Source: Clostridiales bacterium | GTDB taxonomy: Bacteria; Bacillota; Clostridia; Oscillospirales; Acutalibacteraceae | NCBI GenBank assembly: GCA_012840445.1 | Contig: DULI01000008.1 | Span: forward strand, 372,001-436,000 | Length of the DNA stretch: 64,000 nt | Direction of reading: 5' to 3' | Part shown: piece after piece, positions 1 through 64,000 of the stretch | How positions within the stretch are numbered: position 1 is the first letter of the stretch | How the letters are laid out: every line of letters begins with the position of its first letter | The notes under the pieces: generated by a model | Told to the model about the DNA's origin: nothing | Databases searched by the model: none | The model's input: only the letters and a program-made list of their open reading frames with translations | Program-made: the position numbers and the translations under genes

Positions 1-298
1 AATAAAACCGTTTTTCCTTATAAAACCTTGACAGCATCCAAAAAACGTCACTGTGGTTTTTCTTTATCGGCTCCATAGATTTATTTTCCCACAGTTCGTC
101 TCCGTCGCCCAGTTCAATATAGGTAAAATTATTATCGTAATAGTAGTTTAGTGCCGCAAAATACAGGTGCTGATTGCGGGCGAAATCGTCCGCCCAGCTT
201 CCGTCCCCCCTGTGGCAATCGCTCATTAGTATTATTTTTGATTTATCATCTATATTAATCTGATTTGCAGATTTATATATTTTATCAAGCTTCTTCAT
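1..298 (-). CDS. Metallophosphoesterase, N-terminal part (cut by window edge)
   Basis: Seen: translated from an ATG at 298, the first 99 residues contain MSDCHRGDG near residue 28 and LGDGDELWE near residue 63. These match the D-x-H and GD-x2-E metal-ligand motifs of calcineurin-like metallophosphoesterases. The rest lies beyond base 1. The start overlaps the end of the DUF4474 gene (stop at 285-287) by 14 bases, so the two are probably co-transcribed and translationally coupled. Known: the family hydrolyses phosphomonoesters or diesters using two metal ions. The substrate cannot be told from this fragment. Family assignment is fairly sure, function is open. Confidence 0.8.
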   Translation of the reverse strand, partial: MKKLDKIYKSANQINIDDKSKIILMSDCHRGDGSWADDFARNQHLYFAALNYYYDNNFTYIELGDGDELWENKSMEPIKKNHSDVFWMLSRFYKEKRFY

Positions 299-1334
299 AT
301 AAGTCATTGGAATTGCTCCCGTTACTTTGTTGGTCTTTTAACAACTTTTTGGATTTGCGCTTTTTATAAATATTACGGGTCTTACCAATACTCAGAATAT
401 CCGCAAACAGCTGGGGATAGTTCTGGTGTATGGCATTGATTTTATCCTCCATCGTGGGACAGTCTTTGGTTATTTCTTTATATAAGTCGCATAGTATTTT
501 GTTTTTCCTTTGGTGTAGCTTTGCTATTTGCGGAATGCGGGTTATAGGCTGAGGCGTGCGTGGCTTATCGAATGTAAAGCTTACCCTCAATTCGCTTACA
601 GCTATTTCATCCTCTTTATATCCAGCTTTTTTCATTGCGTCGACAAAGGCATCCAACATGGCTTCGTCCGGGAAATAGATACTGCAATCCACAGAAAGCT
701 CTTCCGGTTCCGAAAACTCACCCAGAATAAATCCTGTAAGCCACCAATGGTAGTCGGTACGGGTAAACAATATATGTCCGTTTTTTCTTAGAATTGCAGA
801 CATATAGAGCATTTCATCGTCACCGGCAGATTTGTATAAAGTTGCGTTAAACCCACCAGGCAGCTTGACAATGGGGCCTTCGGTTGAGTATATCCCAATT
901 TCGCAGCCGGTGGTCATGCCGTACTGGCCTTTCCAAACCTCTATAAGCCAGTTTTTGCCTTTGTATTCAAAATAAAAAGGCTCACAGTCAATAATCATTG
1001 AACAGTGGGTAGCCATTTCATCATAAAAGCGGCAGTATCCGAACCTTCTCTGCCAGGCATTGATAACCGAATAAAATATATCCTGAACCGGGTCATAAGC
1101 ATAACCCGCTTTTCGAATTAGCTTTTCAAAATCTTCAAAGCTAATAATTTTGTCGTTTTTCCTTTTTTTATAGGCTTCTATAAGTTTTTTTATCGGTGCC
1201 AAGAACACAGATATACCATAAATATTGGCAATCGAATATATAACCGCAGACAATAAAATTGAGCCCAAAATAATAATCAATTGGCTGCTTAACACCGTAA
1301 CGGTAACGACTGCCTCCATGTTCGACACATTCAT
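285..1334 (-). CDS. DUF4474 domain membrane-anchored protein
   Basis: 349 aa. Seen: one hydrophobic segment (about residues 13-40) followed by a basic linker, then a soluble domain with GYAYDPVQDIFYS, AWQRRFGYCRFYDE, IIDCEPFYFEYKGKNW and WKGQYGMTTGCEIG. From memory of the family, these are hallmarks of DUF4474, a Clostridia protein of unknown function. The C-terminus (about 300-349) is lysine/asparagine-rich and looks disordered. Its stop overlaps the start of the metallophosphoesterase, suggesting the pair acts together. A terminator-like hairpin lies about 90 bases upstream of its start. Likely topology is a short N-terminal anchor with a cytoplasmic domain. No enzymatic residues are recognised. 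Confidence 0.8.
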   Translation of the reverse strand: MNVSNMEAVVTVTVLSSQLIIILGSILLSAVIYSIANIYGISVFLAPIKKLIEAYKKRKNDKIISFEDFEKLIRKAGYAYDPVQDIFYSVINAWQRRFGYCRFYDEMATHCSMIIDCEPFYFEYKGKNWLIEVWKGQYGMTTGCEIGIYSTEGPIVKLPGGFNATLYKSAGDDEMLYMSAILRKNGHILFTRTDYHWWLTGFILGEFSEPEELSVDCSIYFPDEAMLDAFVDAMKKAGYKEDEIAVSELRVSFTFDKPRTPQPITRIPQIAKLHQRKNKILCDLYKEITKDCPTMEDKINAIHQNYPQLFADILSIGKTRNIYKKRKSKKLLKDQQSNGSNSNDLYEEA

Positions 1335-1422
1335 CGTTAACTACCCCAAATTTTAACGTTTGTTACATAATATTCGAATAAGTGCCAATTTGTTATCGTG
1401 TTGTATATATGCAACCAGCAAC

Positions 1423-1454
1423 AAAAAACGACCGTCTGTCTGACGGTCGTTTTT
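1423..1454. terminator. Orphan terminator hairpin between divergent genes
   Basis: ACGACCGTC (1428-1436) pairs perfectly with GACGGTCGT (1442-1450) around a 5-base loop, flanked by an A-run on the left and a T-run on the right, so it could terminate transcription on either strand. It lies between two divergently transcribed genes, so neither gene ends here. It could attenuate the DUF4474 gene or end an unseen short transcript. Confidence 0.7.
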
Positions 1455-1546
1455 ATATTAATCACCTATCGCGGAAACTTTTATAGCCTACTTCCTCTGT
1501 TAATATATGATATAATAAGGTTATAAATATGTTTTAGGGGTATTTT

Positions 1547-3223
1547 ATGAAATCGCTTAAAGTTGCAATATGCACACTAAATTCAAAATATATTCACTCA
1601 TCTTTAGCGCCTTGGTATCTAAAGGCCGCCATAGAAGCAAATTGCCCCCGGAATATTGTTGTAAGCGTATTAGAGGGTACTATTAACGATGATTTAAGCA
1701 GTATTGCCAACGAAATAATAGCATTAAATCCAGATATTATTGGATTTAGCTGCTATATTTGGAACATCATTGCGACAAAAAAACTTGTAAGAATGCTAAA
1801 AGATCATATTAACCCGATAATTGTCTTAGGCGGACCTGAGGTCAGTTTTAACCCGCGGGAAACACTTGAATCAGAACCACATATCGACTTTATAATCAGT
1901 GGCGAGGGCGAAAAGCCCTTTTCTTTGCTTGTCAGCGCAATTTGCAATCAGTCGGATTATACCGATATTCCGGGGCTTTGCTACAAAGACAAGGGTAAAA
2001 TTTATATTAAAAAGCCCTATTTCACCACTGACACCCCACCCTCGCCCTACAATGATGAATATTTCAAAAAACTAAACGGAAGGCTTGCCTACCTCGAAAC
2101 CAGCAGAGGATGCCCATTCTCATGTGCCTTCTGCCTGTCGGGCAATTGCGGCAATGTAAGGTTTTTTGATATAGAACGCACAAAATCCGAAATTATAAAG
2201 CTTGGCAATAGCGGCGCCAAAACCATCAAACTTGTCGACCGCACCTTTAACTGCAACCGCAAAAGGGCTTATGAACTTTTTAAATTTATTATTGAAAACT
2301 ACGGTTCTGCCATACCACAGGGTGCCTGTTTTCATTTCGAGATTGCAGGGGATTTGCTGGATGAGCAGACAATACGCCTGCTATCAACAGCTCCTGCAGG
2401 ACTAATACAGTTCGAAATTGGGCTGCAGAGCCTAAACCCCAAAACACTTGAAGCCATCCAGCGCAAAACCGATATATGTAAGCTTTTGGGCAATATAAGA
2501 AAACTTTTAAAACCGGAAAATATTCATATTCATATCGACCTTATCGCAGGGCTTCCATTTGAAGATTTGCAAAGTTTCAGAAAAAGCTTTAATACTGCCT
2601 TTAGTCTTAAACCACATATGCTGCAGCTCGGCTTTTTAAAATTGCTGCACGGGTCGCAGATGAGGGAAAATTCCGAAAAATACCCTTGCAAATTTTCTCC
2701 CGAGCCACCATACGAAGTCATTGAAACCCCATGGATTACACACAATGAACTAAAACTCCTGCACTTTACCGAAGACGCGCTAGACAGGCTGTATAACAGC
2801 GGTAGGTTTCGCCGCACACTCAATTATGTTTTAACTGAAACTGAAAAAACACCTTTTGATATATTCAGCGAGTTTGGGGAATACACTGCCAACCAGACTT
2901 CCAGTATAGCTTTAGATGATTACATTGAACTTGTATATAATTTTTTCTGCGAAAAGTATAAGCTCAATAATACCGTTTTGCGTGACGTTATGGCATGTGA
3001 CCGCCTTGCCACAAACGCTTCGGGATCGCTACCGCAAGTCCTGCGCATAAAAGATCCGTCTTTAAAACAAAAAATAAAGGCATTCGAGCGCCAAACTCCG
3101 CAACTCAAGGGAGTGCAACGGGGATATGCCTATTTGTATTCACAAAACCGATTAGTATACGCCGATTATAAAGACAAACACCCCGTAACCGGTGAATATC
3201 AGATTACAAAAGTCGAGTTATAA
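1547..3223 (+). CDS. B12-binding domain radical SAM protein (DUF4080-type)
   Basis: 558 aa. Seen: an N-terminal Rossmann-like B12-binding region (residues 1-140) that begins with AICTLNSKYIHSSLAP and includes LGGPEVSFNP and ISGEGE. The radical SAM cluster motif CPFSCAFC has its Cys at 189, 193 and 196, and a partial TIM barrel follows (IGLQSLNP, HIDLIAGLP). The C-terminal third matches the DUF4080 type. Known: these proteins bind cobalamin and a [4Fe-4S] cluster and use S-adenosylmethionine, often for methyl transfer to unactivated carbons. The substrate is unknown. An AGGGG ribosome site precedes the ATG, and a TATAAT-like -10 lies at 1511-1516 without a clear -35. It stands alone and converges with the HAD gene. 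The predicted B12 importer at 14-17 kb fits its cofactor need. Confidence 0.88.
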   Translation: MKSLKVAICTLNSKYIHSSLAPWYLKAAIEANCPRNIVVSVLEGTINDDLSSIANEIIALNPDIIGFSCYIWNIIATKKLVRMLKDHINPIIVLGGPEVSFNPRETLESEPHIDFIISGEGEKPFSLLVSAICNQSDYTDIPGLCYKDKGKIYIKKPYFTTDTPPSPYNDEYFKKLNGRLAYLETSRGCPFSCAFCLSGNCGNVRFFDIERTKSEIIKLGNSGAKTIKLVDRTFNCNRKRAYELFKFIIENYGSAIPQGACFHFEIAGDLLDEQTIRLLSTAPAGLIQFEIGLQSLNPKTLEAIQRKTDICKLLGNIRKLLKPENIHIHIDLIAGLPFEDLQSFRKSFNTAFSLKPHMLQLGFLKLLHGSQMRENSEKYPCKFSPEPPYEVIETPWITHNELKLLHFTEDALDRLYNSGRFRRTLNYVLTETEKTPFDIFSEFGEYTANQTSSIALDDYIELVYNFFCEKYKLNNTVLRDVMACDRLATNASGSLPQVLRIKDPSLKQKIKAFERQTPQLKGVQRGYAYLYSQNRLVYADYKDKHPVTGEYQITKVEL

Positions 3224-3262
3224 TCTACTGCTTCCGCGTCTGCGCACAAATAACAACCTAAG

Positions 3263-3877
3263 TTACAATACACAGCCCATTCCCGAGAGCTGCCTTAGTA
3301 ACTCTTTATAATCGCGCTTTGCATGGTCGAAATATATGGTAGCCATACCTAATTGTTTGGGTATTATTAAATTCTCCTCATGGTTGTCTATAAAAACGCA
3401 TTGGTTGGCCGCCAATTTCAAGTCGTCAAGCGTTTTAAAAAATATCCCGTGGCTTGTTTTGCGCGAGCCTACATTAGCAGAAACGGCAATAACATCAAAC
3501 AAATCGTTCCAATTATGGAATTCTACAATGCTATCTATGCGATCGGTTTTATTATCGGTTACCATTCCGATTATATGGCCCTTCTGTTTTAGCTCATAGG
3601 CAATTTTTAGCATTTGTCCATCGATAGGTGTATAAATAAATGATTCATATAGTACATTCATACTTATATCGTACTCAAGATTGTCGCAAAGCGTAGGCCA
3701 AATGTCCGAATGCGAGATTTTGCCCCACAAAAGGTCGTCGTTATACTTTCGGTATTCGCTTTCTAACTTTTCCAAATCTATACCCGTGCGAATGGATATA
3801 TACTTACAGGTCGCTGAAGAGCCGCTGGGTTCGGTTGTCAGCACACCATCAAAATCAAAAAGAACCGCTTTTATCAT
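3263..3877 (-). CDS. HAD-superfamily hydrolase
   Basis: 204 aa. Seen: motif I FDFDGVLT (Asp 8 and Asp 10), motif II in GMVTDNKT (about residue 100), and motif III/IV in CVFIDNHEENL (about 160), with the small alpha-helical cap of subfamily IA between I and II. Known: such proteins are Mg-dependent phosphatases or phosphoglucomutase-like enzymes in the cytoplasm. The C-terminal layout resembles haloacid-dehalogenase/epoxide-hydrolase-like HADs. AAGGTGG lies ahead of the ATG. It is convergent with the radical SAM gene and separated from the Rrf2 gene by a terminator, so it is probably monocistronic. Substrate unknown. Confidence 0.85.
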   Translation of the reverse strand: MIKAVLFDFDGVLTTEPSGSSATCKYISIRTGIDLEKLESEYRKYNDDLLWGKISHSDIWPTLCDNLEYDISMNVLYESFIYTPIDGQMLKIAYELKQKGHIIGMVTDNKTDRIDSIVEFHNWNDLFDVIAVSANVGSRKTSHGIFFKTLDDLKLAANQCVFIDNHEENLIIPKQLGMATIYFDHAKRDYKELLRQLSGMGCVL

Positions 3878-3938
3878 TACTGCCCACCTTCCGCGTTTTA
3901 TACATAATAAACTATCTTTACAGTTGTACCAACAGGCA

Positions 3939-3977
3939 CAAAAAACACCCCTTATATTATTTCATTTAAAGGGGTGT
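3939..3977 (-). terminator. Rho-independent terminator of the metY-cysK-rrf2 operon
   Basis: On the minus strand ACACCCCTT (3977-3969 side) pairs with AAGGGGTGT (3953-3945 side) around a 15-base loop and is followed by six T. It begins 7 bases past the rrf2 stop codon. Confidence 0.85.
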
Positions 3978-3983
3978 AAACTA

Positions 3984-4388
3984 CTAGTCTTTTTTCATAA
4001 GGTCGGCAATCGTTATGTTGTCAAAATAATCGTTAATTATATCATGAAATCTTTTCCACATCGGCAATGTACGGCAACCGTGCGCACGGTGGCAGGGCTT
4101 TGCCCCACATCTAAGGCAGGCAACCGGCGCCAAATCGCCTTCAGTCAGGCGCAGTATCTCTCCCACCTTATATTCCTCGGGCTTGCGCACAAGCCGGTAC
4201 CCCCCACCTTTTCCATGTAATCCTTCCACTAGTTTGTTTCTGGCAAGAACCGGCATTATCTTTTCGATATATTTTAATGAAATTTCTTGACGCTCGGCTA
4301 CCTCCTTCATTGGAATATAACCGTCGCTTTGATTTTCAGCCAAATCAATCATCACGCGAAGTGCATATCTGCCTCTGGTCGAAATCAT
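3984..4388 (-). CDS. Rrf2-family (IscR/CymR-like) transcriptional regulator
   Basis: 134 aa. Seen: an N-terminal winged-helix starting MISTRGRYALRVMIDLA, with the helix-turn-helix around residues 25-50 (MKEVAERQEISLKYIEKIM) and a wing GKGGGYRL. The C-terminal segment carries four Cys in CLRCGAKPCHRAHGC (about residues 97-111). Known: Rrf2 proteins include CymR (cysteine metabolism) and IscR (Fe-S cluster sensing); three closely spaced Cys near residue 100 bind the cluster in IscR. Here the Cys spacing looks IscR-like, while the operon (metY, cysK) looks CymR-like. Inference: it represses this operon at the inverted repeat at 7776-7796 in response to cysteine or Fe-S status. It is the last gene of the operon. 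Confidence 0.88.
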   Translation of the reverse strand: MISTRGRYALRVMIDLAENQSDGYIPMKEVAERQEISLKYIEKIMPVLARNKLVEGLHGKGGGYRLVRKPEEYKVGEILRLTEGDLAPVACLRCGAKPCHRAHGCRTLPMWKRFHDIINDYFDNITIADLMKKD

Positions 4389-4469
4389 TTCAAATTCACC
4401 TCAAACAATGGCTCTTCCTGTATTTTGCAGCATGCGTATAATACCGAGCAAAGAACAATTGAAATGAAA

Positions 4470-5045
4470 CTATGTAAAAACTTCATTATTAAGCTTCTGC
4501 TCTGCCTCGCGCATAGCATAAATTGTTTTTTGAATCAGGTCGTCAAGTCCCCAGCCAAGCATTTCGGCGCCTCGTTCAATCACTTCGCGCGAACATCCGG
4601 CAGCAAAGTTTGCACTCTTATACTTTTTCTTTACAGATTTTAGTTCCAGATCGCTTACGCTTTTCGACGGCCTGATTAGTGCAACGGCGCCAATCAATCC
4701 TGTCAGTTCATCAACCGCATAAAGCACTTTTTCCATGGTGTGTTCAGGCTTAATATCCACAGTTATTCCGTAACCGTGGCTGGCGGTGGCGCGGATAATC
4801 CGCTCATCTATCCTGCGCTCGCGCATTATTTCCTGCTGCTTAATGCAATGTTGTTCGGGGAACTGCTCAAAATCCAAATCGTGCAGCAGGCCTACAATAC
4901 CCCAAAACTCTTCTTCGTCACCGTATCCGAGCTTTCGTGCAAAATAACGCATAACGCTTTCAACAATCAGCGCATGCTTGATATGAAAAGGCTCTTTGTT
5001 GTACTCCTTAAGCAGTTCAATTGCTGCTTGTCTTGAAAATTCCAA
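4470..5045 (-). CDS. HD domain phosphohydrolase-like protein
   Basis: 191 aa. Seen: an HD-superfamily metal site with HIKHALIVE (about residue 20), GLLHDLDFEQ (about 52) and ATASHGYGI (about 87), plus AVDELTGL near 110. Known: this small HDIG-type family occurs widely in Firmicutes; its members hydrolyse phosphate esters or nucleotides but have no settled substrate. The start is TTG at 5045, supported by AAAGGAG ten bases upstream; that ribosome site directly follows a T-run and a 30-base hairpin after cysK. It lies between cysK and rrf2, so it is presumably controlled together with sulfur assimilation. Its role there is unknown. Confidence 0.82.
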   Translation of the reverse strand: MEFSRQAAIELLKEYNKEPFHIKHALIVESVMRYFARKLGYGDEEEFWGIVGLLHDLDFEQFPEQHCIKQQEIMRERRIDERIIRATASHGYGITVDIKPEHTMEKVLYAVDELTGLIGAVALIRPSKSVSDLELKSVKKKYKSANFAAGCSREVIERGAEMLGWGLDDLIQKTIYAMREAEQKLNNEVFT

Positions 5046-5062
5046 TGCTTGTCAACTCCTTT

Positions 5063-5103
5063 AAAAAACTGACACTCCAGTGCCCAATATTGGGCACTGG
5101 AGT
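5063..5103 (-). terminator. Intercistronic hairpin/terminator after cysK (30-bp perfect palindrome)
   Basis: Positions 5074-5103 form an uninterrupted 30-base palindrome centred on CCAATATTGG. On the minus strand it is followed by GTCAG, then six T (5068-5063), then immediately AAAGGAG, the ribosome site of the HD gene. It can act as a partial terminator or as an mRNA-stabilising hairpin that sets lower expression of the two downstream genes. Confidence 0.75.
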
Positions 5104-5109
5104 ATAAAA

Positions 5110-6042
5110 TCAGTCTTGAAAAAGCGGGGTGGAAAGATACCTTTCTCCCGTGTCAGGTAACACGACGACAATTGTCTTGCCTTCGTTTTCGGGGCGTTTG
5201 GCAATCTGTATTGCCGCCCAAGCAGCCGCTCCCGAAGAGATGCCAACCAGCACGCCTTCATTTTTGCCAATTAGCTTGCCGGTTGCAAAAGCATCTTCGT
5301 TGGTAACAGTAATAATCTCATCGTAAATTTTGGTGTTTAGTATTTTAGGAACAAATCCGGCACCTATCCCTTGAATCTTATGTGGTCCCGCAGCTCCTCC
5401 TGACAATACAGGGGAATCGGCTGGCTCTACCGCAACTATTTTAAGATTAGGAATACGTTCTTTCAGATACTCGCCGGCACCCGTAATAGTACCGCCTGTG
5501 CCAATACCCGCGACAAATATGTCAATATTTCCGTCGGTATCCTCGAAAATCTCGGGGCCGGTGGTTTCCCTGTGTATTTTAGGGTTGGCGGGGTTTTCAA
5601 ACTGGCTGGGGATAAAACTATTCGGAATTCCCAATGCCAATTCATTTGCTCTTTCAATAGCGCCCTTCATACCCTTTGTTCCGTCGGTTAGTACCAGTTC
5701 GGCACCGTAGGCTTTCATAAGCTGTCTGCGCTCAACCGACATGGTCTCGGGCATTACTAGGATGATACGGTATCCCTTTGCGGTTGCAATGGCTGCAAGG
5801 CCAATTCCGGTATTGCCGGAGGTCGGTTCAATAATTACAGAGCCAGGCTTTAGCTTTCCTGAGGCTTCTGCGTCTTCTATCATTGCCTTTGCAATCCGGT
5901 CCTTAACCGACCCCGCGGGGTTGAAATATTCAAGTTTGGCAATTATTTTGGCTTTAAGGCCAAGTGCTTTTTCGATGTGGGTAAGTTCAAGAAGCGGGGT
6001 TTTTCCAATCAACTGATCAATAGAAGTGTAAATCTTTGCCAT
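5110..6042 (-). CDS. cysK: Cysteine synthase (O-acetylserine sulfhydrylase)
   Basis: 310 aa from the ATG at 6042, which is preceded by AAGGGAG; an upstream extension to 6087 has no good ribosome site and was rejected. Seen: PLP lysine in [11 protein letters not shown] (Lys 47), phosphate/substrate loop [10 protein letters not shown] (about 69-78), [10 protein letters not shown] (about 175) and [10 protein letters not shown] (about 263). Known: a fold-type II PLP enzyme that makes L-cysteine from O-acetyl-L-serine and sulfide in the cytoplasm; 300-315 aa is normal length. It lies about 105 bases downstream of metY with no terminator seen between, so it is the second enzyme of the operon. No serine acetyltransferase gene is in the window. 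Confidence 0.96.
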
Positions 6043-6147
6043 AGTAATTTCTCCCTTTGTTATTATATTATATATGATAACCCGCAAACTTCAACATCGA
6101 AAACCATTCCAAATGGTAAAAATCGAAAATTTAATATAAATCCCCCC

Positions 6148-7470
<1,323 letters not shown>

Positions 7471-7492
7471 TTAGTTTGTAATTTAAAATTTA

Positions 7493-7570
7493 TTAAGAAA
7501 ACGGAATGAAGCAGCACATTCGTCCAAATCGGAAATTTGCTCTAACAAGCTCTTCAAAAATGTTTTTCAT
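7493..7570 (-). CDS. Cys-Cys leader peptide upstream of metY (25 aa)
   Basis: Seen: ATG at 7570 with AAGGAG seven bases upstream, 25 sense codons, TAA at 7493. The peptide begins MKNIFEELVR and ends GRMCCFIPFS, so two adjacent TGC cysteine codons sit at positions 19 and 20. It lies 43 bases before the metY start, just after a terminator-like hairpin, and downstream of a consensus promoter. Known: short peptides with clustered Cys codons ahead of sulfur genes act as cysteine-sensing attenuators in actinobacteria. Inference: ribosome stalling at the Cys pair when cysteine is low alters structure or translation of metY. It could instead be a small functional peptide. The ORF is clear; its role is not shown. 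Confidence 0.7.
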   Translation of the reverse strand: MKNIFEELVRANFRFGRMCCFIPFS

Positions 7571-7595
7571 ACTAACTCTCCTTAAAATAAAATAT

Positions 7596-7690
7596 ACCGG
7601 GACAGCTCCGATAAGCCTCCCGGTTAAAAGCAATGAAACACGAAAAATTTTAGCACAATTTTCTAACCCGAGATGGACAGCATATCGGAG
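7596..7690 (-). promoter_or_regulatory. Mutually exclusive hairpins in the metY leader RNA (attenuator or riboswitch candidate)
   Basis: Seen on the minus strand: CTCCGATA (7690-7683) is complementary to TATCGGAG (7613-7606). Between them, GGTT..AAAA (about 7668-7659) can pair with TTTTAACC (about 7629-7622). The alternative fold pairs ACCGGGA (7624-7618) with TCCCGGT (7602-7596), followed by ATATTTTATTTT, and traps the 3' strand of the first helix in its loop. This is the usual layout of an antiterminator/terminator switch. I could not match it to the SAM-I, SAM-II, T-box or cobalamin consensus. Confidence 0.55.
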
Positions 7691-7775
7691 AATTTAAGTT
7701 AACCATATTCATATGACACATACACATTTTCATATCTATTTAACCTCATTGCTTTTTTACATCTTTTGCTTTTGT

Positions 7776-7796
7776 AACCTACCTAATTAGTAGGTT
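7776..7796. promoter_or_regulatory. Inverted-repeat operator candidate at the metY promoter
   Basis: AACCTAC (7776-7782) and GTAGGTT (7790-7796) are perfect inverted arms around CTAATTA. The site begins at the expected transcription start of the metY operon, a position suited to repression. The size and A/T-rich centre resemble sites bound by Rrf2-family dimers, and an Rrf2 gene ends this operon. Binding is inferred. Confidence 0.6.
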
Positions 7797-7802
7797 GATG
7801 TT

Positions 7803-7831
7803 ATACTAACACATATTTCCTTTAATGTCAA
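7803..7831 (-). promoter_or_regulatory. Promoter of the metY-cysK-HD-rrf2 operon
   Basis: Minus strand: TTGACA (7831-7826), 17-base spacer, TAGTAT (7808-7803). Transcription is expected to start near 7796, giving a leader of about 350 nt before metY. The 386 bases between the leader peptide and tcdA hold this promoter, the operator, the leader hairpins and the tcdA terminator; I see no gene there. Confidence 0.75.
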
Positions 7832-7910
7832 CTACCAAAATGAAAATTTTTAAAAATTATTTTAGCTTAAATTGATACATGTTAAAAACAGCCATCTGCT
7901 TGTATAAAGC

Positions 7911-7945
7911 AAAAAAACGGTGCGACATTTCTTGCGCACCGTTTT
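7911..7945 (-). terminator. Terminator of tcdA
   Basis: Minus strand AAAACGGTGCG pairs with CGCACCGTTTT and is followed by T7. It starts 12 bases past the tcdA stop. Confidence 0.85.
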
Positions 7946-7956
7946 ATTCTTAGTGT

Positions 7957-8691
7957 TTATCTAATCCCAGTCAAATCCTTAATTACCTCGCCTGCTATTA
8001 TAAGGCCCACCGTAGCTGGCACGTATGAAGTGCTGCCCGGAATCTGCCGCCGGGAGGAATTCCTCGCTGCGTTTTCAGCTGCCAGCATTTCAGGTGAAAT
8101 ATTTGGAACTTTAGGTTTTTCCTTTGAATATACAACTTTAAGGCTGTCAATTTTCCTGGCTTTCAGCTCATGCCTCAAGACCTTGGCCATCGGGCATACG
8201 GAGGTTTCATATATGTCCGCAACCTCAAAACCGGTTGCGTTTATTTTATTCCCAGCCCCCATGGAACTGATAATTGGTACCCCCAGAGCCTTGCAGCGAT
8301 GTATCAATTCAATTTTGGCAGAAATGGTATCAATAGCATCCACAACGTAATCATAAACCGACAGGTCAATCTGGTCTGCCGTTTCTGGCAGATAAAACAG
8401 TTTATAAGTATTGACCCTGGCATTGGGATTTATCTCCAGAATCCTTTCTTTTGCCACATCCACCTTGTACCGGCCTATTGTTTTATGGGTGGCGATAATC
8501 TGTCTGTTAAGGTTTGAAAGGGCCACTTTATCGTCGTCAAACAGATCAAGGGTTCCAACCCCGCTTCTTGCGAGGGCCTCTACGACAAAACCGCCTACTC
8601 CCCCAATCCCGAAAACTGCAACGCGAGAATTGAAAAGCTTTTCCAAAGCATGCCTTCCAAATATCAGTTCGGTTCTGGAAAACTGAGACAT
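7957..8691 (-). CDS. tcdA: tRNA threonylcarbamoyladenosine dehydratase (ThiF/E1-like)
   Basis: 244 aa. Seen: Rossmann nucleotide loop VFGIGGVGGFV (about residues 27-37), NLNRQI with the ATP-binding Arg (about 62), VVDAIDT (about 115) and a C-terminal PGSTSYVPATVGL, which is typical of TcdA/CsdL. Known: it uses ATP to cyclise t6A37 to ct6A in ANN-decoding tRNAs. The E1-like Cys that would form a thioester is not required in this family. The region of about 60-70 residues around ICP/KPK matches the family. A gap of only 24 bases separates it from the upstream kinase gene, so co-transcription is likely. Confidence 0.9.
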   Translation of the reverse strand: MSQFSRTELIFGRHALEKLFNSRVAVFGIGGVGGFVVEALARSGVGTLDLFDDDKVALSNLNRQIIATHKTIGRYKVDVAKERILEINPNARVNTYKLFYLPETADQIDLSVYDYVVDAIDTISAKIELIHRCKALGVPIISSMGAGNKINATGFEVADIYETSVCPMAKVLRHELKARKIDSLKVVYSKEKPKVPNISPEMLAAENAARNSSRRQIPGSTSYVPATVGLIIAGEVIKDLTGIR

Positions 8692-8715
8692 ATAAAATTT
8701 ACCCCTTTAGTCCCT

Positions 8716-9564
8716 TTATCTTAACAATGATCTTGCAAACTCGGCCAATCCCGCTTCAAAATTTACACCATACCTCTTGTCGGTTCCAGCATCTTTGGTC
8801 CTTCTGATGCATCCAACCGTAAAATCCACTGCAGTCTGTATTGCGTCTTTAAGCGGTAATGAGTTCATAACTGCAGCGACTATCGCGCTTCCAAAAACAT
8901 CCCCGGTACCGTGGTAATATCCCTCAATACGGTCGGCAAAAGCAAAGTTTACCGAGTTGGTGTTTTTGTCAAAACATGCTGCACCTAAATTCTTATCATC
9001 AAAATAAACACCGGTCAATACAACCTGTTCAGGGCCTATTGATGCCAGCTTTTTAAGCAGGCTTATAATATATTCCTCGGTGTACGGGCCCTCTTTATAC
9101 GGTTCGCCAATCAAGAACAGTGCTTCGGTTATGTTGGGGATTAAAATATCGGCTTTTTTGCAAAGCTTTATCATGCCTTTAGGAAAATCTTCGGAAAAAG
9201 AGGCATACAGCTTGCCGTTGTCTCCCATGACAGGGTCAACAATTATTTTTGTACCTTTAGGCTTATAAATGTCAAATATTTGCGAAATTATGTCAATCTG
9301 TCTAATAGAGCCAAGATAACCGGTATATAGCGCATCAAGCCTTAAATTAAGCGATTCCCAGTGCGAAATAATCGGCATTATGTCTTCGGTCAAATCCCTG
9401 AATGTATACCCGGTAAACCCTCCTGTATGGGTTGACAAAATTGCGGTGGGGATTACGCTTGTTTCTATTCCTGCGGCTGAGATTATTGGCAAAGCCACCG
9501 TTAATGAACATCTGCCGCAACAAGAAATATCATGTATAGCAGCTACCCTTTTTTGATATACCAT
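8716..9564 (-). CDS. pdxY: Pyridoxal/pyridoxamine kinase
   Basis: 282 aa. Seen: N-terminal HDISCCGRCSLT (about residues 11-22), IVDPVMGDNGKLY (about 130-142), LIPNITEA (about 160) and the ribokinase-type signature GTGDVFGSA (about 226), in which Asp is the catalytic base. Known: it phosphorylates pyridoxal and related vitamers to make or salvage PLP in the cytoplasm. The SCCGRCSL N-terminus is the pattern of the PdxY/PdxK-like pyridoxamine kinases of Firmicutes. It neighbours tcdA. PLP is needed by several enzymes here (cysK, metY, glyA, two polysaccharide genes), but co-regulation is not evident. Confidence 0.88.
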   Translation of the reverse strand: MVYQKRVAAIHDISCCGRCSLTVALPIISAAGIETSVIPTAILSTHTGGFTGYTFRDLTEDIMPIISHWESLNLRLDALYTGYLGSIRQIDIISQIFDIYKPKGTKIIVDPVMGDNGKLYASFSEDFPKGMIKLCKKADILIPNITEALFLIGEPYKEGPYTEEYIISLLKKLASIGPEQVVLTGVYFDDKNLGAACFDKNTNSVNFAFADRIEGYYHGTGDVFGSAIVAAVMNSLPLKDAIQTAVDFTVGCIRRTKDAGTDKRYGVNFEAGLAEFARSLLR

Positions 9565-9651
9565 TCTACAGACCTTCTTATAAGTTTTATATGCAAGTAC
9601 ACATTATATATCAAAAAAAGCCAGCTGACAAGTTTTTGCTATCGCTTTCAA

Positions 9652-10533
9652 TTAGTGTATCAGAGAACTCATGCATTCAACAATATCTTTAGGGTATTTT
9701 TCAGGTTTGTTTTCCATATTACTTAAAACGTTTTCTGGTACTTTCATTGACCAATATGAAGTCATTCTGTCAAAAGTATCAGCAACCATGACTATTTGCG
9801 AATGTAGCGGGATTTGTGAGCCGGAAAGGGCATTGGGATATCCGCTCCCGTCAAGTTTTTCATGATGCTGATAAATAATATCATAAATTTCTGTACTTAA
9901 ATTTGCTTCCATTAGCATGGTTTTGCCCAGTTCGCAGTGCCGCTGAATATAAATTTGTTCCTCATCGGTTAAATCATGTGGTTTTTGCAAAATTTTTCTT
10001 GGGATTAACAACTTGCCGATATCATGTAATAAAGCACCCAACGCAATATCATTTATATTTTTTAGCCCATACAAGGCTGCAAGCATAGCCGAAATTAAGG
10101 CAACATTAATGGAATAAGTGTAAATCCAGTCAATATTTGATAGAGTGTTTACGTATATCCACCATGGCTGGCACATAGATTTGAAAACAATGTTTTCAAG
10201 AATTTCTGAAGCGGTATTGAATAATTCAAGATCTATTATATTCAAATTCTCCTGAAGCCTTTCAATACTATTTTTATATTTTTCAAACTGATTCTTGTTT
10301 TGCACATTAACAATATTTGTATTTACCAGCCCGGGCAAAACGTTTCTTTCTGCAATATTTTGATGTGTTGCTTTCGATTCATCAGTTTCGCGCGATATAA
10401 ACTCATTTAAGAGGTCTTTATAGCCCAATCGTTCCAATCTATTTACCTGTTCTTCTGTAAGCTCCTGTCCCTGTGCCAGAAGTAGTATACCGTCTTTACT
10501 GTATAAATTCTTTGCAACAATATGCGCTCCCAT
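9652..10533 (-). CDS. HD-GYP-like protein with an altered first metal ligand
   Basis: 293 aa from the ATG at 10533 (AAGGGG eight bases upstream); a GTG nine bases earlier would leave no room for a ribosome site. Seen: HDIGKLLIP (about residue 166), HHEKLDGSGYP (about 225) and DTFDRMTS (about 252), which define an HD-GYP domain. The preceding helix reads YTYSINVALIS (about 130), where active c-di-GMP phosphodiesterases usually have His at the second Tyr. Known: HD-GYP enzymes split c-di-GMP using two or three metals, and the first His is a ligand. So it may be weakened or act as a sensor. The N-terminal 80 residues hold no recognised input domain. Confidence 0.85.
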   Translation of the reverse strand: MGAHIVAKNLYSKDGILLLAQGQELTEEQVNRLERLGYKDLLNEFISRETDESKATHQNIAERNVLPGLVNTNIVNVQNKNQFEKYKNSIERLQENLNIIDLELFNTASEILENIVFKSMCQPWWIYVNTLSNIDWIYTYSINVALISAMLAALYGLKNINDIALGALLHDIGKLLIPRKILQKPHDLTDEEQIYIQRHCELGKTMLMEANLSTEIYDIIYQHHEKLDGSGYPNALSGSQIPLHSQIVMVADTFDRMTSYWSMKVPENVLSNMENKPEKYPKDIVECMSSLIH

Positions 10534-10561
10534 AATTAACACCCCTTATGAAATGCTTTTG

Positions 10562-10591
10562 TCATAAGAATTCTACAATACGCTTATCCAT
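10562..10591 (-). other. Nine-codon micro-ORF in the HD-GYP leader
   Basis: ATG at 10591 with AGGAG nine bases before it encodes MDKRIVEFL and stops at 10562, 29 bases ahead of the HD-GYP start. The ribosome site is as good as that of the main gene. It may be a translated leader or chance. Confidence 0.35.
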
Positions 10592-10656
10592 AATTTTACA
10601 CTCCTAATAAATATAAGTTATATTGGTATCTTTAGTATATTCCTTATAAAGCAACA

Positions 10657-10680
10657 AATCGGTTGCAAGCGCAACCGATT
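10657..10680. repeat. Perfect inverted repeat upstream of the HD-GYP gene
   Basis: AATCGGTTGC and GCAACCGATT form a perfect 10-bp stem with a four-base loop. There is no T-run on the plus strand and a poor one on the minus strand, so it is more likely an operator or RNA structure than a terminator. It lies between the tRNA-Leu terminator and the HD-GYP gene. Confidence 0.5.
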
Positions 10681-10776
10681 AAGATATTTAAGTGGAAAAA
10701 TTTTGTTATTTTTCTTCAAATCCTTTCCTTTATTGTATTATAACATACACAAATATTTTTGTGAACCTCCAAAATT

Positions 10777-10820
10777 AAAAATCCGGATCTTTTACTAAAA
10801 AGCAAAAGAACCGGATTTTT
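10777..10820 (-). terminator. Terminator of tRNA-Leu(GAG)
   Basis: Minus strand: AAAAATCCGG-TTCTTTT pairs with AAAAGA-TCCGGATTTTT with one mismatch, three bases after the encoded CCA. Confidence 0.85.
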
Positions 10821-10822
10821 CT

Positions 10823-10907
10823 TGGTGCGAGTGATGGGACTTGAACCCATACGCCAAGTGACACACGCCCCTCAAACGTGCCTGTCTGCCAATTCCAGCA
10901 CACTCGC
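10823..10907 (-). tRNA. tRNA-Leu (anticodon GAG)
   Basis: The 85-base cloverleaf starts GCGAGTG, has the D-loop AATTGGCAGACA, an anticodon stem CACGT/GCGTG with loop TTGAGGG, a long class II variable arm and the T-loop GGTTCAAGTCC. The 3' CCA is encoded. Anticodon GAG reads CUC/CUU. A consensus promoter lies 19 bases upstream. Confidence 0.93.
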
Positions 10908-10925
10908 AATTTATCGCGCTTGAGT

Positions 10926-10954
10926 ATTATATCATTCTGAAAATTTATTGTCAA
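10926..10954 (-). promoter_or_regulatory. Promoter of tRNA-Leu(GAG)
   Basis: Minus strand TTGACA (10954-10949), 17-base spacer, TATAAT (10931-10926): a perfect SigA-type consensus. Confidence 0.85.
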
Positions 10955-10971
10955 CACCGAAAATTAAAAAT

Positions 10972-11742
10972 TTAAAATATGCGTGTAATCGGCATAAGAC
11001 AAATTCCCACAAACGTGGAAATAAGTGCGTCGCGTTCAAACCCATACTGCCGCGAAGTGGGCAACATTTCTTCAATGGCAATATAAATCATTATGCCCGA
11101 AACAAGGCTTAACATTGCACCTAACAAAAACTCGTTAATAACAGGCATAAGTATTAAAAAGGCTGCAAAGGCACCCAGAGGTTCAGCAACGCCAGACAAA
11201 AAGGTATACTTAAAAGCCTTTAGTTTGTTGTTGGTGGCAGAATAAATCGGTATGGCAACAGATATGCCTTCAGGTATATTATGAAAAGCAATAGCAACTG
11301 CAATGGAAATCCCAATTTTAAAATCGCTGTACCCTGCCATAAAAGTCGCAATACCTTCGGGGAAATTGTGCAAAGCTATTGCAAGCATGGAGATAAACCC
11401 AACCCGGAACAGGTTTTTATGAGGCACCTCGCCGGTCAGCTTGTCTTTTTTCTCGTGCGGCACAAGCTTGTCCAGCAACGCTGCAATTATAACTCCCACA
11501 CCCAAAAACAATGCATTATACACTACGCTCATTGCAGAACCCAAATAAGACTCAAACATGATTTGTGCCGTAGGGAATAAATCGGTCAGTGAAACGCTTA
11601 TCATTATTCCCGAAGCAAAACCCAAAGAGACTGACACAAACCTTTTATTATCCTTTACCACCAAAATCAACAGAGCTCCCAGCATAGTGGAAAGACCCGC
11701 AAGTGTGGAAATTAACAGTGCTCTTATTGCATTTGCATCCAT
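10972..11742 (-). CDS. zupT: ZIP-family metal transporter (ZupT-like)
   Basis: 256 aa from the ATG at 11742 with AGGTGA upstream; the GTG at 11751 overlaps that ribosome site. Seen: about eight hydrophobic segments, and the two metal-binding helices with HNFPEGIATF (about residue 120) and HNIPEGISVA (about 153), the signature of ZIP carriers of the ZupT/GufA branch. A polar His/Lys-containing loop (PHEKKDK) lies between segments 3 and 4. Known: takes up Zn2+ and other divalent metals across the cytoplasmic membrane. It ends just upstream of the tRNA-Leu promoter and follows the acetyltransferase gene by about 20 bases, so the two or three genes may be one transcript. Confidence 0.9.
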   Translation of the reverse strand: MDANAIRALLISTLAGLSTMLGALLILVVKDNKRFVSVSLGFASGIMISVSLTDLFPTAQIMFESYLGSAMSVVYNALFLGVGVIIAALLDKLVPHEKKDKLTGEVPHKNLFRVGFISMLAIALHNFPEGIATFMAGYSDFKIGISIAVAIAFHNIPEGISVAIPIYSATNNKLKAFKYTFLSGVAEPLGAFAAFLILMPVINEFLLGAMLSLVSGIMIYIAIEEMLPTSRQYGFERDALISTFVGICLMPITRIF

Positions 11743-11761
11743 AGTGTTCACCTATATTGAT

Positions 11762-12892
11762 TTATAGTTCATTGCTCATGATGTGATAAATATAGTTGTT
11801 GCACTTAGGAAACACGCTGTTAAGTATATCAAGCTTTTCGCGATTTCCTTTAATCTCTCCGTTAAAGTATAGTTCATACGTATCTGTAAAGCCTGTGTAC
11901 AGTTTTGTGAATGTATTAATATTCATTTTGAAATCATAATTTTTGGCTGAGCTCCCGTTCATATCAAAAACCCCGCTGTTCTGCGGGAAGAAGTTGTCGT
12001 CAACCTTTATTGCCAGGTTTGCGCGCGAGTTAATCTGCTTTAAAGCCAGTCTGGTATTTACCACCCTTGCCATTACTGTGGGTTTTATCGCAGCTTCTTT
12101 GGGTTCATTTGTAAAATAAGCGGCGTTGCTAAATGAAGGGTAATCAACAGTAAAGGTTCTGTCCTTGTCAAGAAGTTTTGATATGAATAAAAGCATTCCT
12201 GTTCTTGCCCTCGGGGTTAAAAAACATATCTCGCCAATCCTCAGTTCACCTTTATGCCAATAGGAGGTAAAATAACCGCACAAATCATTTTCAAAATAAC
12301 CAAAAACCCCTCCGCCATTCATTAATGTCGAGTCAAATATATAACCCCAGTCTTTAGGGTTACGTTTGATAATTCCGTTGGCGGTTTTGAAAAAGCGAAG
12401 GTATATATCATTTAATTTTTCATAATAATCTATGCTTAATCTTCTTACCCTTCCCGGCATATTTTGCGATAAATCTATATCATCCCTGCCAAACCGCATC
12501 CTGCCATGGGTAAAGCAAAGCTCATATCCCATTCTGCGGTAAAATTTATACGAAAAAGGTATCAGCATGCTTAAAACTTCTCCGTTATTATAGGAACTAA
12601 CAATTGATTGCACCATTATTTTAGTGGCAAAGCCCCTGTGGCGGTATTGGGGCAGGACGGACACCCCAACGACATACGAGGATTTTATTATATTTCCCCG
12701 CATAAACTGGTCATACTTTTTCATCTCAAGCGCCGCCAAAACCCTGTTGCTGTCTAATAGCGCAATAGCGTTATTTCCGTCCCATTGGTTGTCAAAATAC
12801 CAATTAAGGAAAGTATCAGACTCTGAAAAAGCGATTTTCCATAAACTCTTAATCTGATCCTTGTATTCGCCCGCGCCCAAAATCAAGTTCAT
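11762..12892 (-). CDS. Eis-like GNAT N-acetyltransferase
   Basis: 376 aa. Seen: acetyl-CoA loop GVSVLPQYRHRGFATKIM (about residues 76-93, R/Q-x-x-G-x-A type), then PFSYKFYRRMGYE (about 117-129). The following ~250 residues fit a second GNAT-like domain plus a C-terminal SCP2-like sterol-carrier fold. This three-domain order is that of the Eis/YhaR-like acetyltransferase group. Known: some Eis proteins acetylate aminoglycosides, while most in Firmicutes have unknown substrates. Its ATG overlaps the stop of the DUF2156 gene by four bases, so the two are translationally coupled. A resistance role cannot be claimed. Confidence 0.85.
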   Translation of the reverse strand: MNLILGAGEYKDQIKSLWKIAFSESDTFLNWYFDNQWDGNNAIALLDSNRVLAALEMKKYDQFMRGNIIKSSYVVGVSVLPQYRHRGFATKIMVQSIVSSYNNGEVLSMLIPFSYKFYRRMGYELCFTHGRMRFGRDDIDLSQNMPGRVRRLSIDYYEKLNDIYLRFFKTANGIIKRNPKDWGYIFDSTLMNGGGVFGYFENDLCGYFTSYWHKGELRIGEICFLTPRARTGMLLFISKLLDKDRTFTVDYPSFSNAAYFTNEPKEAAIKPTVMARVVNTRLALKQINSRANLAIKVDDNFFPQNSGVFDMNGSSAKNYDFKMNINTFTKLYTGFTDTYELYFNGEIKGNREKLDILNSVFPKCNNYIYHIMSNEL

Positions 12893-13779
12893 AGTTTAAC
12901 TCCAGGTTTTAATATTGCATCATATTTTTCAACCAGCCTTACCGGCCGGTAGGATTCTTTGGCACGCCTTAATCCCGGCAGCCCCATATCCTCTTCCCGG
13001 TTTACATATTTAAACTGTGACCATTCATTTTTCAAAAACTGCTGGTTTATAAAATTAAAAATGCCTTTATACTCCGGGTTTGCGAATTCCACATGAATCA
13101 AAACCATATCAGGCGTAATCTGCTCGCCAATCGAGCATGCGGCAATTTTGCCATCCACCCTCACAACACATCCCTTTACAGGCAGTTGGTCGAAATTGTC
13201 AATCAATTTAAAGGTTGCGGCCCTTGCCAACGTCAGCTCGTCCGGGTCGGATTTTTCATTCATCCAGCTTGAAAAAGCCCGCTTGCACTCATCTGCAAGC
13301 TCCTTCGTATAGTGTTCGTAAGAATAGTTATAGTTTGAAACAAACTGGTTCAAATGGTTCTTTTTCGAGTGGAACTTCTTGCCCTTTAACTCAATTAACT
13401 CCTGCACCAAATATACATAATCAGAGTTGTCGCGGTCAAACTTAAAATCAAATTTGCCGGGGAACATTCCTTCAAGCTCGGCCACCATATCGGGCGTCAT
13501 GGCCTTAAATTTCATTTGCATATTAGAGCTTTCAAAATACTTATATATTTCGAAAATGGCTTTTTGTTTATCCCCCTGACCTACCGGATAGCTGACAGAC
13601 GCCGGATTCTTCCCAAATTTGTATCGCAAAACCAAACAATCGTTTGTTACTGCATAGGTAACATTATCATTACCCGCCCACATAAACATATTGGTAAAGT
13701 TGTATGAGGAATTCTCCATGTCCTTTACATACTTTTCAAATACTTCCCTGTCCTTAAGACTGATACTGTTGAATAACAA
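12889..13779 (-). CDS. DUF2156 domain protein (LPG-synthase C-terminal-like)
   Basis: 296 aa. The start is TTG at 13779 with AAGGAG nine bases upstream. Seen: a soluble protein with no membrane segment that matches DUF2156, a double-GNAT fold also found as the C-terminal catalytic part of MprF. Recognisable segments are NFTNMFMWAG (about 28), KKNHLNQF (about 139), KGCVVRVDGKIAA (about 200) and YVNREEDMGLPGLRRAKESYRP (about 258-279, abbreviated here as a stretch with NREEDMG and R-x-AK-x-SY). Known: MprF adds lysine or alanine to phosphatidylglycerol from aminoacyl-tRNA; stand-alone DUF2156 proteins have no fixed substrate. Coupled with the downstream Eis-like gene. Confidence 0.85.
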   Translation of the reverse strand: MLFNSISLKDREVFEKYVKDMENSSYNFTNMFMWAGNDNVTYAVTNDCLVLRYKFGKNPASVSYPVGQGDKQKAIFEIYKYFESSNMQMKFKAMTPDMVAELEGMFPGKFDFKFDRDNSDYVYLVQELIELKGKKFHSKKNHLNQFVSNYNYSYEHYTKELADECKRAFSSWMNEKSDPDELTLARAATFKLIDNFDQLPVKGCVVRVDGKIAACSIGEQITPDMVLIHVEFANPEYKGIFNFINQQFLKNEWSQFKYVNREEDMGLPGLRRAKESYRPVRLVEKYDAILKPGVKL

Positions 13780-13877
13780 GCGCTAAGACTCCTTCGACAA
13801 AATAGTAATATTTACTTTTTTATTATAACATTTTTCTAATAAAAAGGCAAAAATATGTGAAATTGTACTTTATATAG

Positions 13878-14546
13878 TTATAAACCGTATTTAGTAATAA
13901 TCCTTTCAAGTTTTTTGCCTATCGGTTTTGCCAGTAACAGCAAGAAAACGACGTTAGATACAAGATACATAAGCGTAAACCAGCCAGAGGAAACCAGCAG
14001 GGTTAAATACCTGCGTATATTAAAATACCCATCAAGCCAAATTACCGTCCACAACTCTATTATCAGGGTGTACAAAACCCCCGAAAAAGCACCAAACAGC
14101 ACTCTTAACACTAAGCTTTTTTTTAGCGGCAAAGCAATAATACCCGAAAGCAGGCCAATCAATCCCCAGACAAGCATTTGAATTGGCGTCCACGGCCCCT
14201 GTCCAAAATAGAAATTTGAAACAAGCGCTGCCAGCGCGCCTGTAATAAAACCGGCATGTGCGCCAAAATACATGGCGGTAATGACTACAACCGCGGTAAC
14301 AGGCTTAAACCCGGGAACCGCCACAAAAATAATCCTGCCAAGCACGGCAATTGAGGTCATAATCGCTATTACCACTATTTCAGCCGCGTTCCTACCATTT
14401 TCGTATTTTACAAAAAACGGAAGGCAAGCCATAATAGCAATTACCAGCGAGCCCCAGGTATATTTCTGCTCCTCAAACAGAAAAAAGCCTATCGACAAGG
14501 CTGCTAAGGCGATTGAAAAAGCAACGATTTTTTTAATCCTTTTCAT
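13878..14546 (-). CDS. ECF transporter S component (probable cobalamin type)
   Basis: 222 aa from ATG 14546 (an upstream start at 14588 is possible). Seen: six hydrophobic segments, with AVPGFKPVTAVVVITAMYFG and GAHAGFITGALAALVSNFYFGQGPW typical of ECF S components, and a basic C-terminus. The start lies inside the end of the ATPase gene. Known: S components bind the vitamin and dock to the EcfA/EcfT module. The gene set here (DUF4430 protein, EcfT, fused EcfA, S component) is one usually predicted to import cobalamin, because DUF4430 resembles the C-terminal domain of transcobalamin/intrinsic factor. No cobalamin riboswitch was seen, so the substrate is inferred. Confidence 0.85.
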   Translation of the reverse strand: MKRIKKIVAFSIALAALSIGFFLFEEQKYTWGSLVIAIMACLPFFVKYENGRNAAEIVVIAIMTSIAVLGRIIFVAVPGFKPVTAVVVITAMYFGAHAGFITGALAALVSNFYFGQGPWTPIQMLVWGLIGLLSGIIALPLKKSLVLRVLFGAFSGVLYTLIIELWTVIWLDGYFNIRRYLTLLVSSGWFTLMYLVSNVVFLLLLAKPIGKKLERIITKYGL

Positions 14547-16209
14547 CGCGCACCCCGTTTTTAAGGCACATTTCAATAACTTGTTCACAGGTTATGGCAC
14601 CTTTATAAATATTCCTCGAAATACGGTTGGCGGCGGTTGTGTAAAAATAGTTGTTTGAAAAGAAATCCTCCGGTGTGCCGGACGATATAATGCCGCCGTC
14701 AAAAATAAGCGCGCAGCGGTCGGCATTCTCAGCAGCGAACTCGATATCGTGGGTCACCATCAAAACCGCGGCATCTTCTGTTTTTATATTTATCAAAATA
14801 TCCGCCAAAACCCGCTTAAAAATTGCGTCAAGGCCCATGGTAGGTTCGTCAAGAAGCAGGATTTTAGGCCTTTGCAGCAACAGCTTTGCCAATGCGCATT
14901 TTTGCAGCTGACCTAGACTCAGGTCATACGGGTGCTTGTCCAATAAATCATTAATGCCGACTTTCCCGGCAACAGTTTCTACAAGTTCCTTCGCCTTGTC
15001 AGAAGCAAGGCCCAAAGTATTTAGCATGTAAAAAAAATCATCGGCGATACTGTCTTTCACAAACATAAGCTGGGGATTCTGCGGAAGATAGGCAATTCTC
15101 GTTCTAAAACTTTCAAAATTTTTCTTGTTTATCTTTTTTTCCTCTAAAAAAACTTGCCCTTTATACGGCAAATCTAAGCCAGCCGCCACATTAAGCATTG
15201 TTGTTTTTCCCGATCCGTTGGCCCCCAGAACACAAAACAATTCGCCATATTCGAGTGTCAGTTTTAGGCCTTTTAGCACATCCTGTGAGTCCCTTTCATA
15301 CCTAAACCACACATCTTCAAGCCGCAGGGCGGTGTTGCCAGCCGCTTTCTGCTCAGGCGGCACATATTCTTTAATATCATTTTTAAAATTGGCGTTCACA
15401 AACTCCCTGGCCTCTTTTACTGTAAGCGGGCAGGGGGCTTTTACTTTTACCCCGTTAAAAATACGTATAGCACTTGGCAGCATACGGGAATATTCCTCAT
15501 CAAGGTCCTTCACCTTTTCCCCAAAGCCTCGCGGGTCGGAATTTATTAAAATGCGGCCGCTGTCCATTAATACAATCCTGTCGGCAATCGGGAATAGCTC
15601 CTCAAGGCGGTGTTCGGCAATAATAATAGTTACTCCCAATTCCTTGTTTAACTTTTCAAGTATCGATATAAAATCCGCCGCAGCAACCGGGTCAAGTTGG
15701 CTGGTAGGCTCGTCCAGAAGCAGGAGTTCAGGCTGCATGATCATTGCGGCAGCAAGATTAACAAGCTGCTTTTGTCCTCCGGACAAAGTGTTTACATCCC
15801 TGTAAAACCACTCATTTATCCCAAAATAATCGGATATCTCCCCTATCCTCAATCGCATTGCACTGGGCGGCACATTCAGATTTTCAAGCCCGAAGGCCAG
15901 CTCGTGCCAGACCTTATCTGTAACAAGCTGGCTGTCAGGATCTTGCTTGACAAACCCGATTTCCCTTGCGCTAACATTAGGTTCAAGCTCGGTTATGGGC
16001 ATGCCTTTATAAAGAATCTCCCCGTTCAAATGGCCGTGCGGGGTGAGTTCTTTTTTTATAAGCTTTAAAAGGGTGGTCTTCCCACAACCCGATTTCCCGC
16101 ATATAACCACAAATTCGCCGCTTTTTACCGACAGCGAAAAATTGTCTACTGCCTTACTGTCGGAATTAGGATAGGTAAAGCTTATATTTTCAAAATGTAG
16201 TATTTCCAT
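14533..16209 (-). CDS. ecfA: ECF transporter ATPase, two ATP-binding domains fused
   Basis: 558 aa. Seen: domain 1 with Walker A GKSGCGKTT (about 38), signature LSGGQKQ (about 142) and Walker B LLLLDEPTSQLD; domain 2 with Walker A GANGSGKTT (about 331), signature LSLGQLQ (about 432) and Walker B ILLLDEPTMGLD. So the usual EcfA1/EcfA2 pair is one polypeptide. Known: ATP hydrolysis drives vitamin import through EcfT and the S component. AAGGAG precedes the ATG inside the end of the ecfT gene, and its own end overlaps the S-component gene, so all four genes overlap and form a single operon. Confidence 0.93.
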   Translation of the reverse strand: MEILHFENISFTYPNSDSKAVDNFSLSVKSGEFVVICGKSGCGKTTLLKLIKKELTPHGHLNGEILYKGMPITELEPNVSAREIGFVKQDPDSQLVTDKVWHELAFGLENLNVPPSAMRLRIGEISDYFGINEWFYRDVNTLSGGQKQLVNLAAAMIMQPELLLLDEPTSQLDPVAAADFISILEKLNKELGVTIIIAEHRLEELFPIADRIVLMDSGRILINSDPRGFGEKVKDLDEEYSRMLPSAIRIFNGVKVKAPCPLTVKEAREFVNANFKNDIKEYVPPEQKAAGNTALRLEDVWFRYERDSQDVLKGLKLTLEYGELFCVLGANGSGKTTMLNVAAGLDLPYKGQVFLEEKKINKKNFESFRTRIAYLPQNPQLMFVKDSIADDFFYMLNTLGLASDKAKELVETVAGKVGINDLLDKHPYDLSLGQLQKCALAKLLLQRPKILLLDEPTMGLDAIFKRVLADILINIKTEDAAVLMVTHDIEFAAENADRCALIFDGGIISSGTPEDFFSNNYFYTTAANRISRNIYKGAITCEQVIEMCLKNGVRDEKD

Positions 16210-17060
16210 TTCAGGCTCTCCTTAAAGTCGAGGTAAAACGGCAGCAGCGCCAGAACACCGAAACTTATATATACGGCTAATGCTAAACCGGTTGTATCTA
16301 CAGTGCTTATTATCGGGTAATAATCAAATTTTGTTTTACCCAGAGCAATACCTAAAAACAAAACTACATCTAAAATTAAAACAATCAAAAGCGTTATTAA
16401 ATCTAAAGCAGTAAAACGGTAAAGCATAAAACTGCTGCGATTTTTTTGCCCGTATCCCCTTGCCTTCATGGAGGCTGCTGTATCAAGCGCATTTTCAAGG
16501 GACCAGGTTAAAACAATTGAAAATATGTTTATGCTTCCCTTTAACTTCTGCATAATACTTTTTGCTGAAAACTGGCCTAGAGCCTGCTGTACGCGTTTGG
16601 TGTTTTCAGCCTGCCTGATAATTTGCGGAATAAATTTAAATATCATTGAAACTGTCAGCGCTAAACTTGGAAAATACCTCCCGAATAAATACATTATTTT
16701 ATCGCTTGTCATAGTAAAGCTGAATATTTTAAACCAGCTTATTACCGATATTAGCATCACGCCAACAGATAATCCATATACTAAAGATTCAAGCGTTACA
16801 GGCATATCGTTAATGAAAAGCAACGTGGTGGCCCCGTTCTGCGAAAAAAACGGGTTTGAAATGGTAGATATAAATAAAATAGCTGCAAGAATTGGCAAGT
16901 CTTTCAAGAACACCCGCGAATTAATCCTTAAACATATTAAAAGGCCAAAAAGTACCGAAATAAGCAATATCACCGGGTTTTTGTCAAACATCACAACCAG
17001 AATTACCGACAAAAAATACACAAGCTGCACCGCAGGGTTAAGTTTTGCAAACTCCCTCAT
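16182..17060 (-). CDS. ecfT: ECF transporter membrane subunit EcfT
   Basis: 292 aa. Seen: about five membrane segments, and a cytoplasmic region with SMKARGYGQKNRS (about residue 200) that holds the Ala-Arg-Gly coupling motif of EcfT. Known: EcfT is the scaffold that transmits ATPase movements to the S component. The ATG overlaps the TGA of the DUF4430 gene (ATGA) and its end overlaps the ATPase start by 28 bases. Confidence 0.92.
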   Translation of the reverse strand: MREFAKLNPAVQLVYFLSVILVVMFDKNPVILLISVLFGLLICLRINSRVFLKDLPILAAILFISTISNPFFSQNGATTLLFINDMPVTLESLVYGLSVGVMLISVISWFKIFSFTMTSDKIMYLFGRYFPSLALTVSMIFKFIPQIIRQAENTKRVQQALGQFSAKSIMQKLKGSINIFSIVLTWSLENALDTAASMKARGYGQKNRSSFMLYRFTALDLITLLIVLILDVVLFLGIALGKTKFDYYPIISTVDTTGLALAVYISFGVLALLPFYLDFKESLKWKYYILKI

Positions 17061-17572
17061 TGTTCAGCACCACTTTGCACATCTTTGCCCATATCACAAC
17101 TGTAAACCCATTCCACATTATCTCCGGGTTTAAGAACATAATCCGAACAGCTAACACTCATTATTTCCCCGTTTACTTTATACAGCCACCCAGAAAGTTG
17201 GCCGCATGATTTTTCTTTCAAACCGTTTATCCCTTGAATGTATACAAAACGCCCGTAGTTTTTATATTCAAGTTTAATATTGCCTTTTTCGGCAGCATGT
17301 CTTAACACATCGAAAACTGTCTGTCCGTCAACCAGGCCGTATTCGGTTTTAGGCAGAATCATTCCATCCGGCGGAAGTTTAGATTTTAGACTATCATCGA
17401 GTTTATCTGAATTTTCAAGCACAGTTTTACAGGAAATAGACAAAACTATTTTACTATGTGAAGCTTCGTTTTGACTGCTTAAATAGTATTTTTCAGGTGT
17501 TCTTATATCTATAAAAAAAACAGCCAAAATTATCGCTAATATAACCGCCAGCGCCAGTAATATTTTCTTCAT
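17057..17572 (-). CDS. Membrane-anchored DUF4430 protein (putative cobalamin-binding)
   Basis: 171 aa. Seen: an N-terminal hydrophobic anchor (residues 3-21) without a lipobox Cys, then an extracytoplasmic domain with the DUF4430 pattern: DGQTVFDVLRHAAEKG (about 83-98), YIQGINGL (about 111), SGWLYKVNGE (about 126-135) and PGDNVEWVYS (about 149-158). Known: DUF4430 is related to the C-terminal domain of transcobalamin and intrinsic factor and often sits next to ECF genes. Inference: it captures B12 or a related corrinoid outside the cell and hands it to the ECF importer encoded directly downstream. First gene of the operon. Confidence 0.85.
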   Translation of the reverse strand: MKKILLALAVILAIILAVFFIDIRTPEKYYLSSQNEASHSKIVLSISCKTVLENSDKLDDSLKSKLPPDGMILPKTEYGLVDGQTVFDVLRHAAEKGNIKLEYKNYGRFVYIQGINGLKEKSCGQLSGWLYKVNGEIMSVSCSDYVLKPGDNVEWVYSCDMGKDVQSGAEQ

Positions 17573-17740
17573 TTTTCACCTCTTATTGTCATTTAATTAG
17601 CTTTATTATATTATAAACACACCTTTGTTTCTATACGAATTAATCAATCATTTAAATAAACTTTACAAAATGTTCGGAAATTCCCATTTCAGTTGAATTA
17701 TACTAGTCTCCAGCATACTAAATTCAAAGGGGATTTAAAT

Positions 17741-20104
17741 GTGCTGACACTCAAAGACATAAAAAAGTCATATAGAATCGGAGAAATAGAAACTAAGGCT
17801 TTAAACGGGATAAGTGCCTCATTTCGCGAAAAGGAGTTTGTTGCAATCCTTGGCACATCCGGATCGGGAAAAACCACGCTTCTTAACATAATAGGCGGCC
17901 TTGACCGTTACGATTCGGGAGAACTTACCTTTAAGGGCAGAAAAACCTCCGACTTTAGCGACAAGGACTGGGACGCCTACCGCAACAACACAATTGGTTT
18001 TGTATTTCAAAGTTACAACCTTATAATGCACCTGTCCATTGTTGAAAACGTCGAGCTTGGAATGACCTTAAGCGGTGTTTCTGCTTCTGAAAAACACCGC
18101 AGGGCTGTTGAGGTATTAAAACAGGTAGGCCTTGAAGACCATCTGCATAAAAAGCCCAACCAGTTGTCGGGCGGACAGATGCAACGCGTGGCAATTGCCC
18201 GTGCGCTGGCAAATGACCCCGAAATACTGCTGTGCGACGAACCCACCGGTGCACTGGACACTACAACCAGCGCTCAGATTATGGATCTGATAAAAGAGTT
18301 GTCCAAAGACCGGCTTGTTATTATGGTAACCCATAATCCTGATATTGCCCAGAAATACGCCGACAGGATTATCCGGCTGGAGGACGGACAGATAATTTCC
18401 GACAGCAACCCTTATGAAACCACCCAAAGCAACGAAAACTTTAAACTCAAAAAAACCAGTATGAGCTTCTTTACAGCTCTAAAACTTTCGTACAACAACC
18501 TAAAAACCAAAAAATTCAGAACCTTTTTAACTGCTTTTGCTTCAAGTATCGGTATTATCGGAATTGCCGTAATCTTAAGCCTGTCTACCGGATTTAAAAG
18601 GCAGATTGATATATTCCAAAGGGATACAATGGCCGAGTTCCCAATAATAATATCCCAGACCACCGCGGAGCTTAACCCTGAAAACATTGAAACCATGCGT
18701 GAAAAATTCAAAGAAAATATAACCGGTACTGCAGAATACGCTGATACCCACGAGGTATACCTGTATGACCCGTCCGAAAACACCATAATGCACAAAAACA
18801 ACTTTACCGACGAGTTTATGGAATATCTTAAAAACATTGACCCCGAAATCTGCAGCAGTATCGGCTATACCCGCATTGTTAATATGAACGCTTTAAGGCA
18901 TACCGACAGTGGCGAAATCAAGCCGGTGTCTTTCTTAAACCCGTTGAACAACCAAAACAAGCGCAATATGTATGATATATCAAGCATGGAGGAGGCTGGG
19001 CTTTCGTCCTATCCCAAACAACTTAAAGCCGACGACCAGAGTTATTTAGAAAAAAATTATGAAGTGCTTTATGGAGAATATCCAAAAAGCCCGACAGATT
19101 TAGTTCTGGTAATAGACACCCGGAACCGTATAAACAAGAAAACGCTTGAAGCCTTGGGATTCGATACCGACGGCAGGGAATCTATCAGCTTTGAAGATAT
19201 AGTAGGTACCGAGATTAAAATTGTGCCCAACGACAATTACTACGTCAAAACCGAGCTTGGCAACTTCATACCAAATCAGGACTTTGAGACAGTATATAAC
19301 TCTGAGGGCAACATCACTGCAAAAATTGTCGGTGTTGTTCGCAAAAAGAAAAGCTCCAGAATAGGTTTGCTTGGAAACGGCATAGCTTATAGCGACGAGC
19401 TTGCACAACTGATACTGGATACGGCCGCCGATTCCGAAATTGTCAAAGCTCAAAAAGCATCCAACCGCAATGTAATAGATATGAGCGAACTCGACGAAGA
19501 ATCCAAGGAACAGTTTTTGGCATATTTGGGCGGGGACCCCAAACCCTTCATGATTATGATATACCCTGAAAACTTTGAAGATAAGGATGCGGTAATATCC
19601 TATCTTGATAAGTACAACGAAGGAAAGAATATCGACGACCAAATTGTTTACACCGATCTTGCGGGGTCGGTTGCGGATTTAACCAGCGGAATTATGGATG
19701 GTATTACAATAGTTTTGATAGCCTTCGCAGCCATATCCCTGGTCGTCAGCCTTATCATGATATCCATTATTACTTACATTTCGGTACTTGAACGCACAAA
19801 AGAAATTGGTATTTTAAGGTCTCTTGGCGCCAGGAAAAAAGACATTACGCGCGTGTTTGATGCCGAAACCTGTATTATAGGCGTGTTTTCCGGTCTTATA
19901 GGAATAGTAATCTCTTACCTGCTGACCTTCCCAATAAACAGTATTTTATATAAACTAACCGAGCTTGAAAACGTATCCCACTTAAAGCCAACACATGCAA
20001 TCTTTCTAATTATACTTAGCACAATCCTTACAATATTGGGGGGACATATCCCGGCAAGGATGGCTTCCAAAAGAGATCCGGTTGTGGCTTTGCGCAGCGA
20101 ATAA
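17741..20104 (+). CDS. ABC transporter with fused ATPase and FtsX-type permease (MacB-like)
   Basis: 787 aa from GTG 17741, supported by AAAGGGG nine bases upstream; an upstream TTG at 17693 has no ribosome site. Seen: ATPase with Walker [10 protein letters not shown] (about residue 38), signature LSGGQMQR (about 142) and Walker [12 protein letters not shown] (about 163); a membrane segment at about 265-285; a large extracytoplasmic domain; then three membrane segments in the last 150 residues with the FtsX/MacB pattern ([20 protein letters not shown]). Known: such fused exporters act in peptide, antibiotic or lipoprotein handling. No two-component system or bacteriocin gene sits beside it, so the substrate is open. 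Followed by a terminator. Confidence 0.9.
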
Positions 20105-20119
20105 CCCAAAAGCAATACT

Positions 20120-20143
20120 GGGGAGATGTATTCACATCTCCCC
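20120..20143 (+). terminator. Terminator after the MacB-like gene
   Basis: GGGGAGATGT pairs perfectly with ACATCTCCCC around ATTC, followed by TATTTTTGTTT. Confidence 0.88.
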
Positions 20144-20151
20144 TATTTTTG

Positions 20152-20180
20152 TTTACAAATTAACAATTCTACACTATAAT
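20152..20180 (+). promoter_or_regulatory. Promoter of the two-gene ABC operon
   Basis: TTTACA (20152-20157), 17-base spacer, TATAAT (20175-20180), 30 bases ahead of the GTG start. Confidence 0.75.
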
Positions 20181-20210
20181 CTTAACAAAAGCATTTAAGG
20201 GGGTTAGTCA

Positions 20211-21089
20211 GTGGCAATAATAGAGACATATAATCTGACCAAATACTACGGAAAAATCCGCGGTATTGAACAGCTTAATCTCACCGTAAATGAAGGGGAT
20301 TTTTTCGGATTTATCGGTCCTAACGGGGCGGGTAAAAGCACAACTATTCGTACTTTGCTTGGACTTGTGTCCCCTACTTCCGGGAGTGCTACAATCTTTG
20401 GAAAAGATATTAAAAATACTACTGGTATATTAACTGATATAGGTTACATCTCATCTGAGATAAGCTTTTACAGCGGTATGCGAGCTGGCGAAATTATAGC
20501 TCTGTCGGCAAAGCTTCGGAATAAAGATTGCTCGAAAGAGGCAAAAACGCTTTGTGAGCGGCTACAGCTTGACCCGTCCCGTAAGGTTGAAGAGCTGTCC
20601 CTTGGCAACCGTAAAAAGGTAGGCATTGTGTGTGCCATGCAGCACAGGCCAAGACTTTATATTTTTGACGAGCCGACCAGCGGGCTCGACCCGCTCATCC
20701 AAAAGGAATTCTTCGATTTGCTTTTTGAACGGCAGAAAGAAGGGGCCACAATTTTCCTCTCTTCCCACGTGCTGTCTGAAATCCAACGCTTTTGCAACCG
20801 AGCAGCGATTATTAGGCAGGGCAGGATTGTTGCCTGCGGTACGGTTAACGAGCTGTCGAAGACCCACGCCAAAAGGGTCACACTGTATAAAGCAACCCAT
20901 ATTCCTGAAATTGATGGGATTTTTGACGTTCAAACCGCCCATGACAGTGTCAGTTTTTTGTATAAAGGCGATATTAAAGATTTAATTGCAGCCCTTCAAA
21001 ATTTAACTTTTACCGATATTTCAATCACTGAACCTAACTTAGAAGAAATTTTCATGCATTTCTATACCCAAGGCGGTGATAATCAGTGA
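20211..21089 (+). CDS. ABC transporter ATP-binding protein (ABC-2 exporter)
   Basis: 292 aa. Start GTG at 20211 after AAGGGGG. Seen: Walker A GPNGAGKST (about residue 38), signature LSLGNRKK (about 129), Walker B LYIFDEPTSGLD (about 148) and H-loop SSHVLSE (about 183), then about 80 residues of C-terminal extension typical of DrrA/CcmA-type ATPases. Known: it energises export by the permease encoded next. Its TGA overlaps the GTG of the permease gene, so the two are coupled. Substrate unknown; drug, peptide or Na+ export are options for this family. Confidence 0.9.
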   Translation: MAIIETYNLTKYYGKIRGIEQLNLTVNEGDFFGFIGPNGAGKSTTIRTLLGLVSPTSGSATIFGKDIKNTTGILTDIGYISSEISFYSGMRAGEIIALSAKLRNKDCSKEAKTLCERLQLDPSRKVEELSLGNRKKVGIVCAMQHRPRLYIFDEPTSGLDPLIQKEFFDLLFERQKEGATIFLSSHVLSEIQRFCNRAAIIRQGRIVACGTVNELSKTHAKRVTLYKATHIPEIDGIFDVQTAHDSVSFLYKGDIKDLIAALQNLTFTDISITEPNLEEIFMHFYTQGGDNQ

Positions 21090-21874
21090 CGTTATATTTA
21101 CACGAATTGAAACATGGCCGTAAGGCACTTATTATCTGGGGCGCGGTTATTGCCTTTATGCTATTTATCTGTATGATTATGTTCCCGGAAATGAAAAAAC
21201 AGATGGATTCTGTCAGTGAGATGTTTGCCAACATGGGCGGTTTTACGGCTGCCTTTGGAATGGATAAAATTGATTTTGGCACCGCTATGGGGTTTTACGG
21301 CATAGAATGCGGCAACATATTAAGTATAGGCGGAGGTTTTTTCGCAGCACTGATTGGCATTTCAGCTTTATCTAAGGAAGAAAAGAATAAAACCGCTGAA
21401 TTTTTATTGACCCATCCGGTTAGTAGAATAAATATTGTTTTTCAAAAACTTTTGAGCATTATCACACAGGTAATTCTGTTGAACATTTGCATTACAGCGA
21501 TTTCAGCGCTGTCATTTGCTTTGATTGGCGAAAATCTGGCAGTACGCGAATTTATGCTGCTGCATTTGGCCTATTTAATTTTGCAGCTTGAGCTCGCGTG
21601 TATTTGCTTCGGTATCTCTGCTTTTATAAGCCGGGGCAGCATCGGCATTGGCATTGGAATTGCGGCTTTGCTATATTTTCTAAATATAATCGGGAATATC
21701 AGCGACAAGGCCGAGTTTGTAAAATATATAACTCCTTTCAAATACGCCGAAGCGGCAGACATTATTTCAACCGCAAAGCTTGACACCACCTTAATTTTAA
21801 TTGGTACAACATATTCAATAGTTGCAGTGGCAGTAGCATTCATGAAGTATACCAAGAAAGACATTGCAAACTAA
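21086..21874 (+). CDS. ABC-2 type transporter permease
   Basis: 262 aa. Start GTG at 21086. Seen: six hydrophobic segments (around residues 16-38, 85-105, 128-150, 158-178, 185-205 and 235-255), with the cytoplasmic EFLLTHPVSR motif (about 105) common in ABC-2 permeases of this subtype. Known: pairs with a DrrA-like ATPase as a homodimeric pore. Directly coupled to the ATPase gene and followed by a strong terminator. Confidence 0.88.
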   Translation: MTLYLHELKHGRKALIIWGAVIAFMLFICMIMFPEMKKQMDSVSEMFANMGGFTAAFGMDKIDFGTAMGFYGIECGNILSIGGGFFAALIGISALSKEEKNKTAEFLLTHPVSRINIVFQKLLSIITQVILLNICITAISALSFALIGENLAVREFMLLHLAYLILQLELACICFGISAFISRGSIGIGIGIAALLYFLNIIGNISDKAEFVKYITPFKYAEAADIISTAKLDTTLILIGTTYSIVAVAVAFMKYTKKDIAN

Positions 21875-21880
21875 GGTTTA

Positions 21881-21916
21881 CAAACAACAAATCCGCCTAA
21901 CGGCGGATTTTGTTTG
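21881..21916 (+). terminator. Terminator of the ABC operon (works in both directions)
   Basis: CAAACA-A-CAAATCCGCC pairs with GGCGGATTT-TGTTTG around a TAA loop. T-rich and A-rich flanks allow it to serve the convergent polysaccharide operon ending at 21941 as well. Confidence 0.85.
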
Positions 21917-21940
21917 TATTTAATCAGATGATTATTCAGT

Positions 21941-23098
21941 CTAAAATTTTCGCCAAACCATTTTATTTACAATTCCAGTATAACTTTGAATTAATTTCAC
22001 GACCTTTACTGAAACGTTTTCATCAAAATAATCCGGCACCGTCGCTCCATAGTCGCCATTATTATCCATCTCTACAGCCAAGTCAACCGCTTGGAGCACC
22101 TGCTCTGTATTGATTCCCGCAAGAACAAAATTTCCCTTATCTAATGCTTCCGGTCGTTCTGTTGAGGTACGAATGCAGACCGCAGGGAATGGATTACCTA
22201 TCGACAGAAAATAACTGCTCTCCTCAGGCAATGTCCCACTGTCAGAAACTACAGCAAAGGCGTTTATCTGAAGCTGATTGTAATCGTGAAAACCAAGCGG
22301 TTGGTGCTGGATTACCCGCTTATCAAATACAAAGCCGCGTTTTTCAATAAATTTTCTGCTCCTGGGATGGCAGGAATAAAGTATAGGCATATCATACTTT
22401 TCGGCCATTGCGTTGACGGCGCCCATTAAACTGAAAAAGTTTGCCTCAATATCAATATTTTCCTCTCGATGGGCAGAAAGCAAAATGTATTTGCGCTTTT
22501 CAAGGCCGATTTTTTTTAGGATTTGGCTGGACTTTATCTGCTCAAGATTTGCATGCAAAACTTCTGGCATAGGCGACCCGGTAACAAAGATTCGCTCTTT
22601 TGGAGCACCTTCTGCCAATAGGTATCGGCGCGCATGTTCTGTGTAACACAGGTTTACATCCGCAACATGGTCTACAATGCGCCGATTTATCTCTTCCGGC
22701 AAATTTTCATCAAAGCAGCGGTTCCCCGCCTCCATATGAAAAACAGGAATTTTAAGCCGTTTTGCACTGATTGCTGATAGCGTCGAATTGGTATCCCCCA
22801 AGACCAGCAGTGCATCCGGCATTATTTCCGACATTAAATTATAGCTTCTCGAAATTATATTCCCAATGGTTTCGCCAAGGTCAGAACCTGCAGAATCAAG
22901 GTAATAATCAGGCTGGCGCAGTTTTAAATCCTCAAAAAATATCTGATTTAACGTATAGTCATAATTCTGGCCGGTGTGGACCAGGATATGGTCAAAATAC
23001 ATGTCGCACTTTTTTATAACCTCAGATAACCTGATAATCTCGGGCCTAGTACCAACTATTGTCATTAATTTCAATTTATTCATTTTTTCCTCTCTCAC
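21941..23098 (-). CDS. wecB: UDP-GlcNAc 2-epimerase-type enzyme (non-hydrolysing; WecB/CapG/WbjD-like)
   Basis: 385 aa. Seen: TIVGTRPEIIRLSEV at the N-terminus, HTGQNYD (about 42), HMEAGNRCFDENLPEEINRR (about 120-139), LLSAHREENID (about 207) and SDSGTLPEES (about 283), all hallmarks of the non-hydrolysing 2-epimerases. Known: WecB makes UDP-ManNAc, while CapG/WbjD/WbvD epimerise C2 of UDP-L-sugars. Here it directly follows a 4,6-dehydratase/5-epimerase and a reductase, so the L-sugar role is more likely. Last gene of the polysaccharide operon, and its start overlaps the end of the reductase gene. Confidence 0.9.
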   Translation of the reverse strand: MREEKMNKLKLMTIVGTRPEIIRLSEVIKKCDMYFDHILVHTGQNYDYTLNQIFFEDLKLRQPDYYLDSAGSDLGETIGNIISRSYNLMSEIMPDALLVLGDTNSTLSAISAKRLKIPVFHMEAGNRCFDENLPEEINRRIVDHVADVNLCYTEHARRYLLAEGAPKERIFVTGSPMPEVLHANLEQIKSSQILKKIGLEKRKYILLSAHREENIDIEANFFSLMGAVNAMAEKYDMPILYSCHPRSRKFIEKRGFVFDKRVIQHQPLGFHDYNQLQINAFAVVSDSGTLPEESSYFLSIGNPFPAVCIRTSTERPEALDKGNFVLAGINTEQVLQAVDLAVEMDNNGDYGATVPDYFDENVSVKVVKLIQSYTGIVNKMVWRKF

Positions 23099-23949
23099 AG
23101 TTTATAATGTGGATACATGTTTTTATGTTTCATTACCCAATCAGCAAGTTCTGATACCATAATCTCATAATCAGGGATTAGATAATCAAAATCATATTTG
23201 GTGCGCTTTAGTGATTTGTTATCGACTACATTTTCTGAGGGCATTATTGTTATTCTGTTATTCCTAAAATAACGGTTAAACAACTGCAAAAGCTCGTATT
23301 TGGAAATAGGATGGTCAGGAACCATATTATATAATCCATGCGCCTTTTGTTTAGCTGCAGCTTCTATTGTTTTAGCAAGTTGAAGTGTAGTCTGGCCGGT
23401 CCATATTGCATTAGTATATCCATTGATAGGACCCTGCTGTTTCATAAACCAGTTAAAAAGGCCTATTCCCTCAGGATTTAGATCAGGTCCAACAATCGAA
23501 TTGCGAATTGTTAGATTTTTGCCGTCTTCCAGTTCTCCAAGACCTTTTGATCTGCCATAAAAAGATTCGCTGTCACGATAGTCAGATTCAGTATAACCAC
23601 CGCGTTTGCCGGAAAAAACGCAGTCAGTGCTGATATGTATAACTTGTGTCTTTGTGTCAGAGGTTATATCTGCAAGAAAATGAGGTAAATATGAATTCAA
23701 TAATGTCGCCAACGCCTTATTATTTTCAGCAAACTGATTTAGGATTCCTATACAGTTGATGATTACATCAAATTTACCCTCATTTACTAATTTTCTAAGA
23801 AAATCTGTATCTTTTGCATCACCATCAACACTGTTTATATATTTTGATTTTGTTCTATCAAATCCAAAAACGTCATGGCCTTGTTCTTTAAAATAGAGAG
23901 AAACAGTGTGACCTGCCATTCCGTTACAGCCGAGTACCAGTAACTTCAT
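23095..23949 (-). CDS. RmlD-like SDR reductase (UDP-4-keto-L-sugar reductase)
   Basis: 284 aa. Seen: Rossmann loop GCNGMAGHTV (about 8-17), STDCVFSGKRGGYTE (about 108-122) and catalytic YGRSK (about 131-135, Y-x3-K). The length and motifs fit RmlD (dTDP-4-keto-rhamnose reductase) rather than CapF, which has an extra C-terminal cupin. Known: in the UDP-L-QuiNAc pathway (WbvB, WbvR, WbvD) an RmlD-like protein, WbvR, reduces the 4-keto-L-sugar. Inference: together with its two neighbours it makes UDP-L-QuiNAc or a close relative. It overlaps both neighbours by four bases. Confidence 0.85.
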   Translation of the reverse strand: MKLLVLGCNGMAGHTVSLYFKEQGHDVFGFDRTKSKYINSVDGDAKDTDFLRKLVNEGKFDVIINCIGILNQFAENNKALATLLNSYLPHFLADITSDTKTQVIHISTDCVFSGKRGGYTESDYRDSESFYGRSKGLGELEDGKNLTIRNSIVGPDLNPEGIGLFNWFMKQQGPINGYTNAIWTGQTTLQLAKTIEAAAKQKAHGLYNMVPDHPISKYELLQLFNRYFRNNRITIMPSENVVDNKSLKRTKYDFDYLIPDYEIMVSELADWVMKHKNMYPHYKL

Positions 23950-24998
23950 CTATTTTCCCCCCACTGTATTAGTTGTTCTTTTATATATGGCAAGGACAAA
24001 AGTTTGTCCTTCACCTGTGAGAGATCAAGCTGAACAGTATTGTTTGAGTTAAATTCGCTTATCGTACTACGGCGTTTGTCACCCTGGGAGAAGTATTTTT
24101 CATAATTTAACCCGCGCTTGTCCGCAGGAACGCGGTAAAAATTACCCATATCAATGGCATTGGCGCATTCCTCGTTGGTGAGAAGAGTTTCATACATCTT
24201 CTCGCCGTGGCGAATACCGATGATCCTGATGGGGTTATCGGCATGGAAAATTTCCTTAACCGCCTGAGCCAGCACACCAATGGTGCAGGCAGGAGCCTTT
24301 TGAACCATAATATCCCCTGATTCAGCATTTTCAAAGGCATATAGTACCAGATCAAGCGCTTCATCCAAACTCATAATAAAGCGGGTCATGGTGGGATCAG
24401 TTACAGTCAGCGGTTTGCCTTCCTTAATTTGTTCTATAAACAGCGGAACCACAGAGCCTCTCGAACATAATACGTTTCCGTATCTTGTGCAGCAGATTGT
24501 GGTACGGTCAGGGGATACAGTCCTGGATTTTGCTATGACCACTTTTTCCATCATGGCCTTGCTTGTACCCATGGCATTGACAGGATATGCCGCTTTGTCA
24601 GTAGACAGGCAGATAACCTTCTTTACCCCTGCCTCAATGGCTGCAGTAAGGACATTATCAGTCCCGATTACATTTGTCTTTACAGCTTCCAGTGGGAAAA
24701 ACTCGCAGGACGGTACCTGCTTTAAAGCTGCGGCATGAAATACGAAATCCACACCATGCATTGCACTTTTTACCGAAGCAAGATCCCGGACATCACCGAT
24801 ATAAAACCTGATTTTATCGGCTGCTTCCGGCATCTTTGCCTGATATTCATGGCGCATGTCATCCTGCTTTTTTTCATCCCGGGAAAAGATCCGGATTTCA
24901 CCAATATCGGTTTTAAGGAAACGGTTTAAAACCGCATTTCCAAAAGAACCAGTTCCCCCGGTGATTAGTAGGGTTTCATTGGCGAAAAGTGAACCCAT
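23946..24998 (-). CDS. UDP-GlcNAc 4,6-dehydratase/5-epimerase (CapE/WbjB/WbvB-like)
   Basis: 350 aa. Seen: GGTGSFGNAVLNRF (about 14-27), SRDEKKQDDMRHEY (about 39-52), STDKAAYPVNAMGTSK (about 127-142, with the M-x3-K variant of the SDR triad), RYGNVLCSRGSVVP (about 167) and GEKMYETLL (about 261). Known: the soluble short form with this pattern removes water across C4-C6 and inverts C5 of UDP-GlcNAc. It starts the three-step L-sugar module (this gene, the RmlD-like reductase, the 2-epimerase). A GGAGG ribosome site precedes the ATG. Confidence 0.9.
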   Translation of the reverse strand: MGSLFANETLLITGGTGSFGNAVLNRFLKTDIGEIRIFSRDEKKQDDMRHEYQAKMPEAADKIRFYIGDVRDLASVKSAMHGVDFVFHAAALKQVPSCEFFPLEAVKTNVIGTDNVLTAAIEAGVKKVICLSTDKAAYPVNAMGTSKAMMEKVVIAKSRTVSPDRTTICCTRYGNVLCSRGSVVPLFIEQIKEGKPLTVTDPTMTRFIMSLDEALDLVLYAFENAESGDIMVQKAPACTIGVLAQAVKEIFHADNPIRIIGIRHGEKMYETLLTNEECANAIDMGNFYRVPADKRGLNYEKYFSQGDKRRSTISEFNSNNTVQLDLSQVKDKLLSLPYIKEQLIQWGENR

Positions 24999-25022
24999 GA
25001 TAGACCTCCTGTATTTTTATAT

Positions 25023-26375
25023 TTATTTTGTAGGTTTTTCTGCAATATAACGGTCAAGTGAAATTTGTTGAAGAACACAATAAGGCGCCAAAACAAAAAT
25101 ATTTGAAAATATAACCAAGATCCAACCCTTATAAATTTTAAATCCAATAAAAAGAAAAACAAATTTAATAACGACTCCAAATGTGTAGCATAACATTTGC
25201 AAACGCATTTTCCCAATGCCACAAACAATTGTCGACAAAATTCCAAGATATATTAGAACACCGCCAAATATTGCAAATGCCAATCCGTAAAAACAATTAA
25301 CTTGAATAGCATTATCTTGAAGCCACAGATTAATGATTAACTGTAAATACGGAATGATAAGAAACTCTGCACCGATTGCCACCCAACCAACCTGTTTTAA
25401 AAATCGGTATAGGCTATTTAACCATGTATAATCTTTTTCAGCCATAGCTTTTGTTACTGCAGACCAAACTGGAGTCAAAGCAAGTGCAAACAACGTTCCT
25501 GGAAGACTAAAAAGGCGATTATATACCTGATACTCAACTACATAAGAAGGATTTAAAAACTGAGATATAAAGAATTCATTAGTATTCATGATTATCATAT
25601 ACATTATTTGGCACCAAAAAAACGTACCTCCCAACTTAAAAACAGCTGTTGCATAATTACGCTTTACATATCTAAAACGAGGGAAACAACTTCTAATTTG
25701 CGTACAAAAAATAAATATGGTTGCAAGTAACAATGGCATATTTGAAGAAACTATATAAAAATCTGCCAACATTACTAAGTTAGATTCTGGGGAACGGGAT
25801 GGTGCTAACAACACAAAAATCAACTGCATTATGCTTGAAATTAAACTTATAAAATTATTTATAGCCGAATACTGCAATGCATATAAAATAGAATTAATAA
25901 GCCGAAAAAAGAACTGAAGCATAATTCCTAAAAACACACTTCGGACAACTCTGAGCATAACTTTAGGTGAAATTAAATCCGAAGAAATATTAAACACCGA
26001 GTTCCAGGGAATAAAATGAGACAATATAAGGCCAGTCAGTGCAATTATTATAGTCAAGACACCAACCATAAAATAAGCAGATGATATATATCCTCTCATT
26101 AAATGCTTATTGTTTTTAGCAATAGCTTCAACCAATTTATTACGCAAACCGTTTCCAATGCCTAAATCAAAATTCAGAACCCAAATCAATACTGACAAAA
26201 TAGTATACCAAACACCTAGAACTTTCTGTTCACTGAAATATCGCATATATGCTGGAATTGTTAAAAAAGAGATGACTAAAGCTGCACCTTTTACAAGGAA
26301 AGCACCGATAGTATTTTTTAATATCAACTGGTTAAGATTATTTGATTTGATTTTTTTAACTAGACTTTTTAGCAT
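25023..26375 (-). CDS. wzx: Polysaccharide flippase (Wzx, MOP superfamily)
   Basis: 450 aa. Seen: about 12-14 hydrophobic segments; starts with a Lys/Asn-rich N-terminus (LVKKIKSNNLNQL) and the first helix GAFLVKGAALVISFLTIPAYM, a usual start for Wzx/RfbX-like proteins. The segment NFDLGIGNGLRNKLVEA (about 70-86) is the conserved first cytoplasmic loop. Known: flips lipid-linked repeat units across the cytoplasmic membrane for polymerisation outside. It sits between glycosyltransferase genes and the nucleotide-sugar module. Very A/T-rich, as usual for such loci. Confidence 0.88.
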   Translation of the reverse strand: MLKSLVKKIKSNNLNQLILKNTIGAFLVKGAALVISFLTIPAYMRYFSEQKVLGVWYTILSVLIWVLNFDLGIGNGLRNKLVEAIAKNNKHLMRGYISSAYFMVGVLTIIIALTGLILSHFIPWNSVFNISSDLISPKVMLRVVRSVFLGIMLQFFFRLINSILYALQYSAINNFISLISSIMQLIFVLLAPSRSPESNLVMLADFYIVSSNMPLLLATIFIFCTQIRSCFPRFRYVKRNYATAVFKLGGTFFWCQIMYMIIMNTNEFFISQFLNPSYVVEYQVYNRLFSLPGTLFALALTPVWSAVTKAMAEKDYTWLNSLYRFLKQVGWVAIGAEFLIIPYLQLIINLWLQDNAIQVNCFYGLAFAIFGGVLIYLGILSTIVCGIGKMRLQMLCYTFGVVIKFVFLFIGFKIYKGWILVIFSNIFVLAPYCVLQQISLDRYIAEKPTK

Positions 26376-26376
26376 A

Positions 26377-27513
26377 TTAAGATTTCCTAATCCATTCTTG
26401 AATTGTGCTTATAAAATCCTCATCTAACTCTCTTAGACGCTCACGGCTTGAAAATGAGCTGCTTAAATCTATTGATTTTATAGTATCAGCAATAGACTGT
26501 GGAGTTGAATCTTCGTAATAGTATAACAAATCATTTATTCTGGAAGCAGTTAGAACAGGAATTTTTACAGAAACAACTCTAAGGCCATTTGACAGATATG
26601 ACAAAACTTTAGACGGAAATGACGTATCATTAAACTTGGCATCAGGAATTTGGGTACTAAGCCCGATATGACAACGCTGGATAAATTTTTTGTATTCGTC
26701 ACCTCTTAAACATCCGTCATATGTTATCCTGGCTGACGTTTTGGTAGAGACCTCATTAATCAATGACAGAATACATTCTGTTTCATCTTTGCTGCCGAAA
26801 CCTAATATGTGCAGGTGATAGCGTTCATCAAGAAATTGACCAGCTAACACAGCAGTTTTGGCACCTTTATGTAAACCAAACGTTCCTGCATACACTACAT
26901 GAATTCTCCCATCATTAAGAGGAGTCTCACATATATCCTCAACTTGATATGTACCGTAATTGATTGCGAAAGGTTTATTCTCTTTATTTAATTTAATATT
27001 CAGCAGTTCAGTAGAAAACAGATATTTATCTGCTAATTTAAATAAATCAAACTCTCTTTTAGTCTTTAACCTTGAATAATGACTTACATCTGAATAAATC
27101 TCTTCAACCTCTAAAATCAAATCAAACTTCTTAAGCTTTTTAAGCCATGTGATTATTCGTACCAGGTACATAGAATGATACACTATTACAAAGTCGTCTT
27201 TTTTAATATGAAATATGAGATAAAAAAACAACCAGAGCAAAGAAAACCACATTAATATATGGCGTAAAATACGGCTTGATGTATAAATACTAGGAGGGTA
27301 AACAATTTTTTTATCATTTTTTGAGGATAATTGTTTTACAGTTGGCTTTTCAGTAATCCAAGCCGGTGATACTATTTCCACATCAGCACCAGCATTTTTT
27401 AATGCCTGTATAATATAAGTCATTTTTGTGACTGCAGCCAAAGAACATGATCTCTTAATTGGTGAATCGGGTGGGCAGTAAAAGCCTATATACTTAATTT
27501 TTTGTCCTTTCAT
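26377..27513 (-). CDS. Glycosyltransferase (GT-B fold, GT4-like)
   Basis: 378 aa. Seen: N-terminal domain starting KYIGFYCPPDSP; middle segment HVVYAGTFGLHKGAKTAV (about 211-228), which opens the nucleotide-sugar-binding domain; HIGLSTQIPDAKFNDTSFPSK (about 295-315) near the usual E-x7-E region. A hydrophobic stretch at about 88-110 (ILMWFSLLWLFFYLIF) suggests membrane association. Known: GT4-type enzymes add sugars to undecaprenyl-linked units. The motif is divergent, so donor and acceptor are unknown. The ATG overlaps the end of the previous gene (ATGA). Confidence 0.78.
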   Translation of the reverse strand: MKGQKIKYIGFYCPPDSPIKRSCSLAAVTKMTYIIQALKNAGADVEIVSPAWITEKPTVKQLSSKNDKKIVYPPSIYTSSRILRHILMWFSLLWLFFYLIFHIKKDDFVIVYHSMYLVRIITWLKKLKKFDLILEVEEIYSDVSHYSRLKTKREFDLFKLADKYLFSTELLNIKLNKENKPFAINYGTYQVEDICETPLNDGRIHVVYAGTFGLHKGAKTAVLAGQFLDERYHLHILGFGSKDETECILSLINEVSTKTSARITYDGCLRGDEYKKFIQRCHIGLSTQIPDAKFNDTSFPSKVLSYLSNGLRVVSVKIPVLTASRINDLLYYYEDSTPQSIADTIKSIDLSSSFSSRERLRELDEDFISTIQEWIRKS

Positions 27514-28739
27514 TTTGCAACTCCTTTTATCACCAATTCTTTATAAATAGTATCATATTGCAAAAACATAGCTTCTTTTGAATAACGCTTTCTAGCTTCT
27601 TCCAGCCATTTTTGTTGTTCCAGTTGGCTTAAGCTTCTCTTTTTATTTAGATTTTTTATAACAGCATTATATAAAGCCTGTACATCACCGTATTCCACAA
27701 ACTCGCATGTATTTTCTAAAGCAATTAATTCCGGTGCACCAGCTTTAAATCCCACAACCGGGGTCCCACAGCATAGGGATTCTGCAACAACCATGCTGAA
27801 GGTTTCACGTTTACTAGCCAGCAAAGTTAAATCAGCCAAAGAATAAAACTCTGACAGTTCTTCTTGATTGTTTGTGAAACGTATTGCTACTATATTTTCT
27901 GGAAGGTTTTTATAATCACCATTAAAGCCAATAACAAAAATTTTAATTTTTTGACCTAATAATTTTTTTGCAAGCTCGGTAATGTATTTTCCTCCTTTTC
28001 TTTCGTCATTATAATCTGGTGTAACAAATAAAAGGGCTTTTTCATCATTAATGTTATATTTTAATTTTAAAGCTTGCGCATTTTTTGGTTTAAAAATCTC
28101 TGTTTCCACTCCATTATATATAACATTAAATTCTTTGCCTTTCAAAATTGGTGACTGCCTTGCACGATGATCTAGCCACTCTGATACAGAAACTATCCTA
28201 ACATCAAAATTCTCAAAAGTCTTTTTCATAAGCAACCATGCTTTGGCAGTGCGGTCAATAAACAATGATCTTGTAGCCTCTCTTAAATGAGGGCATGAGC
28301 CACAACCCGATTTCCACTTTTCACATTCATAAGCATAACCACAGCTTCCGGTATATAAAAATTCGGCATGTAATGTCAGTATTGTGGGAATACCGTTTGC
28401 TTTCAAAAAATTCATCAGACGATATATATTAACGGTATATCCATTAATACAGTGCAGATGTACAATATCGGGTTTGATCTTTTTTAACAATCTGAGCAAT
28501 TTTGAAGTAGCAAAATATGCTCCACCGTATTGCAGGGCACCAAATCTTGCAAATAACGCCTGCAATTTTGCCTCAAAATCGGAGGAAATTTTGTAAACTC
28601 CCTGTTCTTTAGGTGCTTTACCTCTACCATAGCAAACATAAGATTCATATCCATTACGTTTTAACATTTGATTTAAATCATTTACTATTTTTCCTGTGCT
28701 TCCCCTGCGATACAGAACATTTATTTGTAAAACTTTCAT
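27510..28739 (-). CDS. GT4-family glycosyltransferase
   Basis: 409 aa from ATG 28739 (an extended start at 28808 would overlap the polymerase gene and lacks conserved sequence). Seen: MKVLQINVLYRRGSTGKIV, a classic start for WcaK/EpsF-like GT4 enzymes with the acceptor-side loop GSTGK; HLHCINGY (about 94); a Cys-rich segment with GSCGYAYECEKWKSGCGSCP (about 131-150) that may bind metal or form a lid; ESLCCGTPVVGFKAGAPE (about 323-340) with the E-x7-E-like nucleotide-sugar site. Known: retaining transferases that build polysaccharide repeat units. Sugar specificity unknown. Confidence 0.85.
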   Translation of the reverse strand: MKVLQINVLYRRGSTGKIVNDLNQMLKRNGYESYVCYGRGKAPKEQGVYKISSDFEAKLQALFARFGALQYGGAYFATSKLLRLLKKIKPDIVHLHCINGYTVNIYRLMNFLKANGIPTILTLHAEFLYTGSCGYAYECEKWKSGCGSCPHLREATRSLFIDRTAKAWLLMKKTFENFDVRIVSVSEWLDHRARQSPILKGKEFNVIYNGVETEIFKPKNAQALKLKYNINDEKALLFVTPDYNDERKGGKYITELAKKLLGQKIKIFVIGFNGDYKNLPENIVAIRFTNNQEELSEFYSLADLTLLASKRETFSMVVAESLCCGTPVVGFKAGAPELIALENTCEFVEYGDVQALYNAVIKNLNKKRSLSQLEQQKWLEEARKRYSKEAMFLQYDTIYKELVIKGVAK

Positions 28740-28749
28740 TTTCAAACCT

Positions 28750-29819
28750 CTATTCCCAATAAAACTTATAAGGGAAAACTTGCAATATATCTGCCCCGGT
28801 ATACGCATTATAGAAGAAATAGATTACAAAAAATAATATCATAATTAGTCGGGCAGTCTTAACCAAAAGAAATAATTTTTCTTTTGAGTATAAAATAGTA
28901 TTTGAAATCAATACAGGAATATAAACCAGAAAATAATAGTTCATCCGCATTGCCATTGTATTGATAGGTGCAAATAATTGAATAGCTAAAATTAAAAGCA
29001 TTATATTACGCAATCCCAATGTATTTGAATCAAGATCATTATCATTAACCATAAAAAATGAAAAGGCAAGAAACAGGGCAAAAAGTATGATCATTGTATA
29101 GGCATTAGTGCTTTGTATTTCCGCATATTTTTCATAATAGCTTGAGCCTAACAATCTGATAAAAAACAGGAACAATTGTTTATTATATATAAAAGCAGCT
29201 AATAACGAAGGAATAGCAAATAACAACCACTTTTTTGTTATTTTGCTATGATATATTGGATACAATAATAAAGCAATAACGGCCGATCTGTGGAAAAGTA
29301 CAGCTAACAAAGTTATCAATATAAATCGAAGAAATTTTTTTTTTTTGCAAAATAAAATGCTATAATGCTTAACGAGATTGCTAATGCCTGCCTTAACCCG
29401 GAAAAAATCATAACAAAATTGGACATATTAATAAAAAGTGCAATTGTAAGCAGAGGGTCAGTAGACTCTTTTTTATATAATAAGTATATTGGATAAATAA
29501 TAATAAAGCTTGTAATAGAAAGAAATACGCTGAAATTATCTGTAAATGATCCAATGATTTTATTGAACAGTACATAACCTATTTCAATTAACATACTATT
29601 GCCAAATAGTTCAGTCCAAGGTATTGTGCGTATTGTATCAAAATAGTTTTTATAAGTGTATATATCAACTCCGACTTCATAGCTCCTCAAAGACAATAAA
29701 ATCCACAGGAAAGAAAAGAACAGAAAAAAAGTTATAGTTTTTGTTTTATCACTTTTGGTTAGATAATAAAACAAAGAAATGATTCCCGGAATTATTACTA
29801 AAATATAATATACTACCAT
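28750..29819 (-). pseudogene. EpsG/Wzy-type polysaccharide polymerase split at a 12-A tract
   Basis: Two overlapping frames make one protein of about 360 aa. The first (29819-29316) starts MVVYYILVIIPG and includes YEVGVDIYTYKNYF and FSGLRQALAISL, the conserved EpsG core. It then reaches GCA plus A12 (sense strand; T12 at 29335-29346) and stops. The second (28750 to about 29335) continues LRFILITLLAVLFHRSA, the expected next EpsG segment, with more membrane helices. Thirteen or ten A would restore a single frame. Known: EpsG/Wzy proteins polymerise repeat units. Possible causes are phase variation, transcriptional slippage that rescues some full-length product, true decay, or an assembly indel. 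The rest of both frames is intact. Confidence 0.8.
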
Positions 29820-29830
29820 TATGGACCTCT

Positions 29831-30781
29831 CTACTGTGTTCTTAATCTATTAAAAATAAGATGATACATTCGGCGAATAGACGGACGAATACTGCCATAT
29901 AACTGCATTGCTTTAATTGTTGCAACATGATTTGGTGAAAACTTTTTGTATGACAAACACTTTTCTATAATTGAATGATTATTATACTTGGCATTATGTA
30001 AAGCATAATAATATAGATAATTAAACTCATCTGTTGAAATATCAAGAAAAACTGGTATTAACTCTTCGGCCATGACAGCACAGTTTTCGTAATAGAGTTT
30101 TCTGCCTGTTTGGGTCAGCTGTTTTTCGTGTACCCTTGACATTACTCCTACTTTACTAGTTATATATAGACCATAACCAGCAATGAATATTTTATACCAC
30201 ATCATTACATCCTGTGTATAACGCAAACGCTCGTCAAATAAGCCGACTTCATCAAACACCATCCTGGGTATTAAAAAGGCACATCCTGAAAACGAACCCC
30301 GTTTTAAAATGGCTTTTAGCGCTTCCTGGGATGAAATAAATCTATCTTTATTAAAAAATCCATCATATTTTTTTCTATGGATAACATTCGAATTTTTGTC
30401 AATCTGAACACTATTGGACAATATTATACATTTACTGTTATTTAGTGTTTTTAATATATTTACCTGATCCTCAATTTTGGTTGGATAATACATGTCATCG
30501 TGAGACAACCAGGAAAAATAATCACCGGACATATGGCTTATTGCTAAATTCAAAGCGGAAGAAACGCCGCCGTTGGGTTTGCTAAGGTAAATTACTTTAT
30601 CTCCATAACCTTTAATGACAGCATCGGTTGCTCCATTATCATTTGACCCATCATTAACAACTATAACTTCAATATTGGGGTATGTCTGTGCAAGGGCACT
30701 GTCAATAGCCTGTGACACATAATCCGCCCCATTATATACTGGGATCACAATTGATACAAGAGGGTAATTGCTTGGTTTCAA
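29831..30781 (-). CDS. GT2-family glycosyltransferase
   Basis: 316 aa. Seen: VSIVIPVYNGADYVSQAIDS (about 9-28), VIVVNDGSNDNG (about 40), LSHDDMYYP (about 95, the D-x-D-like metal/UDP site HDD) and the acceptor-loop region with RLRYTQDVMMWYKI (about 187-200, ED-like base). Known: inverting GT-A enzymes using UDP- or dTDP-sugars. It lies 11 bases before the polymerase gene, in the same operon. The C-terminal ~80 residues are alpha-helical and not conserved. Confidence 0.88.
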   Translation of the reverse strand: MKPSNYPLVSIVIPVYNGADYVSQAIDSALAQTYPNIEVIVVNDGSNDNGATDAVIKGYGDKVIYLSKPNGGVSSALNLAISHMSGDYFSWLSHDDMYYPTKIEDQVNILKTLNNSKCIILSNSVQIDKNSNVIHRKKYDGFFNKDRFISSQEALKAILKRGSFSGCAFLIPRMVFDEVGLFDERLRYTQDVMMWYKIFIAGYGLYITSKVGVMSRVHEKQLTQTGRKLYYENCAVMAEELIPVFLDISTDEFNYLYYYALHNAKYNNHSIIEKCLSYKKFSPNHVATIKAMQLYGSIRPSIRRMYHLIFNRLRTQ

Positions 30782-30812
30782 AATTATCGACCTCTTTCAG
30801 CCTCAAAATCTG

Positions 30813-31945
30813 TTAAAGCCTGCCGGAATAGATATCCTTTAACTCAGATTTTACCACCTGTAAAGAATACATGTGAGCTTTTTCCCGTCCAGCCAGTCCC
30901 ATTTGTTGTCGCAAATCAGGATTAATTGAAAGATTAATGATCGCTTCTGCAAATTCTTCTGCTTTATAGGCAGAAACCAAAAATCCAGTAACACAATTAT
31001 CAACCAATTCATTATGCCCCCGGTTGCGGGATGCTACAACAGGCTTCCCACACGCCATCGCCTCAATAATATTCATAGGGAGCCCTTCCCTGCGGCTGGC
31101 AGATACCACCATATCGCAAAGCAAATAATAGTCTAGAATATCCGAGCGATACCCTAAAAGCTGGGCATGATTTTCCATATTTGATTGGCTAATAATTTTT
31201 GATAACATATCATAATTCGATCCATTTCCAGCTAACAACAGGCGGAAATTGGGAACTTGTGCTACGATTTGCGGCAAAGCCTTTAGGAGTGTAACCTGAT
31301 TCTTATTATTATTTAATTCGCCAACACATAAAGCTATTATATCGTCTTCATTAAAACCCTTTGTTTTTCTTAGACTGTAAGCCTCTTCGGACGAACCAGC
31401 CCTAAAACGTTCAAATTACATCCAACACTATGAATTCTACAGATTTTTGTTCTGAAACGCTTGTTTATTGCTAAACGAAAATCCTCATCACAAATTGTAA
31501 TTAAAATATCAGTATTTTTAGAAAGAAATTTTTCAACAGGATAATATAATATCCAGTTTTTTAATGGAGCACCTTTATAAAAATGGAATCCATGGGCAGT
31601 ATAGATTACTTTTGTTCCTTTCTTCCTTGCAGCCCGGGCGGCCAGGCGTGTCAAAACGCCGCCCACAGGGGTGTTGCAGTGGATTATCTCATAGTCCATA
31701 CTGTCTATTATCTTTTTCAATTTCTTGTAAGCGCGTATATTGCTACGGTCTAACGGTGAACGTGAAAAAGGTACATCAAAAACCTTGTCTGCGAAATCCA
31801 AAACCATGCCGTTTTTTTCAGAAAGATTATTCCGTGCAGCAACATGAACCTCAAACCCATTTTCGTGCAACATATCCGCCAAAGGCTTATGAAAACTAAC
31901 AATATGGCTTTGAACTGTGGCGGTCAATAAAACTTTCTTTGGCAT
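30813..31945 (-). pseudogene. GT4-family glycosyltransferase interrupted by a frameshift
   Basis: The N-terminal half starts at ATG 31945 (GAGGTG upstream), with TATVQSHIVSFHKPLADML and YTAHGFHFYKGAP, as in WbpL-partner/CapM-type GT4 enzymes. It runs out of frame near 31399-31411 and stops at 31370. The C-terminal half is open in another frame from about 31405 to 30813, with VGELNNNKNQVTLLKAL, SRREGLPMNIIEAMACGKPV and the E-x7-E-type site. One extra base after GNLN (AAC-CGT) would join them as NRFRAGSSEE, the usual family sequence at that point. So one base appears lost, by mutation or sequencing error. Without it the enzyme should be inactive. Confidence 0.8.
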
Positions 31946-31966
31946 ATCGGCAAGCACCTCATGTTC

Positions 31967-32941
31967 TTATAAGCACCTTGGATTTTTGACAATCATTATT
32001 TCATTGAATTTCATCATGTAAACACACTCATCATACCGCCCAATTACTTCCTCATTTATTTTATTCTCAAGATTCCTGATAATCATCCCAGGCACATTTA
32101 CTCCGCACTCATAAGCGTGGGGATATCCTCCCCCAAAGCGGGGATTTACCTCGGATATGTAGTACTCCCCGTTGATATTAAAAATATCTATATCGACAAT
32201 TCCTTTTAAACCTGCTTTTTTGACAAACCTTTTAATTAATTCAAAAAGTTTTTCATCTTTTATTGATACAGATTTATCAGTCTCGCCTGCCCTCATTTTA
32301 ATTTTCTTTTTTGTAAAAATCGCCACAGGCTCATTAGAAATCAAATCAATATAAACATCCGCCCCGTACTCAGTGCCATCCAGAAATTCCTGTATCATCA
32401 AATCATCATAACGGTTAAATAATATTTCAACTTCTTTTTCGTTATTGACTTTACTGATATTGAGGCTGGCACTGCCTCTCACTGGTTTTACAAAAACAGG
32501 GTAGCTGATAATACCTGATTTTTTATCTTTATAAAACTCCTCTTTGTCTATGTAACTTCTGGCGGCCTTAAAGCCATTTCGAACCAAAAACTGGTACATC
32601 GAATACTTGTTGAAACACATTTCCACAACGTCAAAATCCGAAATTATAGGGATTGTTCCTATATTCAAAAACTTCTGCTTATATTTTGCAAGCAAACTCA
32701 ACTCAGGGTCAATTAGGGATAATACCCCTTTAATTTTAAATTCCCTGCAAATATTAAGGATTTCATCTATATAGCCATCCTCATCTATTCTAGGTACAAC
32801 AAAGAATTTATCCGCATCATAAAGAGCCGGTGCCAGTTCACTGCAATCTGTTGCAAAAACCCGTCCTATTCCAGCTAATTCCTTTTTGAAATATTGAACT
32901 ATCTTATTTCTCGTTCCACAGCTTAATATCAAAACGTTCAT
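31967..32941 (-). CDS. ATP-grasp ligase (CarB-like) in the polysaccharide locus
   Basis: 324 aa. Seen: an N-terminal pre-ATP-grasp domain (NVLILSCGTRNK), ATP-grasp segments YPVFVKPVRGSAS (about 147-159, with the ATP-binding Lys), MIQEFLDGTEYGADVYID (about 182-199) and YISEVNPRFGGGYPHA (about 259-274, Mg ligands E and N). Known: ATP-grasp enzymes join a carboxylate to an amine or thiol through an acyl phosphate. In Neisseria an ATP-grasp domain acylates the 4-amino group of a UDP-trideoxy-amino sugar with glycerate. Inference: here it attaches a carboxylic or amino acid to an amino sugar. Six bases separate it from the PLP-enzyme gene upstream. Confidence 0.87.
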   Translation of the reverse strand: MNVLILSCGTRNKIVQYFKKELAGIGRVFATDCSELAPALYDADKFFVVPRIDEDGYIDEILNICREFKIKGVLSLIDPELSLLAKYKQKFLNIGTIPIISDFDVVEMCFNKYSMYQFLVRNGFKAARSYIDKEEFYKDKKSGIISYPVFVKPVRGSASLNISKVNNEKEVEILFNRYDDLMIQEFLDGTEYGADVYIDLISNEPVAIFTKKKIKMRAGETDKSVSIKDEKLFELIKRFVKKAGLKGIVDIDIFNINGEYYISEVNPRFGGGYPHAYECGVNVPGMIIRNLENKINEEVIGRYDECVYMMKFNEIMIVKNPRCL

Positions 32942-32947
32942 GTATTG

Positions 32948-33907
32948 TTACTCCTTAGTGATTTCCTCCAAATCATCAAAAAACAATGGCACACCACCCG
33001 TATGTATAAAAAGGATGTTTTTGCCCGATATTTCATTTTTCTTAATGTACTCTTTCATTCCCCAGAATGCCTTGCCAGTATATGTTGTATCCAAAGGTAT
33101 TCCGTCTTGGATTAGAATTCTTTTTATTGTTTTTAATATTGCAGGGCTATAAGAACCATACCCGTCTAATACATAATCATCAATGAAACAGACATCGTCT
33201 ATCTTAACTTCGCCCATTCCTTTGCTGGACAGATAATCATTCACACTATTAAAAACAACCTGTTTCCCAAACGGGTTCCTTCTTGAAATGCTTATACCGA
33301 CAATCTTTCTATCATCACCATTGATTATCTGGCCGCAAACCAATCCAGCCTGTGTTGTTCCAGTACCTGACGCAAAAAATATATAATCAAAATGGAAGCC
33401 TGCATCATCTTCATAATCCTTTATTTCGTTATAAGCATCCACATAGGCTTGAGTCCCTAAATTGCCATGGCCACCGCCTTGAATGAAGTAAGGATTATTT
33501 CCTCGGGTTTTTAATATTTCTATGTGATTACTGATTGTATCCTTGACTTCGGATATAGGGCAGCGTATTACCTTTGCACCAAATATCTCCGTCATTTTAC
33601 TGTTCGATGTCTGCCTGCTGTTTTCCAGCGGGGATATGATATAGCAGGGCAACCCTTCGGACGCCGCTATATTGGATATTATCCTGCAATGATTGGAGCT
33701 GCTGCTGCCGTAAGTAATGACCGAATCGCAGCCTTTAGACCTTATGTCATTAAAAAACAATACAGCCTTTCTCGCCTTGTTTCCACCAAAAGAAATTGGT
33801 ATTAGGTCATCCCTTTTTATAAAAAAAGCGTTGCCATTTAAATATTCGCCAATCCTTTGGATTGGCGTGGGGTCAATCTTTTCAACAAACACCTTTGTGA
33901 TTACCAC
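32948..33907 (-). CDS. PLP-dependent enzyme, D-cysteine desulfhydrase / ACC deaminase family
   Basis: 319 aa. Seen: fold-type II PLP site FFIKRDDLIPISFGGNKARK (about 28-47, PLP Lys in GGNKARK), phosphate/amine loop YGSSSSNHCR (about 66-75), FASGTGTTQAGL (about 158) and IHTGGVPLFF (about 300). Known: relatives deaminate D-cysteine, 1-aminocyclopropane-1-carboxylate or related amino acids. In a polysaccharide locus it may make a small acid or amino acid used by the ATP-grasp ligase encoded directly downstream, or be a repurposed racemase/lyase. Its substrate cannot be predicted. Confidence 0.85.
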   Translation of the reverse strand: MVITKVFVEKIDPTPIQRIGEYLNGNAFFIKRDDLIPISFGGNKARKAVLFFNDIRSKGCDSVITYGSSSSNHCRIISNIAASEGLPCYIISPLENSRQTSNSKMTEIFGAKVIRCPISEVKDTISNHIEILKTRGNNPYFIQGGGHGNLGTQAYVDAYNEIKDYEDDAGFHFDYIFFASGTGTTQAGLVCGQIINGDDRKIVGISISRRNPFGKQVVFNSVNDYLSSKGMGEVKIDDVCFIDDYVLDGYGSYSPAILKTIKRILIQDGIPLDTTYTGKAFWGMKEYIKKNEISGKNILFIHTGGVPLFFDDLEEITKE

Positions 33908-33908
33908 C

Positions 33909-34421
33909 TTAATCTTGCTTCAAATAATTTTCTTGCATTAAGCTGTAAATATATCTATCTATTTTCCTGCCATTATGTATGAGATCATTTTTCAATAATC
34001 CTTCTTTTTCAAAACCGATTTTTACAAACAACTTTTGCGCCGGATAATTATTTATCTCTGTATAAAGATATATTTTATTTAAACCTAGTTCTTTAAAGGC
34101 ATAGTCGATTAGTAATTTTGAAGCTGTATAAGCTATCCCTTTGCCTTTAAACTTCTCTTCTCCAAGGCATATATAATATTCCGCTTTCTTGTTCTTTTTG
34201 TCAATATTCAGCAATCCTATCAAACCCACAGGCTCATCATTATAAGTGATCGTAAAATCTGCCCTATCCGTTCTATCCTTGATATTTCTAAACCAGGCAA
34301 AAGTTTTCTCCTCGCTTAAAGGCAAATCATAGTGCAAATACCTGTTGTTCTTTTCATCATTAATCCATTTGACTTTTAACGGTATATCTTTTTCTTCAAA
34401 CCTCCGAATTTCCACACACAT
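33909..34421 (-). CDS. GNAT N-acetyltransferase (PseH/RimJ-like)
   Basis: 170 aa. Seen: VEIRRFEEKDIPLKVKWIND at the N-terminus, EPVGLIGLLNID (about 65), acetyl-CoA loop KFKGKGIAYTASKLLIDYAF (about 90-109) and LYTEINNYPAQKLFVKIGFEKEG (about 118-140). These match the RimJ/RimL-type GNATs that include PseH, an acetyltransferase of 4-amino-4,6-dideoxy sugars. In context (membrane dehydratase, DegT aminotransferase, phosphoglycosyl transferase) the likely target is the 4-amino group of a UDP-sugar. Its stop is two bases before the PLP-enzyme start. Confidence 0.83.
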   Translation of the reverse strand: MCVEIRRFEEKDIPLKVKWINDEKNNRYLHYDLPLSEEKTFAWFRNIKDRTDRADFTITYNDEPVGLIGLLNIDKKNKKAEYYICLGEEKFKGKGIAYTASKLLIDYAFKELGLNKIYLYTEINNYPAQKLFVKIGFEKEGLLKNDLIHNGRKIDRYIYSLMQENYLKQD

Positions 34422-34444
34422 TTACGACACCTGCATTTTTAAAT

Positions 34445-35074
34445 CTATTTAGAATCTGCTCCTGAATCGTTTTTAACTTGAAGATATATGTTTTCTCTCT
34501 TGAATATTTTCTGAAAAGTTATAAATAAAATTTTAACATCAAGCCATAAGTTGGATTTATTTACATACTCAATATCAATACGGATTCTTTCATCCCAACT
34601 GACAGAATTCCTTACTGTCACTTGAGCTAATCCTGTCATCCCGGGGCGCATCAAAAACCTCGTTTTAGCCCAATCGGGATAATTATCATATCCGTTGTAC
34701 GGATAATAAGTTACAGGGGGCCTTGGGCCTACCAAGCTCATTTCCCCTTTTAATACATTAATAAGCTGCGGCAGCTCATCCAGGCTGGTAGCTTTCAAAA
34801 ATCTTCCTATTTTTGTAATCCTGTTGTCATTTTCGCTTTTAATGGTAAGGCCGTCCCCGATGTTTTCAGCATTGACTACCATTGTCCTGAACTTAATAAT
34901 GTTAAATACCTTTCCATCCTTGCCAAGCCGCTCCTGCCTAAAAAAAATTGGCCCTTTTGATGTTAATTTTATTAGAAAAGAAATAACAATAAGTATTGGT
35001 AAAATAATAATCAAGCCTATCAAACTACCCAAAATATCAATTAATCTTTTTAAAAACAGATTTATTTTTCGCAT
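34445..35074 (-). CDS. Undecaprenyl-phosphate sugar phosphotransferase (PglC-like small PGT)
   Basis: 209 aa from ATG 35074 (a TTG at 35083 is the alternative). Seen: membrane-entering helix at about 12-35 (DILGSLIGLIIILPILIVISFLI), then RQERLGKDGKVFNIIKFRTM (about 47-66), SLDELPQLINVLKGEMSLVGPRPP (about 96-119, shown here across two motifs) and RPGMTGLAQV. Known: the monotopic phosphoglycosyl transferases of this minimal size (PglC, EpsL, WcaJ core) move a phospho-sugar onto undecaprenyl phosphate, starting the repeat unit. It follows the aminotransferase gene, so the first sugar is probably a 4-amino- or diacetamido-trideoxy hexose. Confidence 0.9.
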   Translation of the reverse strand: MRKINLFLKRLIDILGSLIGLIIILPILIVISFLIKLTSKGPIFFRQERLGKDGKVFNIIKFRTMVVNAENIGDGLTIKSENDNRITKIGRFLKATSLDELPQLINVLKGEMSLVGPRPPVTYYPYNGYDNYPDWAKTRFLMRPGMTGLAQVTVRNSVSWDERIRIDIEYVNKSNLWLDVKILFITFQKIFKRENIYLQVKNDSGADSK

Positions 35075-35127
35075 ACCACTCAAAATCCTGACAAAATTAA
35101 ATTAATCTATATGAAAATACTTATGCA

Positions 35128-36351
35128 TCATTTAAAGCAACTCTTGACAATTTCAATAATCTTATCCTGTTCGTCCGGAGTCATCTTAATATCGCTGGGA
35201 AGGCAAAGACCACGATTAAAAATATCAGCACTAACACTAATTTTACTTTCGCTATAATCATCCGTTACGCTTCGCATGGTCCCTTCGCGGAATATTAACA
35301 AATTATTTTTGAATAACGGCTGCATATGCATAGGCTTCCAAATAGGTCTACCCTCTACATTGCAATTTGCAAGCGTTTCAAGGATTTCTGTTGGGCACGA
35401 CTTGCCGGGCTCGGAATCATAAAAAGCTTTATTGTCGGTTCTGATTTGTTTGCACATAGCTTCTTTATCAATCAGCATACACGAAAGCCAGAAATTAGGC
35501 TCCATATTATATTCATCATAAGGATTCATTGTTATAGGTAAGTCCTTAAAGCCATCTTTGTATCTTTCATAGATGGCTTTTTTCTTAGCTATATGTTCTT
35601 CCAAATAGGGTATCTGACCACGGATAACTCCTGCAATTACATTGCTCATCCGGTAATTATAACCGATCTCTTCATGCTGATACCAGGGCGCATCTTCACG
35701 GCTCTGGGTAGACCACTTGCGGGCCTTGTTTGCCGCCTCCAAATCATCTGTCAAAAGCATTCCGCCAGATGAACCGGTTATAATCTTGTTTCCATTAAAA
35801 GAAATTGCATTATATGTACCAAATGAACCAGTTTGTTTTCCTTTATAGGTAGCACCAAGCGACTCAGCCGCATCCTCAATCAAAATGGCGCCGTACTTTT
35901 TGCAAATATCACTAATCTCATCAAGTTTTGCAGGTGTACCATAAAGGTTTACAACAATAACAGCCTTTGTGTCAGGATAGATTTTAAAGGCTTCTTCAAG
36001 CACGACCGGGTCCATATTCCAAGTATCATATTCGGAGTCAATAAAAATTGGGTTAGCCTTTTCATAAATAACTGGATTTACAGTCGCACTAAATGTTAGA
36101 TCAGAACAGAAAACGTTATCTCCTTGCTTTACACCGGCAAGTTTAACCGCCAGATGCAGTGCAGATGTACCGCTTGATAGTGCAACTGCATATTTACATC
36201 CGACCATTTCACAAATTAAGCGTTCAATTTCGTCAATATTCTCCCCAACTGTAGACATCCAGTTAGTATCGTAAGCTTGCTGTACAAATTTAATCTCTTC
36301 TCCGTGCATTGTGGGTGAAGAAAGCCAAATCTTCTTTTCGAACCTTGTCAT
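35128..36351 (-). CDS. DegT/DnrJ/EryC1 aminotransferase (PglE-like)
   Basis: 407 aa from ATG 36351 (GGAG six bases before; TTG at 36363 overlaps that site). Seen: NWMSTVGENIDEIE (about 25), SSGTSALHLA (about 53), EDAAESLGATYKG (about 152), PLP lysine in FNGNKIITGSSGG (about 178) and NYRMSNVIAG (about 225). Known: transfers an amino group to the C4 keto sugar made by a 4,6-dehydratase. The dehydratase encoded divergently at 36591 is its natural partner, giving UDP-4-amino-4,6-dideoxy-GlcNAc as in the PglF/PglE pathway. First gene of the minus-strand polysaccharide operon. Confidence 0.9.
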   Translation of the reverse strand: MTRFEKKIWLSSPTMHGEEIKFVQQAYDTNWMSTVGENIDEIERLICEMVGCKYAVALSSGTSALHLAVKLAGVKQGDNVFCSDLTFSATVNPVIYEKANPIFIDSEYDTWNMDPVVLEEAFKIYPDTKAVIVVNLYGTPAKLDEISDICKKYGAILIEDAAESLGATYKGKQTGSFGTYNAISFNGNKIITGSSGGMLLTDDLEAANKARKWSTQSREDAPWYQHEEIGYNYRMSNVIAGVIRGQIPYLEEHIAKKKAIYERYKDGFKDLPITMNPYDEYNMEPNFWLSCMLIDKEAMCKQIRTDNKAFYDSEPGKSCPTEILETLANCNVEGRPIWKPMHMQPLFKNNLLIFREGTMRSVTDDYSESKISVSADIFNRGLCLPSDIKMTPDEQDKIIEIVKSCFK

Positions 36352-36505
36352 TTTGTTCTCCAAATTATATATTAAGGTAAGTTATATAAATTTCAAAACA
36401 AACTAGCACCGGCAAGATTATAGATATTATACATTAATATGACAATAAATACAACCAAATATAAAGAAATTTATGTAAACTTACATATATAATATGCAAT
36501 AATAT

Positions 36506-36555
36506 ACTATATTGCTATTGCATTCATTGACAAATTGTCGACTTAATCATATAAT
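36506..36555. promoter_or_regulatory. Divergent promoters with overlapping -35 boxes in the polysaccharide locus
   Basis: Plus strand: TTGACA (36527-36532), 17-base spacer, TATAAT (36550-36555), toward the dehydratase gene. Minus strand: TTGTCA (36533-36528), 16-base spacer, TATAGT (36511-36506), toward the aminotransferase operon. The two -35 boxes share the same bases within the palindrome GACAA-A-TTGTC. Only one polymerase can sit there at a time, so the two directions probably compete. Confidence 0.7.
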
Positions 36556-36590
36556 TGTAATATAGATGGTGATGGTTGGAGTGGTAATGC

Positions 36591-38501
36591 TTGAAGATAA
36601 AGCGAAATTTCCGCCTTTATTATAGAATTTTTGATATGCTCCTTGTTGGAAGCATATATTTTTTTTGCAATATTATTTTAAACAAAAACAGCGTTTCTTT
36701 GACAAATATTGAGCGTTATGCTGTTATAATAGTTCCAAGTTTCGTCTATTTAGTTTTTAACACCTTTTTTCAAAACTACAAAAGCTTGTGGAAATATGCC
36801 GAGATAGAAGAATTTCTGTTTTGTATGATTGTCTCGTTAACTGCCGGATTTATATATGCTGTCACCTACCATTTTATATCCGGCAGAGTTAGCCTGTATT
36901 TAAACATAATAGCCTCTTTGGCATCAGCGTTGCTTTTAATGTTCTACCGAGCATCATATAACATTATAAGCCGTTATAATACTTTTTTAAATACCAAATC
37001 CAAAAAAAGATTGTTAATCGTGGGTGCTGGTTCCGCTGCATCATCGCTTTTAAGCGAATTAAGGAAAAATCCTGAAAACGGATATTTCCCAGTTTGCGCT
37101 GTTGACGACAACCCCGAAAAGATTGGGCGTTATATTCACGGTATTAAAATCCGCGGTGCGATTGAAGATATCCCTCACCTTTGCCGTGAACATAAAATCG
37201 ACACGATTTTTATATGTATCCCTTCTGCAACCCCTGAACAGCGCAGAAGGATTTTTAACTATTGTCTGGAAACTTCTGCAGTAATAAAGATTTTGCCTGA
37301 AATCTATTCAGCCATTACCAATCCAACTCAGCTGCAGAAAAAAATGCGCAATATCCGCATAGAAGACATGCTGGGAAGGCACGAACGTCAGTTTGACCGC
37401 GAAAATATTGACGACTTTATTAAGGGCAAAGTTGTATTAATTACTGGCGGCGGAGGTTCAATTGGCTCTGAACTCTGCCGGCAGATTGCTGTATCTGGCC
37501 CCAGAAAATTGATTATAGTCGATATCTTTGAAAACTCCGCCTATAACCTTCAAATGGAGCTAAAAACCGATTTTAAGAATCTTGATGTCGTAGTTGAAAT
37601 CGCCAATATCCGCGAAGCCGAAAAAATGGACGAATTATTTGAGTATTACCGGCCAGATATTGTTTTCCATGCGGCAGCCCACAAACACGTTCCCTTAATG
37701 GAACATAATCCTGAAGAGGCAATAAAAAACAATGTGTTTGGCACACTGAATGTGGTAAATGCTGCCCAAAAATACAAGGTCAGTCATTTTGTTCTTATTT
37801 CATCGGACAAGGCAGTCAACCCCACAAATATAATGGGCGCTACAAAACGTTTTGCCGAAATGATTGTGCAAAGCAAGGTGCAAAACAAAGACACCCATTT
37901 TGTTGCTGTGCGGTTTGGAAATGTGCTGGGTTCAGCAGGTTCTGTTGTACCGCTTTTTGAAAGGCAGATAGAACTTGGAGGCCCTGTAACCATAACCCAT
38001 CCCGAGATTACACGTTTCTTTATGACCATACAGGAAGCCGTACAGCTTGTTCTTCAGGCTGTTGTAATGGCTAAAAACGGCGAAATTTTCGTTCTGGATA
38101 TGGGAGAGCCAATCCGCATAAAAGATCTTGCAGAAACCATGATAAGGCTATCTGGGTTGCGCCCTTACAAAGACATTGATATAGTTTACACCGGATTGCG
38201 CCCGGGTGAAAAATTATATGAAGAGCTATTAATGAACGATGAAGGACTGGTATCAACCGCAAACAGCCGAATTTTTATTGGAAAACAGGCTCCGGTAACC
38301 GAGGAAGAGATTAACTACAAATGCAAGCTGTTGCTTAACGCTTTAAAGAAAAAGGATAAGGCTAACCTCATGCGGGTTATGCAGCATGTGGTTCCCACAT
38401 ATAAACCTGATCTGCCAAAACAAGTTTTGGAATATAGCAAGCAACCTTTAAATGCCAAAGAACGCAATGTTGTAGCTACTGTAGAAAAAATTTATTCTTG
38501 A
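36591..38501 (+). CDS. Membrane-bound UDP-GlcNAc 4,6-dehydratase (PglF/CapD/WbpM-like)
   Basis: 636 aa. Start TTG at 36591 with GGAG nine bases upstream; an ATG four bases earlier opens a different frame that stops after 12 codons. Seen: four N-terminal membrane segments (residues about 12-125), a Rossmann loop IVGAGSAASSLL (about 143), then the catalytic SDR domain with LITGGGGSIGSELC (about 282) and SSDKAVNPTNIMGATKR (about 403-419, the Ser-Met-Lys triad of retaining dehydratases). Known: converts UDP-GlcNAc to UDP-2-acetamido-4-keto-2,4,6-trideoxyglucose. Likely partner of the DegT aminotransferase. Controlled by the strong divergent promoter. Confidence 0.9.
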   Translation: MKIKRNFRLYYRIFDMLLVGSIYFFCNIILNKNSVSLTNIERYAVIIVPSFVYLVFNTFFQNYKSLWKYAEIEEFLFCMIVSLTAGFIYAVTYHFISGRVSLYLNIIASLASALLLMFYRASYNIISRYNTFLNTKSKKRLLIVGAGSAASSLLSELRKNPENGYFPVCAVDDNPEKIGRYIHGIKIRGAIEDIPHLCREHKIDTIFICIPSATPEQRRRIFNYCLETSAVIKILPEIYSAITNPTQLQKKMRNIRIEDMLGRHERQFDRENIDDFIKGKVVLITGGGGSIGSELCRQIAVSGPRKLIIVDIFENSAYNLQMELKTDFKNLDVVVEIANIREAEKMDELFEYYRPDIVFHAAAHKHVPLMEHNPEEAIKNNVFGTLNVVNAAQKYKVSHFVLISSDKAVNPTNIMGATKRFAEMIVQSKVQNKDTHFVAVRFGNVLGSAGSVVPLFERQIELGGPVTITHPEITRFFMTIQEAVQLVLQAVVMAKNGEIFVLDMGEPIRIKDLAETMIRLSGLRPYKDIDIVYTGLRPGEKLYEELLMNDEGLVSTANSRIFIGKQAPVTEEEINYKCKLLLNALKKKDKANLMRVMQHVVPTYKPDLPKQVLEYSKQPLNAKERNVVATVEKIYS

Positions 38502-38510
38502 GTATATTAG

Positions 38511-38539
38511 AGGGAATGGAATAGAATATTCCATTCCCT
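38511..38539 (+). terminator. Terminator-like hairpin after the 4,6-dehydratase gene
   Basis: AGGGAATGGAAT pairs perfectly with ATTCCATTCCCT around AGAAT; the following TATACTTT is only moderately T-rich. Confidence 0.65.
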
Positions 38540-38601
38540 TATACTTTAACACCATATATTTTTCGTAAAATAGATTCTGCTTTCTCGAGGGTTTTTTGCA
38601 C

Positions 38602-38630
38602 AAAAAACGCGCACCAATATTGGTGCGCGT
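38602..38630 (-). terminator. Terminator of tRNA-Leu(UAG), perfect 24-bp palindrome
   Basis: Positions 38607-38630 are a perfect palindrome centred on CCAATATTGG, followed on the minus strand by six T. It begins eight bases after the encoded CCA. Confidence 0.85.
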
Positions 38631-38638
38631 AATAGCTG

Positions 38639-38723
38639 TGGTGCGGGTGACAGGACTTGAACCTGCACGTTAGAAAACACCAGATCCTAAGTCTGGCGCG
38701 TCTGCCAATTCCGCCACACCCGC
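38639..38723 (-). tRNA. tRNA-Leu (anticodon UAG)
   Basis: 85 bases. Starts GCGGGTG, anticodon stem CCAGA/TCTGG with loop CTTAGGA (anticodon TAG), class II variable arm, T-loop GGTTCAAGTCC, encoded CCA. Reads CUA and, by wobble, other CUN codons. Confidence 0.94.
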
Positions 38724-38743
38724 ACGGGCAGAATACAAATTGA

Positions 38744-38772
38744 ATTTTATATAAATTAAGACAAAAAGTCAA
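38744..38772 (-). promoter_or_regulatory. Promoter of tRNA-Leu(UAG)
   Basis: Minus strand TTGACT (38772-38767), 17-base spacer, TAAAAT (38749-38744). Confidence 0.75.
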
Positions 38773-38792
38773 GTGAAATATTTATCTAAAGC

Positions 38793-39650
38793 CTATTGGA
38801 CACTCAACTGACCCTCTAAGCTCTTAAAAAACTCAAGGGTTTCATCTGCAAGGTGGTTCATATTCTCTAATTTCTGCTCAAAACTCAAATCAGAGTGTAC
38901 CTGCTGCAGTATATCGGATTTAAGGACCTCTGTCCTTCCCAAGGCCAATGTAAGAAGTTCTTTGGCATTGGGATCTCTTGAGGACGCAATTCGGGAACTA
39001 ATCAGTGCCGCCTGCATAACTACCTTACCAATAATTCTGGCACCTGCCTGCATGGCAGGGTCATACGGTTCTGCCGGCTGTGTATTGTGTGCAGAAGGCA
39101 ATTCAGCATGTAGGAAAATTTCATTCTTTAAGTCCTCATCGGCGGCCTTTTTAGTCTCAATGCCAAAATGTTGCGTTTGCTTTGATTTTTTTAGTTGCTC
39201 TATTTCAGTTATTAAAGACATGTTTAACTTTTTTTCTTCTTGAAGCCGAGCCTTTAGACGCTCTATATTCACAGACATCATTTCCTTTTCGGCTCCAAGC
39301 TTTTGAATAAGAAGTTCATTCTGTTTTATTTTGTTTTCAGCCTCTTCAATCTCTGCGTTAAATTTGGCAGCCAATTTCTCAAGGCCCTGTTTTTCTGATT
39401 TTAACTTTGCAATATAATCTTTGGCCGTGTTAATCTCCGACTCCAAATCCTTAATCTGTTCGGAAAATACATTCGCATCCGAGGATTGCTCTTTTAACTT
39501 ATTCTCGGACTGGTCCAAGAGGTTTTTATATTTATCGCGTTCGGCTGTGATCTCTTCCACCTGCTTTTTGAGGGTTTCAAGTTCGCTTTTTAACTGATTG
39601 ACCTGGCATTTAAGATCAACATTCTCTGCAATAATCCGTTTTTTGCGCAT
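38793..39650 (-). CDS. Coiled-coil protein, unknown function
   Basis: 285 aa. Seen: residues 5-155 are an almost unbroken coiled coil rich in Glu, Lys and Leu (NQLKSELETLKKQVEEI), with a short Pro-containing linker near 178-195 and a helical C-terminal domain with ARIIGKVVMQAAL and LTLALGRTEVLKSDIL. No signal peptide or membrane segment. The layout (coiled coil plus small C-terminal helical domain) recalls DivIVA/GpsB-like scaffold proteins, but the N-terminal DivIVA lipid-binding motif is not evident, so I do not name it. AAGGGGGG precedes the ATG. It follows spoIVA after a terminator. A link to sporulation is possible but unproven. Confidence 0.7.
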   Translation of the reverse strand: MRKKRIIAENVDLKCQVNQLKSELETLKKQVEEITAERDKYKNLLDQSENKLKEQSSDANVFSEQIKDLESEINTAKDYIAKLKSEKQGLEKLAAKFNAEIEEAENKIKQNELLIQKLGAEKEMMSVNIERLKARLQEEKKLNMSLITEIEQLKKSKQTQHFGIETKKAADEDLKNEIFLHAELPSAHNTQPAEPYDPAMQAGARIIGKVVMQAALISSRIASSRDPNAKELLTLALGRTEVLKSDILQQVHSDLSFEQKLENMNHLADETLEFFKSLEGQLSVQ

Positions 39651-39726
39651 TTTCCGTTCCCCCCTTGATTTTTTATTATATAACCTGCAGTAAAATTTTT
39701 CAACAATTACACAAATTCATGTAATA

Positions 39727-39755
39727 ACAAAAAGCTGTCCCTGTCGGGACAGCCC
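39727..39755 (-). terminator. Terminator of spoIVA
   Basis: Minus strand GCTGTCCC pairs with GGGACAGC around GACA, followed by TTTTTGTT. Confidence 0.85.
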
Positions 39756-39785
39756 TTTAAAGCTGACCTTTAAGTCAGGCAAAAC

Positions 39786-41264
39786 TTACAATATGATGCA
39801 AATCAGACCGCTGCAACCCTCGTTAATTACCCGCTCGATGGTTTCCTGCAACCTCATCCTGGCATCGGCAGGCATGCGCGCAAGCTTGGTATGCAGACCT
39901 TCATTGACAAGCTCGTGCAACGATTTGCCAAATATGTTGGAATCCCAGATTTTAATCGGGTCTTCTTCAAACTCCTTGAGCAAGTACATAACCAGGTCTT
40001 CACTTTGTTTTTCCGACCCGACAATTGGGGCGATTTCAGTGGTTATCGTCGCCTTCATCATATGGATTGACGGCGCCGATGCGCGCAGGCGTACACCGTA
40101 TCTGCCACCCTGCTTCATCATTTCGGGTTCTTCGAGTACCAGTTCTTCTATTGACGGCATAACTATACCGTACCCGGTTGCCTCCACCTCGTCCAGCGCA
40201 TTCTTAATGCGCATATATTCGCGCTTGGTTTTGGCAAGCTCTATCATGCTGATCATCAGGTCTTCCTCGTCTTTAATCTCAAGGCCCGAATTATCAGCAA
40301 GTATTTTGTAGAACAGCTTGCGGTTGATTTCTACTTTCAGTCTGGCGCATCCGGTTCCAAGGTCAATGTTGGAAGTGTTGGCGGCCTCGACATGTTCGCA
40401 TTCGCACAGCACATTTTGCAGATTACTAATCTCTCTGATATGACGAATCTGCTCGGCAGATTTCTTAATAGTTTCAAACAGATTGTTTCTAAGCCAGTGG
40501 TCAGGACCAAGGGCATTTATCCACCTCGGCAACCCTATTGCGATTTCCTTTACGGGGAATTCATACAGTACTCTGGCTATTATGTTCCTAATATCCTGTT
40601 CCTGTAGCTCCAAACAGTTGACAGGTAGCACCGGGACATTATATTTTCGGGTAAGCCTTTCTGCCAGTTCCTGTGCATGCGCGGTTTCGGGATACATGCA
40701 ATTAAGCAGCACGATAAAGGGTTTGTTAATCTGTTTGAGTTCATCTATCACCCTTTCCTCTGCCTCTTCGTACTCATCCCGCGGTATGTCGCTAATGCTG
40801 CCGTCAGTAGTTATCACCATCCCGATGGTGGAGTGCTCGTTGATAACCTTTCTGGTGCCTATTTCGGCCGCCATATTAAAAGGAATTGGCTCATCATACC
40901 AGGGCGTCATTACCATTCTGGGCTGGTCACCCTCTATGTAGCCCAGCGAGCTTGGCACAATGTAGCCGACACAGTCAATCATGCGCACCCTGAATGACGA
41001 GTTTTCCTCAAGCTGGACTTCCACCGCCGATTCGGGAATAAATTTGGGCTCGGTGGTCATAATAGTGCGTCCGGCGGCAGACTGGGGCAGTTCGTCGTTT
41101 GCGCGTTCTCTCTGGTACTCGCTTGTGATATTCGGCAGCACAAGTGTATCCATGAATCGCTTAATAAAGGTTGATTTACCGGTGCGCACGGGGCCTACTA
41201 CGCCAATATAAATGTCCCCGTTTGTGCGCATTGCAATGTCTTGATATATGCTACGCTCTTCCAT
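39786..41264 (-). CDS. spoIVA: Stage IV sporulation protein A (coat basement ATPase)
   Basis: 492 aa from the ATG at 41264, the conserved MEERSIYQDIA start; an upstream extension to 41315 reads into a hairpin and is rejected. Seen: Walker A GPVRTGKSTF (residues 24-33), VRMIDCVGYIVP (about 105, Walker B region), NKPFIVLLNC (about 195) and a conserved C-terminus ending in SGLICIIL. Known: SpoIVA hydrolyses ATP to form a static polymer on the forespore outer membrane and is anchored there by SpoVM; all coat layers build on it. The spoVM gene lies 1.7 kb upstream in the same orientation, with the SPOCS-LysM gene between. Confidence 0.97.
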   Translation of the reverse strand: MEERSIYQDIAMRTNGDIYIGVVGPVRTGKSTFIKRFMDTLVLPNITSEYQRERANDELPQSAAGRTIMTTEPKFIPESAVEVQLEENSSFRVRMIDCVGYIVPSSLGYIEGDQPRMVMTPWYDEPIPFNMAAEIGTRKVINEHSTIGMVITTDGSISDIPRDEYEEAEERVIDELKQINKPFIVLLNCMYPETAHAQELAERLTRKYNVPVLPVNCLELQEQDIRNIIARVLYEFPVKEIAIGLPRWINALGPDHWLRNNLFETIKKSAEQIRHIREISNLQNVLCECEHVEAANTSNIDLGTGCARLKVEINRKLFYKILADNSGLEIKDEEDLMISMIELAKTKREYMRIKNALDEVEATGYGIVMPSIEELVLEEPEMMKQGGRYGVRLRASAPSIHMMKATITTEIAPIVGSEKQSEDLVMYLLKEFEEDPIKIWDSNIFGKSLHELVNEGLHTKLARMPADARMRLQETIERVINEGCSGLICIIL

Positions 41265-41287
41265 AGTTCCACTCACGCCTTTCTGGT

Positions 41288-41314
41288 GTGCCTTTCGGCT
41301 ACGAGAAAGGCACA
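41288..41314 (-). other. Hairpin between the SPOCS-LysM gene and spoIVA
   Basis: TGTGCCTTTC and GAAAGGCACA pair perfectly on the minus strand around about eight bases, without a following T-run. It may stabilise or process the transcript rather than end it. Confidence 0.45.
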
Positions 41315-41343
41315 TTCAGTATTTTTTCAAAATATTTATGTAA

Positions 41344-42876
41344 TCAGCAGGGAATCAGAAGCATTTTACTTGCCTGCAGCACTTCGTCTTTCAATGCATT
41401 CATTTCTGAAACCCGGCTGGGAGAAGTGTTATATCTTTTTGCTATGTCCCAAACCCTTTCACCGGCATCGGCATAGTATATGACTAGCGATGTCGTCTCG
41501 TCCTTTGCTTTGGGCTTGTTTTCGTCCACATTAATCGATACTATCAGCGGCAGCCTGATTACATCAAACACAATAGCGGATACCGCCAGTTCAACCCGTA
41601 CATCTATCCGGTCGTTGCCAATAAGGGTATAGCTTGAAGCTACAGCTTCGATATGAGGATCGCACCGCATATCTGAAACTTCGGTATCCATATCATACCG
41701 GTACTCGAAATCTACCGGCCGCTCCAAATAAATCGGTATATTTTGCGGGTCATATGCAAGGAAGCATATATGCACCGTTCCGTTTATTATCAGTTGTTTG
41801 CCCTCCGCTCGAACCCCGTTGATTTCCGAATCGCACCACAAATCCGCTACCGAGCTTATTGTATCGGGCGAAAATTCAAGCGTTTTCTTGCAAAGATAGC
41901 TTTCATTAATTTTGCAGGCTATCCTTTCAGTCAATACTTCCCGTTTTTCAATTTCGGTTTCGTAATTAATTGAATACGCGTCGTAAACTACCGGTATTTC
42001 CCTGTTGCAATAAGCAGAAATCATGATAGAGAGCTTTGCGCTTAAAATAAAGCTCCTGGCTTCGCCGCTCATCCCAGTGCGTGGTTTCACCTCAAGCGAG
42101 ACAACCTCTGCCTTGGCGTCGCATTCGCAGTCTTCGTTGACACCGTCAATATCTACTATCTGGCTAAATGGCAGAGCGCTTTCCAAAGATTGGGGAAGCG
42201 TTCCGTCTTCGGGGATATAAAGCGTGTTGACCATTAATTCCCCTTTAATAACTGCCTTGTTGCTGATTATCTTGCACTCATTGATGACAGCCCTGGCGTC
42301 TGAACGAAGCAGATTCCTGATCGCCGGCTGTCCCTGCCCCAATTCAAGCTCATCCTCGATTATCAGGTACTTTTCGGACATGCCCATCGGGTTGGTTATT
42401 CTGGCCTCGCCTCTTAATATTTGTATGTCCTCATTGTCTACATCGGATAACACCTCGGTTGTGTTCTTGGCAATTATTTTGGCATTAAGGGTTAGCGCAC
42501 CGTGAACCTCAAGTTTACGGGGGGTTATCGCCCTATAATTTACATATTCAGGTCTCGCCCGTACAACTACTGAACCGTAATCAACCGCTTCGTCGGTTAC
42601 AAAGCTGCGATTAAAGGGTGCCAGATATTCATAGCTGTTAATGCCATTATCTGCGTCTGCAAAAATTAAATTAATGCAGGCACAGCCTTCGATAGACAAT
42701 GTTGTACCGTTGAGGGTCTTTGAGTTTATTTTGGGGGTTATTTTGCACTTTAAAACTCGTGAAATGTCCGGACAGTAATCCGGTAAGGTAAAATCGGTGT
42801 CAATTGTCTGCTCGACAGTCTGGTCGAACATTACTTCATTCGTGGCGACACCCTGTCCAGTAACCCTTAAATCCAT
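41344..42876 (-). CDS. SPOCS (DUF3794) and LysM domain spore coat/cortex protein
   Basis: 510 aa. Seen: N-terminal SPOCS-type repeat with VFDQTVEQTI-like and FTLPDYCPDISRVLKC (about 30-45); a second and third repeat of the same fold, with ADAKVEVVSLEVKP-like and SFILSAKLSI; C-terminal LysM (about 455-510) with YYADAGERVWDIAKRYNTSP. Known: SPOCS proteins occur in Clostridia spores; LysM binds peptidoglycan, as in SafA of Bacillus, which links the coat to the cortex. Placed between spoVM and spoIVA, it probably joins the coat base layer to the cortex. AGAGGTAGG precedes the ATG. Confidence 0.9.
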   Translation of the reverse strand: MDLRVTGQGVATNEVMFDQTVEQTIDTDFTLPDYCPDISRVLKCKITPKINSKTLNGTTLSIEGCACINLIFADADNGINSYEYLAPFNRSFVTDEAVDYGSVVVRARPEYVNYRAITPRKLEVHGALTLNAKIIAKNTTEVLSDVDNEDIQILRGEARITNPMGMSEKYLIIEDELELGQGQPAIRNLLRSDARAVINECKIISNKAVIKGELMVNTLYIPEDGTLPQSLESALPFSQIVDIDGVNEDCECDAKAEVVSLEVKPRTGMSGEARSFILSAKLSIMISAYCNREIPVVYDAYSINYETEIEKREVLTERIACKINESYLCKKTLEFSPDTISSVADLWCDSEINGVRAEGKQLIINGTVHICFLAYDPQNIPIYLERPVDFEYRYDMDTEVSDMRCDPHIEAVASSYTLIGNDRIDVRVELAVSAIVFDVIRLPLIVSINVDENKPKAKDETTSLVIYYADAGERVWDIAKRYNTSPSRVSEMNALKDEVLQASKMLLIPC

Positions 42877-42946
42877 ATTACCTACCTCTCTTTATTGTTT
42901 CTAATCAATAATATTCATGTCCTTGTTGCGTTATTACCTAATAAAT

Positions 42947-42982
42947 AATAAAAATAAAAAGCAGTTCTTAAAAAAGAACTGC
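42947..42982 (-). terminator. Terminator of spoVM
   Basis: GCAGTTCTT pairs perfectly with AAGAACTGC, followed on the minus strand by TTTTTATTTTTATT, 30 bases past the spoVM stop. Confidence 0.88.
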
Positions 42983-43011
42983 CAAATTATGTACCTTTAT
43001 ACTCTTTTATA

Positions 43012-43095
43012 TTAGTAATTCTCCTTTTTGATTCCGAATATTAATCTTAACAGCCCTTTTAGTATTCTTGGGCTTTTTACCACAACAACCTTCAT
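43012..43095 (-). CDS. spoVM: Stage V sporulation protein M
   Basis: 27 aa, too short for routine gene calling. Seen: ATG at 43095 with GGAGGT nine bases upstream and TAA at 43012. The peptide starts MKVVVVKSPRILKG and ends FGIKKENY: a short amphipathic helix with the Pro-9 break and a basic C-terminus, as in SpoVM of Bacillus and Clostridia (26-27 aa). Known: SpoVM recognises the convex curvature of the forespore membrane and anchors SpoIVA. Position is a strong support: it follows thiN, as in B. subtilis, and lies upstream of spoIVA. A terminator follows. Confidence 0.93.
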   Translation of the reverse strand: MKVVVVKSPRILKGLLRLIFGIKKENY

Positions 43096-43114
43096 GCGTA
43101 ATTTACCTCCATTA

Positions 43115-43261
43115 TCAGGATTTTATGCACACAATACCGAGAATTATAACAACGACGGCGAGTATACCTATTATTATTTTGGGCGGGCAAAAGTAAGCAA
43201 TCAAAAGGCCGGCGGCAAATGCCACCGCAAAACAGCCTCTCCTGTCCTTTCTGCCGCTCAT
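43115..43261 (-). CDS. 48-aa membrane protein between thiN and spoVM
   Basis: Seen: ATG at 43261 (AGGCGGTG upstream), TGA at 43115. The peptide starts MSGRKDRRGC, has two hydrophobic segments (about 11-25 and 29-46) separated by a CPPK turn, and ends CIKS. It is flanked by the thiN terminator and spoVM, whose ribosome site starts only a few bases after this stop, so it is very likely co-transcribed with spoVM. I know no named family for it. Inference: a small sporulation-time membrane protein, perhaps acting with SpoVM at the forespore membrane. Positive-inside flanks suggest both ends face the cytoplasm. Confidence 0.7.
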   Translation of the reverse strand: MSGRKDRRGCFAVAFAAGLLIAYFCPPKIIIGILAVVVIILGIVCIKS

Positions 43262-43356
43262 AGTAACACCGCCTGCGTTGTTTTATTACCTATTCCAGTA
43301 TACTCAAATCAATCAAAATGGTGCATTTTTACGCTAATTTTATCGCAAAAATAATC

Positions 43357-43389
43357 AAAAACCGTACTTTTACTTCAAGTACGGTTTTT
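43357..43389 (-). terminator. Terminator of thiN
   Basis: Minus strand AAAACCGTACTT pairs with AAGTACGGTTTTT-like arms (ACCGTACTT and AAGTACGGT) and is T-rich afterwards. It begins at the thiN stop codon and separates thiN from the spoVM transcript. Confidence 0.85.
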
Positions 43390-44014
43390 ACAGGCGGTCA
43401 TCAACCGAAATCACCAGCAGGCACCCTTGTCTGACCGATATCTTTGCAACATTCGAAATTATCCTGTTGCTGATACCAATTGGATGGACACAGGAAACAA
43501 CCGCATCGGATAAAGGGTATTCAAATCCTTCCAACGTGACACCCAACGCGTCACCGCCGTAGGCTAATATGGATATGTACCGTCCCTCTTGTTTAGCTAT
43601 TTCAAACGAGCGGTTTACCATCCACATTGAAAATTTATCGGCTAATATCTGTGCTTTGATATTTTTATCGCACAAAAACTTTAATGTACAGACTGCCGCC
43701 AAACTGTGGTCGGGCCGGCTTCCCCAAACACCGCACAGCAGGACATTCCAAAATCCCATATCCGCAGCATATTTTGCCGCATAGTGGGTGTCAGTGTCAT
43801 CCTTTTTTTCTGGCAGCACTATTTTTTCAATCGAGGAAATATCACCCTTATATGAATCAAAATCCCCTATTATCAAATCCGGTTGAATGCCCATATTATC
43901 GGCGTGAACAAGCCCCGAATCAGCACAGATAACATAGTCATCCGGTGAAATAACTTGTTTTAGCTTACCATAATCATTTATTTCCCCGCCGGCTATTATA
44001 ACGCATCGGTTCAT
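43388..44014 (-). CDS. thiN: Thiamine pyrophosphokinase
   Basis: 208 aa. Seen: CVIIAGGEIND (about 4-14), CADSGLVHADNMGIQPDLIIGDFDS (about 30-54, seen as ADSG and GDFDS motifs), KKDDTDTHYA (about 70-79) and GVWGSRPDHSL (about 95), all typical of thiamine pyrophosphokinases. Known: transfers pyrophosphate from ATP to thiamine to give ThDP. In B. subtilis rpe lies between rsgA and thiN (yloS); here rpe is missing, and 14 bases separate thiN from rsgA. Confidence 0.92.
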   Translation of the reverse strand: MNRCVIIAGGEINDYGKLKQVISPDDYVICADSGLVHADNMGIQPDLIIGDFDSYKGDISSIEKIVLPEKKDDTDTHYAAKYAADMGFWNVLLCGVWGSRPDHSLAAVCTLKFLCDKNIKAQILADKFSMWMVNRSFEIAKQEGRYISILAYGGDALGVTLEGFEYPLSDAVVSCVHPIGISNRIISNVAKISVRQGCLLVISVDDRL

Positions 44015-44028
44015 TTAATACCCTCCGG

Positions 44029-44925
44029 TTAAAGTTTGTTGGGGATTTCCCATTCCTTTATATCTTTAACGGTTTCATAAATAGCAAGATAACTCTCATA
44101 GCGTGTCCTGCAGATTTCCCCAGCGTTAACAGCCTCCCTTATTGCACAGCCGACCTCTTTTGTGTGCGAACAGGTGGTAAATCTACACTGGCCCAAAAAC
44201 CGCTCAAAATCCCTAAAGCAGTATGGCAGTTTGTCTTTAAAAATAATTTCGGATTTTTCCAAATCGATAGCGGAAAATCCGGGCGTGTCTGCCACATACC
44301 CGCCTCCCGGCAGCCTGTACAATTCCACATGGCGGGTGGTATGTCTGCCCCTTCCAAGTTTCTGGCTGACTTCGGCGGTTTTAAGCTTTAATTCTGGTAT
44401 CAGGCAGTTTAACATGCTGGACTTACCCACACCGGAATTGCCGGTAAAGGCCGAAACGGCTCCCGTCAGATAGGCTTTTAATTCATCCAGCCCCTCGCCT
44501 GTTTTGCAGGATGTAATAAACACCTTAAAACCTGCTTTTGTGTAAATGTCTGCCCAATCATCGAAGCTTCCCATATCACATTTGTTGAAAACTATTACCG
44601 GCTCTATATCGTTGTGTTCGGCAATAGCCGTAAGTTTATCGATTACCAAATGGCTTGGCGAAGGGGTGCTATATGAAGAAATGATAAACAACCTGTCAAT
44701 ATTGGCAAGTGGGGGCCTTATAAGGCTGTTTTTGCGGGGAAAAACCTTAGTCAATACCCCGGTATTCTCGGTTATAACCTCAATCTCCACCCTGTCCCCC
44801 ACAACAGGGGCAATACCCTGCTTGCGGAACAGCCCCCTTGCTTTGCATTCATATACGACGTCGCCGGCCTCTACATAATAGAAGCCGGCAATAAGTTTTA
44901 TCAGTACTCCGTCCAACATTTCCAT
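44029..44925 (-). CDS. rsgA: Ribosome small subunit-dependent GTPase A
   Basis: 298 aa. Seen: OB-fold N-terminus (about 1-65), circularly permuted GTPase with NKCD (about 113, G4), GNSGVGKSS (about 163-171, G1) and DTPGFS (about 210, G3), then a zinc finger CRFTTCSHTKEVGC (about 247-260: Cys, Cys, His, Cys). Known: RsgA/CpgA checks 30S subunit maturation and is phosphorylated by PrkC in Bacillus, matching the adjacent prkC gene. The start lies three bases after the prkC stop. Confidence 0.95.
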   Translation of the reverse strand: MEMLDGVLIKLIAGFYYVEAGDVVYECKARGLFRKQGIAPVVGDRVEIEVITENTGVLTKVFPRKNSLIRPPLANIDRLFIISSYSTPSPSHLVIDKLTAIAEHNDIEPVIVFNKCDMGSFDDWADIYTKAGFKVFITSCKTGEGLDELKAYLTGAVSAFTGNSGVGKSSMLNCLIPELKLKTAEVSQKLGRGRHTTRHVELYRLPGGGYVADTPGFSAIDLEKSEIIFKDKLPYCFRDFERFLGQCRFTTCSHTKEVGCAIREAVNAGEICRTRYESYLAIYETVKDIKEWEIPNKL

Positions 44926-44928
44926 AGA

Positions 44929-46932
44929 TTAATCATCCGTATTGCTAGGTGTTGATGATGTGGCTTTGGTATATCCAGTATACCGCTTGACAAGTTTATA
45001 GGTCCCTTCTTTGAAGTTTACAAGATAATCGCAGTAGGGCTCGGGTTCAACATGGACCTTGCTTTCGATTTTTATCTGAACAATTGCCTCTTCAAGGGTA
45101 GATTCAAAATCCTTAAACTGATATTCATCCCTTGCATGCGAATCAATCTCACCGGAAGTCAGCACCTTAACACCGTCTATCCACGCAGATAGTATCAGGG
45201 TGCTTGAGACATAATCATCAGGTAAATCTACCGTCAGGTCTATCTTATAGGTAACAACCGGAGGTTTGCCATTGCTTACAATCAGATTTACCTGGCTGTC
45301 CTTTGCTACCTGCTTAACATTCTTAGGATCGGGGTCCTGCCTTATTACAATACCAGCCGGAGCCTCGCTGTCTACCTCAGTTACGGTACCTGTTGTCAGA
45401 CCGTACTCCTCTATGCGCGTCCTGGCATCTGACACAAGCAACCCCACTACATTTGGAACATCAACATATACTGTTGGAGGGCCTATGCTTACATAGACCT
45501 TTATCTCGTCGCCCTCGTACATGCTCTCGCCAGCTGCCGGCACGGTTTTAATTACGCTTCCCTTGGCAACAGTGTCATCCTGCTTTTCAACCCTTGTGAT
45601 ATTGGTAATGCCCTGTGCTTTAAGTTCGGATATGGCGGTTGGCAGGTCAAAATTGGTCACATCCGGAACCCTTATGGTCTTTTTGCCCAAACTAACCTTA
45701 ACATCAACCGAAGAACCCTTTTTTATAGCCTTTCCAGGGTCAATCTTTTGCCAGAAAATCTTGCCACTTTCATATTCATTGTTGTTTTCAAAAGAAATTA
45801 CGTTTATTACAATATCGCTATATTGCGGGTCGTCCTTTATTTCCTCGTATACCTTTCCTATTAAATTCGGGCATACTATTTCTGAACCTGTGGGGCCAAA
45901 AAATCTTGGAACCAAAAGAATTCCGACTATTATCAAAAAAATTGTAAATGTAATTGCTATGCCCGCAAGTGCAGGCACAACCGGGGACTTGGCCGGGGCT
46001 TCCTCCTCCAATTCTTCAACCACATCTTCCTGTTTAGGGAATTTACCTGTAACAAATTTGGTTGGGGAATTGTCAATATAATAATCGTAGTCGAATGTAA
46101 TGGAAGGATCCCTTCTGAATTCTTCTAGGTCCCTTAGCATTTCTGCCGCCGATTTATATCTCTTTTCGGGGTCTTTCTGCATCGCACGAAGGGTTATCTG
46201 CTCAAGCCCGGTCGGTATGGAACCATTGATTTCCCTTGGTAGCTTGGGCTCGGTCTGAAGCTGCATAATAGCCACCGAAACTGCGCTTTCGGCTTGGAAC
46301 GGAAGGCGACCCGTCAGCATTTCATACAACATCACGCCTACCGAGTATATATCGGTTTTTTCGTCGGTAACCTCGCCTCTGGCTTGCTCGGGGCTTATAT
46401 AATGCACCGAGCCGATTGCCTTGTCGGTCATTGTGCGGTGTTCGCTTCTGGCAAACCTGGCAATACCAAAATCGGTTACCTTAATTGTGCCATCGGCCAG
46501 CAGCATAATATTCTGAGGTTTTACATCGCGGTGGACAATACCCTTGTCATGGGCATGCTGCAAACCGCGGAGTATCTGTATGGTAAAATGCACGGCATCC
46601 TTCCAGCGAAGACTGCCCTGGCGCTCGATGTATTCTTTGAGCGTAATTCCGTCGATGTACTCCATTACGATATACTGGATAAGGTTTCCGAAACTTACAT
46701 CGAAAACCTTGACTATGTTTGGGTGGGACAGCACTGCTATAGCCTTGGACTCGTTTTTAAAGCGGCGCAAAAACTCTTCGTTGGAGACAAACTCCTCTTT
46801 AAGAATTTTGACCGCCACAATCCGGTCCTCAATGCTGTCATATGCTTTATAGACAACTGCCATCCCGCCAACGCCGATTATTTCCTTGATTTCATATCGG
46901 CCGTCAAGCCTTTTGCCAATATATCTATCCAT
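44929..46932 (-). CDS. prkC: PASTA-domain Ser/Thr protein kinase
   Basis: 667 aa. Seen: kinase domain 1-270 with GVGGMAVVYKA (glycine loop), VAVKILK (catalytic Lys 42), HRDVKPQNIML (about 134) and TDFGIAR (about 153); an acidic juxtamembrane part; one membrane helix (about 335-360); three PASTA domains (about 365-575), each with the (V/C)P-x(L/V) start; then about 85 residues of extra extracellular sequence ending in a Thr/Ser-rich tail. Known: PASTA binds muropeptides; PrkC controls cell-wall metabolism and spore germination. It is paired with prpC as usual. Confidence 0.95.
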   Translation of the reverse strand: MDRYIGKRLDGRYEIKEIIGVGGMAVVYKAYDSIEDRIVAVKILKEEFVSNEEFLRRFKNESKAIAVLSHPNIVKVFDVSFGNLIQYIVMEYIDGITLKEYIERQGSLRWKDAVHFTIQILRGLQHAHDKGIVHRDVKPQNIMLLADGTIKVTDFGIARFARSEHRTMTDKAIGSVHYISPEQARGEVTDEKTDIYSVGVMLYEMLTGRLPFQAESAVSVAIMQLQTEPKLPREINGSIPTGLEQITLRAMQKDPEKRYKSAAEMLRDLEEFRRDPSITFDYDYYIDNSPTKFVTGKFPKQEDVVEELEEEAPAKSPVVPALAGIAITFTIFLIIVGILLVPRFFGPTGSEIVCPNLIGKVYEEIKDDPQYSDIVINVISFENNNEYESGKIFWQKIDPGKAIKKGSSVDVKVSLGKKTIRVPDVTNFDLPTAISELKAQGITNITRVEKQDDTVAKGSVIKTVPAAGESMYEGDEIKVYVSIGPPTVYVDVPNVVGLLVSDARTRIEEYGLTTGTVTEVDSEAPAGIVIRQDPDPKNVKQVAKDSQVNLIVSNGKPPVVTYKIDLTVDLPDDYVSSTLILSAWIDGVKVLTSGEIDSHARDEYQFKDFESTLEEAIVQIKIESKVHVEPEPYCDYLVNFKEGTYKLVKRYTGYTKATSSTPSNTDD

Positions 46933-47022
46933 ATAGCACGCACATCCATTCTGCCGCTGCGCTCGGCTGTAATTGTATTTTCCGGTTATGGCGCAGTAAG
47001 CTATAAACCGGAAGTTTTGATT

Positions 47023-47751
47023 TTATTCCTTGATTACCACAACGGTTATGTTATCCCTTCCACCCTTCGCGTTGGCTTTATTGACCAACACTTCGGGATA
47101 TTCGTAAAAACTGTGATTCTTAATGGTCTGTTTGATTTCTTCAACGTCAAGATAATTTGTAAGGCCATCGGTACAAAGCATCAGGGAATCGGAGCTACCA
47201 AGGTCGACTTCATTGTATTCGATTTCTATGTTTTCATCAACCCCGAGTGCCCTGGTAATCACATTTTTTCTGGGGTGGGATTTGGCTTCATCCTCCGACA
47301 GCTGGCCACTCTCCACCATCGATTGAACAATCGAGTGGTCGCGGGTTATCTGAATTATTACATCCCCGCTGATTTTATACGCCCTGCTGTCTCCGGCATG
47401 GACTATATGAGCTTTAGAGTTGGAAACCAATGTTACCACAACCGTCGTACCCATGCCCGAAAGCGACTCGACAGTCCGTGACATGTCGTATATGCTCATA
47501 TTGGCTGAATGCACTGCAGACTCTAGCATCATTTTTATGGAATTGGAGCTCATACCCTCTCGGTAGGAAGATGCAATATATTCGGAGATTATTTTTACCG
47601 CGGTGGCACTAGCGATATTTCCGCCGTTTGCCCCTCCCATGCCGTCGCAAACCACAGCCCAGGCGACTCCGGCGGACAATTCCCCGGCAGCATAAGAGTC
47701 CTGGTTGGTTTCCCTTACCCTGCCAGTGTCCGTTTTGCTAGCTATCTTCAT
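47023..47751 (-). CDS. prpC: PP2C-family Ser/Thr phosphatase (Stp1/PrpC)
   Basis: 242 aa. Seen: KTDTGRVRETNQDSY at the N-terminus, VCDGMGGANGG (about 34-44, metal Asp), GMGTTVVV (about 95), HAGDSRAY (about 117), ARDHSIVQ-like (TRDHSIVQ, about 135), LCTDGLTNYL (about 192) and GGRDNITVVV (about 230). Known: removes phosphate from PrkC and its targets using Mn2+. Located just upstream of prkC, separated by about 90 bases without a terminator, and six bases after rlmN. Confidence 0.95.
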   Translation of the reverse strand: MKIASKTDTGRVRETNQDSYAAGELSAGVAWAVVCDGMGGANGGNIASATAVKIISEYIASSYREGMSSNSIKMMLESAVHSANMSIYDMSRTVESLSGMGTTVVVTLVSNSKAHIVHAGDSRAYKISGDVIIQITRDHSIVQSMVESGQLSEDEAKSHPRKNVITRALGVDENIEIEYNEVDLGSSDSLMLCTDGLTNYLDVEEIKQTIKNHSFYEYPEVLVNKANAKGGRDNITVVVIKE

Positions 47752-47757
47752 ACAGCT

Positions 47758-48789
47758 TTACCACCCCTCTTTGTCAAGGTTTCTTTTAAGCTGGCCGCAT
47801 GAGGCGTTTATATCTGCTCCCAGGGTTCTTCTGACAGTTGCGTTTATACCTTTATCCGACAAAATTGATAAAAATCTATTTGTCCGTTCTGATTTTACAT
47901 TTTCCCTGCCCGCTACGGGATTTACCGGGATCAGATTAACGTGGCAGAGCATCCCCTTTAATATAGAGGCAAGTTCCAAAGCGCATTCGTCAGAGTCATT
48001 TACGCCGCCCATCAGGGCATATTCAAAGGAAATGCGGCGGTTTGTAGCATTTATATACTCTCTGCAGGCTTCAAGCAGCTGCACGATGTTCCACTTTCTG
48101 TTTATCGGCATAATGTTATTTCGTATCTGGTCGTTTGGTGCATGGATTGACACTGAAAGCGTAATCGGCATTTTAAGTTCCGCCAGCCGCAATATTCCCG
48201 GAACTACCCCGCAGGTTGACAGGGTGATATGCCTTAAACCAATATTTAAACCCTTTTCATGCGATACAAGCCGAAGAAACCGAATGCTGTTATCGAAATT
48301 ATCAAGCGGTTCACCCATACCCATCATGACCACATTGGAAATCCTAACATTGTTATCCTTTCCCGCGGTCATTACCTGGCTTATCATTTCAGACGCAGTA
48401 AGGTTGCGCACCATGCCATCAATACCCGAGGCACAAAAGCTGCACCCCATCCTGCATCCTACCTGGGTTGATATGCACACAGTATACCCGTGCTTATATC
48501 TCATAAGCACAGATTCAATATGTTCCCCATCCCTCAAAGAATATAGATATTTTACAGTATCATCTATGGAAGATTCAAGCCTTTTTTCGATTTTTACATC
48601 AGCAATGTAAAAATTATTGCACAAATATTCCCGTAAATTTATTGGCAGATTGCTCATTTTGTGAAAATCACTCACGCCGGAGTGAATCCACTCGAAAATC
48701 TGCATTGCCCTGTAAGCCGGCTGGTTAAGCGGCTTTAGGTATTCTTCAATTTCCTCGGGGAACATCGATTTAATATCAATAAGTCCCAA
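47758..48789 (-). CDS. rlmN: 23S rRNA (adenine2503-C2)-methyltransferase
   Basis: 343 aa. Start TTG at 48789 with GGGGTG upstream. Seen: radical SAM motif CRMGCSFC (about 112-119, C-x3-C-x2-C), the resolving Cys in LGADINASCGQL (about 333), NVVMMGMGEPLDN (about 155) and the loop VALMGGVNDS-like (YALMGGVND). Known: methylates A2503 of 23S rRNA and A37 of some tRNAs by a radical mechanism with a methyl-Cys intermediate. The Cfr and RlmN families are alike; length and synteny (rsmB-rlmN-prpC) point to RlmN. Confidence 0.95.
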   Translation of the reverse strand: MGLIDIKSMFPEEIEEYLKPLNQPAYRAMQIFEWIHSGVSDFHKMSNLPINLREYLCNNFYIADVKIEKRLESSIDDTVKYLYSLRDGEHIESVLMRYKHGYTVCISTQVGCRMGCSFCASGIDGMVRNLTASEMISQVMTAGKDNNVRISNVVMMGMGEPLDNFDNSIRFLRLVSHEKGLNIGLRHITLSTCGVVPGILRLAELKMPITLSVSIHAPNDQIRNNIMPINRKWNIVQLLEACREYINATNRRISFEYALMGGVNDSDECALELASILKGMLCHVNLIPVNPVAGRENVKSERTNRFLSILSDKGINATVRRTLGADINASCGQLKRNLDKEGW

Positions 48790-48813
48790 GCAAACACCCC
48801 GTAAACCCTATTT

Positions 48814-50118
48814 TTATATGCGTTTAAATGCGGCGATAAAGAAGCCGTCGGAGCCGAACATTTCTGGAAACAGCGTTATTGAAGAGATGCCCTTTGCAAT
48901 GCCTTCGATCGAAATGCTGTCATACTCAATATCCGGGCATTGCCCCAAAAGCTTTTCACAGACCTGTTCGTTTTCCGCCTTTCGCAAAGTACATGTGGAA
49001 TATATCAGCCTTCCGCCTTTTATCAAATATTTTACCGCATTGGAAAGTATTTTATATTGAATATCACAGATTCCATCCACATCTTCCCTGCTTTTGTATT
49101 TGATTTCCGGCTTCCTGCGGATAATTCCAAAACCGGAACAGGGGACATCGCACAAAACCCTGTCGAACTCGCCAAATGCGGGGTTAAACTGGGTCGCGTC
49201 ATTTTGTAAAACCTTTATATTTGAAAGTTTAAGCCGCTTTGCGCCCTCCTTAATCAGTCCGAGCCGGTTTTGGTGCAAATCGCAGGAAATAAGTTCCCCC
49301 GTATTATTCATATGCTGGGCTATGGTAAAACTTTTCCCGCCGGGTGCGGCACATAAATCAAGCACGCGCTGTCCAGGTTTACAGTCAAGCGCCGCTGCGC
49401 AAATCTGCGAGGACAGGTCCTGCACATGAAACAACCCGGAATTAAATAAATGGCTGTATTCAATATTTTGAAGCCCGCGCACACACAACGCCCCCGGAAG
49501 TACTTTGCCTTCTGCAGTGATGCCGATATTTTCAAATTCTTTAATCAGTTCATTCTCATTTGATAACAGCGTATTTACCCTTATATACTGCGGGGGCGAT
49601 TTAAGCGAATCCTCTAAAAAAGCAATTGCCCTTTCGAGCCCGTAATCAGCAATTAGACTTTCTATCAGCCACACCGGGCAGGAATACTTTATACTTAAAG
49701 AATTGACAGAATTGTCCTCCGGTAATCTTATGTCATTTCTCTGAATATTGCGGAGCACGGCGTTGACAAATCCGGAAGCATATTTTTCCCTGGAATCTTT
49801 AACAAGCTTTACCGTTTCATTGACTGCGGCGGAATCCGGTATTTTGTCCATAAATTTTAGCTGGTATATACCAAGTCTTAAGCACTCGAGGGTAAAGGGA
49901 GGAATTTTTCTAATATCATTTTTGGCATATTGGGAGATAATATAATCAAGCGAAATCTTTCTTTCCAGCACGCCATAAAATAATGCAGTGGCAAGGGCTT
50001 TATCCCTTTGAGAAATTTCCTTTGATTTTACCGCCGCGTCCAAAACAAGGTTTGAATAGCCTTCAGACTGATCTACCTGTAAAAGCGCCTGCACGGCAAT
50101 TTTTCGCGGATTTATCAC
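48814..50118 (-). CDS. rsmB: 16S rRNA (cytosine967-C5)-methyltransferase
   Basis: 434 aa. Start GTG at 50118 after AAAGGAG. Seen: NusB-like RNA-binding domain 1-140 (ALATALFYGVLERK), SAM loop LDLCAAPGGKS (about 248-258), catalytic motifs DVPCSGFGIIRRKPEIK (about 315-331) with the Cys after Pro, and YSTCTLRKAENE (about 370) with the second Cys. Known: methylates C967 in the 30S subunit. Synteny fmt-(peptidase)-rsmB-rlmN as in Bacillus, except for the inserted zinc peptidase. Confidence 0.94.
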   Translation of the reverse strand: MINPRKIAVQALLQVDQSEGYSNLVLDAAVKSKEISQRDKALATALFYGVLERKISLDYIISQYAKNDIRKIPPFTLECLRLGIYQLKFMDKIPDSAAVNETVKLVKDSREKYASGFVNAVLRNIQRNDIRLPEDNSVNSLSIKYSCPVWLIESLIADYGLERAIAFLEDSLKSPPQYIRVNTLLSNENELIKEFENIGITAEGKVLPGALCVRGLQNIEYSHLFNSGLFHVQDLSSQICAAALDCKPGQRVLDLCAAPGGKSFTIAQHMNNTGELISCDLHQNRLGLIKEGAKRLKLSNIKVLQNDATQFNPAFGEFDRVLCDVPCSGFGIIRRKPEIKYKSREDVDGICDIQYKILSNAVKYLIKGGRLIYSTCTLRKAENEQVCEKLLGQCPDIEYDSISIEGIAKGISSITLFPEMFGSDGFFIAAFKRI

Positions 50119-50136
50119 TGTACCGCTCCTTTGGTT

Positions 50137-50832
50137 TTATCGTCTTCTGTTTGAAAACCGTAAAATATAATACATTAAAGTCAAAAGCGTCTGCAACATC
50201 GCTGCCAAATAGGTCATGGCCGCAGCGGAAAGCACGCTGGCAGCCCCGAACTGCTCATCAGGGGTTAAAATCCCGGAGTTGCGGATAATCTCTATTGCCC
50301 TGCGGCTTGCGTTAAACTCCACGGGAAGGGTTACAAGCTGGAAAACAAGCGCTACTGAAAACAGCGCTATCCCGGTGGTAATAAGCGCAGGAAAGTTAAA
50401 GGCCGCTCCCAGCACCAGAAGAAAAACCCCAATAGACGGGCCTACTTGTGTCAATGGAATAATTGCATTGCGGACTTTTAAGGGAGCATAACCCTTTGCG
50501 TGCTGGATTGCGTGCCCAGCTTCGTGTGCTGCAATACCCACCGCCGCAATTGTAGCTTTGTCATAAACCGATTCGGAAAGCCTGATTACCGCGCTTCTTG
50601 GATCATAATGGTCGGTCAGGTTGCCAGCTGTAGGTTCAATAGTAACATTATAAATCCCTGCCGACCTTAAAACCATCTCGGCGGCCTGCCTGCCGGTAAT
50701 ACCTTTTGCATTGTAAACCAAAGAATACTTTTTAAACCTGCTGCGCACATTTACCTGTGCTGTTACAATAATAATTAACGATACTATAAAGAATCCCCAG
50801 TAAAGCGGATCGTAATAGGCAAAATAAGGCAT
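50137..50832 (-). CDS. Membrane zinc metallopeptidase (YugP-like)
   Basis: 231 aa. Seen: an N-terminal membrane segment (about 9-28), SRFKKYSLVYNAKGITGRQAAE (about 31-52), catalytic AAHEAGHAIQHA (about 113-124, HE-x2-H) and at least two further membrane helices (about 135-180), then a C-terminal helix near 215. Known: PF04298-type zinc peptidases are membrane proteases of unknown substrate, common in Firmicutes. In B. subtilis yugP is elsewhere, so its place between fmt and rsmB is a lineage trait. AAGGAGG precedes the ATG. Confidence 0.88.
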   Translation of the reverse strand: MPYFAYYDPLYWGFFIVSLIIIVTAQVNVRSRFKKYSLVYNAKGITGRQAAEMVLRSAGIYNVTIEPTAGNLTDHYDPRSAVIRLSESVYDKATIAAVGIAAHEAGHAIQHAKGYAPLKVRNAIIPLTQVGPSIGVFLLVLGAAFNFPALITTGIALFSVALVFQLVTLPVEFNASRRAIEIIRNSGILTPDEQFGAASVLSAAAMTYLAAMLQTLLTLMYYILRFSNRRR

Positions 50833-50846
50833 AACCTTAATCCTCC

Positions 50847-51773
50847 TTATCCTAACTTTTCACCGGTATTTATTGAATGGCCTCTTAAATATTCAGCCGC
50901 TGTCATTCGTTTGGATCCTTCGGGCTGGACTTCCAGAAATTCCAGCAAAACCCCGTCACCGCAAGCTACCTTCAGCCGCTGCCCATCGGTAACAGCCGTC
51001 CCGGGCTTGAATTTTGTGGTTCCCCCAAGACTGGATTTGTAAATTTTAAGCCGCTTGCCTGAAATGGTTGTAAAGGCTGCAGGCCATGGATTGAAACCTC
51101 TTATGAGATTGTACAATTCCATTGCGGGTCTGGTAAAGTCAAGCTTGCCCATTTCGCGGTTGATAATAGGCGCATAGGTAGCCTTATTGTCATCCTGTTT
51201 TTGAGGAGTTATTAAACCAGATTCCAGCTTTGGAAGTGTTTTGCATAAAAGCTCTGCGCCAAGTATAGATAGCCTGTCGTGCAAGCTTTGAGCATCCTCA
51301 TCGGGGTAGATATCAATAGCAGCAGTATTTAAAATGTCCCCTGTATCCATCCCCTCGTCCATCTGCATAATTGTAATTCCGGTTTTCTTGTCCCCCGATA
51401 TAATAGCCCACTGTATCGGAGACGCGCCGCGGTGCCTTGGAAGTAACGATGCATGGACATTCACACAGCCGAATTTGGGCAGTTCCAATATCTCTTTGGG
51501 CAGAATTTTGCCGTAGGCCGCCACTACTATTATTTCGGGATTTAGCTGTTTTAAAATATTTAAAGCTTCCCCATCTTTTAAAGTGGCCGGCTGATACACA
51601 GGTAATCCCATTTCCATAGCCTTAACCTTAACCGGCGGCGGACAGATTTCAAGTTTTCGCCCTTTGGGTTTGTCGGGCTGTGTGAATACCGCAAGCAGCT
51701 CATGGCCGGCATTTTTCAGGGCTTCCAGGCATGGTATAGCGAATTCGGGTGTTCCCATAAAAACAATCTTCAT
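50847..51773 (-). CDS. fmt: Methionyl-tRNA formyltransferase
   Basis: 308 aa. Seen: MKIVFMGTPEFAIPCLEAL, QPDKPKGR (about 37), VNVHASLLPRHRGASPIQWAI (about 105-125, Asn/His catalytic), DEGMDTGDIL (about 143-152), FTRPAMELYNLIRGFNPWPAA in the C-terminal domain (about 205-225). Known: formylates initiator Met-tRNA with 10-formyl-THF. The def gene lies just upstream in the operon, as usual. Confidence 0.96.
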   Translation of the reverse strand: MKIVFMGTPEFAIPCLEALKNAGHELLAVFTQPDKPKGRKLEICPPPVKVKAMEMGLPVYQPATLKDGEALNILKQLNPEIIVVAAYGKILPKEILELPKFGCVNVHASLLPRHRGASPIQWAIISGDKKTGITIMQMDEGMDTGDILNTAAIDIYPDEDAQSLHDRLSILGAELLCKTLPKLESGLITPQKQDDNKATYAPIINREMGKLDFTRPAMELYNLIRGFNPWPAAFTTISGKRLKIYKSSLGGTTKFKPGTAVTDGQRLKVACGDGVLLEFLEVQPEGSKRMTAAEYLRGHSINTGEKLG

Positions 51774-51790
51774 ACTGCATCAATTCCAAC

Positions 51791-52249
51791 TTATTCTTCA
51801 GGATCAACATATTGAATTACATGGGTTTTAAACAAAATACCGTTAAGATGGTCTATCTCATGGCATAATGCCCTGGCTTTCAGGTCTTCACCTGTTATTG
51901 TAAATGTATTTCCGTGCCTGTCCTGGGCCCTTACGGTAACCTGCTTGGGCCGCACAGTTATTCCGTATTTGCCGGGTATTGACAGGCAGCCTTCAACCTC
52001 CCGCTGCTCTCCCTTTTGGTCGATAATAACGGGATTTACAAGTTCTATTACGCCGTCGCCCACATCAATAACGCATACCCTTTTAAGTATGCCTACCTGG
52101 GGTGCTGCAAGGCCGCAGCCGTCCGCATTTTTCATAGTTTCTATCATATCATCTATTAATTCCGCCAATTTTTCGTCAAAAGTTAAAACCGACCTTGCCA
52201 CCTTTGTGAGTATCGGGTCGCCTTCTTTAACTATATTTCTTAATGCCAT
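51791..52249 (-). CDS. def: Peptide deformylase
   Basis: 152 aa. Seen: motif 1 GCGLAAPQVG (about 45-54), motif 2 EGCLSIP (about 88-94, metal Cys) and motif 3 CHEIDHLNG (about 129-137, HE-x2-H). Known: removes the formyl group from nascent chains using Fe2+. The short form of about 150 aa is the type common in Clostridia. It is followed by fmt after 17 bases. Confidence 0.96.
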   Translation of the reverse strand: MALRNIVKEGDPILTKVARSVLTFDEKLAELIDDMIETMKNADGCGLAAPQVGILKRVCVIDVGDGVIELVNPVIIDQKGEQREVEGCLSIPGKYGITVRPKQVTVRAQDRHGNTFTITGEDLKARALCHEIDHLNGILFKTHVIQYVDPEE

Positions 52250-52272
52250 ATAATATCCTCCAAGTGTACTTT

Positions 52273-54732
52273 TTATATGATTCCTTCAGGGTTAACATCA
52301 ACAAAAACCGAAACATTCCTGGATTCCGGGCATTCGCTGAATTCAAACATCACATCTTTTATCAGCTGCCGGAACCTGCTGTTATTCCTGCATTTTATCA
52401 ACATGCGGTAACGGTATTTGTTGCTAACCTTCAATACAGTGGCCGGACACGGGCCCAGGATTATAAGTTTAACATCACTATACTCATTATTAAGTTTTGT
52501 TATTACCAAATCAAAGAATGTTTTTGAACCATTTTCAGCCGCATTCCGGAAGCTTGAGACAAACCCCACCATTACTAGTTCGCAAAAGGGGGGGAATATC
52601 ATGGCCTTGCGGCTTAGGATTTCCATATTGTAAAACGCTTCATAATTCTGCTCGGCAGCCAATTTAATAAGGGAACTGTCGGGATTTATGGTTTGTATTA
52701 TAGCAATACCCGGCTTATCCCCTCTGCCCGAGCGTCCCACTACCTGTGTCAACAGTGAATAGGCACGCTCAAAACTGCGGTAGTCATCGCTGAACATCGC
52801 CTGGTCGGCACCCAATACCCCAACCAGGGTAACATTGGGAAAATTTAGCCCCTTTGCGACCATTTGTGTGCCAATGAGAATATCGTACTCCCTGTTTTCA
52901 AAGGCCTTAAATTTTTCTTCGTATGCGCTTCGCGAAAAGGTGCTATCAGAGTCCATTCGAAGTATTTTCGCCTCCGGAAACAGAGCTTTTAGTTCTGATT
53001 CCAGCTTTTGTGTCCCAATTCCCGAATACCTCATTCGCGGATTTTTACAACCGGGGCAGATTGTTAAAGCCTCTTGTGAATAACCGCAATAATGGCACAT
53101 CATCCTGCCGTTAGCCGAATGATAGGTAAGTGTTATGCTGCAATTTGGGCAGGTGGCCACATATCCGCATAAAGGGCAGGATATGTATGTATTATGCCCC
53201 CTTCTGTTAAGGAGCAGTATAACCTGCTGCCCGTGGCTTAAAACCTCGTCTATACTCTCCACCATCAGGCGACTTAGCAAGCCGCTGTTGCCGCTTGCCA
53301 GCTCCTGGCGCATATCCACCGTTATAACCTGTGGCAATACCGATTTGCCGTAGCGCTCATGTAGACAACATAATGTATACTTTCCCGCTTTTGCCGCGCT
53401 GTAGCTTTCTATCGACGGAGTAGCCGAAGACAGTACAAGTAATGCTTTGTGAGCGGCGCACCTGAACCTTGCTACATCTCGGGCGTGGTAGCGGGGACTC
53501 ATTTCGGATTTATATGTGTGCTCATGCTCTTCATCTATTACTATAAGGCCTATATCTTCAAACGGTGCAAACACGGCAGAACGTGTTCCCACCGCAATTA
53601 ACGCGTCTTTGTTCCGTATTCGCTTAAATTCGTCCATACGCTGGCCCAAAGACATCGCGCTGTGGAAAACGGCGACTTTATTCCCGAAATATTTATGGAA
53701 CAGAGCTATTGTCTGGGGCGTAAGCGCAATTTCAGGGACCATTACAATAACTCCCCGGCCGGATTTGACAACCTCGTTTGCCAGCTTTAAATACACCTGG
53801 GTTTTTCCGCTTCCTGTAAGCCCATACAATAACGCCGCGGAACCAGCGTTTTCCCTATACTTTGCATAAAGGGCATCAAACGCCCTTTGCTGCTCATCAG
53901 TCAGCACTATGTTCTGCACATCTTCTTTTACATTTTCAATATTATAAGGGGTCCTAAAATCTTCCTGTTCGAAATATTCCAATATCCCCTTTTTCTCCAA
54001 CCCTTTTAAAACCGCAGCCGTAACGCCGGTAAAATAACATGCCTCTTTTGCGCTGGCACTGCCGGTTTGGGTCAGCAAATCAATCACAAGCTGCTGTTTT
54101 GGTGTGATTTTGTACCCAGTCAGGTCCATTTCTGGGTCGGCTAACCGCACCATTTTAACAATCGCATCGCCGACACGCTGAACTGCCTTGTCCGCCCTTT
54201 TAATAATACCCTTTTTGGCAAGCCTTTCTAATATATTGGACTCTTCTGTTAAACCCATCATATTAAGCAGTTTCCGCCGTTCTATGGCGCACGAGCTGTT
54301 ATATAAGATTTCCGCTGCCCTGCGCATATCACCTGATAGTTTTTCGATGTCTTCCAAAGAAGTATTTTCGGATATAACATATGTTGGAACGAGCCTTATG
54401 TTAATACCGGCAGGCAGCATAGTTTTATAGGCATCAAAATAGGTGCAGAAGGTATGTTCCCTCAGCCAGCAGGCAAGTTCCAGCATTTCTCCGGTAAACA
54501 GCGGCGTTTGGTCAATCACTTCAATAACAGGTTTAAGCCCCGAAATAGAATTAGTTTTATCTATGGAGAGTATAACGCCCAGCCTCTTGCGGTTACCGCT
54601 CCCAAAAGGCACAATAACACGGCAGCCGGGTTGAGCTGTTGCAAGTTCATTGGGCAGATAATAAGTGTATGGCTTGTCAAAGTGAAAAGCCGTTTGGTCC
54701 ACTGCAACCTGTGCCACTACGGCATCTCCCAT
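52273..54732 (-). CDS. priA: Primosomal protein N' (replication restart helicase)
   Basis: 819 aa. Seen: N-terminal DNA-fork binding domain (AVVAQVAVDQTAF, PFGSGNRKRLGVI), Walker A YGLTGSGKTQ (about 304-313), DEEH box VIDEEHEH (about 396), zinc-binding CPLCGYVATCPNC and CHYCGYSQEALTICPGC (about 515-555, eight Cys), and helicase motifs GTQMVAKGLNFPNVTLV (about 610) and QVVGRSGRG (about 660). Known: restarts stalled replication forks. In Bacillus coaBC lies between rpoZ and priA; here it is missing. Confidence 0.95.
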   Translation of the reverse strand: MGDAVVAQVAVDQTAFHFDKPYTYYLPNELATAQPGCRVIVPFGSGNRKRLGVILSIDKTNSISGLKPVIEVIDQTPLFTGEMLELACWLREHTFCTYFDAYKTMLPAGINIRLVPTYVISENTSLEDIEKLSGDMRRAAEILYNSSCAIERRKLLNMMGLTEESNILERLAKKGIIKRADKAVQRVGDAIVKMVRLADPEMDLTGYKITPKQQLVIDLLTQTGSASAKEACYFTGVTAAVLKGLEKKGILEYFEQEDFRTPYNIENVKEDVQNIVLTDEQQRAFDALYAKYRENAGSAALLYGLTGSGKTQVYLKLANEVVKSGRGVIVMVPEIALTPQTIALFHKYFGNKVAVFHSAMSLGQRMDEFKRIRNKDALIAVGTRSAVFAPFEDIGLIVIDEEHEHTYKSEMSPRYHARDVARFRCAAHKALLVLSSATPSIESYSAAKAGKYTLCCLHERYGKSVLPQVITVDMRQELASGNSGLLSRLMVESIDEVLSHGQQVILLLNRRGHNTYISCPLCGYVATCPNCSITLTYHSANGRMMCHYCGYSQEALTICPGCKNPRMRYSGIGTQKLESELKALFPEAKILRMDSDSTFSRSAYEEKFKAFENREYDILIGTQMVAKGLNFPNVTLVGVLGADQAMFSDDYRSFERAYSLLTQVVGRSGRGDKPGIAIIQTINPDSSLIKLAAEQNYEAFYNMEILSRKAMIFPPFCELVMVGFVSSFRNAAENGSKTFFDLVITKLNNEYSDVKLIILGPCPATVLKVSNKYRYRMLIKCRNNSRFRQLIKDVMFEFSECPESRNVSVFVDVNPEGII

Positions 54733-54769
54733 GACAAGCCACCTCCTGATTTTAACGCCCTTATTCTTA

Positions 54770-54970
54770 CTATCTGCTCATGCTGTCTTGGCATATATTT
54801 TTTTCCAAAAATCTAATAGCCAGGCTTACCGGTTTTTCAACCGTTTTTTCGGAGTCATTTGATTCCTCAATATCTTTGGCGATTTTCCTTGCCACCTTTG
54901 CAACATCAAGCACAAGCTTGTAGCGGTTATCGTATGTTTTAATAAGATTACCAATTGAATGAACCAACAT
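54770..54970 (-). CDS. rpoZ: RNA polymerase omega subunit
   Basis: 66 aa from the ATG at 54970 with GAGGTG upstream; a longer version to 54985 has no support. Seen: NRYKLVLDVAKVARKIA (about 14-30) with the conserved Arg-Tyr/Val-Ala helix and VEKPVSLAIRFL (about 46-57), the KPV-x2-A pattern of omega. Known: helps assemble RNA polymerase. The start lies inside the end of gmk (23 bases overlap), so the pair is translationally coupled. Confidence 0.92.
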   Translation of the reverse strand: MLVHSIGNLIKTYDNRYKLVLDVAKVARKIAKDIEESNDSEKTVEKPVSLAIRFLEKNICQDSMSR

Positions 54971-55571
54971 CCTTGAGCACCTCATCTATAATATAATACA
55001 TTCTCTCGCGTTTTGATCTTTCGCTTTTTATTATTGAAATTAAATTGTCAACCGCACATTCTAAATTATCGTTGACTACAATGTAGTCAAACTCGCTTGC
55101 CCTTTTTATTTCGGAAATTGCTGTTTTTAGCCTTCCCAAGATAGCCTCTTGTGTTTCGGTCCCTCTTCCTGAAAGCCTTTTTTTCAAGACTTCAAGAGAG
55201 GGAGGCATGATAAATATGCTGACCACATCGGGCAATTGGCTTCTAACCTTTTCGGCACCGTTTACATCAACTTCAAGTATCATATCGTTTCCGCTTTCAA
55301 GGCATTTTTTAACCGGCGTTTTTGGGGTGCCGTAGAAATTGCCCATATATTCGTTATATTCCAAAAACTCGCCTTGTTCAAGTAATCTTAGAAACTTGTC
55401 TTTGGTGATAAAGTGGTATTTTTCCCCCTCGACTTCACCTTTACGCATAGCACGGGTTATCGTGGATATGGAAAACTCCAATCTGGGACACCTTGCCAAA
55501 ACTTCCTTAAGAATCGTGTCCTTACCAGACCCCGAGGGGCCGGAAACGATAAATAGCTGTCCTTTACTCAT
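54948..55571 (-). CDS. gmk: Guanylate kinase
   Basis: 207 aa. Seen: P-loop GPSGSGKDT (about 10-18), [21 protein letters not shown] (about 34-54, GMP-binding), [14 protein letters not shown] (about 73-86) and [12 protein letters not shown] (about 99-110). Known: phosphorylates GMP to GDP; target of (p)ppGpp in Firmicutes. Starts at 55571, eight bases inside the end of remA. Confidence 0.96.
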
Positions 55572-55839
55572 CTTCCTTTTCCTCTAATTCATTACTATCA
55601 GTGTTCCCGTCAATTAACCGGTTGGCAACCGTTTCGGATTGGAGATATGTCAGTACCACGTGGTCACTGTCGGTTATTAAAACCGCGCGCGTACGCCTTC
55701 CGTGGGTTGCGTCAATCAGCATGCCGCGCTCCTTGGCATTCTGTATTATACGTTTTATAGGCGCAGATTCCGGACTTACAACCGCAATAACCCTGTCTGC
55801 CGAAACCATGTTTCCAAAGCCTATATTGATTAATTTCAT
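55564..55839 (-). CDS. remA: RemA-family regulator (DUF370)
   Basis: 91 aa. Seen: [27 protein letters not shown] at the N-terminus (quoted by motifs GFGN and SADR), [13 protein letters not shown] (about 43-55) and [13 protein letters not shown] (about 63-75). Known: in Bacillus RemA is a DNA-binding protein that forms rings and activates matrix and osmoprotection genes. Located between yicC and gmk as in Bacillus. In this species it may control the polysaccharide locus or other surface genes; that is inference. Confidence 0.93.
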
Positions 55840-55884
55840 TAATTAATTTCCCCCCGCTGCCGCAATAAACACGGCAAATCTGGT

Positions 55885-56763
55885 TTATTCAATATTCTGA
55901 ACCTGTTCCCTTATTTTTTCGATTTCTGACTTTATTTCAACCACAACATGGGCGATTTCCACATCCTGTGTTTTCGAACCAATGGTGTTGGCCTCGCGGT
56001 TTAATTCTTGGACTATAAAATCCAATTTGCGGCCTACCGCGCCATCACTTTTCAATAATTGGGCAAACTGGTTCAAATGGCTGCGGATTCTGACAGTTTC
56101 TTCAGAAACCGCAATCTTATCGGCAAAAATTGCGGTTTCGGTAAGAAGGCGCTGCTCGTCCACCTGTACATCGCCAATAAGTTCCCTGATTTTTTGTTCC
56201 AGCCTCTCCCTGTAGAGTTTGACTGTTATTTCAGAGCGCTGTTCAATAAACTCGACCATCTTTAGGATGCTTTCAACCCTAGAGCTAATGTCGTCGAAAA
56301 GTTTTGCGCCTTCCGACTCCTTCATGGCGATTAAATTCTCAACAGCCTTTTCGGCAACCGGCCGAACCTCGTTCCAGATTGCCTCCTCGTCAATTGGTTC
56401 GCTAACGATATTAAAAATATCGCTTATTCTCATTATTGAAGAGGTAGAAATATCATCGATTATATTATATTTTTCAGCTATGCTTCGCAATGCGTTAATA
56501 TAGCTTTCGGCAAGTTGGTAGTTTACTTCAACGGCGGATTTAGTCGCCATATCGGTATTAATTGTCAAAAAAACTTCTATCTTGCCGCGCGACAGCTTTG
56601 ACTGAAAAAGGTTTTTTAATTTCTCCTCCAAAAAGCTGTAAATACGGGGCACCCGTGCGTTGAATTCAAAATACCTGTGGTTTACAGATTTTACTTCAAT
56701 CGAAATATTCATCAATTCAGAAGTGCTCTCGCATCTTCCAAACCCAGTCATACTTCTAATCAT
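55885..56763 (-). CDS. yicC: YicC-family endoribonuclease
   Basis: 292 aa from ATG 56763, the family's usual MIRSMTGFGR start; the region up to 56823 is not conserved. Seen: SMTGFGRCE (about 4-12), EVKSVNHRYFEFNARVPR (about 25-42), EE-x-rich helix and C-terminal KLDFIVQELNREANTIGSKTQD (about 250-271, given as motifs KLDF and QELNREANT). Known: YicC/YloC proteins are Mn-dependent endoribonucleases. Head of the long operon, with a promoter 70 bases upstream of the start. Confidence 0.92.
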   Translation of the reverse strand: MIRSMTGFGRCESTSELMNISIEVKSVNHRYFEFNARVPRIYSFLEEKLKNLFQSKLSRGKIEVFLTINTDMATKSAVEVNYQLAESYINALRSIAEKYNIIDDISTSSIMRISDIFNIVSEPIDEEAIWNEVRPVAEKAVENLIAMKESEGAKLFDDISSRVESILKMVEFIEQRSEITVKLYRERLEQKIRELIGDVQVDEQRLLTETAIFADKIAVSEETVRIRSHLNQFAQLLKSDGAVGRKLDFIVQELNREANTIGSKTQDVEIAHVVVEIKSEIEKIREQVQNIE

Positions 56764-56834
56764 AAAAACAATCCGTTTCTTTCCCCAGCAAAAAATATGT
56801 GGTGATAGTAAAATTTTAGCCATTTATCTAGACT

Positions 56835-56864
56835 ATTTTATCAAATATAATTCAGATTTGTCAA
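56835..56864 (-). promoter_or_regulatory. Promoter of the yicC-remA-gmk operon
   Basis: Minus strand TTGACA (56864-56859), 18-base spacer, TAAAAT (56840-56835). The 200-odd bases beyond it hold only the tRNA-Lys promoter; no gene seen. Confidence 0.65.
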
Positions 56865-57024
56865 CCACAATACTCGACTCGTTGGCATAACAAGCGGCGT
56901 GCTGTCGCTCTTAATTGATGTATCATTTGTTAATATATTATATCATAAATGTAGAATCATTTTAAGTTTTGCAACAAAAAATAATAACATAATAACAATA
57001 TTAAAAAAGTAGATTAAAAGGTAC

Positions 57025-57053
57025 TTGACATTACAAAAGTGCATTGTTATAAT
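57025..57053 (+). promoter_or_regulatory. Promoter of tRNA-Lys
   Basis: TTGACA (57025-57030), 17-base spacer, TATAAT (57048-57053): exact consensus, 17 bases before the tRNA. Confidence 0.88.
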
Positions 57054-57070
57054 GAACAGGTCGCGAATTC

Positions 57071-57146
57071 GAGCCATTAGCTCAGTAGGCAGAGCACTTG
57101 ACTTTTAATCAAGGTGTCCGGGGTTCGAATCCCCGATGGCTCACCA
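57071..57146 (+). tRNA. tRNA-Lys (anticodon UUU)
   Basis: 76 bases with encoded CCA. Acceptor GAGCCAT/ATGGCTC, anticodon stem CTTGA/TCAAG with loop CTTTTAA (anticodon TTT), T-loop GGTTCGAATCC. Reads AAA and AAG. Confidence 0.95.
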
Positions 57147-57154
57147 GTAAAAAC

Positions 57155-57195
57155 GCTGAAAACGCCTATTTTCAAGGCTTTTCAGCTTTTTTATT
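57155..57195 (+). terminator. Terminator of tRNA-Lys
   Basis: GCTGAAAA-c-GCC pairs with GGC-TTTTCAGC around about nine bases, followed by TTTTTTATTT. Confidence 0.85.
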
Positions 57196-57343
57196 TCCCC
57201 GTTTTTTACGTTTTTCAAGAAGCGTTGCTACGGATTTAAAACAAGTTTGCAACTATACAATTTAAATAAAAATACGAGCAGGTAACCCTGCTCATTTTTT
57301 TAATCAAATTGCTTTATGCCAAATTAAATCTGGAGGGATTTTT

Positions 57344-57499
57344 ATGTCTTATGTTAATCCAAAACTGCGGTATCATTTTGAAAATTTATCAATTGATTTA
57401 AAGAATGCAATACTGGAACGGAATGTATATATAAATACACTGGACGACCTTATAAACGAACTGCGTAAAATCGCTTATCCTGACGAGCAACAAAACTAA
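57344..57499 (+). CDS. 51-aa conserved-looking small protein, unknown function
   Basis: Seen: ATG at 57344 with GGAGG seven bases upstream, TAA at 57497-57499. The peptide starts MSYVNPKLRYHFENL and continues SIDLKNAILERNV and DDLINELRKIA: two short amphipathic helices of a soluble, mildly basic protein. No signal peptide. It stands alone between tRNA-Lys and the glycosyltransferase, on the opposite strand to the latter. I recognise no named family, although the pattern (VNPxLRxxFExL and LKxAILxRNV) looks selected rather than random. Confidence 0.65.
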   Translation: MSYVNPKLRYHFENLSIDLKNAILERNVYINTLDDLINELRKIAYPDEQQN

Positions 57500-57523
57500 A
57501 AGCTTTAAGAAAGTTATTGCCAG

Positions 57524-58702
57524 TCATTTTCTGTTTCCAGCATCCCATTTTTCTAAAATTAATTGATACCTATCATAAGCTTTAGAAACGGCGTCATTCC
57601 ATGAAGTATAGACATACTCACTCGCGTTTTTGCCCAAAGTTTTAAGAAATTCATCATTTTTAAGTGCAGAAATAATTTTTTCCCCGCAGCTTTCTGCAGT
57701 CTCCTCGGCAAGGAGCCCTGTAAAACCGTCCTGCACATCTTCTGCTGCGCAGCTGCCTTTAATCAGCAGGCTTGGGCATTCGCAGGCCGCTGCTTCCTTG
57801 ACGACCAAACCCGACGTATCGTAGGTGGACGGGAACAAAAACAGGTCGGCTAGACTGAAATACGCGCGCACAAGATTCCTGTCCCTTATAGCACCCGTAA
57901 ACACCGTAAAGTCTTTAAGCCCGATTTTTTGCGCATACTTTTCTATGTCTGCGCGGTCGGTCCCCTCCCCTACAAAAATTGCCTTAAAATCTATATTAGC
58001 TTTTTTAACTAAATCCAGCGAGTCTAAAAGCAACTTTACGTTTTTATACCACATCATACGCCCGACAAACAGCATAACCTTTTGGCATTCTAGTATGCCA
58101 TGTTTTTGCCGAAGCTTTTCTATTTCATCCTTTGGAGCCTTTCCCTTTTCAAAATCGGTACCGTTTGGCATTACAAGATAATCGCCTTTATAACCCAGTG
58201 AACGCAGGTTTTCCCCTGCCCCTTTGGACACTACCCATACCTCATTGGCCTGATTTATATTGTAAAGTACAAATTTTTTTGCGATATTCTGCATAAGCGG
58301 CAGTTTTATGTATTTTGCAATGTCAAAATCGAATTTAGTATGGTATGTTAACACAACCGGCACCTTGTATGCCGGTTTATTTGTTATAAGCTTTACCAAA
58401 ACAGATGATGCAAAGGGGCTGTGCACATGAATAATGTCGAATTTTTTAGAACGCAGGTATTTAATAGCAGATGGCGAAAAAGGATTGCCGGCCCTATAAG
58501 GCAACGGGCCTATTACAGGTATTGACCCGTATCTGAACACTTCAAAGTTATAATCATCTACAACATCAGGATACTTCGGGGTAGCAACCACAACATCGCC
58601 AAATTTTTCAGAAATTATTTTTGCATAGTTAAAAACCGCGTTTGCAACCCCGTCAATTGTAGGCGGAAAAGAATCGTTAAATAATCCTACATTCAGCCTC
58701 AT
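57524..58702 (-). CDS. GT4-family glycosyltransferase (glycolipid type)
   Basis: 392 aa. Seen: NVGLFNDSFPPTIDGVANAV (about 3-22), an N-terminus common in MgtA/diacylglycerol glucosyltransferase-like GT4 enzymes; HVHSPFASS (about 94), YHTKFDFDIAKY (about 119), LFVGRMMWYKNVKLLLDSL (about 218-236) and the nucleotide-sugar site VVKEAAACECPSLLIKGSCAAE (about 324-345, E-x7-E-like). Known: such enzymes make glycolipids or lipoteichoic acid anchors at the membrane. Not part of the polysaccharide locus. Acceptor unknown. Confidence 0.86.
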   Translation of the reverse strand: MRLNVGLFNDSFPPTIDGVANAVFNYAKIISEKFGDVVVATPKYPDVVDDYNFEVFRYGSIPVIGPLPYRAGNPFSPSAIKYLRSKKFDIIHVHSPFASSVLVKLITNKPAYKVPVVLTYHTKFDFDIAKYIKLPLMQNIAKKFVLYNINQANEVWVVSKGAGENLRSLGYKGDYLVMPNGTDFEKGKAPKDEIEKLRQKHGILECQKVMLFVGRMMWYKNVKLLLDSLDLVKKANIDFKAIFVGEGTDRADIEKYAQKIGLKDFTVFTGAIRDRNLVRAYFSLADLFLFPSTYDTSGLVVKEAAACECPSLLIKGSCAAEDVQDGFTGLLAEETAESCGEKIISALKNDEFLKTLGKNASEYVYTSWNDAVSKAYDRYQLILEKWDAGNRK

Positions 58703-58772
58703 AATTATCTCCCAAATTTTACATTATAAATCCATTATATAGTTAGTCGTTTTAAAGTCAAGAAAAAGAACA

Positions 58773-58794
58773 GACACCCCTTATTAGGGGTGTC
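58773..58794 (-). terminator. Terminator of the SASP gene
   Basis: GACACCCC pairs with GGGGTGTC around TTATTA (plus-strand reading), followed on the minus strand by TGTTCTTTTTC. Confidence 0.8.
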
Positions 58795-58829
58795 CGTAAA
58801 GCGTTTTATTTTAGGTTTATATTCAGTTG

Positions 58830-59030
58830 TTATTTAATGCTGTTTTCGTAAGCCTCAACCATCTTCTTAACCATCTGTCCGCCGATAGAACCAGCTTCAC
58901 GGGCAGTTAAGTCGCCGTTGTAGCCAGGTTTGAGGTTTACGCCAACCTCGTTAGCAGCTTCCATCTTGAAACGGTTAAGAGCTTCCCTAGCTTCAGGAAC
59001 CAGAGCTCTATTGTTATTATTTTTTGCCAT
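58830..59030 (-). CDS. Alpha/beta-type small acid-soluble spore protein
   Basis: 66 aa. Seen: ALVPEAREALNRFKMEAANEVG (motifs PEA-x-EAL-x-RFK and ANEVG, about 10-33), which holds the site cut by germination protease GPR, and TAREAGSIGGQMVKKMVEAYE (motifs GSIGG and MVKKM, about 42-62). Known: coats and protects spore DNA and supplies amino acids on germination; made in the forespore under SigG. AAGGAG lies eight bases before the ATG. The SigG promoter could not be identified with confidence. Confidence 0.95.
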   Translation of the reverse strand: MAKNNNNRALVPEAREALNRFKMEAANEVGVNLKPGYNGDLTAREAGSIGGQMVKKMVEAYENSIK

Positions 59031-59151
59031 TATAGCTACACTCCTTATAGATAGTTTTTATTTTGCGTTTGCAGTATTATTTTGTTCAATGCATGATGTT
59101 TTAGTACAGGTAATTTACGTATATAAAGTATTTTGTTGTATTTATTTTTGT

Positions 59152-59670
59152 TTAAATTTTTATATTTTCAGAAAGCAATAGTATACCGCAAGCCGCAAGT
59201 ATCCCATATTCCGAGTAGCTTTTGGATACTTTAATCGGAAATTCCGCTGGCTCTAAGGTTTTCCCTGAAAGGGTTTGAATTTCACGCTGCAGGCTGACCA
59301 GAACCGAATCCTCCAAAACACTTGACAAGGTTAATGTGTCCACCGATGCCATCCCACAGGTAATGGCGTTTATCCCGATAGTCTTAAGCACTTTAAGCGC
59401 TGCACTGTTTTCTGAACGGGTAATTGCTGTAAATCCTTTGGGGATTTTAAGGTTAAACACTTTATCAATTTTATTTAAAAACACAATAATACCTTTTGGC
59501 AAGTCAAGTATCAGCGGCTCGGATCGTTTAATAAATAAAAAATCACCACCGCCATTGTTTTGGCTTAATTTTTCACCGTCAAATGTGGTTATCCCGTAAT
59601 TTGACATCAAACTGTTTATATCATCATAAACACTGTCCTGCGCATTTCCGTATAGAATAACAGTTGTCAC
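59152..59670 (-). CDS. Hypothetical protein, 172 aa
   Basis: Start chosen as GTG at 59670 with AGGTGA just upstream; a TTG at 59688 is the alternative. Seen: a soluble alpha/beta protein with VILYGNAQDSVYDD at the N-terminus, IIVFLNKIDK (about 80), AITRSENSAALKVLKTIGINAITCGMAS (about 98-125; motifs SENSAALK and TCGMAS) and a C-terminal hydrophobic stretch. The Rossmann-like pattern recalls the N-terminal or central part of Mur ligase-like or nucleotide-binding folds, but no P-loop is present. I do not recognise the family. Between guaB/tRNA-Thr and the SASP gene. Confidence 0.6.
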   Translation of the reverse strand: MTTVILYGNAQDSVYDDINSLMSNYGITTFDGEKLSQNNGGGDFLFIKRSEPLILDLPKGIIVFLNKIDKVFNLKIPKGFTAITRSENSAALKVLKTIGINAITCGMASVDTLTLSSVLEDSVLVSLQREIQTLSGKTLEPAEFPIKVSKSYSEYGILAACGILLLSENIKI

Positions 59671-59733
59671 ACAATCACCTGTTGCCAATGTGTTTGTGTT
59701 TTTATTTTTGCTTTAAAAACATGGATTATGTAT

Positions 59734-59760
59734 AAAAAAAGCCCCCGGTAAACCGAGGAC
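59734..59760 (-). terminator. Terminator of tRNA-Thr
   Basis: Minus strand GTCCTCGG pairs (with two G-U pairs) with CCGGGGGC and is followed by seven T. Confidence 0.8.
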
Positions 59761-59764
59761 TTTT

Positions 59765-59840
<76 letters not shown>

Positions 59841-59868
59841 AAATTATTAGTTTTTGACGACGAATGAT

Positions 59869-59897
59869 ATTATAAGTTAAACCAAAATAATTGTCAA
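59869..59897 (-). promoter_or_regulatory. Promoter of tRNA-Thr
   Basis: Minus strand TTGACA (59897-59892), 17-base spacer, TATAAT (59874-59869). Confidence 0.85.
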
Positions 59898-59963
59898 GTG
59901 AAATTTTAACCGAATGCGGATAATATTCTTTTTTACCTAAAAACTCTCCAGTATTACAAAAAC

Positions 59964-59992
59964 AAAAAACTGAACCAAGGGTTCAGTTTTTT
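59964..59992 (-). terminator. Terminator of guaB
   Basis: AAAACTGAACC pairs perfectly with GGTTCAGTTTT around a 3-base loop, with TTTTTTGTTTTTGT following on the minus strand. Confidence 0.88.
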
Positions 59993-59997
59993 GTTTT

Positions 59998-61512
59998 TTA
60001 TTTGTATTTTAATATGTCCATTATATTGTCTTTAAGAATAACATCATGTGCGCCGCCCTCTATAATGCTGGTGGAGGAAACTAGTGTAATTTTTGCTTTT
60101 TGCCGCAATTCTGCCAAAGTCAAGGCACCACAGTTGCACATGGTTGATTTAATCTTATTCAAGGTCACTTGCAAATTGTCTTTCAAGCTGCCCGCATAAG
60201 GCACATAGGCGTCTACGCCCTCTTCAAAAGTAAGGGTGCGTTCCCCGCCCAAATCGTACCGCTGCCAGTTGCGCGCGCGGTTGGAACCTTCGCCCCAGTA
60301 TTCTTTATAGTAATTTCCGCCTATATTGACCTTGTTAGAAGGGCTTTCATCAAAGCGGGCAAAGTAGCGGCCAAGCATTAGGAAATCGGCACCCATTGCA
60401 AGCGCGAGGGTCATATGGTAATCGTGAACTATACCGCCATCCGAGCACACAGGGATATATATGCCGGTCTTTTCATAATACTCGTCACGGGCTTTGCAAA
60501 CATCAATTAAAGCTGTGGCCTGTCCCCTTCCTATACCCTTTTGCTCCCGGGTAATGCAAATAGAACCGCCGCCAATTCCAACCTTCACAAAATCGGCGCC
60601 ACATTCAGCCAGGAACAAAAATCCGTCGCGGTCAACAACGTTTCCAGCACCAACTTTAACCGAATCGCCGTATTTATTTCTTATATATTCCAGGGTAATC
60701 TTCTGCCACTCGGTAAATCCCTCGGAAGAATCAATGCAAAGCACATCCGCTCCGGCCTCAACAAGCGCGGGTACCCTTTCTTCGTAGTCCCTCGTATTTA
60801 TTCCCGCCCCCACAACATATCTTTTGGAAGCGTCAAGCAGCTCATTTGGGTTTTCTTTGTGCGCCTCATAGTCTTTTCTGAATACTAAATAGCGCAGCCT
60901 TCCTTCTTTGTCTATTATCGGAAGCGTATTTAATTTGTGGTCCCAGATAATATTATTAGCCTCTTTAAGTGTTATCCCCTCGTAGGCGTATATCAACGAT
61001 TCAAAAGGAGTCATAAACTCCGCCACTTTAGTGGCAGGATCCATTCGGCTTACACGATAGTCGCGGCTGGTCACAAGACCAAGCAGCTTACCATCCGGAG
61101 TACCGTCATCTGTAATCGCAATAGTAGAGTGACCGGTTTTTTTCTTAAGCTCCAGCACATCGGCGAGGGTATTGTCCGGTCTTAAGTTGGAGTCGCTTTT
61201 CACAAAACCTGCCTTGTAATTTTTTGCCCTGGACACCATTGCGGCCTGTTCCTCAACCGACTGTGAGCAGTATATAAAAGATATGCCACCCTCTCGGGCG
61301 AGGGCGACGGCAAGCCTGTCCCCCGAAACCGATTGCATAATAGCCGAAACCAGCGGGATATTCATTGTCAAAGCAGGGGTCTCGCCTTTCCGATATTTCA
61401 CAACTGGCGTTTTTAAACTCACATTGCTTGGTATACACTCTTTTGAAGAGTAGCCAGGTATTAGAAGATACTCACTAAAGGTACGTGACGGTTCATTATA
61501 ATAATAAGCCAT
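59998..61512 (-). CDS. guaB: IMP dehydrogenase, divergent subfamily
   Basis: 504 aa. Seen: TIM barrel start with [12 protein letters not shown] (about 52-63), two CBS domains (about 95-225) with TSRDYRVSR and [21 protein letters not shown] (about 258), [12 protein letters not shown] (about 288), catalytic loop [15 protein letters not shown] (about 315-329, Cys) and [23 protein letters not shown] (about 362-384). Usual IMPDH has GPGSICTTR; here [11 protein letters not shown] and a late flap region with [11 protein letters not shown]. Known: oxidises IMP to XMP, first step to GMP. An assignment to GMP reductase is less likely because of the CBS pair and length. AGGAG lies upstream. Confidence 0.88.
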
Positions 61513-61628
61513 ACTTTTATGCTCCTGTCCTTTGTTCTTGTTATTAATTTTTAATTATAAAATTGAAAATATATAAAGTCAACATCATAAGAACATTTTA
61601 TGAAGGCTTATAAAAAAGCTATATTATC

Positions 61629-61657
61629 TTGCTAAAATATAGGTTTATGTGTATAAT
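61629..61657 (+). promoter_or_regulatory. Promoter of glyA
   Basis: TTGCTA (61629-61634), 17-base spacer, TATAAT (61652-61657), 45 bases before the ATG. Confidence 0.65.
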
Positions 61658-61702
61658 ATTTTGTATGTTTATAGATTATTTTGTAACGAGAGGAAGTAAA
61701 AA

Positions 61703-62953
61703 ATGTTTGGGGATATTGTTGATACAATAGGATTTGTAGAAAAGGCAGACCCTGAAGTCGGCAAGGCCATGCGGATGGAGCTTGAGCGCCAGCAGAGAAA
61801 CATAGAGCTTATCGCTTCCGAAAATTTTGTTTCTCCCGCAGTTATGGCAGCCATGGGCTCGGTGCTTACAAATAAATATGCCGAAGGATATCCGGGGAAA
61901 CGCTACTACGGCGGCTGCTATTGCGTTGATATCGTCGAAAACATTGCAATTGAACGCGCAAAGAAACTGTTCGGCGCGGAACACGCCAATGTGCAGCCCC
62001 ATTCGGGCGCGCAGGCCAATCAGGCTGTATACCTTGCTATGTTAAATAACGGGGATACCGTTATGGGAATGAATCTCGCGCACGGTGGTCACCTTACACA
62101 TGGTTCCCCGGTTAACAGTTCGGGTATTCTTTATAACTTTGTGCCTTATGGTGTGGATGACAACGGGTACATTAATTACGAAAAAATGCGCGAAATTGCG
62201 CTGGAATGCAGGCCTAAAATGATAGTCGCCGGCGCCTCGGCCTACGCTCGAGAAATAAAATTCGATATAATTTCCCAGATTGCGAAAGAAGTCGGCGCAA
62301 TTTTTATGGTAGACATGGCACATATTGCAGGTTTGGTAGCCGCAGGGCTTCATCAAAACCCAGTCCAATATGCCGATATCGTTACCACCACTACCCATAA
62401 AACGTTGCGTGGGCCCAGAGGCGGAATGATCCTTTGCAAGCAGGAGTTTGCGAAGGCAATTGACAAAGCAGTATTCCCCGGCAACCAGGGCGGCCCGCTG
62501 ATGCATATAATTGCCGCAAAGGCGGTTTGCCTGGGCGAAGCCCTTACCGATGAATTCAAAGCTTACCAAAAACGCATAGTCGAAAATGCAAAAACACTGG
62601 CCAATTCCCTGTTGGAGAAAGGTGTCAACCTTGTTTCTGGCGGCACCGACAACCATTTGATGCTTTTAGACCTTAGAGGAACCGGGGTTACCGGCAAGGA
62701 GCTTGAACGCCGCCTTGACGAGGTTCACATTACGGTTAACAAAAACGCCATCCCCAACGACCCCGAAAAACCGTTTGTGACCAGCGGCATTAGAGTCGGT
62801 ACTCCGGCAGCCACATCAAGAGGCCTTGGCAGCGAAGAAATGAAGCTGATCGCCGAATACATTAAACTTGCCATCACTGATTTCGAATCAAAAGCCGATT
62901 CAATCAGGGCAGGCGTTGCCGAAATCTGCGAAAAATATCCGCTTTATAAATAA
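61703..62953 (+). CDS. glyA: Serine hydroxymethyltransferase
   Basis: 416 aa. Seen: [17 protein letters not shown] (about 28-44), [14 protein letters not shown] (about 58-71), [13 protein letters not shown] (about 99), [12 protein letters not shown] (about 204), PLP lysine in [14 protein letters not shown] (about 228-241) and [16 protein letters not shown] (about 355-370). Known: converts serine and THF to glycine and 5,10-methylene-THF. Serine is also the precursor for cysK. Preceded by GAGAGGAAG. No glycine or THF riboswitch seen upstream. Own terminator follows. Confidence 0.97.
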
Positions 62954-62961
62954 ATATTAAT

Positions 62962-62990
62962 AAGGCAGATAATTCTGCCTTTTATTTTTT
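62962..62990 (+). terminator. Terminator of glyA
   Basis: AAGGCAGA pairs with TCTGCCTT around TAAT, followed by TTATTTTTT. Confidence 0.85.
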
Positions 62991-63091
62991 ATAAAGTTTT
63001 CAATACTCTATAAAACGTATTAGCCCACTCCTTTATTTTATATATTATGGTATTATATGGATTGTACTTGTTGCTTTTTGGAGATGATAGT

Positions 63092-63567
63092 ATGTATGGA
63101 GGTTTCGGCGGTGGCTCGTTTAACTCCCACGGTTCGACCAGCAACAATGTAAATAGATACTATACATACAAACAAACCAGTGGCGGGCATAGTGGCAGCG
63201 GTTGCTGAAGCACTAAAGTAGTTATATCTGGATTAATTATTTATTATATATTATATATTCTTAGTAAGGAACCCTTGGCTTTGCTAATATTAGCACTATT
63301 ATCATTAATTATCGCGTTAGCGGTTATTATTACCCATAAGGCTTACAACGCATTTTGCAAAGGAATTCCAAACCATTATTACAGGCGCGCAGCTAAAATT
63401 GTCGCAGGATACCTTGCCGGAATTGGTTTTTTGGGGTATGGACAGCGGTTGCCAGCTTTTTAAGCTGGGAGCATATGTTGGAGTTATTGTCTCCTTCATT
63501 TGCTATTTTGGTTGTTATTGGATCAATTGTATGTATCTATAACATTAGTAAAGGAAAGAATTTGTAG
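63092..63567 (+). pseudogene. Decayed small membrane-protein gene
   Basis: Seen: ATG at 63092 with GGAG upstream opens a Gly/Ser-rich N-terminus (MYGGFGGGSFNSHG...) of 38 codons that ends at an in-frame TGA (63206-63208). The same frame reads on for 84 codons with two membrane segments (VVISGLIIYYILYIL and ALLILALLSLIIALAV) and NHYYRRAAKIVAGYLAG, then stops at 63463 within GCTTTTTAAGC. Adding one T there restores a tail, LVVIGSIVCIYNISKGKNL, up to 63567. So a protein of about 158 aa seems broken by a stop and an indel. It could also be two short real genes. No known family. Confidence 0.4.
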
Positions 63568-63610
63568 GAAATTTTTCTATAATTATAATCATTAGCGTAA
63601 AACCCTTTTT

Positions 63611-63648
63611 AAATAAAAAACTCCACAAACTGATGTTGTTTGTGGAGT
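63611..63648 (-). terminator. Terminator of ddh
   Basis: ACTCCACAAAC pairs perfectly with GTTTGTGGAGT, followed on the minus strand by TTTTTTATTT, 10 bases past the stop. Confidence 0.88.
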
Positions 63649-63657
63649 AAAATTATT

Positions 63658-64000
63658 TTAAACAAGTTCATGAATTAACTTGTCCCTATCCCCCGCCAAA
63701 TAATCAATGGGCGGAATTTCAATCATAGTGTAGCATCCTGGCTTTTGCTTTACTACCGCCCGGGCTGCGGAAACCATAATTTGGCCGGTAAGCGCAGGAT
63801 TGTTTATGCTCATATTAAACTCCATTCTCTGGTTGGCAGTAACACCCGATGTTCCTTTTCTTAATAAATTAACACCGTGACCTACATCCTTTAACTCATC
63901 AACACTTTCGACCTTTATTACATGCGTCTCATCATGCACAAAATAGGCGTCTTCACGTATTGCCTTTGATACCGTATTAAAATCAGCGCCCTCTTGCAGC
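63658..64000 (-). CDS. ddh: Diaminopimelate dehydrogenase, C-terminal part (cut by window edge)
   Basis: 114 residues seen. Motifs: AYFVHDETHVI, GHGVNLLRKGTSG, NQRMEFNMSINNPALTGQIM and PGCYTMIEIPPIDYL, then GDRDKLIHELV at the end. These match the C-terminal catalytic/dimer part of the diaminopimelate dehydrogenase type found in Clostridia. Known: makes meso-diaminopimelate from tetrahydrodipicolinate in one NADPH-dependent step, bypassing the acyl pathways, for peptidoglycan and lysine. The N-terminal NADP-binding half lies beyond base 64000. Identification rests on recollection of the family. Confidence 0.75.
   Translation of the reverse strand, partial: LQEGADFNTVSKAIREDAYFVHDETHVIKVESVDELKDVGHGVNLLRKGTSGVTANQRMEFNMSINNPALTGQIMVSAARAVVKQKPGCYTMIEIPPIDYLAGDRDKLIHELV

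Follow-up and report, generated by a model that had tools for sequence, protein, structure and literature searches.

Homopolymeric tracts in which the change of one nucleotide costs a gene its frame are known from the surface genes of several bacteria. In A. baumannii, the homopolymers of the capsule genes gtr6 and wzx are hot spots for loss of function and mutate under phage selection, the former from A9 to A8 and the latter from T9 to T10 (PMC10249906). V. cholerae O1 carries poly-A tracts in the phase-variable O-antigen genes wbeL (A8) and manA (A9), where a one-nucleotide change truncates the protein; they act as contingency loci and are conserved among strains of O1, and reversion has been shown for manA (PMC3441752). 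The surface gene inlA of the Gram-positive Listeria monocytogenes is frequently inactivated by frameshifts in a poly(A) tract at its 5' end (PMC2831843). Another kind of homopolymer is represented by the A9 run of Thermus dnaX, by Shigella mxiE and by the A runs of IS elements, in which a run of at least 9 nt lies between overlapping frames that jointly encode one protein (PMC1088944).

The window analyzed here, which comprises the whole stretch of 64,000 nt, contains an A12 tract in the gene for a predicted EpsG-type (Wzy-like) polysaccharide polymerase, and this tract is probably an ordinary case of the known kind of homopolymer frame loss. As in A. baumannii, an A/T run lies in a surface-polysaccharide gene that would be inactivated by the loss of frame through one nucleotide, but the mutations of A. 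baumannii were directly observed, whereas we have a single assembly with an out-of-frame A12, and the affected gene codes for a polymerase. The locus shares with V. cholerae O1 the poly-A run in a polysaccharide gene and the truncation of the protein, but differs in that the tract is unique among the genomes searched and in that a second gene of the cluster, coding for a GT4 glycosyltransferase, is broken as well. With inlA, it has in common a poly(A) tract in a surface gene, which lies in the middle of the gene instead of at the 5' end. The overlapping frames resemble those of dnaX, mxiE and the IS elements, whereas the tract is not conserved and a fused EpsG product is hypothetical. We consider it the most probable reading, at roughly 55%, that a slipped-strand insertion or deletion occurred in the sampled lineage and caused an ordinary loss of frame rather than representing an evolved on/off switch. 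The features of the split gene are as follows:

29335..29346, minus strand: homopolymer with the plus-strand sequence T12, read as A12 in the coding sense, within a stretch of lysine codons
29316..29819, minus strand: N-terminal EpsG fragment of 167 amino acids with an ATG start, matching PF14897 positions 2-132 (E 3.8e-24)
28750..29427, minus strand: C-terminal EpsG fragment, matching PF14897 positions 110-326 (E 5.4e-23)

Both halves belong to the PF14897 family, as indicated by bit scores of 85.9 for the N-terminal fragment and 82.1 for the longer reading of the C-terminal one against a curated cut-off of 30.1 bits. The C-terminal frame opens at 29427 and has its first internal TTG in the list of open reading frames at 29319; read from this TTG, the fragment still scores 68.6 bits and covers PF14897 positions 138-326. 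The frames share the stretch 29316-29427, which includes the A12 tract, and the stop codon of the N-terminal fragment starts 16 nt past the tract. As assembled, the gene is not intact but changes its frame at A12, which bears out the proposal of the sequence-only reading that a homopolymer splits the polymerase. That reading also stated that the EpsG-like sequence continues in the +1 frame after the tract; it does continue directly, but the codon starts on the minus strand are congruent to 2 mod 3 in the N-terminal and to 0 mod 3 in the C-terminal frame, and the latter is therefore, in ribosomal terms, the -1 (equivalently +2) frame and not the +1 frame, the deviation being one of convention. 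The susceptibility of the tract to slippage in replication and transcription, which was proposed as well, agrees with its length, which falls within the published ranges (PMC1088944, PMC5574713, PMC6260861). Since the genome has no PF14897 member other than the split gene, the proposed shutdown of the whole capsule upon loss of this gene is plausible.

We analyzed how unusual such a run is in the genome of 1.88 Mb (30 contigs), which contains 15 A/T runs of at least 9 nt. Only three of these reach 10 nt or more, namely one A10, one A11 and the A12 of the EpsG gene as the longest of all; the other A/T runs of the 64 kb window do not exceed 8 nt. When Markov models of order 1 to 3 were fitted to the longest contig of the genome (442 kb), they predicted 216-274 runs of at least 9 nt and 12-15 runs of at least 12 nt; only one run of the latter length was observed. 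Long A/T runs are strongly purged from this genome, by about 15-fold, and A12 is the longest survivor; this agrees with the avoidance of such runs that is reported to be general in bacteria (PMC1088944). A few G runs of at least 8 nt are also present. Because the EpsG gene has a G+C content of only 28% and its upstream part uses AAA for all lysines (nine AAA and zero AAG codons), a long run is not improbable in this gene, and a run of at least 12 nt arose in about 3% of simulations of a gene with this composition. Among the genomes of the same family, 103 of 398 (26%) contain A runs of at least 12 nt. These are mostly intergenic, as judged from 30 sampled loci (one per genome), of which only the EpsG A12 clearly splits a gene, while two others (L112 and L122) are ambiguous with overlapping open frames. 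A T12 run in another genome (L136) was rejected as a gene-splitting candidate, since it sits just past the stop codon of grpE.

The seven closest orthologues (L006, L093-L097 and L110; 34-42% identity), from six genomes that share the family or the order with the present one, all contain an uninterrupted EpsG gene. Their A runs at the aligned site are only 3-7 nt long, and the A runs in all aligned homologue genes reach 8 nt at most. The aligned loop is rich in lysine and arginine in the orthologues, with motifs such as RKKQ, RRKK, RKRK, RKKK and KKNL. Since the seven closest orthologues have only A3-A7 at this place, the tract appears to have arisen in the sampled lineage, inside a naturally lysine-rich loop. 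We found no close DNA copy of the locus in the genus, represented by this genome alone, or in about 400 family genomes, and searches of GTDB contigs on the protein level and of IMG/VR contigs for a pattern with variable tract length returned nothing useful; none of these searches yielded a tract-length variant.

The fate of genic runs seems to depend on their length. The six 8-nt runs within genes of the window and the four genic 9-nt runs elsewhere in the genome all lie in open reading frames, but both genic runs of at least 10 nt split their gene, as predicted by length-dependent slippage. The second of these is a T10 run in the coding sense (C18:229770-229779; L038:1501-1510), which appears to split a gene for a DUF6560-like membrane protein in the -1 sense, while the A11 run is intergenic. 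With two long genic runs to judge from, the threshold is suggestive rather than statistical; it fits a slippage, be it biological or technical, that becomes steeply more frequent in longer runs. The genes with 9-nt runs (L026:1501-1509, L033:1501-1509, L045:1501-1509 and L027:1501-1509) code for a LytR-CpsA-Psr protein, a membrane protein, a 582-amino acid protein without Pfam match, and YidC. The membrane protein adjoins a glycosyltransferase and is a possible polymerase or ligase; two of the four runs are in likely genes for cell-surface polymers. Long open frames exist for both mutS and mutL, so there seems to be no mutator state to explain A12. A frameshift scan of contig C18 by codon usage flagged the GT4 gene and missed the EpsG gene, and was too noisy for counting breaks. 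Three suspicious adjacent gene pairs elsewhere on the contig were rejected as split genes, because they represent separate real genes according to Pfam.

According to the favored account of slippage followed by ordinary loss of frame, the A12 run would have arisen among lysine codons, all of them AAA, in the conserved Lys/Arg-rich loop of EpsG, and the unstable homopolymer would then have undergone a slipped-strand insertion or deletion that left the gene split, in a cluster that would already have carried the frameshift in the GT4 gene. The tract, the split, the absence of the tract from the relatives and the second broken gene are observed, whereas a real lesion, its origin through slippage and the loss of the product of the cluster are inferred. 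Some full-length EpsG may still be formed through slippage of RNA polymerase or a -1 ribosomal shift on A-AAA-AAA. The second broken gene lies in the same polysaccharide cluster, 2 kb upstream of the EpsG A12. The relevant features of the cluster are as follows:

31370..31957, minus strand: GT4 glycosyltransferase, N-terminal half of the second broken gene (PF13477/PF13439)
30813..31415, minus strand: GT4 glycosyltransferase, C-terminal half with the glycosyltransferase group 1 C-domain, in the -1 frame (PF00534 positions 6-171)
29831..30781, minus strand: GT2 glycosyltransferase, intact (PF00535)
27510..28808, minus strand: GT4-type glycosyltransferase, intact (PF13692/PF00534/PF13439)
25023..26375, minus strand: candidate Wzx-type flippase (PF01943, E 2.6e-5, a weak match below the cut-off)
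34445..35083, minus strand: initiating sugar-phosphate transferase (Bac_transf), intact (PF02397, E 4.8e-69)
35128..36363, minus strand: nucleotide-sugar aminotransferase, LegC/PseC-like (TIGR04181 and TIGR03588, below the curated cut-offs)
21941..24998, minus strand: three nucleotide-sugar enzymes, namely a WecB-like epimerase, an RmlD-like reductase and a Polysacc_synt_2 dehydratase

Judged by these predicted functions, the content of the cluster appears to be as expected for a Wzx/Wzy-type pathway. The whole broken GT4 gene spans 30813-31957 and changes its frame within the overlap of its two halves at 31370-31415 (about 46 nt), where the longest run is TTTT; the break has the same -1 sense as that of the EpsG gene. 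A real lesion should block the pathway however long the A tract is, and the frameshift at A12 would then belong to a cluster that was already losing its function. Should the lesion be an assembly error instead, the assembly would contain single-base errors in the -1 sense of the EpsG break; A12 would be the likeliest place for another one, and its length becomes suspect too. Outside the two breaks, the similarity of the fragments to their families is still good, which suggests that the decay, if real, would be recent.

It is possible, though doubtful, that the true tract has an in-frame length and that the polymerase gene is intact, the split being an artefact of assembly or consensus calling. 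This explanation and the favored one both describe a slippage-prone tract that was caught outside its frame, which is the account with the best support. We found no 16S rRNA gene in the genome, which is scored 99.99% complete; this is usual for metagenome-assembled genomes and fits such an origin. The breaks of the EpsG, GT4 and DUF6560-like genes are all of the -1 sense, as would be caused by single-base drop-outs, and spurious indels in homopolymers are known to occur even with Illumina sequencing, although they are worst in runs of more than 14 bp (PMC8808543). The error rate does not seem to be high, as all ten genic runs of 8-9 nt are in frame and the three suspicious gene pairs turned out to be separate. 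We kept this explanation partly because a fixed loss of EpsG is less comfortable than it may appear: losing a Wzy polymerase can be costly by trapping undecaprenyl phosphate (PMC11813082), and the initiating transferase of the cluster looks intact.

The sequence-only reading proposed a candidate phase switch, in which selection keeps the tract long and replication slippage toggles the polymerase and hence the polysaccharide. We consider this unlikely. Switching of surface polysaccharide genes by poly-A tracts does exist, as illustrated by wbeL and manA of V. cholerae (PMC3441752), and the position of the longest run of a purged genome in a surface-polysaccharide polymerase suggestively counts against ordinary mutation and in favor of a switch. 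However, while a long homopolymer inside a surface gene is indeed present, it is not retained in related genes. The absence of the tract from relatives had been named beforehand as an observation that would speak against the proposal, and the seven closest orthologues indeed lack it. Moreover, the tract is located mid-gene, the genome gives no hint of a set of homopolymer contingency loci, its only three A/T runs of at least 10 nt do not form a family of A/T switches, and length variants did not turn up in the copy searches described above. Because a second gene of this cluster, that of the GT4, is broken at a site without any run longer than TTTT, the A tract alone should not toggle the polysaccharide unless this break is an error, and either reading of the GT4 lesion weakens the phase-switch hypothesis. 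A way out would be that this GT4 might be dispensable for a polymerizable repeat unit. If real, a switch would offer a simple route to variation of the surface polysaccharide, e.g. under phage attack, in an uncultured Clostridia-type lineage. The main lesson from this case is that, before a long homopolymer known from one assembly is labeled a contingency locus, it should be supported on the level of reads and its neighboring genes should be checked.

Another explanation, which we regard as quite improbable, assumes that A12 is tolerated because slippage of RNA polymerase or -1 ribosomal frameshifting on A-AAA-AAA yields enough full-length polymerase. The sign of the frame change fits, since one additional nucleotide in the mRNA corresponds to the favored slip at A/T runs; single-nucleotide insertions dominate the transcription errors at such runs and increase with their length (PMC5574713). 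The N-terminal frame also reads GCA AAA AAA, representing a -1 slippery site of the type X-XXY-YYZ between overlapping frames of one protein, and Thermus dnaX (A9) and Shigella mxiE provide precedents (PMC1088944). On the other hand, the tract is not conserved, whereas functional slippage sites such as those of IS elements are preserved, and the RNA structure downstream of the tract was no better than that of shuffled sequences (z-values of 0.28, -0.48 and 0.16). In addition, RNA polymerase of E. coli slips poorly on poly(A) compared to poly(T) (PMC6260861). The combined proposal that changes in the length of A12 switch the surface polysaccharide and that slippage of RNA polymerase provides a leaky supply of full-length enzyme in the off state appears more doubtful still. 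Finally, the overlap of the N-terminal stop codon (29316-29318) with the internal TTG of the C-terminal frame (29317-29319) as TTGA would fit fragments that are made separately and join as a working two-chain polymerase. This is extremely unlikely, since the TTG is not preceded by a Shine-Dalgarno-like sequence, the similarity of the C-terminal frame extends upstream of the TTG as far as the tract, and no homologue among the aligned EpsG proteins is split likewise.

The polysaccharide cluster is adjoined by genes for SpoIVA and a SipL-domain (SPOCS) protein (window positions 39786-42876, minus strand). Their presence makes it probable that the organism is of the Clostridia type and forms spores.
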